A stretch of DNA of 39,960 nucleotides. Origin: a virus. The DNA lies in IMG/VR virus record IMGVR_UViG_3300020057_000076, positions 1 through 39,960 of that record; one strand, given 5' to 3'. The notes beneath the pieces were generated by a model that saw only the letters and a program-made list of their open reading frames with translations, was not told the DNA's origin and ran no database searches. Position numbers and translations under genes: made by a program. Below, in pieces: positions 1 through 39,960 of this stretch. Positions within the stretch are counted from its first letter, which is position 1. The number at the start of each line of letters is the position of its first letter.

Positions 1-133
1 TAAACCCCCCGGTTCCTGACCCATCTACCGCCAATCGCTCGCCGTCGGGCTTAAACGAAACAACCTCAACTACACACCTGTTTGTGTGCGCATAAACCAC
101 CTGCGGCTGACGTGCGGCGTAATGCCCCACTCC
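1..133. repeat. Terminal overlap, left copy
   Basis: This stretch matches 39828-39960 base for base except at window positions 6, 129 and 131, all close to a contig end. Position i corresponds to 39827+i. Joining the copies gives a unit of about 39,827 bp and an unbroken protease reading frame. The simplest reading is an assembly overlap of a circular or circularly permuted genome, with read errors at the tips. A short physical terminal repeat is possible but less likely, because it would lie inside a gene. Confidence 0.9.
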
Positions 134-184
134 AATGGCAATAAAAACACCTAGCAGGGCTATGCGGGTCGGGGCAGAAAACAT
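1..184 (-). CDS. Trypsin-like protease, N-terminal part (continues at 39827)
   Basis: This is the upstream part of the protease gene that crosses the contig junction. Reading from the ATG at 184-182 to base 1 and on from 39827 to 39346 gives exactly 222 codons (221 aa). An AGGAG lies 10 bases before the ATG. The first 28 residues are seen only here and include a hydrophobic run at about residues 8-20 (ALLGVFIAIGVG), which is a signal peptide or signal anchor. The protease is thus predicted to be exported or membrane-tethered. At position 6 this copy has c where the right copy has a, which would change Val to Gly; I trust the right copy there. Confidence 0.75.
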   Translation of the reverse strand, partial: MFSAPTRIALLGVFIAIGVGHYAARQPQVVYAHTNRCVVEVVSFKPDGERLAVDGSGTGGF

Positions 185-197
185 AGGGCGTTAACTC

Positions 198-338
198 CTA
201 GAGAGAGGCGGGGAGGCTTGTGGCGAGGTTGTAGGCGTGGATTGTAACGACGAACTCGTAGGCGACCTGGTAACAAACATACGCTAGAAACAACCCTAGT
301 ACAACGGCGAATATGGCTTCTATATGCTCGTTAGTCAT
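198..338 (-). CDS. Small single-helix membrane protein
   Basis: A 46-residue protein beginning MTNEHIEAIFAVVLGLF. One hydrophobic helix spans about residues 8-24 (AIFAVVLGLFLAYVCYQ), followed by a short polar tail. It overlaps the preceding leftward gene by 8 bases, as is usual in this tightly packed early unit, and ends just before the protease start. No family is recognised. It could be a host-membrane takeover or superinfection-exclusion peptide, but nothing beyond the membrane helix supports that. Confidence 0.6.
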   Translation of the reverse strand: MTNEHIEAIFAVVLGLFLAYVCYQVAYEFVVTIHAYNLATSLPASL

Positions 339-501
339 ACTGTTCCACAGAATCGCGTTCTTGTATGGCTTTCAGGATGTGGTGGATTTCGTAGGCTAGT
401 AGAACTGCATTCCCACCGCCTCTAAAAAATACCCGGCGGCCAGCGGTATCAACCGCCGCGATTTCTTTAATGTCGATGTAAAGCGTTCCGATTTTAATCA
501 C
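331..501 (-). CDS. Small hypothetical protein, GTG start
   Basis: A 56-residue protein beginning MIKIGTLYIDIKEI, read from a GTG at 501-499 just before the end of the preceding gene (494). The sequence alternates as short beta strands (IGTLYIDIKEIAAVD, RRVFFRGG) and ends in a helix containing HHILKAIQERD. That pattern resembles a small PH-like or KOW-like fold, but I do not recognise a family. AGAAGAACCCCCGTG precedes the start; the coupled overlap with its neighbour probably drives initiation. Confidence 0.55.
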   Translation of the reverse strand: MIKIGTLYIDIKEIAAVDTAGRRVFFRGGGNAVLLAYEIHHILKAIQERDSVEQYD

Positions 502-727
502 GGGGGTTCTTCTCCTTTTTCACAATAAGCACGTTGGCGTGCTGTGCGAGCTTACGGGCGAACTCTTCCTGTGTGTCGGGGGTAAAGCCGCGGGCGAGTA
601 TCTGGCCTTCTGCTTCTAGTCCTTTGAGGACTTCCAGCCGTTCCTTATCTGTAACCGCTTCTTTCATCAGGCAACGGTCGAAAAATTTCTCTGCCACTTC
701 GGGTGTCATTAAAAAGTATCCAGGCAT
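494..727 (-). CDS. Hypothetical early protein
   Basis: A 77-residue soluble, helical, charged protein (MPGYFLMTPEVAEKFFDRC) ending in KKEKNPRD. I chose the ATG at 727 because a perfect GGAGG sits 9 bases upstream; an in-frame upstream ATG at 757 lies inside the previous gene and lacks such a site. No domain is recognised. It sits downstream of the exonuclease in the leftward replication block. Confidence 0.6.
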   Translation of the reverse strand: MPGYFLMTPEVAEKFFDRCLMKEAVTDKERLEVLKGLEAEGQILARGFTPDTQEEFARKLAQHANVLIVKKEKNPRD

Positions 728-728
728 G

Positions 729-929
729 CTAATTAACCTCCGGGTTTTGAATCCCACGCCAGGCGTTGACCACGCGGATAACCCTCATTTTGATCGCGTA
801 AACATAAAGCCGATTAAAGATCAACTTGTACTCAACAGTGCCGGTGTGGCCCGTGTGCGTCTTTAGGGGTAGGAATTGCAGGATAAACTTCTCTAGTTTT
901 GACGGCTTATCTATGAGGAGCGCTTTCAT
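729..929 (-). CDS. Hypothetical basic protein
   Basis: A 66-residue basic protein (MKALLIDKPSKLEKFILQFL) whose ATG shares a base with the end of the upstream exonuclease gene, so translation is probably coupled. The middle reads as beta strands with Lys, Arg and His residues (TVEYKLIFNRLYVYAIKMRV). No family is recognised. A small nucleic-acid-binding role in the replication block is possible but unproven. Confidence 0.5.
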   Translation of the reverse strand: MKALLIDKPSKLEKFILQFLPLKTHTGHTGTVEYKLIFNRLYVYAIKMRVIRVVNAWRGIQNPEVN

Positions 930-1687
930 TAACGTCCATCCTTTTCAGCTTTGATTTTGTCACCCTTACTCCATCGGCCACAGCCTTGGCACTGTAGGCG
1001 CTGGAACTGTCCCGCCTTGGAACGCATTGCGCCGCGGCGCTGAACCTTACCCCCGCATGTGCCACACTGTTCCGTCGGTTCTTTATCGACAAACACGCTC
1101 GGCGCTGACTTTGGAGCCCATGCCCGGATTTTAAGATAAAGTTCTTCTGTGGAAAGTACGTCGTGGATGTTATAGGTACGCATTTCGTCCCACGCGGCTT
1201 TGTTGCCGTTTAGGCACTCTTTCCACAGCGACCAACCTGGGAAATTCTTATGGTCTAGCTTCTTGTACTTAACGTTCAACTTATCCGTAAGGTACTCAAG
1301 CTTGTTGGATGTAAATTTCGAGACACGACGAACGATCTGGTACGTGTCAAGATGTTCGTAGGGACTAGGTGGCTTCATTCCGTGTTCAATGAAACGGGCG
1401 TTCAACCTGGGGCAGTCGAAGTTTTTCCCGTTCTGTGTCACCACAATGTCGGCATCGTCCAAGAGCTTCCACAGCGGGCGCACGAGTTCTTTATCGCTGC
1501 CGTAAGGACTTGACCGCATATCTTGGTACATGACGTTTTTCTCGCCTAGCCACTTGGCCGCCCAGGCAATGATGCCCGAATCCCGAATAATTTGGGCCAG
1601 GGAGATATTCTGATCCCTTAGATCCCAAACGTAGGCTTCGACAGGTCTTGTTTCTATGTCAAGGACTAAAACTTTTTGTCTGTCCAT
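929..1687 (-). CDS. DEDDy-type 3'-5' exonuclease with C-terminal zinc ribbon
   Basis: A 252-residue RNase H-like exonuclease of the type found in phages (YprB/DnaQ-like fold). Exo I is VLDIETRP (Asp10, Glu12), Exo II is QNGKNFD (Asp91), and Exo III is YNIHD (Tyr172, Asp176), so all four acidic residues and the tyrosine are present. The C-terminus adds a zinc ribbon, CGTCGG (208-213) and CQGCGR (233-238), probably for DNA binding. I chose the ATG at 1687 (AGGGAA upstream) over an extension to 1738. It is expected to trim or degrade DNA 3' ends during replication or recombination, downstream of the polymerase gene. Its own polymerase has a separate proofreading domain, so this is a second exonuclease. 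Confidence 0.8.
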   Translation of the reverse strand: MDRQKVLVLDIETRPVEAYVWDLRDQNISLAQIIRDSGIIAWAAKWLGEKNVMYQDMRSSPYGSDKELVRPLWKLLDDADIVVTQNGKNFDCPRLNARFIEHGMKPPSPYEHLDTYQIVRRVSKFTSNKLEYLTDKLNVKYKKLDHKNFPGWSLWKECLNGNKAAWDEMRTYNIHDVLSTEELYLKIRAWAPKSAPSVFVDKEPTEQCGTCGGKVQRRGAMRSKAGQFQRLQCQGCGRWSKGDKIKAEKDGR

Positions 1688-1950
1688 TAGCGTTTCCCTT
1701 TTACGATAAGGCCAAATTTGTCGGTACGTTGGTTCCAATCGTCGTAGAGTTCCCGCGCCGTGGCCTTCACGTACCGCAACCGAATCTCCGGCTTATCGCC
1801 GGCTGACCAACTGAATTTCAGGTAATGAGCGCCACCGTCGACAGTTGTATTGCCACAGGTGCAGTACCTAAAGTCGTGCCGGGCGCGGCTATAGATTTCG
1901 TCCGGGCACAGTCGGCACTGGACGGTGTTTACACGTGTTTTTGATGGCAT
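1687..1950 (-). CDS. Small zinc-ribbon protein
   Basis: An 87-residue protein with two cysteine pairs: CRLC near the N-terminus and CTCG in the middle (RYCTCGNTTVDGGAHYLK). The spacing fits a zinc-binding protein, followed by a short mixed region ending WNQRTDKFGLIVKGKR. Its stop overlaps the exonuclease ATG, so the two are likely translated together. The pattern C..C, C.C, 'G.HYL.' occurs in uncharacterised phage proteins. No enzymatic role can be assigned. Confidence 0.65.
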   Translation of the reverse strand: MPSKTRVNTVQCRLCPDEIYSRARHDFRYCTCGNTTVDGGAHYLKFSWSAGDKPEIRLRYVKATARELYDDWNQRTDKFGLIVKGKR

Positions 1951-1977
1951 GGTATCCCCCTTAGGGAAGAAGGCTTG

Positions 1978-2350
1978 TTACTTCTTTGTGGCGCGGAAGG
2001 CTTTACGTTCTGCGGATTCTAGACGGGTCTTTGTGGCGTGGCACTCGTTACACAACCATTGCAGTTTAGTTCGGTCTATGAACATCCTGGCGACGTACGT
2101 ATTCCAGTCAACGAACCCCGTGGCTGGCAAAACTACCGGCTCGACATGATCGACGGCTCCGACGCTTACCTTTTTCTTCCGACGGGATCTGTATAGTTTT
2201 GTGGCAGCTCTCACACTCATAGGACGTTGAACTCCGTTTAGCTCTCTCAATAACTGCGCGACGTTCGGGCGACCATCTCCATATCTTCCGAATGGCTGCA
2301 AACAGGTAGCGGTCTGGCGACCACGGTTTTTTCTCCCGTTGCTTTTTCAT
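1978..2350 (-). pseudogene. HNH endonuclease, split by a frameshift
   Basis: Two overlapping leftward frames together make one HNH protein. The N-terminal frame starts at ATG 2350 (GAGGAGC upstream) and reads MKKQREKKPWSPDRYLFAAI, then a CESCH zinc pair. It then runs into unrelated sequence. The other frame continues with the HNH core: VDHVEP (first His), DWNTY (Asn), and LQWLCNECHATKT (zinc Cys and last His). Removing one A from the A5 run at 2171-2175 fuses them as SEEK-VSVGAVDHVEP. So either the assembly has a one-base insertion, the gene is broken, or slippage at the A-run produces the full protein. HNH genes next to phage polymerases are often homing-type nucleases. Confidence 0.7.
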
Positions 2351-2484
2351 CAAAAGCTCCTCATTAAAACAATGCACCCGAATGACATGCACAAGAACGG
2401 AAACCATCCCGGCCCCTGACAGGCCAGGGCCGCGCTAAAACAAGCCCCCGCTACAATGGCTAGAAACGTATTCATATGTTCCAT
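2350..2484 (-). CDS. Small membrane protein
   Basis: A 44-residue protein (MEHMNTFLAIVAGACFSAAL) with two hydrophobic stretches, about residues 6-22 and 27-41, joined by QGPGW, and several cysteines. It lies between the polymerase stop and the HNH start, and its stop overlaps the HNH ATG by one base. It resembles the other tiny membrane genes of the leftward unit. Function unknown. Confidence 0.5.
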   Translation of the reverse strand: MEHMNTFLAIVAGACFSAALACQGPGWFPFLCMSFGCIVLMRSF

Positions 2485-2486
2485 AC

Positions 2487-4292
2487 TTACCCCTTAGCCT
2501 CGCCCCAACTGCCCCCGCTACCGACCGAGGCGTCGAGTTTTATTTCCGGCCACCAAGACGGCGCCGTTGACATTGCTTCATAAACCGCTTCCATAGTCGC
2601 AAGCTCTTCTTCTTCGCGGCAGACAATAAGTAGTTCGTCGTGGACTTGACCGTGCGGGCGAATACCCTTAGCAAGGAGTCGCGTAATAGCTTCCTTACAG
2701 ATTTCTCCAGCGAGGGCCTGACAGATGTTTTCCGTGATTTTGCCGCCATACAGTTTTACCGCCTCTGGTTGTTTCAATTTTTTGTAGGTTGTGTAGGCCC
2801 ACTCGCGCCCGTTCTTTTGAAGTCCCGGGTATTGAAGACGTAAGCCGGACGGAAGAATCAGGCAGTTCCTACCCGTTGTGATGGGGCCGATCTGCACTTT
2901 AAAACCGTTCTGCATTGCGGGAAAGAGACTTTCGCAACGCTTCCACAGGGCCGGAACGGCGGGGAAGTAATCCCGATACAGCCACACGGTATTCTGTGCG
3001 GTATCGAAACTAACGTTCTGTCCTGTTTGCACTTTGACAGTCTTTTGAAACTTCTCTGGCCCCATGCCGTACCCTAGTCCGAGCATTGCAGCCTTCGAGT
3101 ACTTTCTTTCGTCCTTGTCTTCTTTTGTGATGGTACGGCCATAAAACTCTGTGCCGAAGTCGCAATACAGGTCTCTGTCTGCCTCTATTCCTGCTATCAT
3201 CTTTTCTTCTTGCGCCAGGTAGGCAGAAACCCTCAGTTCAATTGATGCAAAGTCAGCTACAACTACTTTAAAGCCTTCCGGCGCTTTAATCGCGGCGCGC
3301 AATTTAGACTCACGGGGGAAGTTCTGAGGGTTTCCACCGGCACCAGACCCGCCAGAAAACCTATGGGTTTGCCGAGCGCCGGAGAATTCGATATCGAACG
3401 GATACAGGGCCCCAACCCCGGCGAGCTTCTCAGCCCTCTTTTTCTCCATCGTTTGCTTAGCAGCGATACGAGCCTGGCACAGTAGCTTTAGTTCACCGTC
3501 AGCTTGTCCAGTAAGGTCAAGAAACTCCGTATCTCCCATTGCAAGAGCGGGGATTCTTTTTCCTGTTCGAGGAGATAGCTTCTTAGGTACAGTAAATCCT
3601 TTTGACTCCAAGAGGGAAGCGAACTGCGGATTAGAAGCAAATACCGACCGATCAACACCTGTTCGTCGGATGAGTTCATCTTGTTCCTTTTCCAACTCCT
3701 GTGCGACTTGTTCGGCTATTGACTTATCAACGGCTAGCATCGGTTCGATAAAGCATCGGGCCGTCCAGTCCATTAGCTCATACTGCGAGGCAGGGAACTT
3801 CGGCTCTAGTTTGTGGAATAGCTTTTCACAGATTTCAGTATCGCGCAGACAGTAGGTGGAGAGTTCCGCTTCGGTGTAAGAATCTAGCTCTAACAGTCCC
3901 GCTGTTTTCATTTCCCCCTTGGGCGGTAGTCCCAGGTATGAGGCACAAGAGGTTAGAGCTACGCTTTGTATCGTCGTGCCCAAGACGGCCTTAGCCATTG
4001 CCTTGGTGTCGATCCAGCTATGAGGTTTTACCGAATACTTCCACGCTAATATGGCTCCGTCAAACTTCACATTGTGAGCCACAACAGACGTATTAGGCCA
4101 ATCCACAGACGCGACGAACTTCGGAACATCGTTTGCCGACACCCAGGTTAACTGCTTGCCTTCTTCCTGCACACCGAAACCGTGAACCTTGAACCTTGGA
4201 TCCATGATGTAGGCCGTCATGGACATACTCTTTAAGTCATAGCCCTCTTTAGGGTCATAGTAAGTCTCTGCGTCAAGAAATACCTTCTTCAC
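2487..4292 (-). CDS. Family A DNA polymerase with 3'-5' exonuclease
   Basis: A 601-residue replicative polymerase of the compact phage PolA type, without a 5'-3' exonuclease domain. Proofreading: Exo I LDAET (Asp7, Glu9), Exo II AHNVKFD (Asp78), Exo III YCLRD (Tyr147, Asp151). Polymerase: motif A VADFASIELR (Asp347), motif B RKYSKAAMLGLGYG (396-409), motif C VHDELL (550-555). All catalytic residues are intact. Position 351 in motif A carries Glu-Leu-Arg as usual. It starts at a GTG (4292-4290) that overlaps the upstream zinc gene. It works with the PrimPol-helicase to copy the phage genome. Confidence 0.93.
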   Translation of the reverse strand: MKKVFLDAETYYDPKEGYDLKSMSMTAYIMDPRFKVHGFGVQEEGKQLTWVSANDVPKFVASVDWPNTSVVAHNVKFDGAILAWKYSVKPHSWIDTKAMAKAVLGTTIQSVALTSCASYLGLPPKGEMKTAGLLELDSYTEAELSTYCLRDTEICEKLFHKLEPKFPASQYELMDWTARCFIEPMLAVDKSIAEQVAQELEKEQDELIRRTGVDRSVFASNPQFASLLESKGFTVPKKLSPRTGKRIPALAMGDTEFLDLTGQADGELKLLCQARIAAKQTMEKKRAEKLAGVGALYPFDIEFSGARQTHRFSGGSGAGGNPQNFPRESKLRAAIKAPEGFKVVVADFASIELRVSAYLAQEEKMIAGIEADRDLYCDFGTEFYGRTITKEDKDERKYSKAAMLGLGYGMGPEKFQKTVKVQTGQNVSFDTAQNTVWLYRDYFPAVPALWKRCESLFPAMQNGFKVQIGPITTGRNCLILPSGLRLQYPGLQKNGREWAYTTYKKLKQPEAVKLYGGKITENICQALAGEICKEAITRLLAKGIRPHGQVHDELLIVCREEEELATMEAVYEAMSTAPSWWPEIKLDASVGSGGSWGEAKG

Positions 4293-4479
4293 AGGTGGGC
4301 TCTTTCTGTAGCGAGGATTTTGATTCGGGGCACGTCTTATGTGTGTAGCTAATGCCTGTTAAGTCGAGGTCTGCGGGGATCTGCCACTCTAGCTCGAACT
4401 CCTGCCCACAATCCTTGCAGTCTAGATAGACTGTGGTAATATCTTCCTGGCTGACACCGCTACTCTTTGAGATTTCCGT
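4273..4479 (-). CDS. Small CxxC protein without a canonical start
   Basis: The frame encodes about 68 residues containing VYLDCKDCGQEFELEWQI and a later TCPE, a convincing zinc-knuckle pattern. Its end overlaps the polymerase start by 20 bases. The frame is closed by a TAA at 4485-4483 and contains no ATG, GTG or TTG before the conserved part. A full-strength GGGAGGT lies directly upstream, placing ACG (4479-4477) 6 bases after GGAGG and ATC (4473-4471) 12 bases after. Either a rare start codon is used or the sequence has an indel. Coordinates assume ACG. Confidence 0.5.
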   Translation of the reverse strand, partial: TEISKSSGVSQEDITTVYLDCKDCGQEFELEWQIPADLDLTGISYTHKTCPESKSSLQKEPTCEEGIS

Positions 4480-4647
4480 TTGTTACCTCCCATTAAGCGG
4501 CTTAAGAATGGCCTACCGCCGGGGGAGTATCCTGTCAAGATGCTGTTTACTTAAGGGAGCTACTTAACATTAGTTTGCGAGATATACGTCCTACTTCTAT
4601 CCGTATCCAAAAAGAGAATTTAGAATGGTTAAAGACGGAATGCCGTA

Positions 4648-4770
4648 TTACGAAACCTTAGACTCGTACCACATGTCTTCTAGCTTCTCCACTAGGCTAC
4701 TTACTAACTGAACCATAACCAGAACCATCAGGAAGATCGCGACAATACCCGCAGTAACCACTGTTTTCAT
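4648..4770 (-). CDS. Small membrane protein overlapping the kinase end
   Basis: A 40-residue protein (MKTVVTAGIVAIFLMVLVMV) with one strong hydrophobic helix at about residues 4-24 and a charged tail (LVEKLEDMWYESKVS). It is read in a different frame over the 3' end of the dNMP kinase gene. I chose the ATG at 4770 because GGGAAATA precedes it, the same initiation module used by many small genes here. The 4500-4647 stretch after it holds no convincing gene. Confidence 0.5.
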   Translation of the reverse strand: MKTVVTAGIVAIFLMVLVMVQLVSSLVEKLEDMWYESKVS

Positions 4771-5335
4771 TATTTCCCACACTATTTTGATAAATAACAT
4801 TCGTAATCCTCTCCGCGATAACCCTGAGGTCGGACATCGTGCGGTTGTCCATACCGCAAAACCGGAAGTCAAACCCGTCGTAAAGATCTAGCTGTGTTTC
4901 CGACAGGTCGTCGATGATCCCCTTATAAATATTGTCTTCCGGCAACCGCTCCAATCTCACGAGCATGGCACCCATACCTTTAAGCATGTTCGCTTCGTTA
5001 ACAAACCTCATATCATCAATCACAACAGGCCGAATCTCCGTTTCTAGAGACTTCCTGAGTTCATTAACCCAAAAGTCATTGTCGATAGAACGGTACGCTT
5101 GCCCGATCTTAATGAGAATATCGCGAGAGGTCATCCCGTATCGGGGGTCAACGACTTCTTTCTGATCCCCGTACACTTGTGCCGCAGACAAACAAAAGTC
5201 CAACTTTGCCCGTTCTTTCAACGGCTTTGCGAAAGAACCTAGAACGAATCCGTAGTCCTCAATTAACACCCTCGCCAACGCCGACTTACCCGCCCCACGC
5301 TTACCGCTTACAGCCACAATTAAAGGTTTGGTCAT
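4697..5335 (-). CDS. Deoxynucleoside monophosphate kinase
   Basis: A 212-residue P-loop kinase of the phage dNMP-kinase type. It phosphorylates dNMPs to dNDPs, recycling host DNA for phage replication. The Walker A loop is SGKRGAGKS (residues 10-18). SFAKPLKERAK and RDILIKIGQ are typical nucleotide-binding and lid regions, and VVIDDMRFVNEA is the Walker B-like strand. The last 35 or so residues (NSVGNNENSGYCGYC...) look low-complexity and lie over the small membrane gene, so the functional domain probably ends near residue 180. Its ATG overlaps the upstream gene's stop. Confidence 0.85.
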   Translation of the reverse strand: MTKPLIVAVSGKRGAGKSALARVLIEDYGFVLGSFAKPLKERAKLDFCLSAAQVYGDQKEVVDPRYGMTSRDILIKIGQAYRSIDNDFWVNELRKSLETEIRPVVIDDMRFVNEANMLKGMGAMLVRLERLPEDNIYKGIIDDLSETQLDLYDGFDFRFCGMDNRTMSDLRVIAERITNVIYQNSVGNNENSGYCGYCRDLPDGSGYGSVSK

Positions 5336-5718
5336 TTTGTTTCCTCAAGGGGTGTGGCGCAGAACGGTTTAAGGGCTACGGTGTAACCCGGCAGGTCGCC
5401 GTTCTTGACGCGTTTAACGTCTTCATACGTAGACCCTACCCGTCGGTAAAACTCTAAAAAAGCAAGAGCCCCGGCCGTGTAGATATCGGCAACGTCAAAC
5501 CGGTCAGCCAGTTCACGCCGGAGCATTGCCAGGAGCGGGCTATCCTTCGGCGACGTTATCATCACCTTGTAGAGGTAGTGAATCGTTTTGTACCTGGGCT
5601 CTTTGTTCCACGTGTCGAGAATCTTTGTCGTGATGTAATAATTTAAATCGCCTTCTGTGGTAATCATGAGGATCGAGTGGTCGACATCCTCGCGGGCTTC
5701 TATTTCCGTGTAGGGCAT
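5332..5718 (-). CDS. Hypothetical protein
   Basis: A 128-residue soluble, mixed alpha/beta protein (MPYTEIEAREDVDHSILMIT). I chose the ATG at 5718 because AAGGAG lies 9 bases upstream; an upstream in-frame start at 5751 has no such support. Its ATGA-type overlap with the kinase suggests co-translation. No motif is recognised. Phages often carry such proteins among nucleotide-metabolism genes. Confidence 0.65.
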   Translation of the reverse strand: MPYTEIEAREDVDHSILMITTEGDLNYYITTKILDTWNKEPRYKTIHYLYKVMITSPKDSPLLAMLRRELADRFDVADIYTAGALAFLEFYRRVGSTYEDVKRVKNGDLPGYTVALKPFCATPLEETK

Positions 5719-5795
5719 AAGGTACACTCCTTTTCTGGCGGGTATATCCAACCGTGCTTAGAACAATAGTTAGTGATCGAGTTATCTATCGCCAC
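5700..5795 (-). CDS. Tiny zinc-knuckle protein
   Basis: A 31-residue frame from a GTG at 5795-5793 reads NYCSKHGW, then KECTLCPTRK, giving a Cys-X2-His ... Cys-X2-Cys pattern that fits one zinc site. It fills the gap between two genes and overlaps both, as elsewhere in this unit. AGGTG lies 6 bases before the GTG. The cysteine pattern is the main evidence; the shortness makes the call uncertain. Confidence 0.4.
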   Translation of the reverse strand: MAIDNSITNYCSKHGWIYPPEKECTLCPTRK

Positions 5796-6319
5796 GCATA
5801 CACCTGGCGTTTAAGGAAGCGGGGGAGCGTTCGTACTAACATGGCGAGGCGCCACCGCCACCGTTTTAGCCTTGTGCCGTAGTTTGCCGCAATGAACGCG
5901 AGGGCACCACGGGGCGACATGAAAATTCCGTCGTCTTCCCATTCTGCTACTGTGAGCCCTCTATCTTTACCCCAAAGCGTGATAGTTGGCTTCCACAGCC
6001 CATATCGGTTGAAACCGTATTCTCGGCCCATCCCTACGCTTCCCTCGTCGCCGCCGTCCATCAGCGTCACGTGGGCACGATAGGCCATGATTGCCTTGTC
6101 GGCTGCCCACACTTTCCGAAGAAATACCGGGTCATTTGTCACAAGAGGGCCTGGTTTGTCCTCAACGCCCTCCTCTAAAACAGGGCTAATCGGCGTAAGG
6201 CCAAAACCCCGCGCAATCTGGCATAGATACTGGGCGCGTTCAATCTGTTCGTGCCGGTCTCTGTTAGTCATGCGACAAGCGATATAAACAACGCAATCCA
6301 CATCACTGATTTTGTGCAT
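5786..6319 (-). CDS. Nucleoside 2-deoxyribosyltransferase-like protein
   Basis: A 177-residue protein resembling the DUF4406/NDT-like family. The N-terminal strand and loop VVYIACRMT, the helix with IERAQYLCQIARGFGLTPISP, and the segment DGGDEGSVGMGREYGF match the fold, in which the Asp and the Glu after a Gly/Ser-rich turn sit in the active site. Such enzymes cleave or exchange bases on deoxynucleosides or dNMPs. The C-terminus is strongly basic and aromatic (LKRWRWRLAMLVRTLPRFLK), which is unusual and could form an amphipathic membrane or nucleic-acid contact. It neighbours the dNMP kinase. Confidence 0.65.
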   Translation of the reverse strand: MHKISDVDCVVYIACRMTNRDRHEQIERAQYLCQIARGFGLTPISPVLEEGVEDKPGPLVTNDPVFLRKVWAADKAIMAYRAHVTLMDGGDEGSVGMGREYGFNRYGLWKPTITLWGKDRGLTVAEWEDDGIFMSPRGALAFIAANYGTRLKRWRWRLAMLVRTLPRFLKRQVYAWR

Positions 6320-6584
6320 TGATGAGCCCCCTAGCGGCCCTACCTATAGCTTGTGCGGTCTGTTCCTCTTCTTTACGTGTCATCTTTGATTCGTGGAAGT
6401 TAAAAAAGGCGTGCGTCATCTCGTGGAAAAACGTATCAACCCCTATTCCCCGGCCGATGGCAGAGTCTCGAATGAATACATGGCTGATATCTCCATGGTC
6501 ATTCGTTACCCCCCAACACTTCTTTTCCATCGGTGTTCTCGGCTTGCGCCATTCAACGATGATGGTTTTAATGATAGGTTTCAT
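6303..6584 (-). CDS. HEXXH metallopeptidase-like protein
   Basis: A 93-residue protein with FFHEMTHAFF, the zinc-binding His-Glu-X-X-His motif of gluzincins, near residues 52-61, followed by helical EEEQTAQAIGRAARG. It is short for a protease but similar in size to stand-alone ImmA-like or phage HEXXH proteins. ImmA-type enzymes cleave phage repressors, so repressor control is a reasonable guess; substrate and activity are not shown by the sequence. Its ATG overlaps the primase-helicase stop. Confidence 0.6.
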   Translation of the reverse strand: MKPIIKTIIVEWRKPRTPMEKKCWGVTNDHGDISHVFIRDSAIGRGIGVDTFFHEMTHAFFNFHESKMTRKEEEQTAQAIGRAARGLINAQNQ

Positions 6585-8314
6585 TATTCATTGTCCAGTT
6601 CAAGGTCACGGAATGTCACAGTAGGGCGGTGAAATTCCAACCCGATTCGCATTAAAGGGCCGTAGCGGTTCTTAGCCACATGCGCCAGTACTGCGGCCTT
6701 CTCGTCTTTTTCTTCCCCGGAAAGAACGGATAACAGGATAACGTGGGCGGATTCTTCTTCTATCGTGCCCGACTCTTTGAGGTCAGACATAGACGGCTCT
6801 GGCTCTTTTCCGTTTTTGTCTTTACCGAGGCGCCGGATTTGACTAAGGGCGAGCACGGGGCAGTCGAAGTCTCGGGCCACGTCCTTAAGGCCGCGTACGA
6901 AAGCCGAGACGTCGGCCCTGGCGTCGCCTGTGGAACCGCCGACGTGCTGGATGTGGTCAAAGATGATGAGTTGCGGCTTACTTTGTGCAGCATAATCTCG
7001 AATTTGGCCGAGACGAGGGCTTGTCTTATCACAGAGCCGCAGGTTTTCCCCGAAAGATTCAAGCGTAGAATATGCTTCTGTAAGGCGGTCGCGCTCCCCA
7101 TCAGTGTATTGCCCGTGTTTGCTAGACGCTGTGCTAACCCCCGATAGAATTGACACAAACCTACTAAGAATAGCGTCGGCAGACATCTCTGTAGTGCAGA
7201 ACAATACGCGCTTGCCTTGTTTACAAAGTTCACTAGCAATCTTAATGGCAATACTAGTTTTTCCAACTCCGGGCCTTGCTGCGATTGTCGAAATCTCGCC
7301 GCGTTTAAGCCTAACGTGTTCGTCGAGGAGTTTGAATCCTGTGGGGAATTCAGCACCCACAGGGGCTGAGAATAGGCGCTCCCTATGGTTCCGTAGAAAC
7401 CCCGCGGTATTGACGACGACGTCGAGGGGCTTGTCTGTGAGGTCTCGTAAACTTGTGACTCCTGGGGCGAATACCTTATTGATAAGTCGTTCTTGGTCTT
7501 TAACGTCCCCTTGCCGACCGATGGCATGGTGTTGAAGCGCCGCCAGGGTGTCGTCAGGCCCAAGGCCCGCCGTTTTATAATGAAAAGCAAGGGCGAAATC
7601 TGCCTCACTTCTCGACGGATAGATCGTTTTTTTGACAAGCTCTTTGCTCGACGGTAAAGTGACAGTCTGAGTTCCTGGAACTTGTTCAAGAACATCTTTG
7701 GAACTCCGTGGATTATTTGAAAGGTCAAGAAATCGGGAGTTTCGCCAACTTGCTTGATCCCCCTTACAGGAAAGGCTTCCCAGGAGCTTAACCATTCGCG
7801 CACTGTCGTATGTGTGGTCACAGATTATTTCCCCCTTACAATCAGAAAGCAGAGACCTTGCGTAGTTTTCAAGAGACACAAGTTTTTGCTCAATACTTTT
7901 ATACTCTGCAAATGGAACACAGAGTCCTGCAAACACAATGAGACATCCGTTACCCGAGATCCCGATATCTCCACAGCCAAGAGAAGAAACGAGCCTTCTA
8001 GCTCCGGCAATGACTCGTCCCACTTGAGCCTCACTGGCGGCTGTTCCTTTGGGGCGTACAGCGTCAAGGTCGAGAGAAACAGTGGTGATCCGAGAAACAG
8101 TGCCATCTGCGGCCCGTGGGTTTCGGCCAATAAACAAATTGCCTTTACCGTTAAATCGTTTAGCCCAAGTAACGACCTCTTCTTCGCCTTTTTTAATGGA
8201 ACGGTCGACGAACCCGCCCCCGTTGACGTTAATGCATCGGAGGTCGGAGAAATCATTGCTATGTTTGAGGAGCCCGTATAGTCGTCTAACGTGCTGTTCA
8301 TTAAATTGATCCAC
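6584..8314 (-). CDS. PrimPol-DnaB fused primase-helicase
   Basis: A 576-residue replication protein with two domains. The N-terminal 200 or so residues look like an archaeo-eukaryotic primase (PrimPol): TTVSLDLDA supplies the acidic pair Asp82/Asp84, ISGNGCLIVF (119-128) is the nucleotide-binding loop, and ICDHTYD follows at 164-170. Residues from about 320 form a DnaB/RecA-type helicase: Walker A ARPGVGKTS (346-354), Walker B LIIFDHIQ (Asp453), sensor LALSQIRR. It should prime and unwind at the fork, much as T7 gp4 does but with an AEP rather than a TOPRIM primase. GTG start; the short overlap with the nuclease gene implies coupling. Confidence 0.85.
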   Translation of the reverse strand: MDQFNEQHVRRLYGLLKHSNDFSDLRCINVNGGGFVDRSIKKGEEEVVTWAKRFNGKGNLFIGRNPRAADGTVSRITTVSLDLDAVRPKGTAASEAQVGRVIAGARRLVSSLGCGDIGISGNGCLIVFAGLCVPFAEYKSIEQKLVSLENYARSLLSDCKGEIICDHTYDSARMVKLLGSLSCKGDQASWRNSRFLDLSNNPRSSKDVLEQVPGTQTVTLPSSKELVKKTIYPSRSEADFALAFHYKTAGLGPDDTLAALQHHAIGRQGDVKDQERLINKVFAPGVTSLRDLTDKPLDVVVNTAGFLRNHRERLFSAPVGAEFPTGFKLLDEHVRLKRGEISTIAARPGVGKTSIAIKIASELCKQGKRVLFCTTEMSADAILSRFVSILSGVSTASSKHGQYTDGERDRLTEAYSTLESFGENLRLCDKTSPRLGQIRDYAAQSKPQLIIFDHIQHVGGSTGDARADVSAFVRGLKDVARDFDCPVLALSQIRRLGKDKNGKEPEPSMSDLKESGTIEEESAHVILLSVLSGEEKDEKAAVLAHVAKNRYGPLMRIGLEFHRPTVTFRDLELDNE

Positions 8315-8960
8315 CTTTCCCGCCTTCCGTAAAAAGATTCACGACTTCTAAACCGTCACACTCTTTGGTTCCGTACTCTTCCCGAAGTGCTAAGAATTCT
8401 TTGAACAATCGTTTGCCTAGTTTGAATTCCCGTGTGGCGAGCTTGTAAGGTGGCTTCTTCGAAACCTGGACTATCCAGCCCGTCTTAATTTTAAGTCCGG
8501 TTCGCTCCTCAAAAGCCCTCGCATATGCCACGAGTTGAAGTCCCATGTCTTCGTAAATTGTGTTGGATGATTTCCAGTCGATAACGACGAGAATCCCGTT
8601 GAGAGTACCGATGAAATCAAGAGTGCCTTGATACTGATGAACGACGCTGTAAACAGCATGTTCTTGTACCTCCGGGATAATTTGATGTTGAGACAGCCAC
8701 ACTTTAAGACTCGCCGCCATTCCGGCCAGCTGTGGGGTTGAAGGCGCGACGTTAACCCTATTCACAAGATGCTCCGCGATACTGTGGAACTCTGTCCCTA
8801 CCGTGTTCGCTTCCTTTACCACGGCGTCACAGAAGGCGTCCCCGTGCTTCTCCCGCCACTTGTCCAGCCACGGCTTGGGCTTGATGTTGATGATGGTGGT
8901 GACGGACGGGTAACAAACGTCGTCGATGTGGAAATGCCGGTGAGCCAAGAAGTGCCCCAA
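8301..8960 (-). CDS. PD-(D/E)XK family nuclease
   Basis: A 219-residue RecB/Cas4-like nuclease. The core is GTLDFIG (Asp115) and VVIDWKSS (Asp128, Lys130), followed by QLVAYA (Gln142), which together are the hallmark of the family; His59 in GTEFHSIAEHL is the usual upstream helix. It likely degrades or processes DNA ends in phage recombination or host-DNA breakdown. The start is uncertain: a TTG at 8960 gives the longest frame, while another TTG at 8945 has GGGGC 5 bases upstream. It is transcribed with the primase-helicase. Confidence 0.8.
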   Translation of the reverse strand: MGHFLAHRHFHIDDVCYPSVTTIINIKPKPWLDKWREKHGDAFCDAVVKEANTVGTEFHSIAEHLVNRVNVAPSTPQLAGMAASLKVWLSQHQIIPEVQEHAVYSVVHQYQGTLDFIGTLNGILVVIDWKSSNTIYEDMGLQLVAYARAFEERTGLKIKTGWIVQVSKKPPYKLATREFKLGKRLFKEFLALREEYGTKECDGLEVVNLFTEGGKGGSI

Positions 8961-9003
8961 TATGTATGGATTTTTTGTGCTTACTATACGGCGGCAATAA
9001 TTA

Positions 9004-9198
9004 CTATTTCCGGTATTTATCGCACCCTAGCGTTTCTTCGATCAAGCGCCTACACTGCGTACAACTAACCCGTCTCTTGTTATCCGTGAGTAACAGCTCC
9101 GGCTTTATATCGTCCGGCTCCGGAAGATCCAAACGGCACAGTGCGCGTGTGTCTTCCGAATATGCTGCGTAGTGAATACCTACCCTACGCTCACTCAC
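9004..9198 (-). CDS. Hypothetical protein with CxxC
   Basis: A 64-residue protein with a single CTQC near the C-terminus, an upstream Cys, and an acidic middle (LDLPEPDDIKPELL). The GTG at 9198 is preferred because AAGGA lies 9 bases upstream; a TTG at 9204 is the alternative. No family is recognised. Confidence 0.5.
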   Translation of the reverse strand: MSERRVGIHYAAYSEDTRALCRLDLPEPDDIKPELLLTDNKRRVSCTQCRRLIEETLGCDKYRK

Positions 9199-9394
9199 GG
9201 TCAACAGTCCTTATTTTCACCCTCACCGTATTCGTCCCCAGGCCCATTACTTCCGCTAGAATCTGTTCCCGAACACACTGAAATTCCGAGACATCCATTG
9301 TGTCGGGCTGATCCTGGTAGCCCACCCAGGCCGCCAACAGACTGATAGCATCGGCGGCAAAATCATTGGTAATGTAAGGCTTTGACCTAGTCAT
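9191..9394 (-). CDS. Hypothetical protein
   Basis: A 67-residue soluble protein (MTRSKPYITNDFAADAISLL) with one helix and a strand-like C-terminus (NTVRVKIRTVDRE). It overlaps its upstream neighbour by one base and its downstream one by 8. Nothing in it identifies a function. Confidence 0.55.
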   Translation of the reverse strand: MTRSKPYITNDFAADAISLLAAWVGYQDQPDTMDVSEFQCVREQILAEVMGLGTNTVRVKIRTVDRE

Positions 9395-9546
9395 TAAACT
9401 CCCCCCTCTTTATCTGTGTAGCCGTCCGAATAGCCTTCTGCATAAGAGAAATCCAGTTCTGCTTCCAGCTTCTCTAGCACCCTGGCGTCCGGTTCGTTGC
9501 CACATAGATAGAAAAGAAAGTGCCTAGCGCGTTCCTTGTTGGTCAT
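9394..9546 (-). CDS. Small acidic helical protein
   Basis: A 50-residue protein (MTNKERARHFLFYLCGNEPD) with an acidic helix (LEKLEAELDFSYAEGYSDGY). It uses the ATG at 9546 and overlaps genes on both sides by a few bases, fitting the coupled operon. No family is recognised. Confidence 0.55.
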   Translation of the reverse strand: MTNKERARHFLFYLCGNEPDARVLEKLEAELDFSYAEGYSDGYTDKEGGV

Positions 9547-9767
9547 GGTTGCACCCCACACACGGCTTTATTCATTCGATTGAGCTGCCCGCTCTCGTCG
9601 TAATAGATAACTGTGCCGTCGTTAATGATCAGAGGCAGGGCGATTTCAACCGGAGATTTAGCCCTTTGAGCCCCTGGGTCTGCAAAACAACTGATAGACA
9701 CTGATTTCGGTGCTGACGCACACCCGGAAAGAAACACGATACTCACAACCCATAAAGTAACTTTCAC
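9543..9767 (-). CDS. Small lipoprotein
   Basis: A 74-residue protein with a lipoprotein signal peptide: MKVTLWVVSIVFLSGCAS, with LSGC as lipobox and Cys16 the lipidated residue. The mature part has two more cysteines (SCFAD, AVCGVQ) that could form a disulfide, and a beta-rich core (GTVIYYDESGQL). It is not proline-rich like Rz1, and its place in the early unit argues against a spanin. Early phage lipoproteins often block superinfection or receptor use, which is a reasonable hypothesis here. GTG start, overlapping the preceding gene's TGA. Confidence 0.65.
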   Translation of the reverse strand: MKVTLWVVSIVFLSGCASAPKSVSISCFADPGAQRAKSPVEIALPLIINDGTVIYYDESGQLNRMNKAVCGVQP

Positions 9768-9904
9768 TGCTTGGCCGCCCTATCCGCTTTACGGCGAGCT
9801 TTTGTAATTTTCTTGTTGCTGGCAAAGACGGAGTTGCGCATCCCCTTACGACTCCGGCGGGATTTATCTGTGGCTCGTGTTGGGTACGACGTATAGTTAG
9901 GCAT
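9764..9904 (-). CDS. Small highly basic protein
   Basis: A 46-residue protein rich in Arg and Lys (SRRSRKGMRNSVFASNKKIT, then KARRKADRAAKQ), with no acidic cluster. The charge suggests binding to DNA or RNA. It overlaps the lipoprotein start (TGA/GTG) and the upstream gene. Family unknown. Confidence 0.5.
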   Translation of the reverse strand: MPNYTSYPTRATDKSRRSRKGMRNSVFASNKKITKARRKADRAAKQ

Positions 9905-10100
9905 TAGAATTCCCTCGCTTTTTCCCTCTGACTAATAGCTCAATCCCACCGGAATAAGTGCTACTGAGAATTTCCTCCTCGATAACAAGGGATTTAGATA
10001 TCTCTTTGCGGCGCTCCTCTAGCCACAGCGGGAAGGGCCCATTTTCTGGAAACCATTTCCCGCCACAGTAAGGGAAGGCAGAATTATTTAATGCGTTCAC
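9897..10100 (-). CDS. Hypothetical protein
   Basis: A 67-residue protein with PYCGGKWFPENGPFPLWLEE and a following charged helix (ERRKEISKSLVIEEEI). It begins at a GTG (10100) inside the end of the preceding gene, so its translation probably depends on that gene. Function unknown. Confidence 0.5.
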   Translation of the reverse strand: MNALNNSAFPYCGGKWFPENGPFPLWLEERRKEISKSLVIEEEILSSTYSGGIELLVRGKKRGNSNA

Positions 10101-10581
10101 GGATTACCAGAAGCCCACCGAGCGCCTGTTCGTAGAGGCTCAGAAGGTCATCCATCGGTTTCATGCTTTGCACGTGCGCCTGAACCATTGCAGCCGCATC
10201 GTGGGATAACCCGCCGATCAACTGTGAGCGATCTTTGGCTTGCCATTCCTCTTTGCTCATTGTGGCGCCACTATCTTTTTTCGCCCCACCGCCGAACTTG
10301 TTGAACGGTTTGTAGGCCGCTTTTACAACCGGAGCCGCGACAACGGCAGCCGCCGGAGCAACCGGGGCGCTAGCGACAAGGGGAGCTGACCCGCTTAGAA
10401 TCTCGCGGATATATTTCTTACCGGATTTAGCAGTCGCCACTCCGACCGTGTACGAGTCGCCGCGAGCGAATTGGTCGAGACTTAACTCCTTCCCTAACCC
10501 GTACCAAACTTCCCCGGCTTTAACTCCGAATTTTCCCACCACTTCTACCTGAATTGTTTCTACCGCGAGTGTTTCGTTCAT
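10084..10581 (-). CDS. Putative OB-like early protein with Ala/Pro linker
   Basis: A 165-residue protein in three parts. The N-terminal 60 or so residues are beta-rich and end in SGKKYIREI, resembling small OB-fold-like phage proteins. Residues about 65-90 are a low-complexity Ala/Pro/Val linker. A Lys/Gly-rich stretch (KPFNKFGGGAKK) and a helical C-terminus follow. A single-stranded DNA-binding role would fit the replication set, which otherwise lacks an SSB, but no acidic C-terminal tail is present. GGGAGAAA precedes the ATG. Confidence 0.55.
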   Translation of the reverse strand: MNETLAVETIQVEVVGKFGVKAGEVWYGLGKELSLDQFARGDSYTVGVATAKSGKKYIREILSGSAPLVASAPVAPAAAVVAAPVVKAAYKPFNKFGGGAKKDSGATMSKEEWQAKDRSQLIGGLSHDAAAMVQAHVQSMKPMDDLLSLYEQALGGLLVIRERIK

Positions 10582-10785
10582 TTACTTTCTCCCTAACTTA
10601 GTTTCAAGATTTGTAATTCTCTGACGTAAGAACGTATTTTCTAGGCCTTGCATACTGTTCGTGCAGACTTGCTTAAACTCAAAGTCCCCCCGCTTTCTAC
10701 GCTCACACAGGAAGTAGTGGATAACTAAAATGACATCCGCGACCAACCCAACTACACACATGGCGACAATGATGTCTATAGCCAT
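10582..10785 (-). CDS. Small membrane protein with coiled-coil tail
   Basis: A 67-residue protein with an N-terminal hydrophobic helix (IIVAMCVVGLVADVILVIHY), then a charged cytoplasmic-type region ending in a heptad-like segment (LRQRITNLETKLGRK). Its ATG overlaps the upstream stop by one base. The arrangement resembles small phage membrane anchors. It is not near the lysis genes, so a holin or spanin call is not supported. Confidence 0.5.
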   Translation of the reverse strand: MAIDIIVAMCVVGLVADVILVIHYFLCERRKRGDFEFKQVCTNSMQGLENTFLRQRITNLETKLGRK

Positions 10786-11348
10786 TAGAAACGGACTCGT
10801 AGCCCGATCAACGGCTCTTTCTTTGTTGTCAGCCCTATAAACATCCCGGTGTTACTTGTAAAACCAAAGGGTAGATCGTAGGAAAAGCCCACATAAGGCT
10901 TAAATGCCGAGCGCGGCTGTTCTCCTACTTGGTACCCCGTCCCTACTATGAATCCCACCCGCTGCCAATACGCCAGTTGAAGGTCGAGAGTTATCAGCGG
11001 GCGATTCGCGACCGCCACACCAATAGCGGGTTCCATTGTGAAACCGGCTTTTCTTGACTTCACTGTCACAGTGCCGTCTTTTTTGACGCTTATTTCTGTG
11101 TGTCTTGGCTGACGTATGAAATCTTGCCGGGATGGTGTTGCAATTCTTAGGGAATCGCGGGACACCGACACGTGGAGGGTTTCCTCCGGCAAAAGGGCCA
11201 ACGGCTTAGTGTGACTTGGCCCGGTGTTATAAACTGGCGCCTTCTGACAACTTCGTGCAAAAAACAGGACGAGCATCCCTATGCCGAACGCAAGCGCTGG
11301 AACACTTACACTTTTTGCTATCTTGTAAAGTAGTCGTAAAGTAATCAT
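10785..11348 (-). CDS. Membrane-anchored beta-rich protein
   Basis: A 187-residue protein with an N-terminal membrane helix (VPALAFGIGMLVLFFARSC), a linker, then strands in the pattern of an outer-membrane-like or lipocalin-like barrel: TMEPAIGVAVA, LDLQLAYWQRVGFIVGTGY, AFKPYVGFSYDLPFG and GLRVRF at the very C-terminus, which ends in Phe as beta-barrel proteins often do. I chose the ATG at 11348 (GGGAGG 6 bases upstream) over a GTG at 11354. Similar proteins occur in podophage early regions without known role. Confidence 0.55.
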   Translation of the reverse strand: MITLRLLYKIAKSVSVPALAFGIGMLVLFFARSCQKAPVYNTGPSHTKPLALLPEETLHVSVSRDSLRIATPSRQDFIRQPRHTEISVKKDGTVTVKSRKAGFTMEPAIGVAVANRPLITLDLQLAYWQRVGFIVGTGYQVGEQPRSAFKPYVGFSYDLPFGFTSNTGMFIGLTTKKEPLIGLRVRF

Positions 11349-11412
11349 ATGCACCCTCCCTTGTCTATACCGCTTTTACCCCACTCCCGTATAACAACAA
11401 CCCGTTTCTCCG

Positions 11413-11778
11413 TCAGAAAGAAATATGGCTTAGCAGCTTTTGCAGTTTGGCCCCGGCTCGCTTCACGTATATTTGCACCGCTGATTTTGAGATCACACGA
11501 CGTCCACCCTTGGACATAACCTTAGCTGCCGCGCTGTAGGAAATACCCTCGCGAACCACAAGCTGAAAGGCTTGCTTCTCACGCAGGGAGAGGATCAATT
11601 CGCCACCTTCTGTAAGCACAGCGAGAGCGGCATCCAGTTCGTCCGAATCAATAACTGGGAGCTGCACTAATTCTTCCTCCCCGTGCAGTTTGTACGCCGT
11701 CCTTTTGCCGGTACGATCCAACACACTAAAACCGTTCCCAAAAAATACCTCGTCATCTGCTTTATCTCTGTCGATCAT
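11413..11778 (-). CDS. Sigma-70 region 4-like regulator
   Basis: A 121-residue protein whose last 60 residues read as a sigma region 4 or RinA/ArpU-like helix-turn-helix: LSLREKQAFQLVVREG, then YSAAAKVM, then SKSAVQIYVKRAGAKLQKLL. The N-terminal half is acidic and has no core-binding region 2, so it is more likely an activator or partial sigma factor than a full sigma. As the only clear transcription factor of its type here, it is a candidate switch for the rightward late genes. Confidence 0.65.
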   Translation of the reverse strand: MIDRDKADDEVFFGNGFSVLDRTGKRTAYKLHGEEELVQLPVIDSDELDAALAVLTEGGELILSLREKQAFQLVVREGISYSAAAKVMSKGGRRVISKSAVQIYVKRAGAKLQKLLSHISF

Positions 11779-11972
11779 TTGAAAACCCCCAAGTTATATT
11801 TTTGTTGAAACTCTGCCCAGGAACACTGAGCGTTAAACCGAATTACGTCGGCCGCAATGTTAAAAACATTGTCCTTACTCTGGCCCTCGAACCCCGGTGC
11901 TTTCGTACACAGGTCGAGGTACTTCTCATGTACTGCCTGTTCAACGTCAGGATGAATCCATCGTCTAGCCAT
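11775..11972 (-). CDS. Hypothetical helical protein
   Basis: A 65-residue protein (MARRWIHPDVEQAVHEKYLD) with several predicted helices and a Trp/Phe-rich C-terminus. It overlaps the sigma-like gene by 4 bases (ATGA), so the two are likely made together and might act together. No family is recognised. Confidence 0.55.
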   Translation of the reverse strand: MARRWIHPDVEQAVHEKYLDLCTKAPGFEGQSKDNVFNIAADVIRFNAQCSWAEFQQKYNLGVFK

Positions 11973-12345
11973 TAGAGCCCCCCTTAGACATAAACCTTAA
12001 TCTCGTACATTCCCGCTCAGGACTACGCAGAACTTTAATTTCTAACCTCTTCGTTTGAAATTTCTTTTCTTCCCGCTCGGTGTTAACCCAAACGTCGACG
12101 GAGCGCCTGTGCCGTGCATTCATTACGTCGCTCACGATCCTTGTACCGACGCCGGGAATCACAAGAACGTCCCCGTAGCAAACCTCGCCGCTTTTCAACA
12201 GGTCTTGACTGATAGCCACAACAGCAGGAGAAACATGCCAATTGACAGAAGTTCGAAAAGGCGTGTCATCCGTTTGTGCCGGGACACTTCGGTACGTCGT
12301 TACTTGTAAGAACCCTAAGCTCAATAACACTAGGATTTCGTTCAT
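11965..12345 (-). CDS. 3D-domain (double-psi beta-barrel) protein
   Basis: A 126-residue protein with a short hydrophobic N-terminus (MNEILVLLSLGFLQVTTYRS) and a 3D domain, named for three conserved aspartates. Visible features are AQTDDTPF, GDVLVIPGVGTRIVSDVMN and VDVWVN. In MltA-type lytic transglycosylases and RpfB-like proteins this barrel binds and cleaves peptidoglycan. An exported wall-modifying role is likely, although the gene sits in the early unit rather than beside the lysis cassette. GGGGG lies 6 bases before the ATG. Confidence 0.65.
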   Translation of the reverse strand: MNEILVLLSLGFLQVTTYRSVPAQTDDTPFRTSVNWHVSPAVVAISQDLLKSGEVCYGDVLVIPGVGTRIVSDVMNARHRRSVDVWVNTEREEKKFQTKRLEIKVLRSPERECTRLRFMSKGGSNG

Positions 12346-12496
12346 GACTCACCCCCGCTAGGTAAATCTCGTACTGCCGCAATAGATGGGACGCCTGAAA
12401 AAGAACTTGATCGGCGCCGTCAATGGACTCCCTTGCGGCCTTTACAATCTGTGCTAGTTCTTTAAGGTCGATTGAGGGCACTTTGTTTTCATCCAT
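12266..12496 (-). CDS. Hypothetical helical protein
   Basis: A 76-residue protein; I chose the ATG at 12496 (MDENKVPSIDLKELAQIVKA) with GAGG upstream, over longer frames into the previous gene. The body is helical (VLFQASHLLRQYEIYLAG). The last 25 residues lie over the start of the 3D-domain gene in another frame, an 80-base overlap that is unusually long for this genome. Function unknown. Confidence 0.5.
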   Translation of the reverse strand: MDENKVPSIDLKELAQIVKAARESIDGADQVLFQASHLLRQYEIYLAGVSHERNPSVIELRVLTSNDVPKCPGTNG

Positions 12497-12746
12497 TTGT
12501 GTGATCCTCATAGATATCGTCCATTGCGTTCCAGTCGTCCATATACCCGCCGCCATAAACCAAACTATCGTTGAAGTTCGTCAGCCGTAGAAGCGTCTGA
12601 TATGACTCGTCCTGTGTTAGCATCCTGCCCGTACGGTCTGTGCAATCTAGGCACAAGTCCTCGCGAATAATCTCGCCGTCGAAACCCTTTTCCACGTTCA
12701 AGTTCTTTTTGCCACAGTGCTTACAGTCCTCGAATACGAAAATCAT
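12489..12746 (-). CDS. Zinc-ribbon protein
   Basis: An 85-residue protein with CKHCGK near residue 8 and CLDC near residue 32, a spacing suited to a zinc ribbon, and an acidic C-terminus (DDWNAMDDIYEDH). Its ATG overlaps the preceding TGA. Phages of this kind often carry several such proteins; no partner can be named. Confidence 0.65.
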   Translation of the reverse strand: MIFVFEDCKHCGKKNLNVEKGFDGEIIREDLCLDCTDRTGRMLTQDESYQTLLRLTNFNDSLVYGGGYMDDWNAMDDIYEDHTNG

Positions 12747-12910
12747 TGGTTCGCCTCCTTCCCTGTAATCTCCCTCACCACAAACCCGCTCTTTCTGAGT
12801 TCGGATAGGTTCTCTGTCTTAAAATTAGCCCTGATGTACTCTTGTAGTCTTGCTACCGAAAAGAATCTGATGATCTGCACGCCGTGTTGGGTCAGCACGT
12901 ATTCAGGCAT
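12743..12910 (-). CDS. Small hypothetical protein
   Basis: A 55-residue protein beginning MPEYVLTQHGVQIIRFFSVA, with a helical middle (RLQEYIRANF) and a strand near the end (GFVVREIT). It is linked by TAATG- and TGATG-type overlaps to genes on both sides. No family is recognised. Confidence 0.6.
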   Translation of the reverse strand: MPEYVLTQHGVQIIRFFSVARLQEYIRANFKTENLSELRKSGFVVREITGKEANQ

Positions 12911-12990
12911 TAGAGAATTCCCCCTATGTGTTTTTTGCAGACTCTCCGCTCGACTCGCTCAACCACTTCACGCTTTTTTTGTAGGCTCAT
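12910..12990 (-). CDS. Very small basic protein
   Basis: A 26-residue frame (MSLQKKREVVERVERRVCKK, then HIGGIL) that exactly fills the space between two better-supported genes and overlaps one by a base. It is basic and helical. The fit in the coupled gene chain and the GGGGGA before the next start are the only evidence, so it may be just a leader. Confidence 0.35.
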   Translation of the reverse strand: MSLQKKREVVERVERRVCKKHIGGIL

Positions 12991-13113
12991 TCAGGTGTTG
13001 TTGTTTAGCTTCACGTGGCGCAAGTCCCACGGCGGCGCGTCGTGACTCTTCATGTGCATTTGGTACTCTTCGAAGATCGGTGAAGCAAAACTTCCGCAGA
13101 GGTGGCAATGCAT
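12991..13113 (-). CDS. Single C2H2 zinc-finger protein
   Basis: A 40-residue protein with CHLCGSF and MHMKSH, giving Cys-X2-Cys-X13-His-X3-4-His, close to a classical C2H2 finger. AAAGGAG lies 6 bases before the ATG. It is the first gene after the promoter/operator at 13147-13186 and is therefore made early. It could be a DNA-binding regulator of that operator, by position only. Confidence 0.6.
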   Translation of the reverse strand: MHCHLCGSFASPIFEEYQMHMKSHDAPPWDLRHVKLNNNT

Positions 13114-13146
13114 TGGGGGCTCCTTTCCGTCGATTTTTATTACGGG

Positions 13147-13168
13147 ACTGTTACGTAAGTGTAACAGT
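13147..13168. promoter_or_regulatory. Operator-like palindrome
   Basis: ACTGTTAC and GTAACAGT are perfect 8-bp inverted arms around GTAAGT. The palindrome covers the -10 box of the leftward promoter, the classic position for a repressor operator. Its core TTAC-N6-GTAA recurs at 17245-17258 between the divergent promoters. Confidence 0.55.
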
Positions 13169-13186
13169 TCTAAGGTTGTAAGTCAA
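13158..13186 (-). promoter_or_regulatory. Leftward sigma70-like promoter
   Basis: Reading leftward, TTGACT (13186-13181) and TACACT (13163-13158) are separated by exactly 17 bases. The predicted start is near 13151, giving a leader of about 38 bases before the zinc-finger gene with its AAAGGAG site. It should drive the second early block (13.1 kb leftward). Confidence 0.65.
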
Positions 13187-13411
13187 GGGCTTTCTTACAA
13201 ATCGTTTTAGGGTTGGTTTTTATGGGGAACTGCGGGCGGTGCTTTCTGAATCACCGAGAACGATTTCCATTTTCATTTTCAATTTTCAATTCGGCCGATT
13301 TTCGTCTGGGACGTGGGGAGAGAGATTTGGATTTGTGTCGGTGGCCTGTCTGAATCGCCGGGGACGTTAACGCGTGCGTATCCTCTCTTGCACGGTGTCG
13401 TAGCTAACCGT

Positions 13412-13570
13412 TTAGCCGGATCCCTTAGTACGGCGCTCTGTCAACTTCTTTTGCGCCCAAACTACACAGACCAAATTCCTGATATCGTGTAGCGCTAAGA
13501 GCTCGCGTTTTGATGCTTTAGCGTAATCTATGGACGCCAGGTATGCCTCGATACGATTTTTAATATTCAT
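13412..13570 (-). CDS. Small hypothetical protein
   Basis: A 52-residue basic, helical protein (MNIKNRIEAYLASIDYAKAS, then KRELLALHDIRNLVCVVWAQ). Its ATG overlaps the previous gene's TGA. It is the last gene of the first leftward block. No family is recognised. Confidence 0.5.
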   Translation of the reverse strand: MNIKNRIEAYLASIDYAKASKRELLALHDIRNLVCVVWAQKKLTERRTKGSG

Positions 13571-13716
13571 ATGCGCCGTCCTGTCTGGCGCCCCATGTCT
13601 AATTCGAAAATCTCACACGCTGTGTTGAACGGTTGATATGCGGAACTCATAAGAACGGCGCGCAAACTTCGTGCAATGTAAACCAGGTGCCCGGACTGAA
13701 CCAGTACATAGCGCAT
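13567..13716 (-). CDS. Small hypothetical protein
   Basis: A 49-residue protein (MRYVLVQSGHLVYIARSLRA) with alternating strands and a basic end (GRQTGRRI). GGGGGATAA precedes the ATG. It is coupled to the next gene by overlap. No family is recognised. Confidence 0.5.
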   Translation of the reverse strand: MRYVLVQSGHLVYIARSLRAVLMSSAYQPFNTACEIFELDMGRQTGRRI

Positions 13717-13763
13717 TGAATTATCCCCCTGTGATTAATGGCCCTACCTAGCCCTAACTGGCC

Positions 13764-13874
13764 TTACCCTAAAACATATGCCACGATCACGAACGCTAGG
13801 ACGAACGGCCAAAAGGCGGCCAGAAACATACCGCCGACGGCAACAAGTGCCACAATGACCAGTAGTCTAATCAT
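13764..13874 (-). CDS. Tiny membrane protein
   Basis: A 36-residue protein that is almost entirely hydrophobic (MIRLLVIVALVAVGGMFLAA, then FWPFVLAFVIVAYVLG), with two short helices or one long one. I chose the ATG at 13874 because GGGGGGAATATC precedes it and the previous gene's TGA overlaps it. Function unknown. Confidence 0.6.
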   Translation of the reverse strand: MIRLLVIVALVAVGGMFLAAFWPFVLAFVIVAYVLG

Positions 13875-14044
13875 GATATTCCCCCCTGAATTCCTGCGTC
13901 GTCGACGTAGACGTATGACCAAAGGCAACATGGAGACACAGACACCGGCCAATTTTTGCCGCCGGGATATTCCACCGGAAACGTTTCCGCCAATTCCTCA
14001 TCCGAAAACCGGCTTCCACACCTTTTACATTCATGCATTTCCAT
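13871..14044 (-). CDS. Small zinc-knuckle protein
   Basis: A 57-residue protein with CKRCGSRFSDEEL near the N-terminus and a CC pair at about residues 39-40. The two cysteine pairs probably bind one zinc ion. It starts after GGGGGAATAATC. No family can be named. Confidence 0.55.
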   Translation of the reverse strand: MEMHECKRCGSRFSDEELAETFPVEYPGGKNWPVSVSPCCLWSYVYVDDAGIQGGIS

Positions 14045-14077
14045 GATTATTCCCCCGCTAGGTGTGCCTCGGCGCGA

Positions 14078-14230
14078 TCATTTACCGCCTAGGGCAATTT
14101 TAACCTCGTCCACTATCCACGAACAAAAACTACATGTATGAAAAAACACAATACACCCTAATGCTAGTCCAAACATTACGACGCGTGGAAGCAGCACCAG
14201 CACGATCAAGACAGCAGCTAATTCAACCAT
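14078..14230 (-). CDS. Small membrane protein
   Basis: A 50-residue protein with a hydrophobic N-terminal half (MVELAAVLIVLVLLPRVVMF, then GLALGCIVFF) and a CSFC pair before a short charged tail. GAGGATAAATAATC lies before the ATG. It belongs to the same set of tiny membrane and zinc proteins. Confidence 0.5.
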   Translation of the reverse strand: MVELAAVLIVLVLLPRVVMFGLALGCIVFFHTCSFCSWIVDEVKIALGGK

Positions 14231-14236
14231 GATTAT

Positions 14237-14362
14237 TTATCCTCTAGGTGAATCAATGACTTGCATCCCGCCAGTCGCGCTAGCCTTAGTTTGGCAGTCG
14301 TGCGCCACTTTGTAAACTCCACAACCATTCGGACACGTGCTGATTTCCGTTTTACCTTTCAT
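14237..14362 (-). CDS. Small cysteine-containing protein
   Basis: A 41-residue protein with CPNGC and HDC, a possible zinc site (MKGKTEISTCPNGCGVYKVA). GGGGGAATATT precedes the ATG. Its frame begins inside the end of the upstream gene. Confidence 0.5.
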   Translation of the reverse strand: MKGKTEISTCPNGCGVYKVAHDCQTKASATGGMQVIDSPRG

Positions 14363-14585
14363 AATATTCCCCCTTAATTCGCAGATTCCAGCGATACCAT
14401 TCAAAATAATTACGAAGAGCGTCCACTGCCCGTTCTATCGTTTTTCCGCCTATACGTAGCTCGTTTTTTCCGGCGGTTGTTACCCAAACATATTTGTCCC
14501 CGTGTTTATGTAATTCAAGTCGTATTCGGCGATTCTCTGAATGATGGTTGATTGATGCAGTTTTCAACGGACGTTTAGTTTTCAT
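14352..14585 (-). CDS. Small hypothetical basic protein
   Basis: A 77-residue basic protein (MKTKRPLKTASINHHSENRR) with strand-rich KYVWVTTAGKNELRIGGK and a helix containing ERAVDALRNYFEWYRW. The beta-beta-alpha layout resembles small DNA-binding folds, but no family is recognised. GGGGGCC lies before the ATG. Confidence 0.6.
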   Translation of the reverse strand: MKTKRPLKTASINHHSENRRIRLELHKHGDKYVWVTTAGKNELRIGGKTIERAVDALRNYFEWYRWNLRIKGEYYER

Positions 14586-14587
14586 AA

Positions 14588-14737
14588 TTAGTTGGCCCCC
14601 TCAATATGTCGGTTAGCTACGAAGGAATCGGCTATAAAAAGCGACGTCTCCATATCCGCCTGCCCTTCGCGGAAATAAAAATGCAATGCTAGGGTATTTC
14701 TCAATTCATACAACTGTTTTACCGACAGTGTGGTCAT
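14588..14737 (-). CDS. Small hypothetical protein
   Basis: A 49-residue helical protein (MTTLSVKQLYELRNTLALHF) with no cysteine pairs or membrane segment. It overlaps the upstream zinc protein by 4 bases (ATGA). Function unknown. Confidence 0.5.
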   Translation of the reverse strand: MTTLSVKQLYELRNTLALHFYFREGQADMETSLFIADSFVANRHIEGAN

Positions 14738-14898
14738 TGAGCTACCTCGGCACTTTCAACCATACAGTCGCATTCACCGTCGTCATTAGTTGAAAATCCA
14801 CACCGGAAACACGTCGGCGCGCTTTTACTATTCGGACATCCCGTCTCGTGACAACCGACACCGTTGATAAACAAAAACTCGCATTGATTACAGTTCAT
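14734..14898 (-). CDS. Small multi-cysteine zinc protein
   Basis: A 54-residue protein with CNQC, CHETGC, CFRC and CDC motifs, enough for two zinc sites. I chose the ATG at 14898 because GGGGGAAAATAATC directly precedes it; a longer frame would run into the previous gene. It is likely a nucleic-acid- or protein-binding knuckle. Confidence 0.6.
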   Translation of the reverse strand: MNCNQCEFLFINGVGCHETGCPNSKSAPTCFRCGFSTNDDGECDCMVESAEVAQ

Positions 14899-14900
14899 GA

Positions 14901-15527
14901 TTATTTTCCCCCTGTTAATTCTGTGTAGTTTTTTGCGCCTAACACGCATCCGTTCCCTATCAGTTCGCCGTGTATTTCTATCTCCACATCCGGATTCTCA
15001 TTCAGTAGGATAAACTGCAAAACTGCTCCCAGCTGATGGCTATCCGCGAGTGTGGTTTTCAAGCTACTAATCCATGCATCCAAACTGTTCGAATAGGACG
15101 AGATAGATCCGTCATAAGAACTATAGTTACCTCGTAGATACTTCTGGAATTCAGCTAGGTTAGCGTCTAGATATTTCTCGATCGTTTTTACATTCGATGC
15201 ACTGAGGGTAATTTCTACATTTACAGAGTCATTCCGGTAGTTGTACTCCCGGGGACTCACTAATTCCTGCATCACACACGCTTTAATCATTCCTAGTGTT
15301 TTTAATTTATCCTCAATCTCCCCCGTGAACCGGCGCGCCACGTCTAGCGCATAATCTGAATAATTCCAGTCGATATCGTCCCAAACAATTTCCCCTAACC
15401 CGTTTTGCACCCGTATTTCGTTGATGTGTTCAATTTCCTGAACCTCGTCGTCATCCGTTTCCCAGATAGTTTGGTAAAATCCTGAAAACACGGGCAGCCA
15501 CGTATCGGTTTTATTTATAGTAGTCAT
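14901..15527 (-). CDS. Acidic phage protein, possible DNA mimic
   Basis: A 208-residue, strongly acidic protein: ETDDDEVQEIEHINEI and VWDDIDWNYSDYALD in the first 55 residues, then helical and Ser/Tyr-rich parts. Proteins opening like TWLPVFSGFYQTIWE occur in phages and mobile elements without assigned role. Early acidic proteins can mimic DNA to block restriction or host factors; that is inference here. It is followed by a second acidic gene upstream, and both lack an enzymatic motif. Confidence 0.6.
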   Translation of the reverse strand: MTTINKTDTWLPVFSGFYQTIWETDDDEVQEIEHINEIRVQNGLGEIVWDDIDWNYSDYALDVARRFTGEIEDKLKTLGMIKACVMQELVSPREYNYRNDSVNVEITLSASNVKTIEKYLDANLAEFQKYLRGNYSSYDGSISSYSNSLDAWISSLKTTLADSHQLGAVLQFILLNENPDVEIEIHGELIGNGCVLGAKNYTELTGGK

Positions 15528-15542
15528 GGTTATTTATCTCCT

Positions 15543-16040
15543 TTATAGTGAAACGCTTCTAGAGCCGATATCCGTAAATACATACTCATTCCCGCGGATA
15601 CCTTCGTCCACATTCTCATTACTCATGAGATAGTCCATCTGGGCTCTGAGTTTTTCCAGGTAATCCACACACAGAGACTTGCGAAATTCTTCGTCCACCT
15701 CGTCCAGCTCTTCGCTCTCGTCCACACCAGACCCGGCTACCAGCGTTGAGCGTTCTTTTAAATACGCCCGTGCAGTGGTGTAGGTGTCACACACTTCCCC
15801 GTGTTCCTCGATGATTCGTGTTGCCGTGATGCTTGCCGAATCTGTGAATTCCCCAGTGACCTCTGCTAACCGGTCAATATCGAACCCCGTGATTTTGAAC
15901 CCAATGTTTAATGCATCCTCATAAACGAACTCATACCAGCGATCATCGAACATGCCGTCTCGGTACCAGTCGCGTGCTTTTTCTTTGGCCTTGGCGTCAA
16001 GTTCGTCGAATTCGTACGTCTCAATTGTTTGAATTTTCAT
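15543..16040 (-). CDS. Acidic protein of the antitoxin-like phage family
   Basis: A 165-residue acidic protein beginning MKIQTIETYEFDELDAKAKE, then KARDWYRDG. The 'YxFDELxxxAKEKARxWYR' opening is shared by phage proteins that are often labelled, on weak grounds, as antitoxins of a stability system. No toxin is visible beside it. The acidic cluster DESEELDEVDEEF is notable. It starts after GGGGGGAAACAATC and pairs with the acidic gene downstream. Confidence 0.6.
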   Translation of the reverse strand: MKIQTIETYEFDELDAKAKEKARDWYRDGMFDDRWYEFVYEDALNIGFKITGFDIDRLAEVTGEFTDSASITATRIIEEHGEVCDTYTTARAYLKERSTLVAGSGVDESEELDEVDEEFRKSLCVDYLEKLRAQMDYLMSNENVDEGIRGNEYVFTDIGSRSVSL

Positions 16041-16237
16041 GATTGTTTCCCCCCATAGATTTTTAAACTGGCGAACTTTGGAAAATCCCGGACAGACTTG
16101 AATGAGCGCGGATATGAGCGACGGAATTTCATTTCCTTTTTGTAGTGATTTTCACAGATGAGGATGTTTCCATCTACACCAATTGGTAGCGTCCGAACGT
16201 CGGTATCCACTTCATGTCCGTAGTCGCATGTAGTCAT
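16037..16237 (-). CDS. Small hypothetical protein
   Basis: A 66-residue protein: MTTCDYGHEVDTDVRTLPIG, then an ICENHYKKE segment and a basic C-terminus. Cys/His spacing (CDYGHE, CENH) suggests a zinc site. I chose the ATG at 16237, with GGGGGGAAATAATC upstream, rather than the long frame over the previous gene. It shares the C-terminal IYGGK ending with the protein at 16482-16694. Confidence 0.6.
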   Translation of the reverse strand: MTTCDYGHEVDTDVRTLPIGVDGNILICENHYKKEMKFRRSYPRSFKSVRDFPKFASLKIYGGKQS

Positions 16238-16239
16238 GA

Positions 16240-16485
16240 TTATTTCCCCCCTTCGACGCTGGCGATTACACGCCTTGCATTGGCCGAAAATTCGCCTTCG
16301 TACGGACCTTCGGGAAACCGCGATACCAAGTCCTTCAACGCTTCCAGTAGTTTCGGCGCGCTGGCGATCAGTCGCGCGTTTGCTGAATTGTCGGAGTGGA
16401 GAGCGCATATCTCCTCGCTTCCGTGTTTGATTAGTCCCCACATCGTGTCTATTTTCCACGGGCCCGGCGTGTGTGTTGTGTTCAT
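16240..16485 (-). CDS. Conserved HTPGPW phage protein
   Basis: An 81-residue protein of a family common in phages: HTPGPWKID at the N-terminus and NARLIASAPKLLEALKDLV in the middle, then a short tail. The family has no established function despite being widespread. GGGGGGAAATC precedes the ATG. The strong family match makes this frame more credible than the overlapping longer ones. Confidence 0.8.
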   Translation of the reverse strand: MNTTHTPGPWKIDTMWGLIKHGSEEICALHSDNSANARLIASAPKLLEALKDLVSRFPEGPYEGEFSANARRVIASVEGGK

Positions 16486-16694
16486 GATTTCCCCCCATAG
16501 ATATGAAAATCTAAATCAAAATCCCGAGTATCATCGACGTCGAAAATCGCCCCATAACCGCCGACATGATCCACGAGAGCAAATGCCGCCCTGTTTATTT
16601 GTTCCTCAGTAATGCCATTCCGGTCAACGTAGTTTTCAATCCAGTCGTATACGATACGTCGCGCGTCATTCATCGTCGTGAGTTCGGTTCCCAT
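16482..16694 (-). CDS. Small acidic protein
   Basis: A 70-residue protein (MGTELTTMNDARRIVYDWIE) ending in FDLDFHIYGGKS. The ATG at 16694 follows GGAGAAATAATC. The IYGGK C-terminus repeats that of its neighbour at 16037, suggesting a shared end segment. It is the first gene after the promoter at 16733-16760. Confidence 0.6.
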   Translation of the reverse strand: MGTELTTMNDARRIVYDWIENYVDRNGITEEQINRAAFALVDHVGGYGAIFDVDDTRDFDLDFHIYGGKS

Positions 16695-16732
16695 GATTAT
16701 TTCTCCTTTCAGTGTGTCTGTTTGCATGCTAC

Positions 16733-16760
16733 AGTGTATCATATATTTCCTACATGTCAA
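16733..16760 (-). promoter_or_regulatory. Leftward sigma70-like promoter
   Basis: Reading leftward, TTGACA (16760-16755) and TACACT (16738-16733) are 16 bases apart. The start would be near 16726, leaving a leader of about 30 bases with AAAGGAG before the gene at 16694. The -10 box is the same as at 13158 and 39146. Confidence 0.6.
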
Positions 16761-16763
16761 TGT

Positions 16764-16898
16764 CTATTTTGGGTCATATACAAAATGAGCCTTATGGCCC
16801 ATCTTTATCAGCTCATTTACCACACGGCGCGCGGATACACCGGTCAATTTACGCATATACAGTAGCCCGTCGCGATAGATAAAATATGGCCTATTCAT
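16764..16898 (-). CDS. Small basic protein
   Basis: A 44-residue basic protein (MNRPYFIYRDGLLYMRKLTG) with a helix (RRVVNELIKMGHKAH). It overlaps the preceding gene by 8 bases and ends just before the promoter at 16755. The strand-helix layout is reminiscent of small DNA-binding proteins, without a family match. Confidence 0.5.
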   Translation of the reverse strand: MNRPYFIYRDGLLYMRKLTGVSARRVVNELIKMGHKAHFVYDPK

Positions 16899-17067
16899 TA
16901 GAGTCTCCCCGTTTATTTATTAGTCCTATCTGGCGCAGTCCGTCCAGCCCAAATGAGCCCCGGATGCGCTCACACCCATCAGCATCAACGAAACTGCTAA
17001 CGATTGTCCACTGTCTATTTTCTCCCGGCATATCCTCGTATTTGCCATCGTAGCGTAGGAGAGTCAT
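16891..17067 (-). CDS. Small hypothetical protein
   Basis: A 58-residue protein (MTLLRYDGKYEDMPGENRQW) with a strand-rich middle (TIVSSFVDADGCERIRGSFG). I chose the ATG at 17067 with GGGGGG upstream; a longer in-frame start at 17091 is less likely. No family is recognised. Confidence 0.55.
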   Translation of the reverse strand: MTLLRYDGKYEDMPGENRQWTIVSSFVDADGCERIRGSFGLDGLRQIGLINKRGDSNE

Positions 17068-17068
17068 A

Positions 17069-17182
17069 TCAATGCCCCCCTTTGAACTCATCGCCGCTCT
17101 GCTCGTACACCGCCAGCCATTGCCATAGCACTATCAGCGTCGGGAGAGTCTGGGTTATCGCCGAGGATGCTTTGTTTTCCAT
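17069..17182 (-). CDS. First leftward gene, small membrane-type protein, leaderless
   Basis: A 37-residue protein (MENKASSAITQTLPTLIVLW, then QWLAVYEQSGDEF) with a short hydrophobic stretch. The ATG at 17182 is 7 bases from the last base of the -10 box, so transcription should start at its A; an alternative ATG at 17188 would be upstream of that start. It is the promoter-proximal gene of the whole leftward unit. Confidence 0.5.
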   Translation of the reverse strand: MENKASSAITQTLPTLIVLWQWLAVYEQSGDEFKGGH

Positions 17183-17188
17183 ACACAT

Positions 17189-17217
17189 AGAATACACCAC
17201 ACCAGTGAGATTGTCAA
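17189..17217 (-). promoter_or_regulatory. Strong leftward promoter of the early unit
   Basis: Reading leftward, TTGACA (17217-17212) is a perfect -35 box, followed by 17 bases and TATTCT (17194-17189). The predicted start falls on the A of the ATG at 17182, implying a leaderless mRNA. This is the best consensus promoter in the window and heads the early operon. Confidence 0.75.
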
Positions 17218-17244
17218 GGGGTTATTTTGTTAGGGGCACAGATT

Positions 17245-17258
17245 TTACATTCCGGTAA
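17245..17258. promoter_or_regulatory. TTAC-N6-GTAA inverted repeat
   Basis: TTAC ATTCCG GTAA lies between the leftward -35 box and the rightward promoter. The same half-sites and spacing occur in the palindrome at 13147-13168. A shared operator is plausible, but 4-bp arms alone are weak evidence. Confidence 0.3.
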
Positions 17259-17260
17259 CA

Positions 17261-17291
17261 TTGAAGACATAAATAGGGGCTATGCTAGTAT
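17261..17291 (+). promoter_or_regulatory. Possible rightward promoter
   Basis: TTGAAG (17261-17266) and an extended -10 TGCTAGTAT (17283-17291) lie 31 bases before the RHH gene start. The 19-base spacing is long, so the call rests mainly on the TGn extension and the position in the divergent region. Confidence 0.35.
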
Positions 17292-17321
17292 TGAGGGGCA
17301 GATAAATTGAATGGGGGAAAC

Positions 17322-17573
17322 ATGGCAAACAACACGAACAGGGGCATGGTGGCGGTAGACGCTGAACTGCACCGATGGCTGAAAGAAACGGCGCTAAAAC
17401 TGAACACGTCGATTGCCGAGATGATTAAAAGGCACCAGGGCATGGGTCTGGACGAACTCCGGAATATGTTTGTAGGCCACAAACTAGCCCAGGAACTGGC
17501 CGAACTACGCCGGCAAAAACAGAAACTCGAGGCCCAAGAGAACCGGTTAAATGCGCTTATTAAGGGACGCTAA
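17322..17573 (+). CDS. Ribbon-helix-helix DNA-binding protein
   Basis: An 83-residue protein. GMVAVDAELHRWLKETALKL followed by NTSIAEMI is a clear ribbon-helix-helix (beta strand, two helices) as in Arc, MetJ and antitoxin or partition regulators. A C-terminal coiled coil (ELAELRRQKQKLEAQENRL) probably drives oligomerisation. GGGGGAAAC precedes the ATG at 17322. Placed alone, divergent from the early unit and beside several repeat arrays, it is the best candidate for a repressor or repeat-binding protein. No conventional CI-like repressor is seen elsewhere. Confidence 0.75.
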   Translation: MANNTNRGMVAVDAELHRWLKETALKLNTSIAEMIKRHQGMGLDELRNMFVGHKLAQELAELRRQKQKLEAQENRLNALIKGR

Positions 17574-17603
17574 GGGGCCGCTAAGGGGCCGTTAAGGGGA
17601 CGT
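17561..17603 (+). repeat. Four tandem 10-11-bp repeats
   Basis: Units TAAGGGACGC, TAAGGGGCCGC, TAAGGGGCCGT and TAAGGGGACGT follow one another, covering the last codons and stop of the RHH gene. The 11-bp period puts every unit on one face of DNA. RHH proteins often bind such tandem sites cooperatively. Confidence 0.7.
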
Positions 17604-18050
17604 TACAAAGATTTTACATAGGTACGATTCACGTCTATTTGTAGGATATATTACTACAGGACTATAAAAGTGGCTGTTATACCCCGCTTTTAATGCTATT
17701 AGCGGCTTTCACATTGATTTATAGATATGTTTGTACGAATTACTCTCTATCTCTAACCCGTACAGACAAGAGGGTATGATGACTCCGAAGGCTAAAGGCC
17801 TCCGGTCTCCATTCCCCTTCCGCGGATGTTCTAAGGCGCGTATAAATAGGTTATCCCTTACCTACCTTGACCCCTAGACTCAAATAAGATGTGCGCTAAA
17901 ACAAGGCAATAGATCGGCCTTAACCCGGCTCTGAAAGGCAGCCCGGTTCCAAATAAAACGGATCTACTATCGCTGTTCTTCGTGTGCGCAAAGACGAAGA
18001 GCAGACCCCGCGCTAACAGGAACTGTTTTCTACTACTTTCATACCTTCTG
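17604..18050. other. Noncoding gap, no gene seen
   Basis: About 450 bases with frequent stops in all frames. A weak rightward box pair (TTGTAG, 18 bases, TATAAA near 17639-17668) and a small GGCTAAAGGCC hairpin near 17792 are the only signals. A leftward 70-codon frame at 17858-18070 has no ribosome site or recognisable composition and I do not call it. Confidence 0.4.
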
Positions 18051-18096
18051 TTTAACGCCTTTAACGTCACTAACGTCTTTAACCGATGTTAACGTC
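18051..18096 (+). repeat. Five 9-10-bp TTTAACGTC-type repeats
   Basis: TTTAACGCC, TTTAACGTC, ACTAACGTC, TTTAACCGA and TGTTAACGTC run head to tail. They share the TAACGTC element of the 24-bp array that begins 30 bases downstream and may be its degenerate edge. Confidence 0.55.
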
Positions 18097-18125
18097 TGTT
18101 AAGAGGCTGAGATAGAGAGAAAGGG

Positions 18126-18395
18126 GACGTTAGAGCCAACGCCGTTAACGACGTTAGAGTCAACGGCTTTAACGCCTTACGTCTTTTGGTACGTCGTTAG
18201 GGTCAACGCCGTTAACGTCGTTAACGTCAACGCCGTTAACGTCGTTAGGGTCAAAGACGTTAACGTCGTTAGAGTCAACGTCTTACGTCTTTTGGTACGT
18301 CGTTAGGGTCAACGCCGTTAACGTCGTTAGAGTCAAAGACGTTAAACAGCCGTTAGGGTCAACGCCGTTAAAGACGTTAGTACCAAAGCCCTTAT
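18126..18395 (+). repeat. Iteron-like 24-bp repeat array
   Basis: Ten head-to-tail units, nine nearly full and one truncated (18265-18279). The consensus begins GTCGTTAGGGTC and ends AACGCCGTTAAC. Unit starts are 18126, 18150, 18193, 18217, 18241, 18265, 18299, 18323, 18349 and 18373. Two copies of a 19-base insert ending TTACGTCTTTTGGTAC interrupt the array at 18174 and 18280, 106 bases apart, showing that a larger block was duplicated. Variation is confined to a few positions (GGG/GAG, CGCC/AGAC). It is noncoding, in the only large gap between the opposed units, and immediately upstream of RNase HI. A replication origin or a partition/regulator site are the main options. Confidence 0.85.
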
Positions 18396-18421
18396 ACGAA
18401 AGGAATTAAAAGGATTTAAAT

Positions 18422-18826
18422 ATGATTTATGTCTGGTCAGACGGTAGCAACACGAAAGCTCAAAAGACAAGGTGTGCAGTAATTATCAAAGACAATGCGC
18501 AGAACACGCTTTACAAAGAAGTCGTCGACGGGCCGACGGGATGGTGTGACGTTGCCGAGTATCAATCCGTCGTCAATGGTCTAGCCGCACTTCTCAATAT
18601 GGGATTAGAGCAGGAACAGATTTTATGGCGTAATGACGCCAGTTTTGTCATGGGACAGATGTCCGGGCAAATGAAAGTGCATACAAAAAGACAAGAAAGG
18701 CGTCCAAACTCATACTATCCGCTGTTTGAAGAAGCGCAAAGACTCGTAAAGAACTTTCGCTCTATTTGCTTTCAGTGGATTCCACGGGAACAAAATACGG
18801 AAGCGGATGCTCTCTCAAAACTATGA
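18422..18826 (+). CDS. Ribonuclease HI
   Basis: A 134-residue RNase H fold enzyme that cuts RNA in RNA-DNA hybrids. The catalytic carboxylates are all visible: WSDGS (Asp7), AEYQSVVNGL (Glu46), RNDASFVMG (Asp72) and EADALSK (Asp129). AAAAGGA lies 7 bases before the ATG. It is the first gene after the repeat array and overlaps the terminase small-subunit gene (ATGA), so it is expressed with packaging genes. It may remove primers or R-loops at the neighbouring candidate origin; that link is inferred from position. Confidence 0.88.
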   Translation: MIYVWSDGSNTKAQKTRCAVIIKDNAQNTLYKEVVDGPTGWCDVAEYQSVVNGLAALLNMGLEQEQILWRNDASFVMGQMSGQMKVHTKRQERRPNSYYPLFEEAQRLVKNFRSICFQWIPREQNTEADALSKL

Positions 18827-19314
18827 ACCAACAACTAAAGGCGCTAAAGTCTCTAAAGTCCCTTGCTTCTCACTCAGAGGCCGGATTAGGGCCTAGAGCA
18901 AGCGAAATACTACAATACGTGTTTGACCATCCGGAATGTACACAGAAGCAAGTCGCGGACGCAGTTGGCGTCTCTCGCCCTCGAGTAAGCTACATCATGG
19001 GGCATCCCAAAGTTCTGAAAGCATTTCCGATCCTAGCGCGCCGTAGAATGTCGGGCATGCTTCCGCAAGCTGTTAAACGATTTGAGAAGCTGATGAATCA
19101 GGATGAGAATCTAGAAGTGTCGCGAAAAGTTGTTGAGCAAATACTCAAAACAGAAGGCGTCATCGAGAACGTTCAGCACATCGAGGTCCGAAGCACGACG
19201 GAAATCAAAACGACTGAAGAACTCAAGCAGTTGATTGCAAAAGCACGGGACCTTCCGCCGTCGGTCATCGATGCTGAAATCATCGTCGATCAGGGGAATG
19301 AATCGAGGGGTTGA
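18823..19314 (+). CDS. Terminase small subunit-like protein
   Basis: A 163-residue protein with an N-terminal helix-turn-helix (CTQKQVADAVGVSRPRVSYI) and a helical C-terminus, upstream of TerL, the layout of phage small terminase subunits that recognise the packaging site. The ATG at 18823 overlaps the RNase H stop; a longer in-frame start at 18766 lies inside RNase H. Unusually, 0.7 kb including a noncoding gap separates it from TerL. A stand-alone transcription regulator is the alternative. Confidence 0.65.
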   Translation: MNQQLKALKSLKSLASHSEAGLGPRASEILQYVFDHPECTQKQVADAVGVSRPRVSYIMGHPKVLKAFPILARRRMSGMLPQAVKRFEKLMNQDENLEVSRKVVEQILKTEGVIENVQHIEVRSTTEIKTTEELKQLIAKARDLPPSVIDAEIIVDQGNESRG

Positions 19315-19772
19315 TGGATCGATGGATGGATGGACTGATGTTATTACCTGCAATCAAGTGTGTGCAAATGCGTTGAATTCTAGAGCTGTTATTGGTAGTA
19401 CAGGCGTATAAGGATGTGGGGCGCGCATCCTTTGCAGGGAAAGGACCTTCGACGGTGGGGTTACGTGTTACGATAGTCGCTACGACAGTTTGGGATTGAG
19501 TTCCGGGCAGCGGCCCGGCCGGTGTGCCCTCAGTTTGACCCGGCATCCCCCTTTTTGGGGGTGGGGTATGTGTTCTTGGACCCTACCACCTGCAAATTTT
19601 TTCTTCCAGACTTTGCACTTGACCCTCACCAACGCTTCTTAAACCCCAGTAGAAGGCCCTGTCCGTTCGATTTAAGGGCCCTATACCCGTCAAGTCGTAC
19701 ATTGCCACCCCTAAACGCTTAAAACGAATTTAAAGGGCCTTAACGGCCCTAAAGCCCCAAAGGAGTCGATAA
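19315..19772. other. Noncoding gap between TerS and TerL block
   Basis: About 460 bases with no convincing gene. It begins with GATG tetranucleotide repeats (19312-19340), then the TACGATAGT/TACGACAGT pair (19469-19489), a GC stem CCCCC-TTTTT-GGGGG (19547-19561) without a U-tract, and a hairpin AGGGCC-TTAAC-GGCCCT (19734-19750) just before the next ribosome site. As it lies between terminase genes it could hold the packaging (pac) site and a late promoter; neither is proven. Confidence 0.5.
19469..19489 (+). repeat. TACGAYAGT tandem pair
   Basis: TACGATAGT and TACGACAGT are 12 bases apart start to start, the same motif and spacing as the two pairs at 36806-36826 and 36960-36980. Probably a binding site for the same protein. 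Confidence 0.6.
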
Positions 19773-20000
19773 GTGAACATCTTCCAATATTTTTATCGCC
19801 CAGGATCGCGCAAGGTTAGTTTTGGCATTTTGCTCTTTCTTGTGGCTTGTGGAGCGTTCTTTGGGTACAAGCTCCCGGTTGATGATTTCATGACTTGCGT
19901 TTTCTTATCCAGCGCGTTAATTGGCGGGGGAACGGTGGCTGACGCCTATTTTAAAACTCGCTCTGTGCCGGGAAATGATTCTACCGGGAAAGCCGGTTAA
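19773..20000 (+). CDS. Holin-like two-helix membrane protein
   Basis: A 75-residue protein with two hydrophobic helices, VSFGILLFLVACGAFFGYKL (about 15-34) and FMTCVFLSSALIGGG (about 39-53), a basic N-terminus and a polar tail. It has GTG start with AAAGGAG 7 bases upstream. Size and topology fit a small holin, and podophages do place holins next to terminase genes. No endolysin is adjacent, so the name describes the topology only. Confidence 0.6.
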   Translation: MNIFQYFYRPGSRKVSFGILLFLVACGAFFGYKLPVDDFMTCVFLSSALIGGGTVADAYFKTRSVPGNDSTGKAG

Positions 20001-20018
20001 CGGCTGCTAGGGACTCTA

Positions 20019-21539
20019 GTGGACAAAAGGGACGAGAAACAGGTACTAGCTGCCCAGGAGCTTCTACGCCGCTATGAGCATGAGCGCATTAAGTTCTACG
20101 TGCCGTGCTGTGAAAAGCATGGGGGGCGCCGACCTGACACTTTAGCCAACGACAAGGTTTGGCATCCCGTCCCTTGCCCTGTCAACCCTTGCCCCGACTC
20201 GAAGCATGTGAAATTCCACATGAGCCCCAAGCGCAGCCGTATTGTGTTTGGTGGCAACCGGAGTAGTAAGACGTTCACGTGTGCCAAAGAGTTCTTGTTC
20301 CACATGACGCTAGACAAGCACCCCCTGACCGGCCAGGTGTTTCGTAAGGGCGACCGCCACGGACGTATTCTGGCCCAGGACTACTCGCTACACGAAAAGA
20401 AGCATTTGCCAGAAATTTTCGATTGGATACCGACTAAAGCTTTGGCATACGGGTCTTCTGCCCCAAGCAAGCGGGAAGCTTGGGACAAGTCGTATGACGG
20501 CAGAAACCATCTGTTGCACTTGGTCAACGACGGCTGGATTGACTTTCAGACCTACGAGCAAGACTCGGCTAAGGGCGAATCGGTTGATTTAGACATCTGG
20601 TTTGCAGATGAAGAGATTCCAGAAGATTGGTATCAGGCGTGTAATTCCCGCATTGTGACTCGCGGGGGTGTTGGCATTATGGGCGTGACTCCGCTTTACC
20701 GGCTGACGTGGGCTATGGAGTTTCTAGAGTCCATGAATCCCAATGTGGAAGTGTTCAGGTGGGGCATCAGGGACAACCCCCACAACAGCACAAAAGCCAT
20801 TAATGAATTTTTAGCCGGAGTAAGTCCCCTTGAACGCGAAGCACGCGAGAATGGGGACTTCATTGAATCCAAGGGCCGACGCTACAAAGAGTTAAATAGC
20901 GCCGTTCATGTCATTGGAGCGAAACAACCGGAACCTTCCTGGCCCGTCGTTATGGCTATGGATCCGCACCAGCGGAAAGGTACTGCCATTTCTTGGGCGT
21001 ATGTAGACCCCTCAGACACCGTTGTATTTTTTGATGAGTTGTTGATAGTCGGCACGGCTGAAGAAGTTGTGTCGGCCATTCACGACAGGGAAAGCCACCA
21101 CGGAGCGAAGACGCTCCTGCGAGTCGCTGATCCCGCCATCAACAAACAAGTCAGCGGCTTTGGTTCGGCAACAACTACGCTCACAGAATTTGAACGCGCC
21201 GGCATGGGGTTCACCCTAGCCGACAACTCAGACGCGGGATATGACGTTGTGTCGTCCTTCCTGCGCTACGACGTGACGAAGCCTGTCACAACGTTAAACC
21301 GCCCGTCCGTGTACTTTACGGAAAGTGTTCCCAAGTTGTGGTATTCGATGTCCCATCTTAGTTGGGACGAATATAAGTTTGGTGGCAACCGCGACCCAAA
21401 AGAAAGGGTGCGGGACAAAGACAAAGACTTTGCCGATACAGCCCGCTATGTGTTGGTGATGCGCCCCACCTATTCTTCCGGTTCAATTCAGCCCGTGTCG
21501 CTTAACTATCAAACCACTAGCCTCTCTCAGGACGACTAA
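20019..21539 (+). CDS. Terminase large subunit
   Basis: A 506-residue packaging motor with ATPase and nuclease domains. Walker A is VFGGNRSSKT (76-85), Walker B is LDIWFADEE, and the nuclease begins at VVMAMDPHQ (about 311-319) with LLRVADPA about 50 residues on. It cuts concatemers and pumps DNA into the prohead through the portal encoded next. The N-terminus carries several cysteines (CCEKHGG, CPVNPC) that may bind zinc, an addition not seen in most TerL proteins. GTG start after AGGGA. Confidence 0.9.
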   Translation: MDKRDEKQVLAAQELLRRYEHERIKFYVPCCEKHGGRRPDTLANDKVWHPVPCPVNPCPDSKHVKFHMSPKRSRIVFGGNRSSKTFTCAKEFLFHMTLDKHPLTGQVFRKGDRHGRILAQDYSLHEKKHLPEIFDWIPTKALAYGSSAPSKREAWDKSYDGRNHLLHLVNDGWIDFQTYEQDSAKGESVDLDIWFADEEIPEDWYQACNSRIVTRGGVGIMGVTPLYRLTWAMEFLESMNPNVEVFRWGIRDNPHNSTKAINEFLAGVSPLEREARENGDFIESKGRRYKELNSAVHVIGAKQPEPSWPVVMAMDPHQRKGTAISWAYVDPSDTVVFFDELLIVGTAEEVVSAIHDRESHHGAKTLLRVADPAINKQVSGFGSATTTLTEFERAGMGFTLADNSDAGYDVVSSFLRYDVTKPVTTLNRPSVYFTESVPKLWYSMSHLSWDEYKFGGNRDPKERVRDKDKDFADTARYVLVMRPTYSSGSIQPVSLNYQTTSLSQDD

Positions 21540-21541
21540 CT

Positions 21542-23719
21542 ATGGCATACAACGAAAAAGAAGTAGAAATTCTGCAAGTTGAATCTATGCCGGAGGAGTA
21601 CTCCGACTCGTCCGAGGTCAAGCTCTCCGAAGCTGAGCTGGACAAGATGGGCCGTCAACTTGTGGCAAGACTGCAAGAACTACGTTCCGAGCGCGTGTCT
21701 TCTAAATGGCAGAAAGAGCGGGAACGCGATTTTAACGCCTATCACATGCTCGCGGTTCAAAAGCCCTTGCCCTATGTCGGCTACCCAAATCTAGCTTGTC
21801 CCCTGCCCCGCATCGGTATCGATACATTTCACGCAAATGTACTTTACACGTTTGGCGGTCAAACGGGAAAGTTTACGGTGTTGCCTGACGCCCTCTCCCG
21901 TTCCCATATCGACGTGGCAGAGAGAGCCGCAAAGTATTTAACCTATGTCTTGAATTACGAAGCAGACATGTACACGGCTTTGGATAAGGCCGACATGGAC
22001 GCAGAGACCTATGGCAACGGCTATATGGAACCTCGCTATGTGAAAGAGCATGTCTATGAAACCCGCAAGGTGACTAGAGAAGAAGTGGTGCCAGAAATTA
22101 ATGAACTCACTGGCGAAGTTTCTCGCAAGACTATAACCCGCAAAAAGAAAGAACGGGTGAAAGTCTGCACCTTCGACGGAACCAAGATCGAACGGATCAC
22201 AGCCGAATCTATTATCTACAGTTCCTTCTTCGAAACGCTGAAAGAGGCCGCGCGCAAAGACTACGTTTTTAAAACTCGTGCTTATACCTTCCGCAACTTA
22301 GAAGAGATGGCGCAGAGTTCTGACGATGATGACGCTCCGTATTTAAACGCCAAAAAGGTTAAGAAGCTTAAAGACTTTCATACGAGCCAAATCGTTTCCG
22401 ATTTAGAAAGGGCGAAACAAACCTACGACGGTTTCCAGGTTGAACGGAAACTCGAAGTGCTTCCGATTGAATTGGCAGAGGCGCACTTTTGGCAGGACGT
22501 GAACGACGACGGCGTGTCAGAAAAAGTCACAGCTATCTTTGAAACACAGACGGGCGAAGTGTTGCGAGTTAACTACGGCGCGTGCCGTATCGTTGAACTC
22601 AAACCCCGCCCGGTTGACGGACGCGCACAGGGCGAGTCTATTCGCCGTGCGACGCAGTCCCTCCTTGTGGAATGGGAAGCCATACACAACGCCCGCGTTG
22701 CAAAAGGCCAGTGGGCTAACCTGCCGTTCTTCTTCTACAAATCGGGGGGACGTTTCAACCCACAGACCATTTCGCTAATGCCGGGCAAGGGTTATCCCGT
22801 GGATGATACTTCTGCGATTAACTTCCCGCAGCTCCCGCCAGTCGATGTTTCCTATTTCAACGAAGAGAAGATTATTCTTGACTACTTTGAGCGCGTCCTA
22901 GCCCTCGGCGAATCCCTACAGGGAATAGCTCCAAGCGGTAATTCTACCGCTACCGAGACAATCAATGCCCAGCAACGGGCCGGTGTACGCCTCTCTACTC
23001 CCATCAATCGTATTGCCATGGCTCTAAACGATTTGGTGGGCCATATTTGGGACTTGAACCGCCAGTGCGCCCCGGAACTTAAAGAGTTCCAGGTTGCTGG
23101 CACCGGAAACGGCGTTCCTGTCTTTGACAAGATGACAAGCAAAGACTTCTCTGTGATGTGTAACTTCAAGCTGTCGATGGCGACGATGTACGACACGCAG
23201 ATGGTTAGAGATACCGCCCTCCTCAACTACCGGACGTTTATCACCAATCCCCTAGTCCTTAATAACCCGGCTACGTTCTACGAGATGACTGCCCGCACCA
23301 TGAAGGCAGTTGGGCTAGAGCTTACGCTACCTAAACCTGAGCAAGCACTGGTTAAGAGCCCGTTCATGGAACATGACTTAATTGAGCGCGGTGAAGAACT
23401 AGAACCAACCCTCGGTGAAGATACTGATGAGCATTTAGCGGCACACATGGCACTTATGAAGTCCGACGAATATAAAGAATGGCCCGAAGATGCAAAGCAG
23501 CGTCTAACGACGCACGTGGACAAGACCTACATCCAAAAGGAAATGCTCCGTATGGCCAACCTCAACAAGTCCGGGATCTTCGAAGGGATGGGGCCAAGTG
23601 CCGGCGACGCGCCGTCAATGACAGCGACCCGCAACCCGTCGCAAGCCATGAATAACATGCGCGTCGGTGAATCAGGGAAGTCCATGAATCAGAACGTCAA
23701 GAATGGGATGGGACAATAA
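21542..23719 (+). CDS. Portal protein, P22-like size
   Basis: A 725-residue portal, the same length as P22 gp1. The portal forms the ring at one vertex through which DNA is packaged and the tail attached. Visible features: PLPYVGYPNLACPLPRIGID early, long helices, Lys/Arg-rich TRKKKERVK in the wing, and FFFYKSGGRFNP with the following GKGYPVDD in the stem/crown region. The C-terminus is polar and Met/Asn-rich, likely disordered. It follows TerL by 2 bases and abuts the next gene. Confidence 0.85.
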   Translation: MAYNEKEVEILQVESMPEEYSDSSEVKLSEAELDKMGRQLVARLQELRSERVSSKWQKERERDFNAYHMLAVQKPLPYVGYPNLACPLPRIGIDTFHANVLYTFGGQTGKFTVLPDALSRSHIDVAERAAKYLTYVLNYEADMYTALDKADMDAETYGNGYMEPRYVKEHVYETRKVTREEVVPEINELTGEVSRKTITRKKKERVKVCTFDGTKIERITAESIIYSSFFETLKEAARKDYVFKTRAYTFRNLEEMAQSSDDDDAPYLNAKKVKKLKDFHTSQIVSDLERAKQTYDGFQVERKLEVLPIELAEAHFWQDVNDDGVSEKVTAIFETQTGEVLRVNYGACRIVELKPRPVDGRAQGESIRRATQSLLVEWEAIHNARVAKGQWANLPFFFYKSGGRFNPQTISLMPGKGYPVDDTSAINFPQLPPVDVSYFNEEKIILDYFERVLALGESLQGIAPSGNSTATETINAQQRAGVRLSTPINRIAMALNDLVGHIWDLNRQCAPELKEFQVAGTGNGVPVFDKMTSKDFSVMCNFKLSMATMYDTQMVRDTALLNYRTFITNPLVLNNPATFYEMTARTMKAVGLELTLPKPEQALVKSPFMEHDLIERGEELEPTLGEDTDEHLAAHMALMKSDEYKEWPEDAKQRLTTHVDKTYIQKEMLRMANLNKSGIFEGMGPSAGDAPSMTATRNPSQAMNNMRVGESGKSMNQNVKNGMGQ

Positions 23720-24103
23720 ATGTTTGACAACCTTCTAGGTCGCCTCGGATACACAAAGTCTTCCGCTCAGCTAGCAAAAATCCTAGCCGCGCCTAGTATG
23801 CGGGAAGAATTCCTGGGTGTCGCAGAATCCCGAATGCCCGATCCCGACGCGATTATCTCAGACGCCAACAAGCTCACCAACTTCGCGTCAAGTGATGAAT
23901 ACAAAGTGTTTGCTAAAGAAGTTTGGGCTCGCAGCTTAAACCACCTCGACGCCATCTTAGACCCGGCTACCATAAGTGAGAAGTTACAGTTCCACCGGGG
24001 CGCCTTACGCGCCTCTCTCGATTTACTCCGTCTCTCGTATCAAGCTCGCTTAACGCGCGAACAACTAGAAGCGGAAAAGAAAGCACAAGCCGAAGTCGAC
24101 TAG
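23720..24103 (+). CDS. Hypothetical head-module protein
   Basis: A 127-residue helical protein (MFDNLLGRLGYTKSSAQLAK) with a long C-terminal helix (LTREQLEAEKKAQAEVD). It starts directly after the portal stop, before the scaffold. Small helical proteins at this place occur in related podophages; a portal or assembly accessory role is likely, but no domain is recognised. Confidence 0.65.
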   Translation: MFDNLLGRLGYTKSSAQLAKILAAPSMREEFLGVAESRMPDPDAIISDANKLTNFASSDEYKVFAKEVWARSLNHLDAILDPATISEKLQFHRGALRASLDLLRLSYQARLTREQLEAEKKAQAEVD

Positions 24104-24206
24104 GCTTTCTGTAAACAGGTTCGCGGGCCGACGCCCTGCGTTCTTGAAACCTACCAGCGTCGCATTCGTGCAACCTCGCGCACGTAAATCAAAAAGGAGT
24201 CACACA

Positions 24207-24893
24207 ATGTCAGATCAAGAAAACAGCAATGCTCAAGTCGCACCTATCGCCGAACCTCCCGTCGCTGCCGGGCCAACCGCAGTGGAATTACAGGCGAAAA
24301 TCGCGGAACTTGAGCGCCAAAGCGAAGGACGTTTACGAGACCTACAGCAGGAAAGACAGAAGCGCCAAGAATACGAATCCCGAATGTCTGCCCCAGTCGC
24401 ACAGCCCGCCCCAGAACAGGACAGCGCTTTGAGAGAAGTCGTTGATCCCTTTGTGGCCCCCGTTCGTAAACAAGCCGAAGAAGCAATGCGCTATGTAAAT
24501 GAAATGAAAGAAAAAGACGCATGGAATTCATTTGCACTGCGTGCTAGTCGCCCCGTTGCAGAACTACGGGAAGACAAGGCTCTTCAAGACCGGTTGTTAG
24601 CCACTGCCATGAAATACGGCATCACCGGCACCCTTGAACAGCAGTTACTTCGCACTTACGAATTGGTGGAGCTGGAAGACTTACGCACCAAGGATACAGA
24701 AAGGAAAAGAGACGCGACGATTGCAAAGTCCCAACCTCTCGGTGGAGGAACCACACCGGCACCCGCATCGTCTCGCTCCTATTCGGCACAAGAGTTCAAG
24801 GTTATGTCTTCCGCTGAGTACGACAAGCTAAGTCGTATTGGTGGTTTTAAAAAGGATGCAAACGGACAGTTCGTTTACACCCCGCAAGCCTAA
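24207..24893 (+). CDS. Capsid scaffolding protein
   Basis: A 228-residue protein rich in Ala, Gln, Glu and Pro, with coiled-coil helices (LQAKIAELERQSEGRLRDLQ), a flexible centre and a basic region near the C-terminus. Composition, length and place directly before the coat gene are typical of scaffolding proteins that shape the prohead and leave it. I chose the ATG at 24207 (AGGAG 9 bases upstream) over a frame from 24144. Confidence 0.75.
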   Translation: MSDQENSNAQVAPIAEPPVAAGPTAVELQAKIAELERQSEGRLRDLQQERQKRQEYESRMSAPVAQPAPEQDSALREVVDPFVAPVRKQAEEAMRYVNEMKEKDAWNSFALRASRPVAELREDKALQDRLLATAMKYGITGTLEQQLLRTYELVELEDLRTKDTERKRDATIAKSQPLGGGTTPAPASSRSYSAQEFKVMSSAEYDKLSRIGGFKKDANGQFVYTPQA

Positions 24894-24938
24894 GTCCCCC
24901 TAAGCGTCCTCCGCGCAAATCAAAATCGGAGGAAGCAA

Positions 24939-25367
24939 ATGAAAATCAGTAAAGCGTTGTTTCTCACGGTGGGTTTGAGCATTTCTGCTTTCGCAGCCAA
25001 GGGCGTACAAGATGTTCCCATGGACTTGAAAGGCGGATCGCTAAACCCCCAGTACGGTGGTATTGCCACCTGTCTCATCACAGCCTCAACCGGTACCACA
25101 GCTCTGTTGTGTGACACGGGTTCGGGGATTGTACTTGACATTGCAGCGTCCAGCGTTGCCGTAACGGATCAGATTGTGTTCCGGGACACCGCAACAGCGA
25201 ACACAAGCTCCACTGTCTTGTATCGCATGGATAAAGGGGGATTGCTTGAAAAACCAAGCGTTTTCCCTCGCTACAAAAATGGTCTCTCGGCAAACGTCAG
25301 CGTTGCGCCCACAGGGGCAGGCGTGGCTACGCCTTCTTGGATCATCACGTACATTCCACTCGACTAA
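24939..25367 (+). CDS. Signal-peptide-bearing head-module protein A
   Basis: A 142-residue protein whose N-terminus, MKISKALFLTVGLSISAFAA, is a clear Sec signal peptide with an Ala-X-Ala type cleavage site near residue 20. The mature part is a beta-rich domain (CLITASTGTTALLCDTGSGI, later NGLSANVSV). It lies between scaffold and coat genes, where decoration proteins are found, yet an exported protein cannot simply join cytoplasmic proheads. A related protein lies downstream of the coat gene (26511). GGAGG precedes the ATG. Confidence 0.6.
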   Translation: MKISKALFLTVGLSISAFAAKGVQDVPMDLKGGSLNPQYGGIATCLITASTGTTALLCDTGSGIVLDIAASSVAVTDQIVFRDTATANTSSTVLYRMDKGGLLEKPSVFPRYKNGLSANVSVAPTGAGVATPSWIITYIPLD

Positions 25368-25397
25368 CTCGAAATAACATAATGGAGGAGTAAATAT

Positions 25398-26255
25398 ATG
25401 GCTTTAGGTAACGGTTTATCGGGTACGGGTGGATCTCACGATCTCTACGTACCGGAAATTTGGAGCAAACGTATTCAGTCTGCGTTTGAACGTAACACAG
25501 TTGCAAAAGAACGCGGGATGGACATGTCAAACTTACTCGCCGAATCTGGCGGGGATATCCTTCGCGTTCCTCGTCTTGCGAACCGCACGGCGACGACCCG
25601 AGCGTTAACCGCGTTCGACGAAATCACCCCGACGGCTGCCACCGAAACAGCGTTCTCGATGAACGTGCAGACGTGGGTTGTTGACGATGAGTTTATTTCT
25701 GACGCGCTTTCCGCGCAGACGAAACTCTTCAATATGGGGCAACTCGACGGGAAGATGCAGCGTTCTCTCGCGGAGAAATTCGACACTGATATGTGGGCGA
25801 ATTATACCTCGATCACGGCAACCCTCGGAGATAACACTGGCGCAAGTGATGTTTCGCCGGATGACATCTTCGATGCCTTGGAACGGCTTGACTCGAACTT
25901 CGCCCCTAAATCGGATCGTTGTATCGTCCTGAGCCCTAAGTCGTATTGGGCCATGGTTAAAAACAACACCATTCCGTCCGGGGATTACAGCTCGGAAAAG
26001 TCTAAGGAAACGGGCGCGCTTCCGCGCATTGGTGGCGTTGAAGTCATCATGTCGCAGAACTTGCCCGCGCATGCGAACGGCGGCAGAGTTAACCTCGTTC
26101 TTCACAAGGAATGTCTCGTGTATGCTATTGCGAAACAGGCTAGTGTGATGACCGAACACTTCGCGGCTCGACGCGGAACGATTGTCGGCGGTGACATGAT
26201 CTATGGCACCGGTTGCTATCGCGCAGCGGCTGGCGTTGTGTTGTTCGGTAAATAA
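25398..26255 (+). CDS. Major capsid (coat) protein
   Basis: A 285-residue coat protein of the HK97-fold type. Evidence: place after the scaffold, strong GGAGG site, and the sequence layout: N-terminal YVPEIWSKRIQSAFERNTVA, core VQTWVVDDEFISDALSA (spine-helix region), PDDIFDALERLDSNFAPKSD, and P-loop/A-domain region CIVLSPKSYWAMVKNN, IGGVEVIMSQNLP. It is compact compared with P22 gp5. Two hairpins follow the stop, which may lower expression of downstream genes relative to the coat. Confidence 0.88.
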   Translation: MALGNGLSGTGGSHDLYVPEIWSKRIQSAFERNTVAKERGMDMSNLLAESGGDILRVPRLANRTATTRALTAFDEITPTAATETAFSMNVQTWVVDDEFISDALSAQTKLFNMGQLDGKMQRSLAEKFDTDMWANYTSITATLGDNTGASDVSPDDIFDALERLDSNFAPKSDRCIVLSPKSYWAMVKNNTIPSGDYSSEKSKETGALPRIGGVEVIMSQNLPAHANGGRVNLVLHKECLVYAIAKQASVMTEHFAARRGTIVGGDMIYGTGCYRAAAGVVLFGK

Positions 26256-26276
26256 TTAGAAGTACCCCTGCCTTAC

Positions 26277-26306
26277 TAGGGCCCCTCCCCGCATGGGGGG
26301 GCCTTA
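26277..26306 (+). terminator. GC-rich hairpin after coat gene
   Basis: Bases 26277-26288 pair with 26295-26306 (12 bp including two G-U pairs) around a 6-base loop. There is no U-tract, so it is more likely a partial attenuator or mRNA 3' stabiliser than a full terminator. A second hairpin, TGAAGG-GCAGT-CCTTCA, follows at 26307-26323. Confidence 0.55.
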
Positions 26307-26326
26307 TGAAGGGCAGTCCTTCAAAA

Positions 26327-26509
26327 ATGAATAAAGACCTCGCTTACCTACTTGTCTTTCTACTCCAAACACTCTGCTTTATCGGCTACTCCGAATATCG
26401 AAGATCCACGATATCCGTGAACGCCGAGAAATACAGAATGGTGGGGTTTTTGTCGCAGACAGATGAGGGGAAGCAACTTTACATACCCGTCTACCGGAGA
26501 GAGAAATAA
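26327..26509 (+). CDS. Small membrane protein in head module
   Basis: A 60-residue protein (MNKDLAYLLVFLLQTLCFIG) with an N-terminal membrane helix and a basic soluble tail (EYRRSTISVNAEKYRM, VYRREK). The ATG at 26327 lies after two hairpins; an in-frame ATG at 26306 is at the edge of the first hairpin. It precedes a signal-peptide protein. Function unknown. Confidence 0.5.
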   Translation: MNKDLAYLLVFLLQTLCFIGYSEYRRSTISVNAEKYRMVGFLSQTDEGKQLYIPVYRREK

Positions 26510-26510
26510 T

Positions 26511-26846
26511 ATGAAAAAGATCCTTGCCGCTCTGATGTTTGTGTCGTCTCTGTCCTACGCTCTCGAACCCAACACTGTGAACCGCTCCTCGTTCACACAG
26601 ACCAACGAAACCGCAGTCATTGCGGCATCTTACATTGACAAGGTTATTGTCGGGGTTGCTACCGCCGGTGGTGTTCTCACCATCTTTAACTCCACCACCA
26701 CAACGCCCGGCTTCCTGACCGTTCTCGTGTCCAGCATCTCGCTCGCAACCGTCGGAACGTATGACTTCTACAATACAAAGGTGAACGGCATTGTCTACCG
26801 GTCTGTCACAGCCACCAACGGCCTGACGATCATCTACAAACGATAA
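26511..26846 (+). CDS. Signal-peptide-bearing head-module protein B
   Basis: A 111-residue protein with a Sec signal peptide, MKKILAALMFVSSLSYALEP, likely cut near SYA-LE. The mature part is beta-rich (KVIVGVATAGGVLTIFNSTT, TNGLTIIYKR) with the same strand order and NGL turn as protein A at 24939. GGAGAGAG precedes the ATG. Exported paralogues on both sides of the coat gene are unusual in a head operon. Confidence 0.6.
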   Translation: MKKILAALMFVSSLSYALEPNTVNRSSFTQTNETAVIAASYIDKVIVGVATAGGVLTIFNSTTTTPGFLTVLVSSISLATVGTYDFYNTKVNGIVYRSVTATNGLTIIYKR

Positions 26847-26875
26847 ACGACGGCTACCCTTCGAGGTTATTCTAA

Positions 26876-27967
26876 ATGCTCAATCTTACACAAGCGGTCT
26901 ACCGGGTATCGGCGCGTTTAAACAAAAACGCCGGTGACTCCACTGTCTACGCCCGCATCCGAAACCACATCAACGACGCCTGCCTCGAAAAGTGGCATGG
27001 CTACGCATGGTCGTTTCGCTTCCGTGAGTATCCCTTGGTTCTCACCCCCACGGTTACAGCCGGAACCATGACGGCTACTAATGGAAGCAAGACCTTCACG
27101 GCCTCAGGCACTCCGTTTGACTCCACGATCCATGTAGGCGCGTGGATCTACTTCCCGACGGAGACGCTCCAAGCATACTACCGTATCCAGACGGTTTCCA
27201 GTACGAGTGTGGCAATTATCGAACCTGCCTATCAGGGCACGACGGCAGCGGATAAGACTTATCGGCTGATTCGGTCTGACTACACGCTACCGTCTGAGTT
27301 GAGCGACGTTAGCCAGCTTAACATCACGTCGTCTAACAGGGCGCTACGTATCACGCATCAGGCATCGTCCGGCTTCACGGCCATGTTCCCCATCTCGTCT
27401 GGCGTTCCTGTGGAGGGCATGATCTTCAATCAGGACAGCCTCGGTACGTCTTACACGACGGGCACAGTTAGCGGCACGATCAACACCCAGACATTGACGG
27501 GTGTCGGCACAGCCTGGCTTACAAACATTACTCCGGGCGAGGACATCCTAATCAATGGCGATACAAATACCTACACCGTCCGTTCTGTTTCTACTGATAC
27601 ATCTCTTACGCTCTACCAAAAGCTGATGGCTACTGCCACGTCTGCAACCTATACAGCTACAGACCTGTACGGGAAAGTACTTCGGCTTACGGGTTCTCCT
27701 GACCAAGCGTATGTTCTCTTTCTTAAAGGGCTACGTCAGTATGTTCCCATGATTAATACGGCTGATTCCAACGAATTGCTGTATCGCTACCCCCATGCCG
27801 TTATTGAAAGCGCCATCTGGCGTGAAGCCGGTTCTTCCCCGGATGACCGTGAAGATGGGTTGTACATGAGAGCCGAGCGTATGTGGCTACAAGCGCAGAG
27901 CGAAGACGAGGCCTTATTCCCCGTTAGCAACGACAGACCTATCTTTAACGCCCGCGAGACTTTCTAA
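26876..27967 (+). CDS. Head-tail adaptor-like tail protein
   Basis: A 363-residue protein. The ends are helical (YARIRNHINDACLEKWHGYA; YPHAVIESAIWREAGSSPDD) as in gp11/gp4-type adaptors, and between them are repeated beta motifs ('GTMTATNGSKTFTASGTPF' and 'GTINTQTLTGVGTAWLTN') that look like two copies of a small Ig-like or lectin-like insert. It lies between the head genes and the nozzle-like gene, fitting a ring that joins portal and tail. GAGG lies 9 bases before the ATG. Confidence 0.65.
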   Translation: MLNLTQAVYRVSARLNKNAGDSTVYARIRNHINDACLEKWHGYAWSFRFREYPLVLTPTVTAGTMTATNGSKTFTASGTPFDSTIHVGAWIYFPTETLQAYYRIQTVSSTSVAIIEPAYQGTTAADKTYRLIRSDYTLPSELSDVSQLNITSSNRALRITHQASSGFTAMFPISSGVPVEGMIFNQDSLGTSYTTGTVSGTINTQTLTGVGTAWLTNITPGEDILINGDTNTYTVRSVSTDTSLTLYQKLMATATSATYTATDLYGKVLRLTGSPDQAYVLFLKGLRQYVPMINTADSNELLYRYPHAVIESAIWREAGSSPDDREDGLYMRAERMWLQAQSEDEALFPVSNDRPIFNARETF

Positions 27968-29541
27968 TGCCCAAACTATCCTCGGAAGTCATTGACCTTT
28001 ACGCCATTACTGACGGTGTAAATACGATTAAGTCTGGTATCCGCATTGACCCTACGGAACTGCGCGACTGCCAGAACATTCGTTATTTCCCCGTCGGCGG
28101 TTTCAAATGGCGCGAGGGCTACTCGACGCTTGGGGACGCCCCTAACATAGCTGCAACCGGCATCTACATGGCTCGCTTTTCCAGTGGTACGAATGCCGCT
28201 ATCCGTATTCGCGGAAGCGTCATTGAATATATGTCGGCCCTCAACGGCACATGGATTGACATCACCGGTGCGGTGGTTCTGACATCCGGGGCTGACAATA
28301 CCTGCACTTTCGCAATGCTAAACGATATTGTGATTGTTACTAATGGCGTTGATAATGCCTTCCAGATTAATAGCTCTTTAGTCGCCGCCACAGTAGGGGC
28401 GTTGCCGAGTTCTCTTATCCCCACCGCCGTATATGAGCATCGTGGGTACATGTTCTATGTCACAGCTGACCGGCTCTTTTTCTCGTCATTAAATGTTCCT
28501 GCCACTGTGTTAACCAACAACTACATTACACCGGGTAGCAAGACTGGCGGCAATATCATTGGGGGCGTGGACTTCCAAGGTAAAAGCTGTGTGTTCAAAC
28601 GACATGGCATCTTCGGCGTGGAGTTTCAGCCGACCCGCATCAACACGATTGGGGACTTGTTCCCATTCATCGAAAGCCCCAACCCTATCGTTCCCGGCGT
28701 AGGCACTCAGTCGCACCGTACCATTGTGAAATTTACGACGCCGGCAACCCACAAGACGCCGGGACAGGAGCTTGTGTTTTTCCTGGATCAGTTCGGCGTT
28801 CCGCGCCTCTTCGATGGGTCAACGAGCTTGTCCGTAGGTACCGGAATCGCGGATTGTCGTGACGACGCTATTGTGAGCCTGTCTGACACAAACAAAAGCA
28901 GACTCGCCAACACCTGGGCCATCAACGACGCCGCAAAGAACTTAATCTATCTGTTTGTCTCTTCGACCGGGCTTACGCAAAACGACGTGTGTTGGGTTTT
29001 AGACTACACCACAGCCTTTGCATGGGGCCGGGATTCTTACCTTGACAAGTTCAACTGTGGGGCTATTTTTGAGGACACAACCGGCGTTTTCCGACCGTAC
29101 TTCGCAAATTACGCTGGACAGGTTTTTAAGATGGGAGATACACAGGCCGACAACGGTACAGCCATTATCAGCTACGCCACAACGGGCGACATGTTCCGAA
29201 AGTCCCCCGTTATCCAATCGAGTTGGCAATACCTCGAACTTCGCGGCGCGACCGGTTCTGATACCCAGACGCTACGCCTTGATTTCTACGTCGATGGCGA
29301 GGACAGCCCCTCGTCTGCTAGTTCGACGATTCTGTACAAACAAAATCAAGTGACGTGGGACTCTCTGAACTGGGATTCATTTAACTGGGTTTACAACGGT
29401 CTTACAACGAAGTCGGCAGAAATCAACCTAGAGGCAAAGTCACTTCGTGTCAAGTTCTCCAATTCAACCCTGAACAGTACGTGTGTGGTTGAGGGTGCGA
29501 GCATCTTTGTCAAGCCTGAGGGCTGGAAGCAGGAGTCATAA
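27967..29541 (+). CDS. Tail nozzle-like protein
   Basis: A 524-residue beta-rich protein with repeated blade-like segments (VVLTSGADNTCTFAMLNDIV, IVTNGVDNAFQIN, YLFVSSTGLT, WVLDYTTAFAWGRDSYLDKF), as in the beta-propeller nozzle proteins of short-tailed phages (T7 gp12, P22 gp10 class by role). It overlaps the adaptor stop by one base and is followed by fibre genes. The family name is inferred from composition and order. Confidence 0.6.
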   Translation: MPKLSSEVIDLYAITDGVNTIKSGIRIDPTELRDCQNIRYFPVGGFKWREGYSTLGDAPNIAATGIYMARFSSGTNAAIRIRGSVIEYMSALNGTWIDITGAVVLTSGADNTCTFAMLNDIVIVTNGVDNAFQINSSLVAATVGALPSSLIPTAVYEHRGYMFYVTADRLFFSSLNVPATVLTNNYITPGSKTGGNIIGGVDFQGKSCVFKRHGIFGVEFQPTRINTIGDLFPFIESPNPIVPGVGTQSHRTIVKFTTPATHKTPGQELVFFLDQFGVPRLFDGSTSLSVGTGIADCRDDAIVSLSDTNKSRLANTWAINDAAKNLIYLFVSSTGLTQNDVCWVLDYTTAFAWGRDSYLDKFNCGAIFEDTTGVFRPYFANYAGQVFKMGDTQADNGTAIISYATTGDMFRKSPVIQSSWQYLELRGATGSDTQTLRLDFYVDGEDSPSSASSTILYKQNQVTWDSLNWDSFNWVYNGLTTKSAEINLEAKSLRVKFSNSTLNSTCVVEGASIFVKPEGWKQES

Positions 29542-29913
29542 ATGAATATGTCTCGTCGCGACAAATTCAACGAAAGAATGGGTAAGTACTTCGACAAGAT
29601 AGATAACGAACTGCAAATGCTTGTGGATGTCCACAACAACCATGACAATGGCTTACAGGGCTGGACTGCCGTTAGTCTTCTGGATGGGTCAAACAAACGC
29701 ATGGGACAGGCCACACTAGTAGGCGGAACGATCCTCGTAGCTAACACAGTAGTGACCGCCAATACGCGAATAATTCTATCCCGCGCAAACACAAGCGGCA
29801 CCCTCGGCCACCTATACGTCGCTTCCCGAGTTGCAAGCACGTCTTTCACCATCACGTCAAGTAGTGGCACTGATACATCAACCATTAACTGGTTGTTGAT
29901 CGAACCTAAGTAA
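29542..29913 (+). CDS. Small tail or head appendage protein
   Basis: A 123-residue protein: an N-terminal helix with LVDVHNNHDNGLQGW, then a beta-sandwich of the kind seen in many phage appendage proteins (GQATLVGGTILVANTVVTAN, SFTITSSSGTDTSTINWLLI). The HNNHD.G..W motif reappears in the fibre protein encoded next, suggesting a shared attachment element. Likely part of the short tail. Confidence 0.65.
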   Translation: MNMSRRDKFNERMGKYFDKIDNELQMLVDVHNNHDNGLQGWTAVSLLDGSNKRMGQATLVGGTILVANTVVTANTRIILSRANTSGTLGHLYVASRVASTSFTITSSSGTDTSTINWLLIEPK

Positions 29914-29925
29914 CCGGAGTTCATA

Positions 29926-30795
29926 ATGGCCCAAATCTCTCGTAGCATTAAAGTAAATGGCACCACTACACTGGCCTCGTCCACACTGGCGCGAGCGGTG
30001 GACGTGGAAACCGACGCCGCCACTCTCGTCGCGGCCCACAATAATCATGACTCCGGGGCTGCTTCTTGGACGGTTCTTAGCGCCTCCGGCGCCTCGAGCG
30101 TCCCTCTTGTGGCTAATAACGCCGCGGGAACCCAGAACATTGCCAACTTGCAGGACAACGGAACGAATGTTTTGACTGTGGCAGATGGCGGCCTGACCAC
30201 GGTTAGGAACACCTCAGCTAGTGGCAAAACCCTAATTACTAACAACAGTACCTCAACCGGTAATATCTTCGAGGCACAAGACAACGGCGTGTCCGTTTTC
30301 TCTGTGGCTGACGGTGGTGCGGTGGTTGCAACGGGGTCAGTCACCGTGACGGGTGTACTTAAGGGTGCAGGAACCACGACTAACGACGCCGCAGCAGCAG
30401 GCGTTATTGGCGAATATGTCGAGACAATAGTGGGCACTGCGAACGTCGGAACAACCGCTCAGTATTCTGACCTTACATCTATCTTACTCACAGCCGGAGA
30501 TTGGGACGTCACCGGTGTATGTATGTTCTTTAGAAACACAGCCTCCTGGGTCGAAACGTCAATAGGTATTAGCACAACGTCCGGAAACTCAGGTACAGGA
30601 CTTGTCAGCGGATCAAACTTTATCGGGACAGCCACAACGTCAACGTCCACTGTGTACACCACTCAGACGCTAGTAATTCCAGCCTTTCGTATGTCACTCT
30701 CCGGAACAACCACAGTTTACTTAAAAGGCTACGCAGACTACACAGTTGGCAACCCTAGTAGGGTGGCACGCCTTTCAGCCCGGAGGGTAAGATAA
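29926..30795 (+). CDS. Tail fibre-like protein
   Basis: A 289-residue, Thr/Ser/Ala/Val-rich protein. The N-terminal 45 residues carry the attachment-like LVAAHNNHDSGAASWTV. Then come repeats of about 40 residues with QDNGTNVLTVADGGLT and QDNGVSVFSVADGGAV, typical of trimeric fibre shafts, and a C-terminal beta domain from about residue 160 (AQYSDLTSILLTAGDWDVTG) that may bind the receptor. No fibre chaperone follows, but the next larger gene carries a chaperone domain. Confidence 0.7.
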   Translation: MAQISRSIKVNGTTTLASSTLARAVDVETDAATLVAAHNNHDSGAASWTVLSASGASSVPLVANNAAGTQNIANLQDNGTNVLTVADGGLTTVRNTSASGKTLITNNSTSTGNIFEAQDNGVSVFSVADGGAVVATGSVTVTGVLKGAGTTTNDAAAAGVIGEYVETIVGTANVGTTAQYSDLTSILLTAGDWDVTGVCMFFRNTASWVETSIGISTTSGNSGTGLVSGSNFIGTATTSTSTVYTTQTLVIPAFRMSLSGTTTVYLKGYADYTVGNPSRVARLSARRVR

Positions 30796-30965
30796 TGAAG
30801 CTTTACTTCCGTCAATTCAACGAAACAGAAAGCTCTTACTGCCAAGCCACTGGCACGGACAAGGAAACAGTTGAACGGCTTGCCTCTGAACTTGGTTTTT
30901 CTTGTGAATTTATAACTGAAGATGAGTATTGTGCCGCTGTTGCGCCACAGGGAAAGGGTAACTAA
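30795..30965 (+). CDS. Small acidic protein
   Basis: A 56-residue acidic protein (MKLYFRQFNETESSYCQATG) with cysteines and a helix (DKETVERLASELGF). Its ATG shares a base with the fibre stop. It could be a fibre assembly factor by position, as short genes after fibres often are; nothing in the sequence shows it. Confidence 0.6.
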   Translation: MKLYFRQFNETESSYCQATGTDKETVERLASELGFSCEFITEDEYCAAVAPQGKGN

Positions 30966-32159
30966 ATGCCATTCGTCGACGGTAATCCGATAAGCAAATA
31001 CAACGGGACACAGGGTTTTTACGACGCCTGGAACTCCATCCATAAGGGCCGCACCCCCACAGAAGCCGACATCGGCGTTATAAACAGCTACGGCGATCAA
31101 TTCTCCACCCTGTTTAGAAACTATGTGGGACGCGACGCTAATTCCGTCGAACAGGATCAATTCTTTAAGGGCGTCGTTGTGCCACAAGGCGCGTTTGCAG
31201 ATCCGCAAAAGCTCCGCGACCGCACTGCCTCTTTCATTGGGGACACCTTCCAAGAAGCGGCTAAGGATCAATCCGGAATTGAACTCCAAAAACAACAGGG
31301 ACAGGCTAACACGCTTGCAGACCTGTTTCGCAAACAAAGTTCCGACACACTAAACCAATACAGCCAAGGGCTTCAAGACTTTAGCGCAAAGCTAATGGAA
31401 CGTGTGCGCCCCCAGTTAATTACGAGCTTACAGGCGCAGGGACTTTTAAATACCGGCGGTTTGAATGAGGCTATTGCAGGACAACAGGCCGACTTTGTAA
31501 ATCAGGCTTCCCAACAGGTTAACGACTTACGCCTCCAGCAGAATCAACAAGCGGATGCTATTTCATTCGGCGGGGCCTCGTCGCAATATGAGTTTGACAA
31601 GGCGAACACTCTAAACCGTCTTCCACTGCTCCAGCAGATGGGGAATACAGGCTTAACGAACGCCTATAACACACAGGCCCAAAGCAACCTATTTGCACAG
31701 CAGATGAACTACTTGAACCGACAGGGCCAGCTACAGCAGCGTCAGAAAACAGGCTTTGGGTCTGTTTTCGGCAATTCACTTGCCCAAAGTCTTGGGACTA
31801 GCCTTGGTAAAGTCTCCGCTAGCTCCGGCACTGAATCGACCGACGCATCTGGTGGTGTGGCGTCGACGGCAGCAATGTTCGCACTGGGTTCTGCCCGTGA
31901 AATCAAGAAGAATATTTCCCGGTTGTCAGAGAAAGAAGAGGACGCGTTGTACGACCGGTTTGTGAAAATGCCAATGAATCGCTGGCACTACAAAACAGAA
32001 TCAGATTCAATTCCGCGCCACCTGGGCGTAATGACTGACGAGGCTCTGCCGGAATTCGTTAATGAAGGCGGGATGTCCCTTTCTCCTGTGGATTACTTCG
32101 GTGCTGTCACTGTGGCAATTAAAGTTCTGAATCGTCGCCTCTTAAGGCAGGGTAAATAA
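30966..32159 (+). CDS. Gln-rich virion protein with S74 chaperone domain
   Basis: A 397-residue protein. Residues 1-300 are helical and rich in Gln, Asn and Ala (GQANTLADLFRKQSSDTLNQ, RQGQLQQRQ), as in DNA-ejection proteins. From residue 309 an intramolecular chaperone (peptidase S74) starts: GSAREIKKNISRL, with the catalytic-type Ser309 and Lys, then MPMNRWHYK, HLGVMTDEALP, and VDYFGAVTVAIKVLNRRL. In endosialidases this domain trimerises the fibre and cuts itself off before the Ser. Here it sits on a helical protein, not a beta-helix. Confidence 0.75.
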   Translation: MPFVDGNPISKYNGTQGFYDAWNSIHKGRTPTEADIGVINSYGDQFSTLFRNYVGRDANSVEQDQFFKGVVVPQGAFADPQKLRDRTASFIGDTFQEAAKDQSGIELQKQQGQANTLADLFRKQSSDTLNQYSQGLQDFSAKLMERVRPQLITSLQAQGLLNTGGLNEAIAGQQADFVNQASQQVNDLRLQQNQQADAISFGGASSQYEFDKANTLNRLPLLQQMGNTGLTNAYNTQAQSNLFAQQMNYLNRQGQLQQRQKTGFGSVFGNSLAQSLGTSLGKVSASSGTESTDASGGVASTAAMFALGSAREIKKNISRLSEKEEDALYDRFVKMPMNRWHYKTESDSIPRHLGVMTDEALPEFVNEGGMSLSPVDYFGAVTVAIKVLNRRLLRQGK

Positions 32160-32160
32160 C

Positions 32161-33522
32161 ATGAACTTCGACCAATCACGAATAAGTCCAGCCGATCAGG
32201 AAGCCTTGTTTAGAATGATGCAGCGGTCTGGCCAACAGCCTACGTCCGGTGGACAGGCTATCGATCCACGCGGCGGAGCGGCGCAACTACAACCGGGCGA
32301 CAAAATGAACCCACAGGAAGCCATCCAACGAATCATGCAGGAAATCGGGCCCCTTCCCCAACAGGCACAACCCGGCCAGATTCAGCAACAGCCACAAGGC
32401 GCCCCTGCCCCTGCCGCTAGCCCTGCCGCTAACTATGGGAGGCAGTTGGTGGAGACCGAAGAAGGAGGGCTCGGTATCAAAGGGCCTTCTTCTAACCCGC
32501 TCCTTAAATTGTTTGGGGTGCAGAAGACCCGCGGGATTGACCCGACCAATTACTACTCGACGCTTACTGCGCGGTATGGACAAGAAGGGATGGATCGTCT
32601 CCTCCCCCTTAACACCCCTCGTTCGCCTGATGGAACTCCGTTTGTCAATAGCACGGTCTCTGAACAAATACATAAAGCAATGGTTGGTGCGGGTGGTGAA
32701 GGGGTAAAATACTCCCCCGCGACTCTGTCAAATGCAGCTGGTGACTCCATCGTAGCTCGATGGAACGGACGGGACTATGAAGTTAAAAATGAAAAGACGC
32801 AGCAGTGGGAAACGGCGCCAGCGGGCACGTTAAAAGGATATGAGACCAAATATTTAAACGACAGTATCGGCGGCGGTATGTTTAAGACTAATCCGAAAGG
32901 TGCCAACCCGGTTGGGGACATAGGAGGAATAGGGGGAGATAAGAACGATCCTAAAAACGCGCTAACCAATCTCCGTGTGGCGGCTCCGGCTCTGTATAAG
33001 GACTACGCCGCAATTCTAGAAAATAGCATGCCAGACAAGAACATGGGCCTTAAGGCACTTGTGGAAGCAAGATCTTCTGCCGTACAGGTTCGCGCACTAC
33101 TAGAGTCGAACGATCCGTCCTCGGTGGGTCTCGCGACACTAGGCTTTTACCTCGCCCGTATGTCCGGGTCTAACAGTCAGTTATCTGATGCAGAACGCGA
33201 AATCTTTCAAGAGCCGCTCGGTCTAATCGACAAGCTAATGAACAAGGGGTATAAGCTTATCGCCGGCGACTTAAGCCCGGTTATGAAAGCCGACCTTATG
33301 AAGCTTGTTACACTCATGGAAAAGAAATCCATGGCACAGGGTAATCGGCTTATTGCTGGCAACCGTATTCGTGCCCGCGCAGTTGTGGGTAAGAATTGGT
33401 CAAAAGGTCTGGATGACGCCTTCCCTACAATGGAATCTCTTTCCGTGGCCGCAGACGATGTACAATCCCAAGGCTCTTCGGCATCCGGCGCAGACAACGT
33501 CGCTAATAGGTTCGGGTTCTAA
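32161..33522 (+). CDS. Putative internal virion protein
   Basis: A 453-residue protein. The first 90 residues are Gln/Pro/Ala-rich (QQAQPGQIQQQPQGAPAPAA) and probably disordered; the rest is mixed, with a helical C-terminal part (VEARSSAVQVRALLESNDPS, ADLMKLVTLMEKKSMAQGNR). Place between the S74 protein and the largest gene, and composition, fit ejected core proteins of podophages. No lytic domain is visible. Confidence 0.6.
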   Translation: MNFDQSRISPADQEALFRMMQRSGQQPTSGGQAIDPRGGAAQLQPGDKMNPQEAIQRIMQEIGPLPQQAQPGQIQQQPQGAPAPAASPAANYGRQLVETEEGGLGIKGPSSNPLLKLFGVQKTRGIDPTNYYSTLTARYGQEGMDRLLPLNTPRSPDGTPFVNSTVSEQIHKAMVGAGGEGVKYSPATLSNAAGDSIVARWNGRDYEVKNEKTQQWETAPAGTLKGYETKYLNDSIGGGMFKTNPKGANPVGDIGGIGGDKNDPKNALTNLRVAAPALYKDYAAILENSMPDKNMGLKALVEARSSAVQVRALLESNDPSSVGLATLGFYLARMSGSNSQLSDAEREIFQEPLGLIDKLMNKGYKLIAGDLSPVMKADLMKLVTLMEKKSMAQGNRLIAGNRIRARAVVGKNWSKGLDDAFPTMESLSVAADDVQSQGSSASGADNVANRFGF

Positions 33523-33524
33523 TT

Positions 33525-35807
33525 ATGGCTAAAACAACTAAATGGAATGAAGTAGCAGCGGATGCTGATTACCAAGCCCTCTCGGATAACGATCAGGCCA
33601 AAGTTAAACAGCGCTTCTATGACAATGTGGTTGCTAAAGATTCTAGCTTTGCGGGTTTACCTGCACAAGAACAGGAGAGTGTGAGAACACGCTTCTTCGG
33701 AGTCACGCCCCAAGTTACCGAACAGCCACAGGAAGCACAACAGCCCCAAGGCTTTTTAGGACAGGCTAAGGACACTATTCTTACTGCCGCAAAGGCAACA
33801 GCTCCCGCCGTTTTAGGGGCCGTCGCTCCAGGTCTTGCTAATGTGAAAGACATTATGCACATGTCTAGTAGCGCACAAGAAGCGGGCGGCGGTATCTCGG
33901 AATTCTTAGGGAGCAAGGGCGTTCCCGCGCCTGTTTCTGCAACTGCCGGATTTGTTGCTGGAATAGCACTAGACCCCATGACTTATGCCACCGGTGGCGC
34001 AGCTAGGCTCGGCCCTGTTGTGCCTCGTGTGGCTAGTGAGCTTGAACAGGTGGGGGCTCGGTTTGGTTTGTCCCTGACAAAGGGAGAGATGTTAGACTTT
34101 AAACCTATGCTCCTTTTGGAACGGGCGCTAGAGAATACGGCCGGCGGTGCCAAGTATTTAAAGGTGTTTCGTGAGAACCGGCTTGAACAGTTAAACAAAC
34201 TTCGCGACACTCTCGTCTCGCGGGAAGCATCCCCACAGGCGCTAGAAAAGATCGGTTTACAAATCCAGGACACGGCCAAGAAGTTGATGACCACACAGGA
34301 AGCGGCCCAAACTGGAATGGCTCAGTCCATGCTCCAGACGGGCGCCCAGAAGATGGGTGTGTCTTCGGAAGGTGCGGCTGCTACCGGATCAAAGGCGCTA
34401 GAAGCCATTCGTAACGCTTCTATCGCCGCCAGCGACGACGTGAACAAAGCCTTCTCAGAGGTTGAAGCAGTAATGCCACAGAACTTCGCTCAGCGCGCAG
34501 ACGCAACTGTGCAAGCCGCCAAGTTAATGCGGAAAAAACTAGACGACGCACAACCGTCCCTCCGCGACGAGCAGTTAGGCCGTATACTAAACGACTTCAT
34601 TCCAAAATCTAAACCGGGCAGTGTTCCTGCCGGACAAGCCTTGCCACAAGCGACCTTTACATGGGCACAGCTTAAAGCCAACCGCGAGGTGTTAACGCAG
34701 TTAATTAATGGCGGAGACGGGTCTGCCGCCTTTGGTGTTAAGGGTGGGACAGGGGTTAGTACGGCTGCTTTAGGGCGCCTTAAAACTGCCATCTCGCAGG
34801 ATATGGAAACAATGGCCCAGACAGTGGGCGGGGATGTGTCGGAGAAATATGCTGTCGCTCGTGTCATGCACGGCAATATGAAACAAACCTTCGATAACGA
34901 CACAATCCGTTCCCTCATTAAGACTGCGGATACAAAGCCGGAACTGTTCATCAGTCAGGTGTTTGCCCCCGGTCGCACCACCGAGCTAAACAACGTCCGT
35001 AAAATTATAGGCACAGAGAAGTTTAACGGCCTGAAAGATCGGTTCACCACTACGTTGTTTGGGATGGACAAGGATCAAGCCTTTAATCCCGCCATGCTCC
35101 GGCAACAAGTAGCTAGATACGGCAAAGAGATGCTAACCGAAACATACGGCCCGAAGGGCTATCAGGATCTAACGAACCTCGCTCTACAGGTCGAGAAGAC
35201 AGGCACAATGCCAATCGACAATGTGTTTGCTCGGGCGTTAATTGCCCGCTCACCTGAAAAAGTCATGGACTTTGTGATTAGGCCCGGCAATACGGGGAAC
35301 ATCGTTAAGGCCCGGCAGTTGGTGGGTGAACAGGTCTGGAAGGAGTCTGCCGCCTCTTGGCTCGACCAGTCTGTGCTGGCTAAGAACCCCGACGCTATCG
35401 TTAATCCAGCTCAGTTTGTAAAGCTGTTGGATAAGTATGGACACGATACGATCAAAGCCGCCGTGGGTGACAGGCAGTTTAAAACCATTGCCAAGATCGG
35501 GGCTGTTAGTCGTTTGATTCAGAAGGCAGAACAGGTTTCAGTGAATACCAGCAATACAGCCGGGGTCGGTGCAATGATGAAAAGGATTGTCAGCCCGGTC
35601 GGCGCCCTTATGGAGTTTGTGGGTTCCCGCGCTATAGCGAAGTGGTATTTAGACCCGAAGGCTTCTCAAATCCTGCTAGAGGGTTTGTCAGCAATGCCTA
35701 AGAGCCGCGCCGCCATCAGTGCAGCCCGGCAGTTAGCCGCGATTAGCGGGGTTCAACTGGCCCAAGAGGGCGTCGAGACTTTACAGGCACCGCCGGCCCC
35801 CCGATAA
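33525..35807 (+). CDS. Large internal virion protein
   Basis: A 760-residue helical protein, the largest of the genome and last of the structural block. The N-terminus (about 1-60) resembles the short domain seen at the start of phage ejection proteins (YQALSDNDQAKVKQRFYDNV, LPAQEQESVRTRFF). Residues about 75-150 contain Ala/Gly-rich hydrophobic segments (VLGAVAPGLANVKD, GVPAPVSATAGFVAGIAL) that could insert into a membrane during ejection. The last 60 residues are again hydrophobic. No peptidoglycan hydrolase motif is seen. Confidence 0.65.
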   Translation: MAKTTKWNEVAADADYQALSDNDQAKVKQRFYDNVVAKDSSFAGLPAQEQESVRTRFFGVTPQVTEQPQEAQQPQGFLGQAKDTILTAAKATAPAVLGAVAPGLANVKDIMHMSSSAQEAGGGISEFLGSKGVPAPVSATAGFVAGIALDPMTYATGGAARLGPVVPRVASELEQVGARFGLSLTKGEMLDFKPMLLLERALENTAGGAKYLKVFRENRLEQLNKLRDTLVSREASPQALEKIGLQIQDTAKKLMTTQEAAQTGMAQSMLQTGAQKMGVSSEGAAATGSKALEAIRNASIAASDDVNKAFSEVEAVMPQNFAQRADATVQAAKLMRKKLDDAQPSLRDEQLGRILNDFIPKSKPGSVPAGQALPQATFTWAQLKANREVLTQLINGGDGSAAFGVKGGTGVSTAALGRLKTAISQDMETMAQTVGGDVSEKYAVARVMHGNMKQTFDNDTIRSLIKTADTKPELFISQVFAPGRTTELNNVRKIIGTEKFNGLKDRFTTTLFGMDKDQAFNPAMLRQQVARYGKEMLTETYGPKGYQDLTNLALQVEKTGTMPIDNVFARALIARSPEKVMDFVIRPGNTGNIVKARQLVGEQVWKESAASWLDQSVLAKNPDAIVNPAQFVKLLDKYGHDTIKAAVGDRQFKTIAKIGAVSRLIQKAEQVSVNTSNTAGVGAMMKRIVSPVGALMEFVGSRAIAKWYLDPKASQILLEGLSAMPKSRAAISAARQLAAISGVQLAQEGVETLQAPPAPR

Positions 35808-35916
35808 AGACGCCACAGAACATCCACAGTGTGAACGCCAATATGGCGCCCACGAACCAGATGACGGCTAGCGACACCACGACCATCAGAGTAATTAAGA
35901 AGACGGTAGTAATCAT
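35743..35916 (-). CDS. Antisense membrane-protein gene, possibly leaderless
   Basis: On the leftward strand, over the end of the large virion gene, a frame of 57 residues reads MITTVFLITLMVVVSLAVIW, then FVGAILAFTLWMFCGVFIGG and a basic tail (PVKSRRPLGPVEPR). Two hydrophobic helices and a positive tail fit a small holin-like or antiholin protein. The ATG lies 6 bases beyond a box pair (TTGCGG-17-TGGTAGGAT), the same geometry as two other promoters here; alternatively AGGA serves as ribosome site. It sits beside the lysis cassette. Part of the hydrophobicity could be chance on the antisense strand. Confidence 0.4.
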   Translation of the reverse strand: MITTVFLITLMVVVSLAVIWFVGAILAFTLWMFCGVFIGGPAVPVKSRRPLGPVEPR

Positions 35917-35922
35917 ACAGTA

Positions 35923-35951
35923 ATCCTACCACAAAAAGTCTCATACCGCAA
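35923..35951 (-). promoter_or_regulatory. Candidate leftward leaderless promoter
   Basis: Reading leftward: TTGCGG (35951-35946), 17 bases, TAGGAT (35928-35923) with a TG extension. The predicted start is the A of the ATG at 35916. The -35 box is weak. Confidence 0.4.
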
Positions 35952-35964
35952 GAGGTATCTTACA

Positions 35965-36123
35965 GTGCCCACCAATCAAGTAAAAGAGCTGTTTGCCAAA
36001 ATTGAACATATGGAACGTCGCTTAACAGAAGCATGCACAGATCTCGTATGGATAAAAAGAATACTGATGGGGGCGGCAAGCCTGGGAATTATCGGAAAGA
36101 TAATCGGGTATATAGCTAAATAA
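35965..36123 (+). CDS. XhlA-like holin/lysis accessory protein
   Basis: A 52-residue protein with the XhlA layout: an N-terminal amphipathic helix (VKELFAKIEHMERRLTEACT), then DLVWIKRILMG and a C-terminal membrane helix (AASLGIIGKIIGYIA). XhlA-type proteins are membrane proteins that act with a holin and endolysin in cell lysis. It uses a GTG start with AAGAGG 9 bases upstream. It opens the rightmost late cassette, after the structural genes. Confidence 0.75.
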   Translation: MPTNQVKELFAKIEHMERRLTEACTDLVWIKRILMGAASLGIIGKIIGYIAK

Positions 36124-36148
36124 ACGGTGTGGCGGGAGTTTAACTTTT

Positions 36149-36379
36149 ATGCGCGTTTGCGTCAGATGTGCGAAGTCCAGACGGTGTAATGAGCATTACG
36201 AGAAAGACAGTAAGACAGGTAAGACGTGGAGTATCACTAGCTGTGCCTCCTGTGGTTACAACTTCGACATAGAAGAGAGGATCCCCTCCAATTACCCCGC
36301 CCACAATTCCCCTGCTCCTAACCCTAACTCGAACGAAGAAACTCCCCACAAGAACATTAGGCGTTCTTTGTTCCGCTGA
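36149..36379 (+). CDS. Small zinc-ribbon protein
   Basis: A 76-residue protein with [10 protein letters not shown] and CASCGYNF about 26 residues apart, a four-cysteine zinc ribbon, followed by an Asn/Pro-rich tail. GGGAG lies 10 bases before the ATG. The tail is encoded over the start of the DUF5675 gene in another frame. It may be a regulator or a structural knuckle; no partner is evident. Confidence 0.65.
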
Positions 36380-36695
36380 CCTTAGTCTCTACACCCTTGA
36401 GGATACGGTCAGGGAAGGCCCTAAGATCGCCGGCACGACCGCAATACCCGCCGGGACATACAAGGTTGTCATCTCTTATTCCCCCCGCTTTAAACGTAGG
36501 CTACCGCTGTTAATCGACGTACCGGGGTTTGAGTACGTACTCATCCACAGTGGTAATACAGAACGGGATACGAAAGGCTGTATTCTTGTCGGGCTTACCC
36601 AGGACGATGAGGGGGTTTACAGCTCTATAAAGGCAGAAGAGAAGTTAATGGCGTACCTAAAGGGTAAGTCTGATGTCCGTATTAGAATACTGTAG
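36312..36695 (+). CDS. DUF5675-family protein, no canonical start
   Basis: About 127 residues of the DUF5675 family. Visible family features: [57 protein letters not shown] and TKGCILVG. The conserved His and Cys (IHSGN...KGC) resemble the pair in YkuD L,D-transpeptidases, so a peptidoglycan activity is possible; this is an inference. The frame is closed by a TAG at 36270 and has no ATG, GTG or TTG. CTG at 36312 fits the family's N-terminus; ATT at 36291 lies 10 bases after AGAGAGG. A +1 shift from the zinc-ribbon frame is also possible. Confidence 0.7.
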
Positions 36696-36783
36696 GCATG
36701 AGTTTTTACTAGTGTGGGATGAGCCCCTTGGGCGACTATACATCTGTACGATATGTAGTCAACCAAAAGAGGTGCGGTTTTAA
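36673..36783 (+). CDS. Tiny zinc-knuckle protein
   Basis: A 36-residue protein ([20 protein letters not shown], then [16 protein letters not shown]). CRH and CTIC give a Cys-X-His ... Cys-X2-Cys zinc site. AAGGG precedes the ATG, and the gene overlaps the end of the DUF5675 gene by 23 bases. It is the last gene of the late unit. Confidence 0.6.
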
Positions 36784-36804
36784 GAGATGTTAAGGGGAAG
36801 TTCC

Positions 36805-36980
36805 TTACGACAGTCTGTACGACAGTTAATAAAGTCCCAGGACGTCTGTAAGGCGTAAAGCTGCCGCATCTTACATACAATGTAAGTTAATTACACGCTA
36901 TATTTGAGTCTTACATGTCCTTCGGAGGGAAAGGGCCTTCCGTCGATAGTCCTCCTTTTTACGACAGTTTTTACGACAGT
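36805..36980. other. attP: Candidate attP
   Basis: Two pairs of TACGACAGT (36806 and 36818; 36960 and 36972), each with a 12-base period, flank a 17-bp palindrome, CTTACATACAATGTAAG (36870-36886). The palindrome can be read as inverted 5-bp core sites around a 7-bp overlap (ATACAAT), and the pairs as arm-type sites, the layout of lambda-type attachment sites. A single arm motif also overlaps the integrase promoter. The attP role is inferred; a repressor operator is the alternative. Confidence 0.5.
36870..36886. promoter_or_regulatory. Perfect palindrome CTTACAT-ACA-ATGTAAG
   Basis: Seven-base arms are perfectly complementary around ACA. It lies nearly midway between the two TACGACAGT pairs and has no U-tract, so it is not a terminator. 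Core recombination site or operator. Confidence 0.55.
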
Positions 36981-37020
36981 TGAGTTTCTAATTTCTCGGC
37001 TAATATAGCATACATTAAAA

Positions 37021-37060
37021 AGCCCCTCTATCCATTAAAGGACGGAGGGGCTATTTTTTT
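37021..37060. terminator. Bidirectional intrinsic terminator
   Basis: AGCCCCTC (37021-37028) pairs with GAGGGGCT (37045-37052), with an inner TCC/GGA stem and loop ATTAAA. Seven T follow on the right, and five A precede on the left, giving U-tracts for both directions. It ends the late rightward unit and the early leftward unit where they meet. Confidence 0.9.
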
Positions 37061-37100
37061 GTTTGTCGGAAAGGCTACGCCCTAGTGTGGACGCAAAGCT

Positions 37101-37313
37101 TTAGTCTCCCTTCGTCTTGTGCCATGCTTGCAGGTTCACCACAAACGAGTCGTAATTAATCATCTCTCGTTCCAGGAGAATGTGGCAGGCGACTACTTTC
37201 TCAGCCGCTTCCAGCCGTCCGACAAGCGCCGGTAGTACGCAATCGTAAATCTCCCCGTTGGCGTCTAGTTCATCTTTTAGCTTCTTCAAGTCTTCATCTG
37301 TGAATGGGATCAT
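37101..37313 (-). CDS. Small coiled-coil protein
   Basis: A 70-residue acidic, helical protein (MIPFTDEDLKKLKDELDANG) with VGRLEAAEKVVA, a pattern common in short phage proteins. GGAG precedes the ATG, which overlaps the previous stop. It is the last gene of the leftward unit, 40 bases before the terminator. Function unknown. Confidence 0.65.
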   Translation of the reverse strand: MIPFTDEDLKKLKDELDANGEIYDCVLPALVGRLEAAEKVVACHILLEREMINYDSFVVNLQAWHKTKGD

Positions 37314-37846
37314 GGTTTCTCCTTTAATAAACTCACCCCATAGTTCAGGATTTTAAGGTGCATCTGTTGTTTGGCGTTGATGGCGGCGTTTGCTGCGGTG
37401 CGGGCGTAGACGTAATCGTAGGAGGCGCGGGAGTAGTCGTAGGAGGCGTAGGAGGCGTACCATGCGTAGTCGGCTGCGGGGTCGGCGGCGTAAGTGGATG
37501 ATGTGAAGCAGACGTAGGCAATGTAGGCGGCGGCTGCCCTTCTTGTCTTCTCCGTATCATTCACCAATACAGCCTTTGCAGCCTCAATAGCCTTGCGTGG
37601 CTCTAGTTCATTTGGATGTTTTGCCTCATAAATAGGTAGCACTTGCTCAGCTGAAAATATCTTATAGGCCAAGCACTGGTGTTTGGTCATCACGTGCATG
37701 ATGAGCCAATTTGCCCAGGCTAGTTTGTCGTTCTGAATCAGGTTTATCAGTCCGGCGACTGGCTCTGTAATTCCCTGAGCAAGAAACCATTCCGCGCCTT
37801 TGTCACAAGCGCCTCTATCTTCCAGCCATCTCCGATTGATGATCAT
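37310..37846 (-). CDS. Imm-5-like protein with Tyr/Ala repeats
   Basis: A 178-residue protein of the phage 'Imm-5-like' type: ACDKGAEWFLAQGI, LAWANWLIMHVM, CLAYKIFSAEQVLPIYEAKH and PRKAIEAAKAVL. Residues about 115-160 are a run of Tyr/Ala/Ser/Asp repeats (WYASYASYDYSRASYDYVYA) encoded by near-identical GCGTAGGAG-type steps on the + strand. The family is named after bacterial toxin-immunity proteins but has no proven role in phages. GGGAG lies 6 bases before the ATG. Confidence 0.65.
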   Translation of the reverse strand: MIINRRWLEDRGACDKGAEWFLAQGITEPVAGLINLIQNDKLAWANWLIMHVMTKHQCLAYKIFSAEQVLPIYEAKHPNELEPRKAIEAAKAVLVNDTEKTRRAAAAYIAYVCFTSSTYAADPAADYAWYASYASYDYSRASYDYVYARTAANAAINAKQQMHLKILNYGVSLLKEKP

Positions 37847-38055
37847 GTTACACTCCCTACTTTCGGTCTTCGCACCATAGAAGGGACAGACCACTTCGCA
37901 ATAGCGTCCTCTAGAAGGAAACTGAGAAGTTTGTTAAAGCTGATCTTGTACGCGCCGGCCATAGCGTGGCCCCCCAGAAGCACGTTGGGGTCTGCCGGAA
38001 CGAATAGATATCCCGGTTTAATTACCCTGACCTTTTTGCCTTCTTTGTTCGTCAT
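37843..38055 (-). CDS. Hypothetical protein
   Basis: A 70-residue basic protein (MTNKEGKKVRVIKPGYLFVP) with a helix (KISFNKLLSFLLEDAIAKW). It lies directly after the integrase and overlaps the next gene by 4 bases. A recombination directionality factor would be expected near an integrase and is often a small basic protein; this one is a weak candidate with no winged-helix signature. Confidence 0.5.
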   Translation of the reverse strand: MTNKEGKKVRVIKPGYLFVPADPNVLLGGHAMAGAYKISFNKLLSFLLEDAIAKWSVPSMVRRPKVGSVT

Positions 38056-38071
38056 AATTCCCCCTTAGCCC

Positions 38072-39139
38072 CTAGCCCCTAATCTCTTTCGAGACTAGAT
38101 TGACAGCTTCTTCCATCTTTTCCTTGCGCAGGTGTGTATACCGGTCTGCCATGGCTTCGGCACTGTGTCCTGTGAGCTTCTGAATCTGTTTTGAGCTGTA
38201 CCCATGCTCGGCCAGGATTGTGGGGCCTAGGTGTCGCAGGTCATGCCACACTGTATGGAACTCAGTGCCTTCGGCCTTCCACAGCATGTAGGTTCGCAAG
38301 GCATCCCACCGTTTGCGCCAGTTGGAGAGGCTGATAGGGTTAGGGAATTTCACGTAGACATTAAACCGCTTCCCTGTTTTGTTCTGCGTCCCGGAGCCAG
38401 CGCCGGACGCCATGTTTTTAACGAAGTCTGACTTTCGTAGGAATGTGGCTGTCGCCCGACAAATGGCCTCCCATAACTCCGTGTCGTGAGACGCACACCA
38501 TTCCCTAGCCCGTATAATTTCTTCCCGACTTGGAACCCTTTGGCGCGAAAGATCTTTCTCGCTAGGCTTTTCCACATACTTGAAGGGGTTCTCGGTAGGT
38601 AGTTGAATCCCCGCCATGAAGGGCTTTTCCAGCTTAGCCCAGGCCATTAGGTTTGAATAGAGACTGTGTAGCGTTCCTTGCCACCGATTCACAGAAGAGA
38701 AAGAGACTGGAGCGCCGCCCATCACGGTTTTCTTGGTAGCTGATTCCCGCCAGTTGGCGGCCATTGCCGGCGTCACTTTGTCAAAGGATACGTGGCCGAA
38801 GAACGGGGCGCCATGGTTGCGGAGAATACCAGCCGCTATCGCCGCAGATCCTGCGGTTTTAAATTCCTTGTGCTTGACGTACATTTCAACCGCGCTGGAA
38901 AACGTAATTGACTCCGCTGGTTTTGTCATATTGAACTGCCCTAGAAACATCTGATCCCGGTAGCGGTTTAACTGGAGGGTCGCCACCTTCTGGTTCTGTA
39001 ACGTGTGGGGGCCACAGCCTTGGAGAAAGGGTTTAGGGTTCTTGTCCCGGAATACCCGGATAAACAAATAGCCTCGGTCGCAGAGGAGTCCACGAGGGAG
39101 GCTAGTTGACATCTTACACTTACATTCTTGTTTGCTCAT
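38072..39139 (-). CDS. int: Tyrosine integrase
   Basis: A 355-residue site-specific recombinase for integration of the phage. The catalytic residues are visible: Arg235 (FLRKSDF), the HDLRH box (His299, Arg302), His325 (LTGHSAEAM) and Tyr334 (DRYTHL). The N-terminal 70 residues look like an arm-binding domain and residues 75-180 like the core-binding SAM-like domain. It is intact, so the phage should be temperate. Promoter boxes upstream put the transcription start on its ATG, and an arm-like TACGACAGT motif lies inside that promoter, pointing to self-regulation. Confidence 0.92.
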   Translation of the reverse strand: MSKQECKCKMSTSLPRGLLCDRGYLFIRVFRDKNPKPFLQGCGPHTLQNQKVATLQLNRYRDQMFLGQFNMTKPAESITFSSAVEMYVKHKEFKTAGSAAIAAGILRNHGAPFFGHVSFDKVTPAMAANWRESATKKTVMGGAPVSFSSVNRWQGTLHSLYSNLMAWAKLEKPFMAGIQLPTENPFKYVEKPSEKDLSRQRVPSREEIIRAREWCASHDTELWEAICRATATFLRKSDFVKNMASGAGSGTQNKTGKRFNVYVKFPNPISLSNWRKRWDALRTYMLWKAEGTEFHTVWHDLRHLGPTILAEHGYSSKQIQKLTGHSAEAMADRYTHLRKEKMEEAVNLVSKEIRG

Positions 39140-39145
39140 AATTGT

Positions 39146-39173
39146 AGTGTAGCAGGTTTACGACAGTTGTAAA
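39146..39173 (-). promoter_or_regulatory. Integrase promoter, leaderless geometry
   Basis: Reading leftward: TTTACA (39173-39168), 16 bases, TACACT (39151-39146) with an upstream TG extension (TGCTACACT). Six bases then separate it from the integrase ATG, so the predicted start is that A. The spacer contains ACTGTCGTA, the reverse of TACGACAGT (39159-39167). Confidence 0.65.
39159..39167 (+). promoter_or_regulatory. TACGACAGT motif in the integrase promoter
   Basis: A single copy of the motif that forms pairs at 19469, 36806 and 36960. It fills the spacer between -35 and -10, so a protein bound here would block integrase transcription. Confidence 0.5.
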
Positions 39174-39215
39174 TAGGTCGGAAGGCCCATCTGCATTTAG
39201 TGTAAGGTCTACTTT

Positions 39216-39374
39216 TTATGTCTTATCTACCAGTCCCGTTGCCTTACAGAGTACACAAACCACCCACGTAGCGTACATGTGATAGACACCCGCACCGTGG
39301 CAACAGGGGCATACGGACTTATCCCTCTTCGGGGATATGTGGCTGTTATCGTTGTTTTGAGGTAAGGGGTTCAT
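39216..39374 (-). CDS. Small DnaJ-type zinc protein
   Basis: A 52-residue protein with CPCCHGAG and CVLCKATG, the CxxCxGxG pattern of DnaJ zinc centres. I chose the ATG at 39374 (MNPLPQNNDNS) rather than a longer frame into the protease. GGGAG lies very close to the ATG. It overlaps the protease end and precedes the integrase promoter. Confidence 0.6.
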   Translation of the reverse strand: MNPLPQNNDNSHISPKRDKSVCPCCHGAGVYHMYATWVVCVLCKATGLVDKT

Positions 39375-39960
39375 ACTCTCCCAGGAAGGATGTAAGATTG
39401 TCGTAGGTGGTAGAACCTGTAAAGCCCTGCCACACGGTAACTTCCCGGTTCGGTTTGTAAAACACCGAAACAACACCGATGAGTTCGCCGACACTATCTA
39501 AGACCGGGCCGCCCGACGAACCTTGCGCAATAGGGGCACTCGTCACGAGCCGAAACTTTCCCCCCGCTACCATGCCCGTTGTGAAAACCTTATCAAAACC
39601 CGAAGGGAAACCGATGACGTACACGGTGTCACCAATGAGGGGTTGATTGCCGACGGACACGCAGGGAGACTGCATCTTTTTAATTGGCACCAATAGGGCT
39701 AAATCCTTTTTCTCGTCTACGGCAATGCGTACGTACTTATGTGCCACACCGTCAGCCGTAACAATCGTGGCAATTGGCGATAGATCGACAACGTGGGCAG
39801 CGGTAAGAACCGTCCCCCGTCTATTAATAAACACCCCGGTTCCTGACCCATCTACCGCCAATCGCTCGCCGTCGGGCTTAAACGAAACAACCTCAACTAC
39901 ACACCTGTTTGTGTGCGCATAAACCACCTGCGGCTGACGTGCGGCGTAATGCCCCTCGCC
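39346..39960 (-). CDS. Trypsin-like (HtrA-type) serine protease, main part
   Basis: The body of the protease that begins at 184-182 across the junction (221 aa in all; only bases 39827-39346 are unique to this end). The trypsin triad is complete: LTAAHVV (His73), KDLALL (Asp103) and AQGSSGGPV (Ser166). The fold ends soon after, with no PDZ domain, so it is smaller than DegP/HtrA. With its N-terminal signal segment it should act outside the cytoplasm or at the inner membrane. Such proteases are rare in phages; an envelope or host-defence target is possible. Confidence 0.88.
   Translation of the reverse strand, partial: GEGHYAARQPQVVYAHTNRCVVEVVSFKPDGERLAVDGSGTGVFINRRGTVLTAAHVVDLSPIATIVTADGVAHKYVRIAVDEKKDLALLVPIKKMQSPCVSVGNQPLIGDTVYVIGFPSGFDKVFTTGMVAGGKFRLVTSAPIAQGSSGGPVLDSVGELIGVVSVFYKPNREVTVWQGFTGSTTYDNLTSFLGEYEPLTSKQR
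39828..39960. repeat. Terminal overlap, right copy
   Basis: The right copy of the overlap with 1-133. Its left part (39828-39955) reads smoothly into the protease core; the last five bases (39956-39960) differ from the left copy at two positions and are probably read errors. Confidence 0.9.

Follow-up and report, generated by a model that had tools for sequence, protein, structure and literature searches.

A candidate attachment region flanked by paired direct repeats that recur at the terminase genes of an orphan environmental phage

Two tandem pairs of the short repeat TACGACAGT (R sites), each in direct orientation and with an exact period of 12 bases from start to start, flank a 134 bp interval at the point where the two long transcription units of an environmental virus genome converge. 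The leading interpretation of this gap, at 36.79-36.98 kb of the 39,960 nt stretch of DNA analysed here (the window), is that it constitutes the attP of a temperate podovirus, to which we assign a probability of approximately 0.4 from sequence comparisons. It is ranked first because the position and layout of the repeats agree with those of a P2-type attP, while a further copy at the int promoter agrees with integrase autoregulation. However, a conserved composite element, comprised of the same repeats preceded by a quasi-palindromic box (P box), is also found between the small and large terminase genes (terS and terL), and hence the repeats are not exclusive to the proposed attachment site. 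If the gap does act as an attP, an orphan environmental podovirus would become a testable temperate phage, with an att sequence that could be used to seek its host.

Genome organisation and relatives

The window is a virus contig that is circular as assembled, its ends (1-128 and 39828-39955) overlapping by 128 bp at 99% identity with one difference. Of the two long transcription units, that on the minus strand extends from ~17 kb, by way of the contig join, as far as 37.1 kb, and that on the plus strand occupies 18.4-36.8 kb; they converge at 36.8-37.1 kb beside a bidirectional terminator-like hairpin (Table 1). In tf, a phage of the LUZ24 group, two units likewise converge, with a bidirectional terminator (PMC3517423). 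Another member of this group, PaP3, has its attP inside a tRNA gene; no tRNA genes were found in the window. The TerL protein shares 28-29% identity with those of Arthrobacter phage Jasmine and podovirus ctEqG8, and additionally matches that of a LUZ24-like phage. The relatives of this kind that were found are limited to three short contigs, one (L002) being 99.9% identical and the others (L003 and L004) 68% identical in TerL, all of which cover the terminase side and end before reaching the int gap.

The two units diverge from an intergenic region (18120-18380) that is densely filled with direct and inverted repeats based on CGTTAACGTC and GTTAGGGTCAACG and that adjoins a gene for an Arc-like protein (17307-17573; phrog_3180). 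These repeats are a candidate origin or regulator array.

Table 1 Coordinates of repeats, boxes and associated features in the window
Feature	Position	Strand	Remarks
Small terminase-like HTH protein	18766..19314	+	phrog_2538, E 4.9e-7; HTH_24, Sigma70_r4; immediately upstream of third composite
Terminase-side P box AGGGAAAGGACCTTC	19436..19450	+	kept in L003 and L004
Terminase-side pair TACGATAGT / TACGACAGT	19469..19489 (19469/19481)	+	period 12
Left P box AGGGGAAGTTCCTT	36793..36806	+	starts 13 bp before left pair; exact AGGGRAAGNNCCTT match
Left pair of TACGACAGT (R sites)	36806..36826 (36806-36814, 36818-36826)	+	period 12
Palindrome CTTACATACAATGTAAG, candidate core of the initial annotation	36870..36886		perfect 7+3+7; not significant alone
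Right P box AGGGAAAGGGCCTTC	36926..36940	+	starts 34 bp before right pair; 14/15 identical to 19436 box
Right pair of TACGACAGT (R sites)	36960..36980 (36960-36968, 36972-36980)	+	period 12
Intrinsic terminator-like hairpin, bidirectional	37017..37056	both	z -4.55 (+), -4.57 (-); at convergent junction
Tyrosine integrase, 355 aa	38072..39139	-	PF00589, E 6.5e-9; phrog_1, E 1e-27
Single R site TTACGACAGTT (TACGACAGT copy at 39159)	39158..39168	+	overlaps predicted int promoter

Paired repeats in the convergent gap

Exact copies of TACGACAGT number seven in the window against an expectation of 0.27, a total reached in none of 100 shuffles, and TACGNNAGNNNNTACGNNAG occurs three times where 0.15 would be expected. 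One TACGACAGT copy, on the minus strand at 7802, falls within the helicase gene and is about what chance would give; the non-coding copies are all on the same strand. An initial annotation of this DNA had described pairs with an exact 12-base period either side of a palindrome, in the convergent gap 1.1 kb from int. Both the arrangement, in which the repeats are far above chance, and the location are borne out, there being 1.09 kb between the end of the right pair and the int stop codon. It had overlooked the boxes matching AGGGRAAGNNCCTT ahead of the pairs, the third pair on the terminase side and the single copy before int.

Given that the non-coding copies of this 9-mer are confined to a single strand, and that the phage has some LUZ24-like features, they could be localised single-strand nick sites, resembling the 9-mers found on one strand in tf, PaP3 and LUZ24. 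Yet the tf consensus, TACTRTGMC, is different, and no 12 bp tandem pairs with a preceding box are reported among its 14 sites (PMC3517423); on sequence and arrangement this explanation was placed last, and is highly improbable.

DNA searches with the gap among phages and plasmids returned nothing relevant. Scanning viral contigs for exact pairs gave four matches inside coding sequence (L005-L008), which were discarded as coincidences. In the contig of an unrelated phage (L009, 1172-1192), an intergenic TACGACAGTCGTTACGACAGT with TTAA on both flanks and no P box may also be due to chance.

Comparison with P2-type attachment sites

In P2-like phages, two arm sites of two direct repeats each flank the core, and attP lies downstream of int; in Smp131, int is followed by an 11-mer pair with a 12 bp period and, next to it, an inverted repeat (PMC3931495). 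The window resembles the attP of P2, 186 and Smp131 in that two arm regions of paired direct repeats flank a short interval, which lies where the late operon ends, downstream of the gene for a tyrosine integrase and next to a terminator-like inverted repeat, with the Smp131 period also being 12. By contrast, three genes separate int from the gap, each pair is associated with a P box, a third composite is situated at the terminase genes, and the core is a candidate only. The arm repeats of a P2-type attP would be confined to the attachment region and the control of int, whereas here they also occur at 19436-19489; for this reason the gap was not classified as a member of this type. The attachment site proposed in the initial annotation is partly supported: its pair-gap-pair layout, its location downstream of int in a convergent gap beside a terminator, and the associated site in the int promoter all fit, but it is weakened by the repeats at terS and terL, by a candidate core at chance frequency and by the failure to find an IHF-like site.

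The candidate core

A perfect 17 bp palindrome between the pairs had been put forward as the core, and is no more than a candidate for this role. Palindromes with 7 bp arms and spacers of 0-8 bp occur 16 times in the window, against ~22 expected by simple counting, and therefore CTTACATACAATGTAAG carries no weight by itself; for the 134 bp interval that separates the gap pairs, ~0.07 of this class would be expected. The palindrome is present as described, but at chance level genome-wide, leaving its function as a core unsupported. No IHF-like site with at most one mismatch was found at 36701-37100, which is a weak criterion as the host may lack IHF. Nor was there a tRNA or T-loop fragment within the gap, or any tRNA, tmRNA or Rfam feature that might serve as an attB mimic.

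The integrase and its predicted promoter

The integrase gene reads towards the gap, with three ORFs in between. If the gap is an attP, the two tandem TACGACAGT pairs would serve, in the manner of P2, as arm sites for the N-terminal part of the integrase, whose binding would bend the intervening 134 bp so that the catalytic part could reach a core located there, at which recombination would take place. The protein would also occupy the lone site within its own promoter, thereby turning down int expression. No arm-binding domain was recognised in the integrase: ~78 residues precede a weak SAM-like match (79-131, E 0.21), and the structure model, with a pLDDT of 32, is uninformative. Plasmid integrases match at only ~24-27%, and no relatives above weak similarity were detected in viral contigs, phages or 395 genomes of the phylum of G001.

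On the minus strand, the predicted int promoter comprises TTTACA (39173-39168) and TACACT (39151-39146), with TTACGACAGTT overlapping the 16 bp spacer and the edge of the -35 element. As promoter-like matches are common by chance, this overlap is suggestive only. KplE1 is a demonstrated case of autoregulation through sites at the integrase promoter, and P4 a reported one (PMC2951348). The putative integrase-binding site of the window likewise overlaps the int promoter, but unlike those of KplE1 intS and P4 int, this promoter is 2.2 kb from the gap and so does not overlap the proposed attachment region.

When genome contigs were scanned for prophages with the most conserved terminase stretch, a single weak match of 31 residues was obtained, and hence no prophage was found, nor any prophage junction or attB; these searches cover the reachable genomes, and their empty results say nothing about the true host.

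A composite element of box and paired repeat

Exact occurrences of AGGGRAAGNNCCTT in the window are confined to the three pair-associated places. Since the pattern was derived from those copies, shuffling provides a fair measure of their significance: for the left box, 12 to 19 of 20000 shuffled versions of the preceding 23 bp also matched; for the right box, none of 20000 shuffles reached its 14 of 15 identities with the box at 19436. A shared stretch, AGGGAAAGGRCCTTC, begins 34 bp ahead of the right gap pair and 33 bp ahead of that on the terminase side, with 14 of 15 positions identical, and overall 36918-36981 and 19428-19490 are 73% identical. The spacing from box to pair differs by 20-21 bp between the left box and the other two, which, at about two helical turns, would be compatible with binding on one face of the DNA. 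RNA hairpins in the composites were no better than those in shuffled sequence.

The terminase-side composite (19436-19489) is ~17 kb from the gap, between the small terminase-like gene, which is listed from its first TTG although an ATG near 18823 is the likelier start, and the genes for a holin-like protein and the large terminase. It is present in all three related contigs: the pair in L002 is identical to that of the window, L003 has AGGGAGAAGGCCTTC and the pair TACGACAGT/TCCGACAGT, and L004 has AGGGAGACGTTCTCC and TACGCTAGT, then a second TACG 12 bp further on. Between L004 and the window, 30 of 55 positions are equal, a level equalled by two of 5000 shuffles. This retention suggests that the terminase-side composite is probably old and selected. 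The copy weakens the case for TACGACAGT as an integrase arm site, and, as it is not attachment-specific, would be better explained by a dual regulator resembling Apl or by a small terminase. Paired repeats near an int gene should accordingly be compared with the rest of the genome before being named as arm sites.

The composite could instead be a cos- or pac-like packaging signal, with the 12-period pair as the binding site of the small terminase, the quasi-palindromic box as the cutting site of the large terminase, and the gap copies as extra or second recognition sites that possibly mark a short terminal repeat. The element is directly 3' of terS, with tandem repeats at 19469-19489, and both L003 and L004 retain it in an otherwise diverged region. 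The pac site of SPP1 similarly has direct repeats at the small terminase gene (PMC4737164), the TerL matches include a LUZ24-like phage, and tf, a relative of LUZ24, has 186 bp terminal repeats (PMC3517423). The SPP1 and SF6 pac sites share with the window both tandem repeats adjoining a small terminase gene and a nearby dyad, although in the window additional copies are found at int as well as in the convergent gap. Tandem small terminase sites with a dyad nearby are likewise found at the cosB of lambda. Nevertheless, two copies are 17 kb from terS and one site is in the int promoter, the circular assembly shows no fixed ends, and the DNA-binding domain of the SF6 small terminase has little sequence specificity, making this origin of the repeats quite unlikely.

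The non-coding sequence that follows the composite (19500-19750) is nearly identical in L003, with blocks such as ACCCGGCAT and GGACCCTA.CA.CTG retained in L004 and the hairpin CCCCCTTTTTGGGGG inside; it is possibly a packaging site or a late leader. Beyond the known loci, searches with this conserved block yielded only a coding coincidence (L024, L026).

Possible operators of a phage regulator

Alternatively, TACGACAGT could be an operator at which a phage regulator acts, whether a repressor or a dual excisionase and regulator of the Apl or Cox kind; this too would account for one motif being common to the terminase junction, the convergent gap and the int promoter. Such a protein would bind head to tail at the int promoter, the terS-terL junction and the end of the late operon, controlling transcription and, if the gap is an attP, possibly excision. 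Direct repeats spaced by one helix turn are the targets of the Apl protein of phage 186, in attP as well as in a distant promoter region (PMC7498355), and the operators of Apl and of P2 Cox are comparable to the repeats at the proposed attachment site and a distant, putatively regulatory place. Within the window, the Arc-like protein is a potential regulator. However, the period is 12, rather than 10-11 as for Apl, which requires about three adjacent operators where the sites here are paired, with a single copy at the int promoter, and no homologous protein was recognised. Neither was a repressor gene recognised in the window, and promoter-like sequence was absent from the 19.2-20.1 kb scanned, with one weak candidate by the gap. 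L5-type stoperators are, in the same way, short, asymmetric, intergenic and in one orientation, but number more than 20 in L5, whereas the seven exact copies here, mostly paired and accompanied by a P box, fall short of the at least 20 sites that distinguish this class. Overall, a regulator of this kind is a somewhat less likely alternative to the attP.

It may further be envisaged that one phage DNA-binding protein uses the box and 12 bp-period pair as a composite operator at both the gap and the terS-terL junction, with a single site at the int promoter, coupling the control of integration to packaging or late functions. This appears unlikely; if a single protein did own every site, one control element would serve integration together with packaging or late functions, an unusual arrangement.

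Genes adjacent to the gap

On the plus strand, 36380-36696 is a frame without an ATG, GTG or TTG start in the ORF list, containing the motifs ...IHSGNT...GCILVG and having distant viral protein matches at ~40-45%; it resembles what we take to be DUF5675-type phage proteins. A chimeric query constructed from the genes flanking the gap matched only distant DUF5675-like proteins and was rejected. In the int operon, the gene at 37310-37894 has a weak match to an Imm5-like immunity protein and a strong match to phrog_38757, a family of unknown function.
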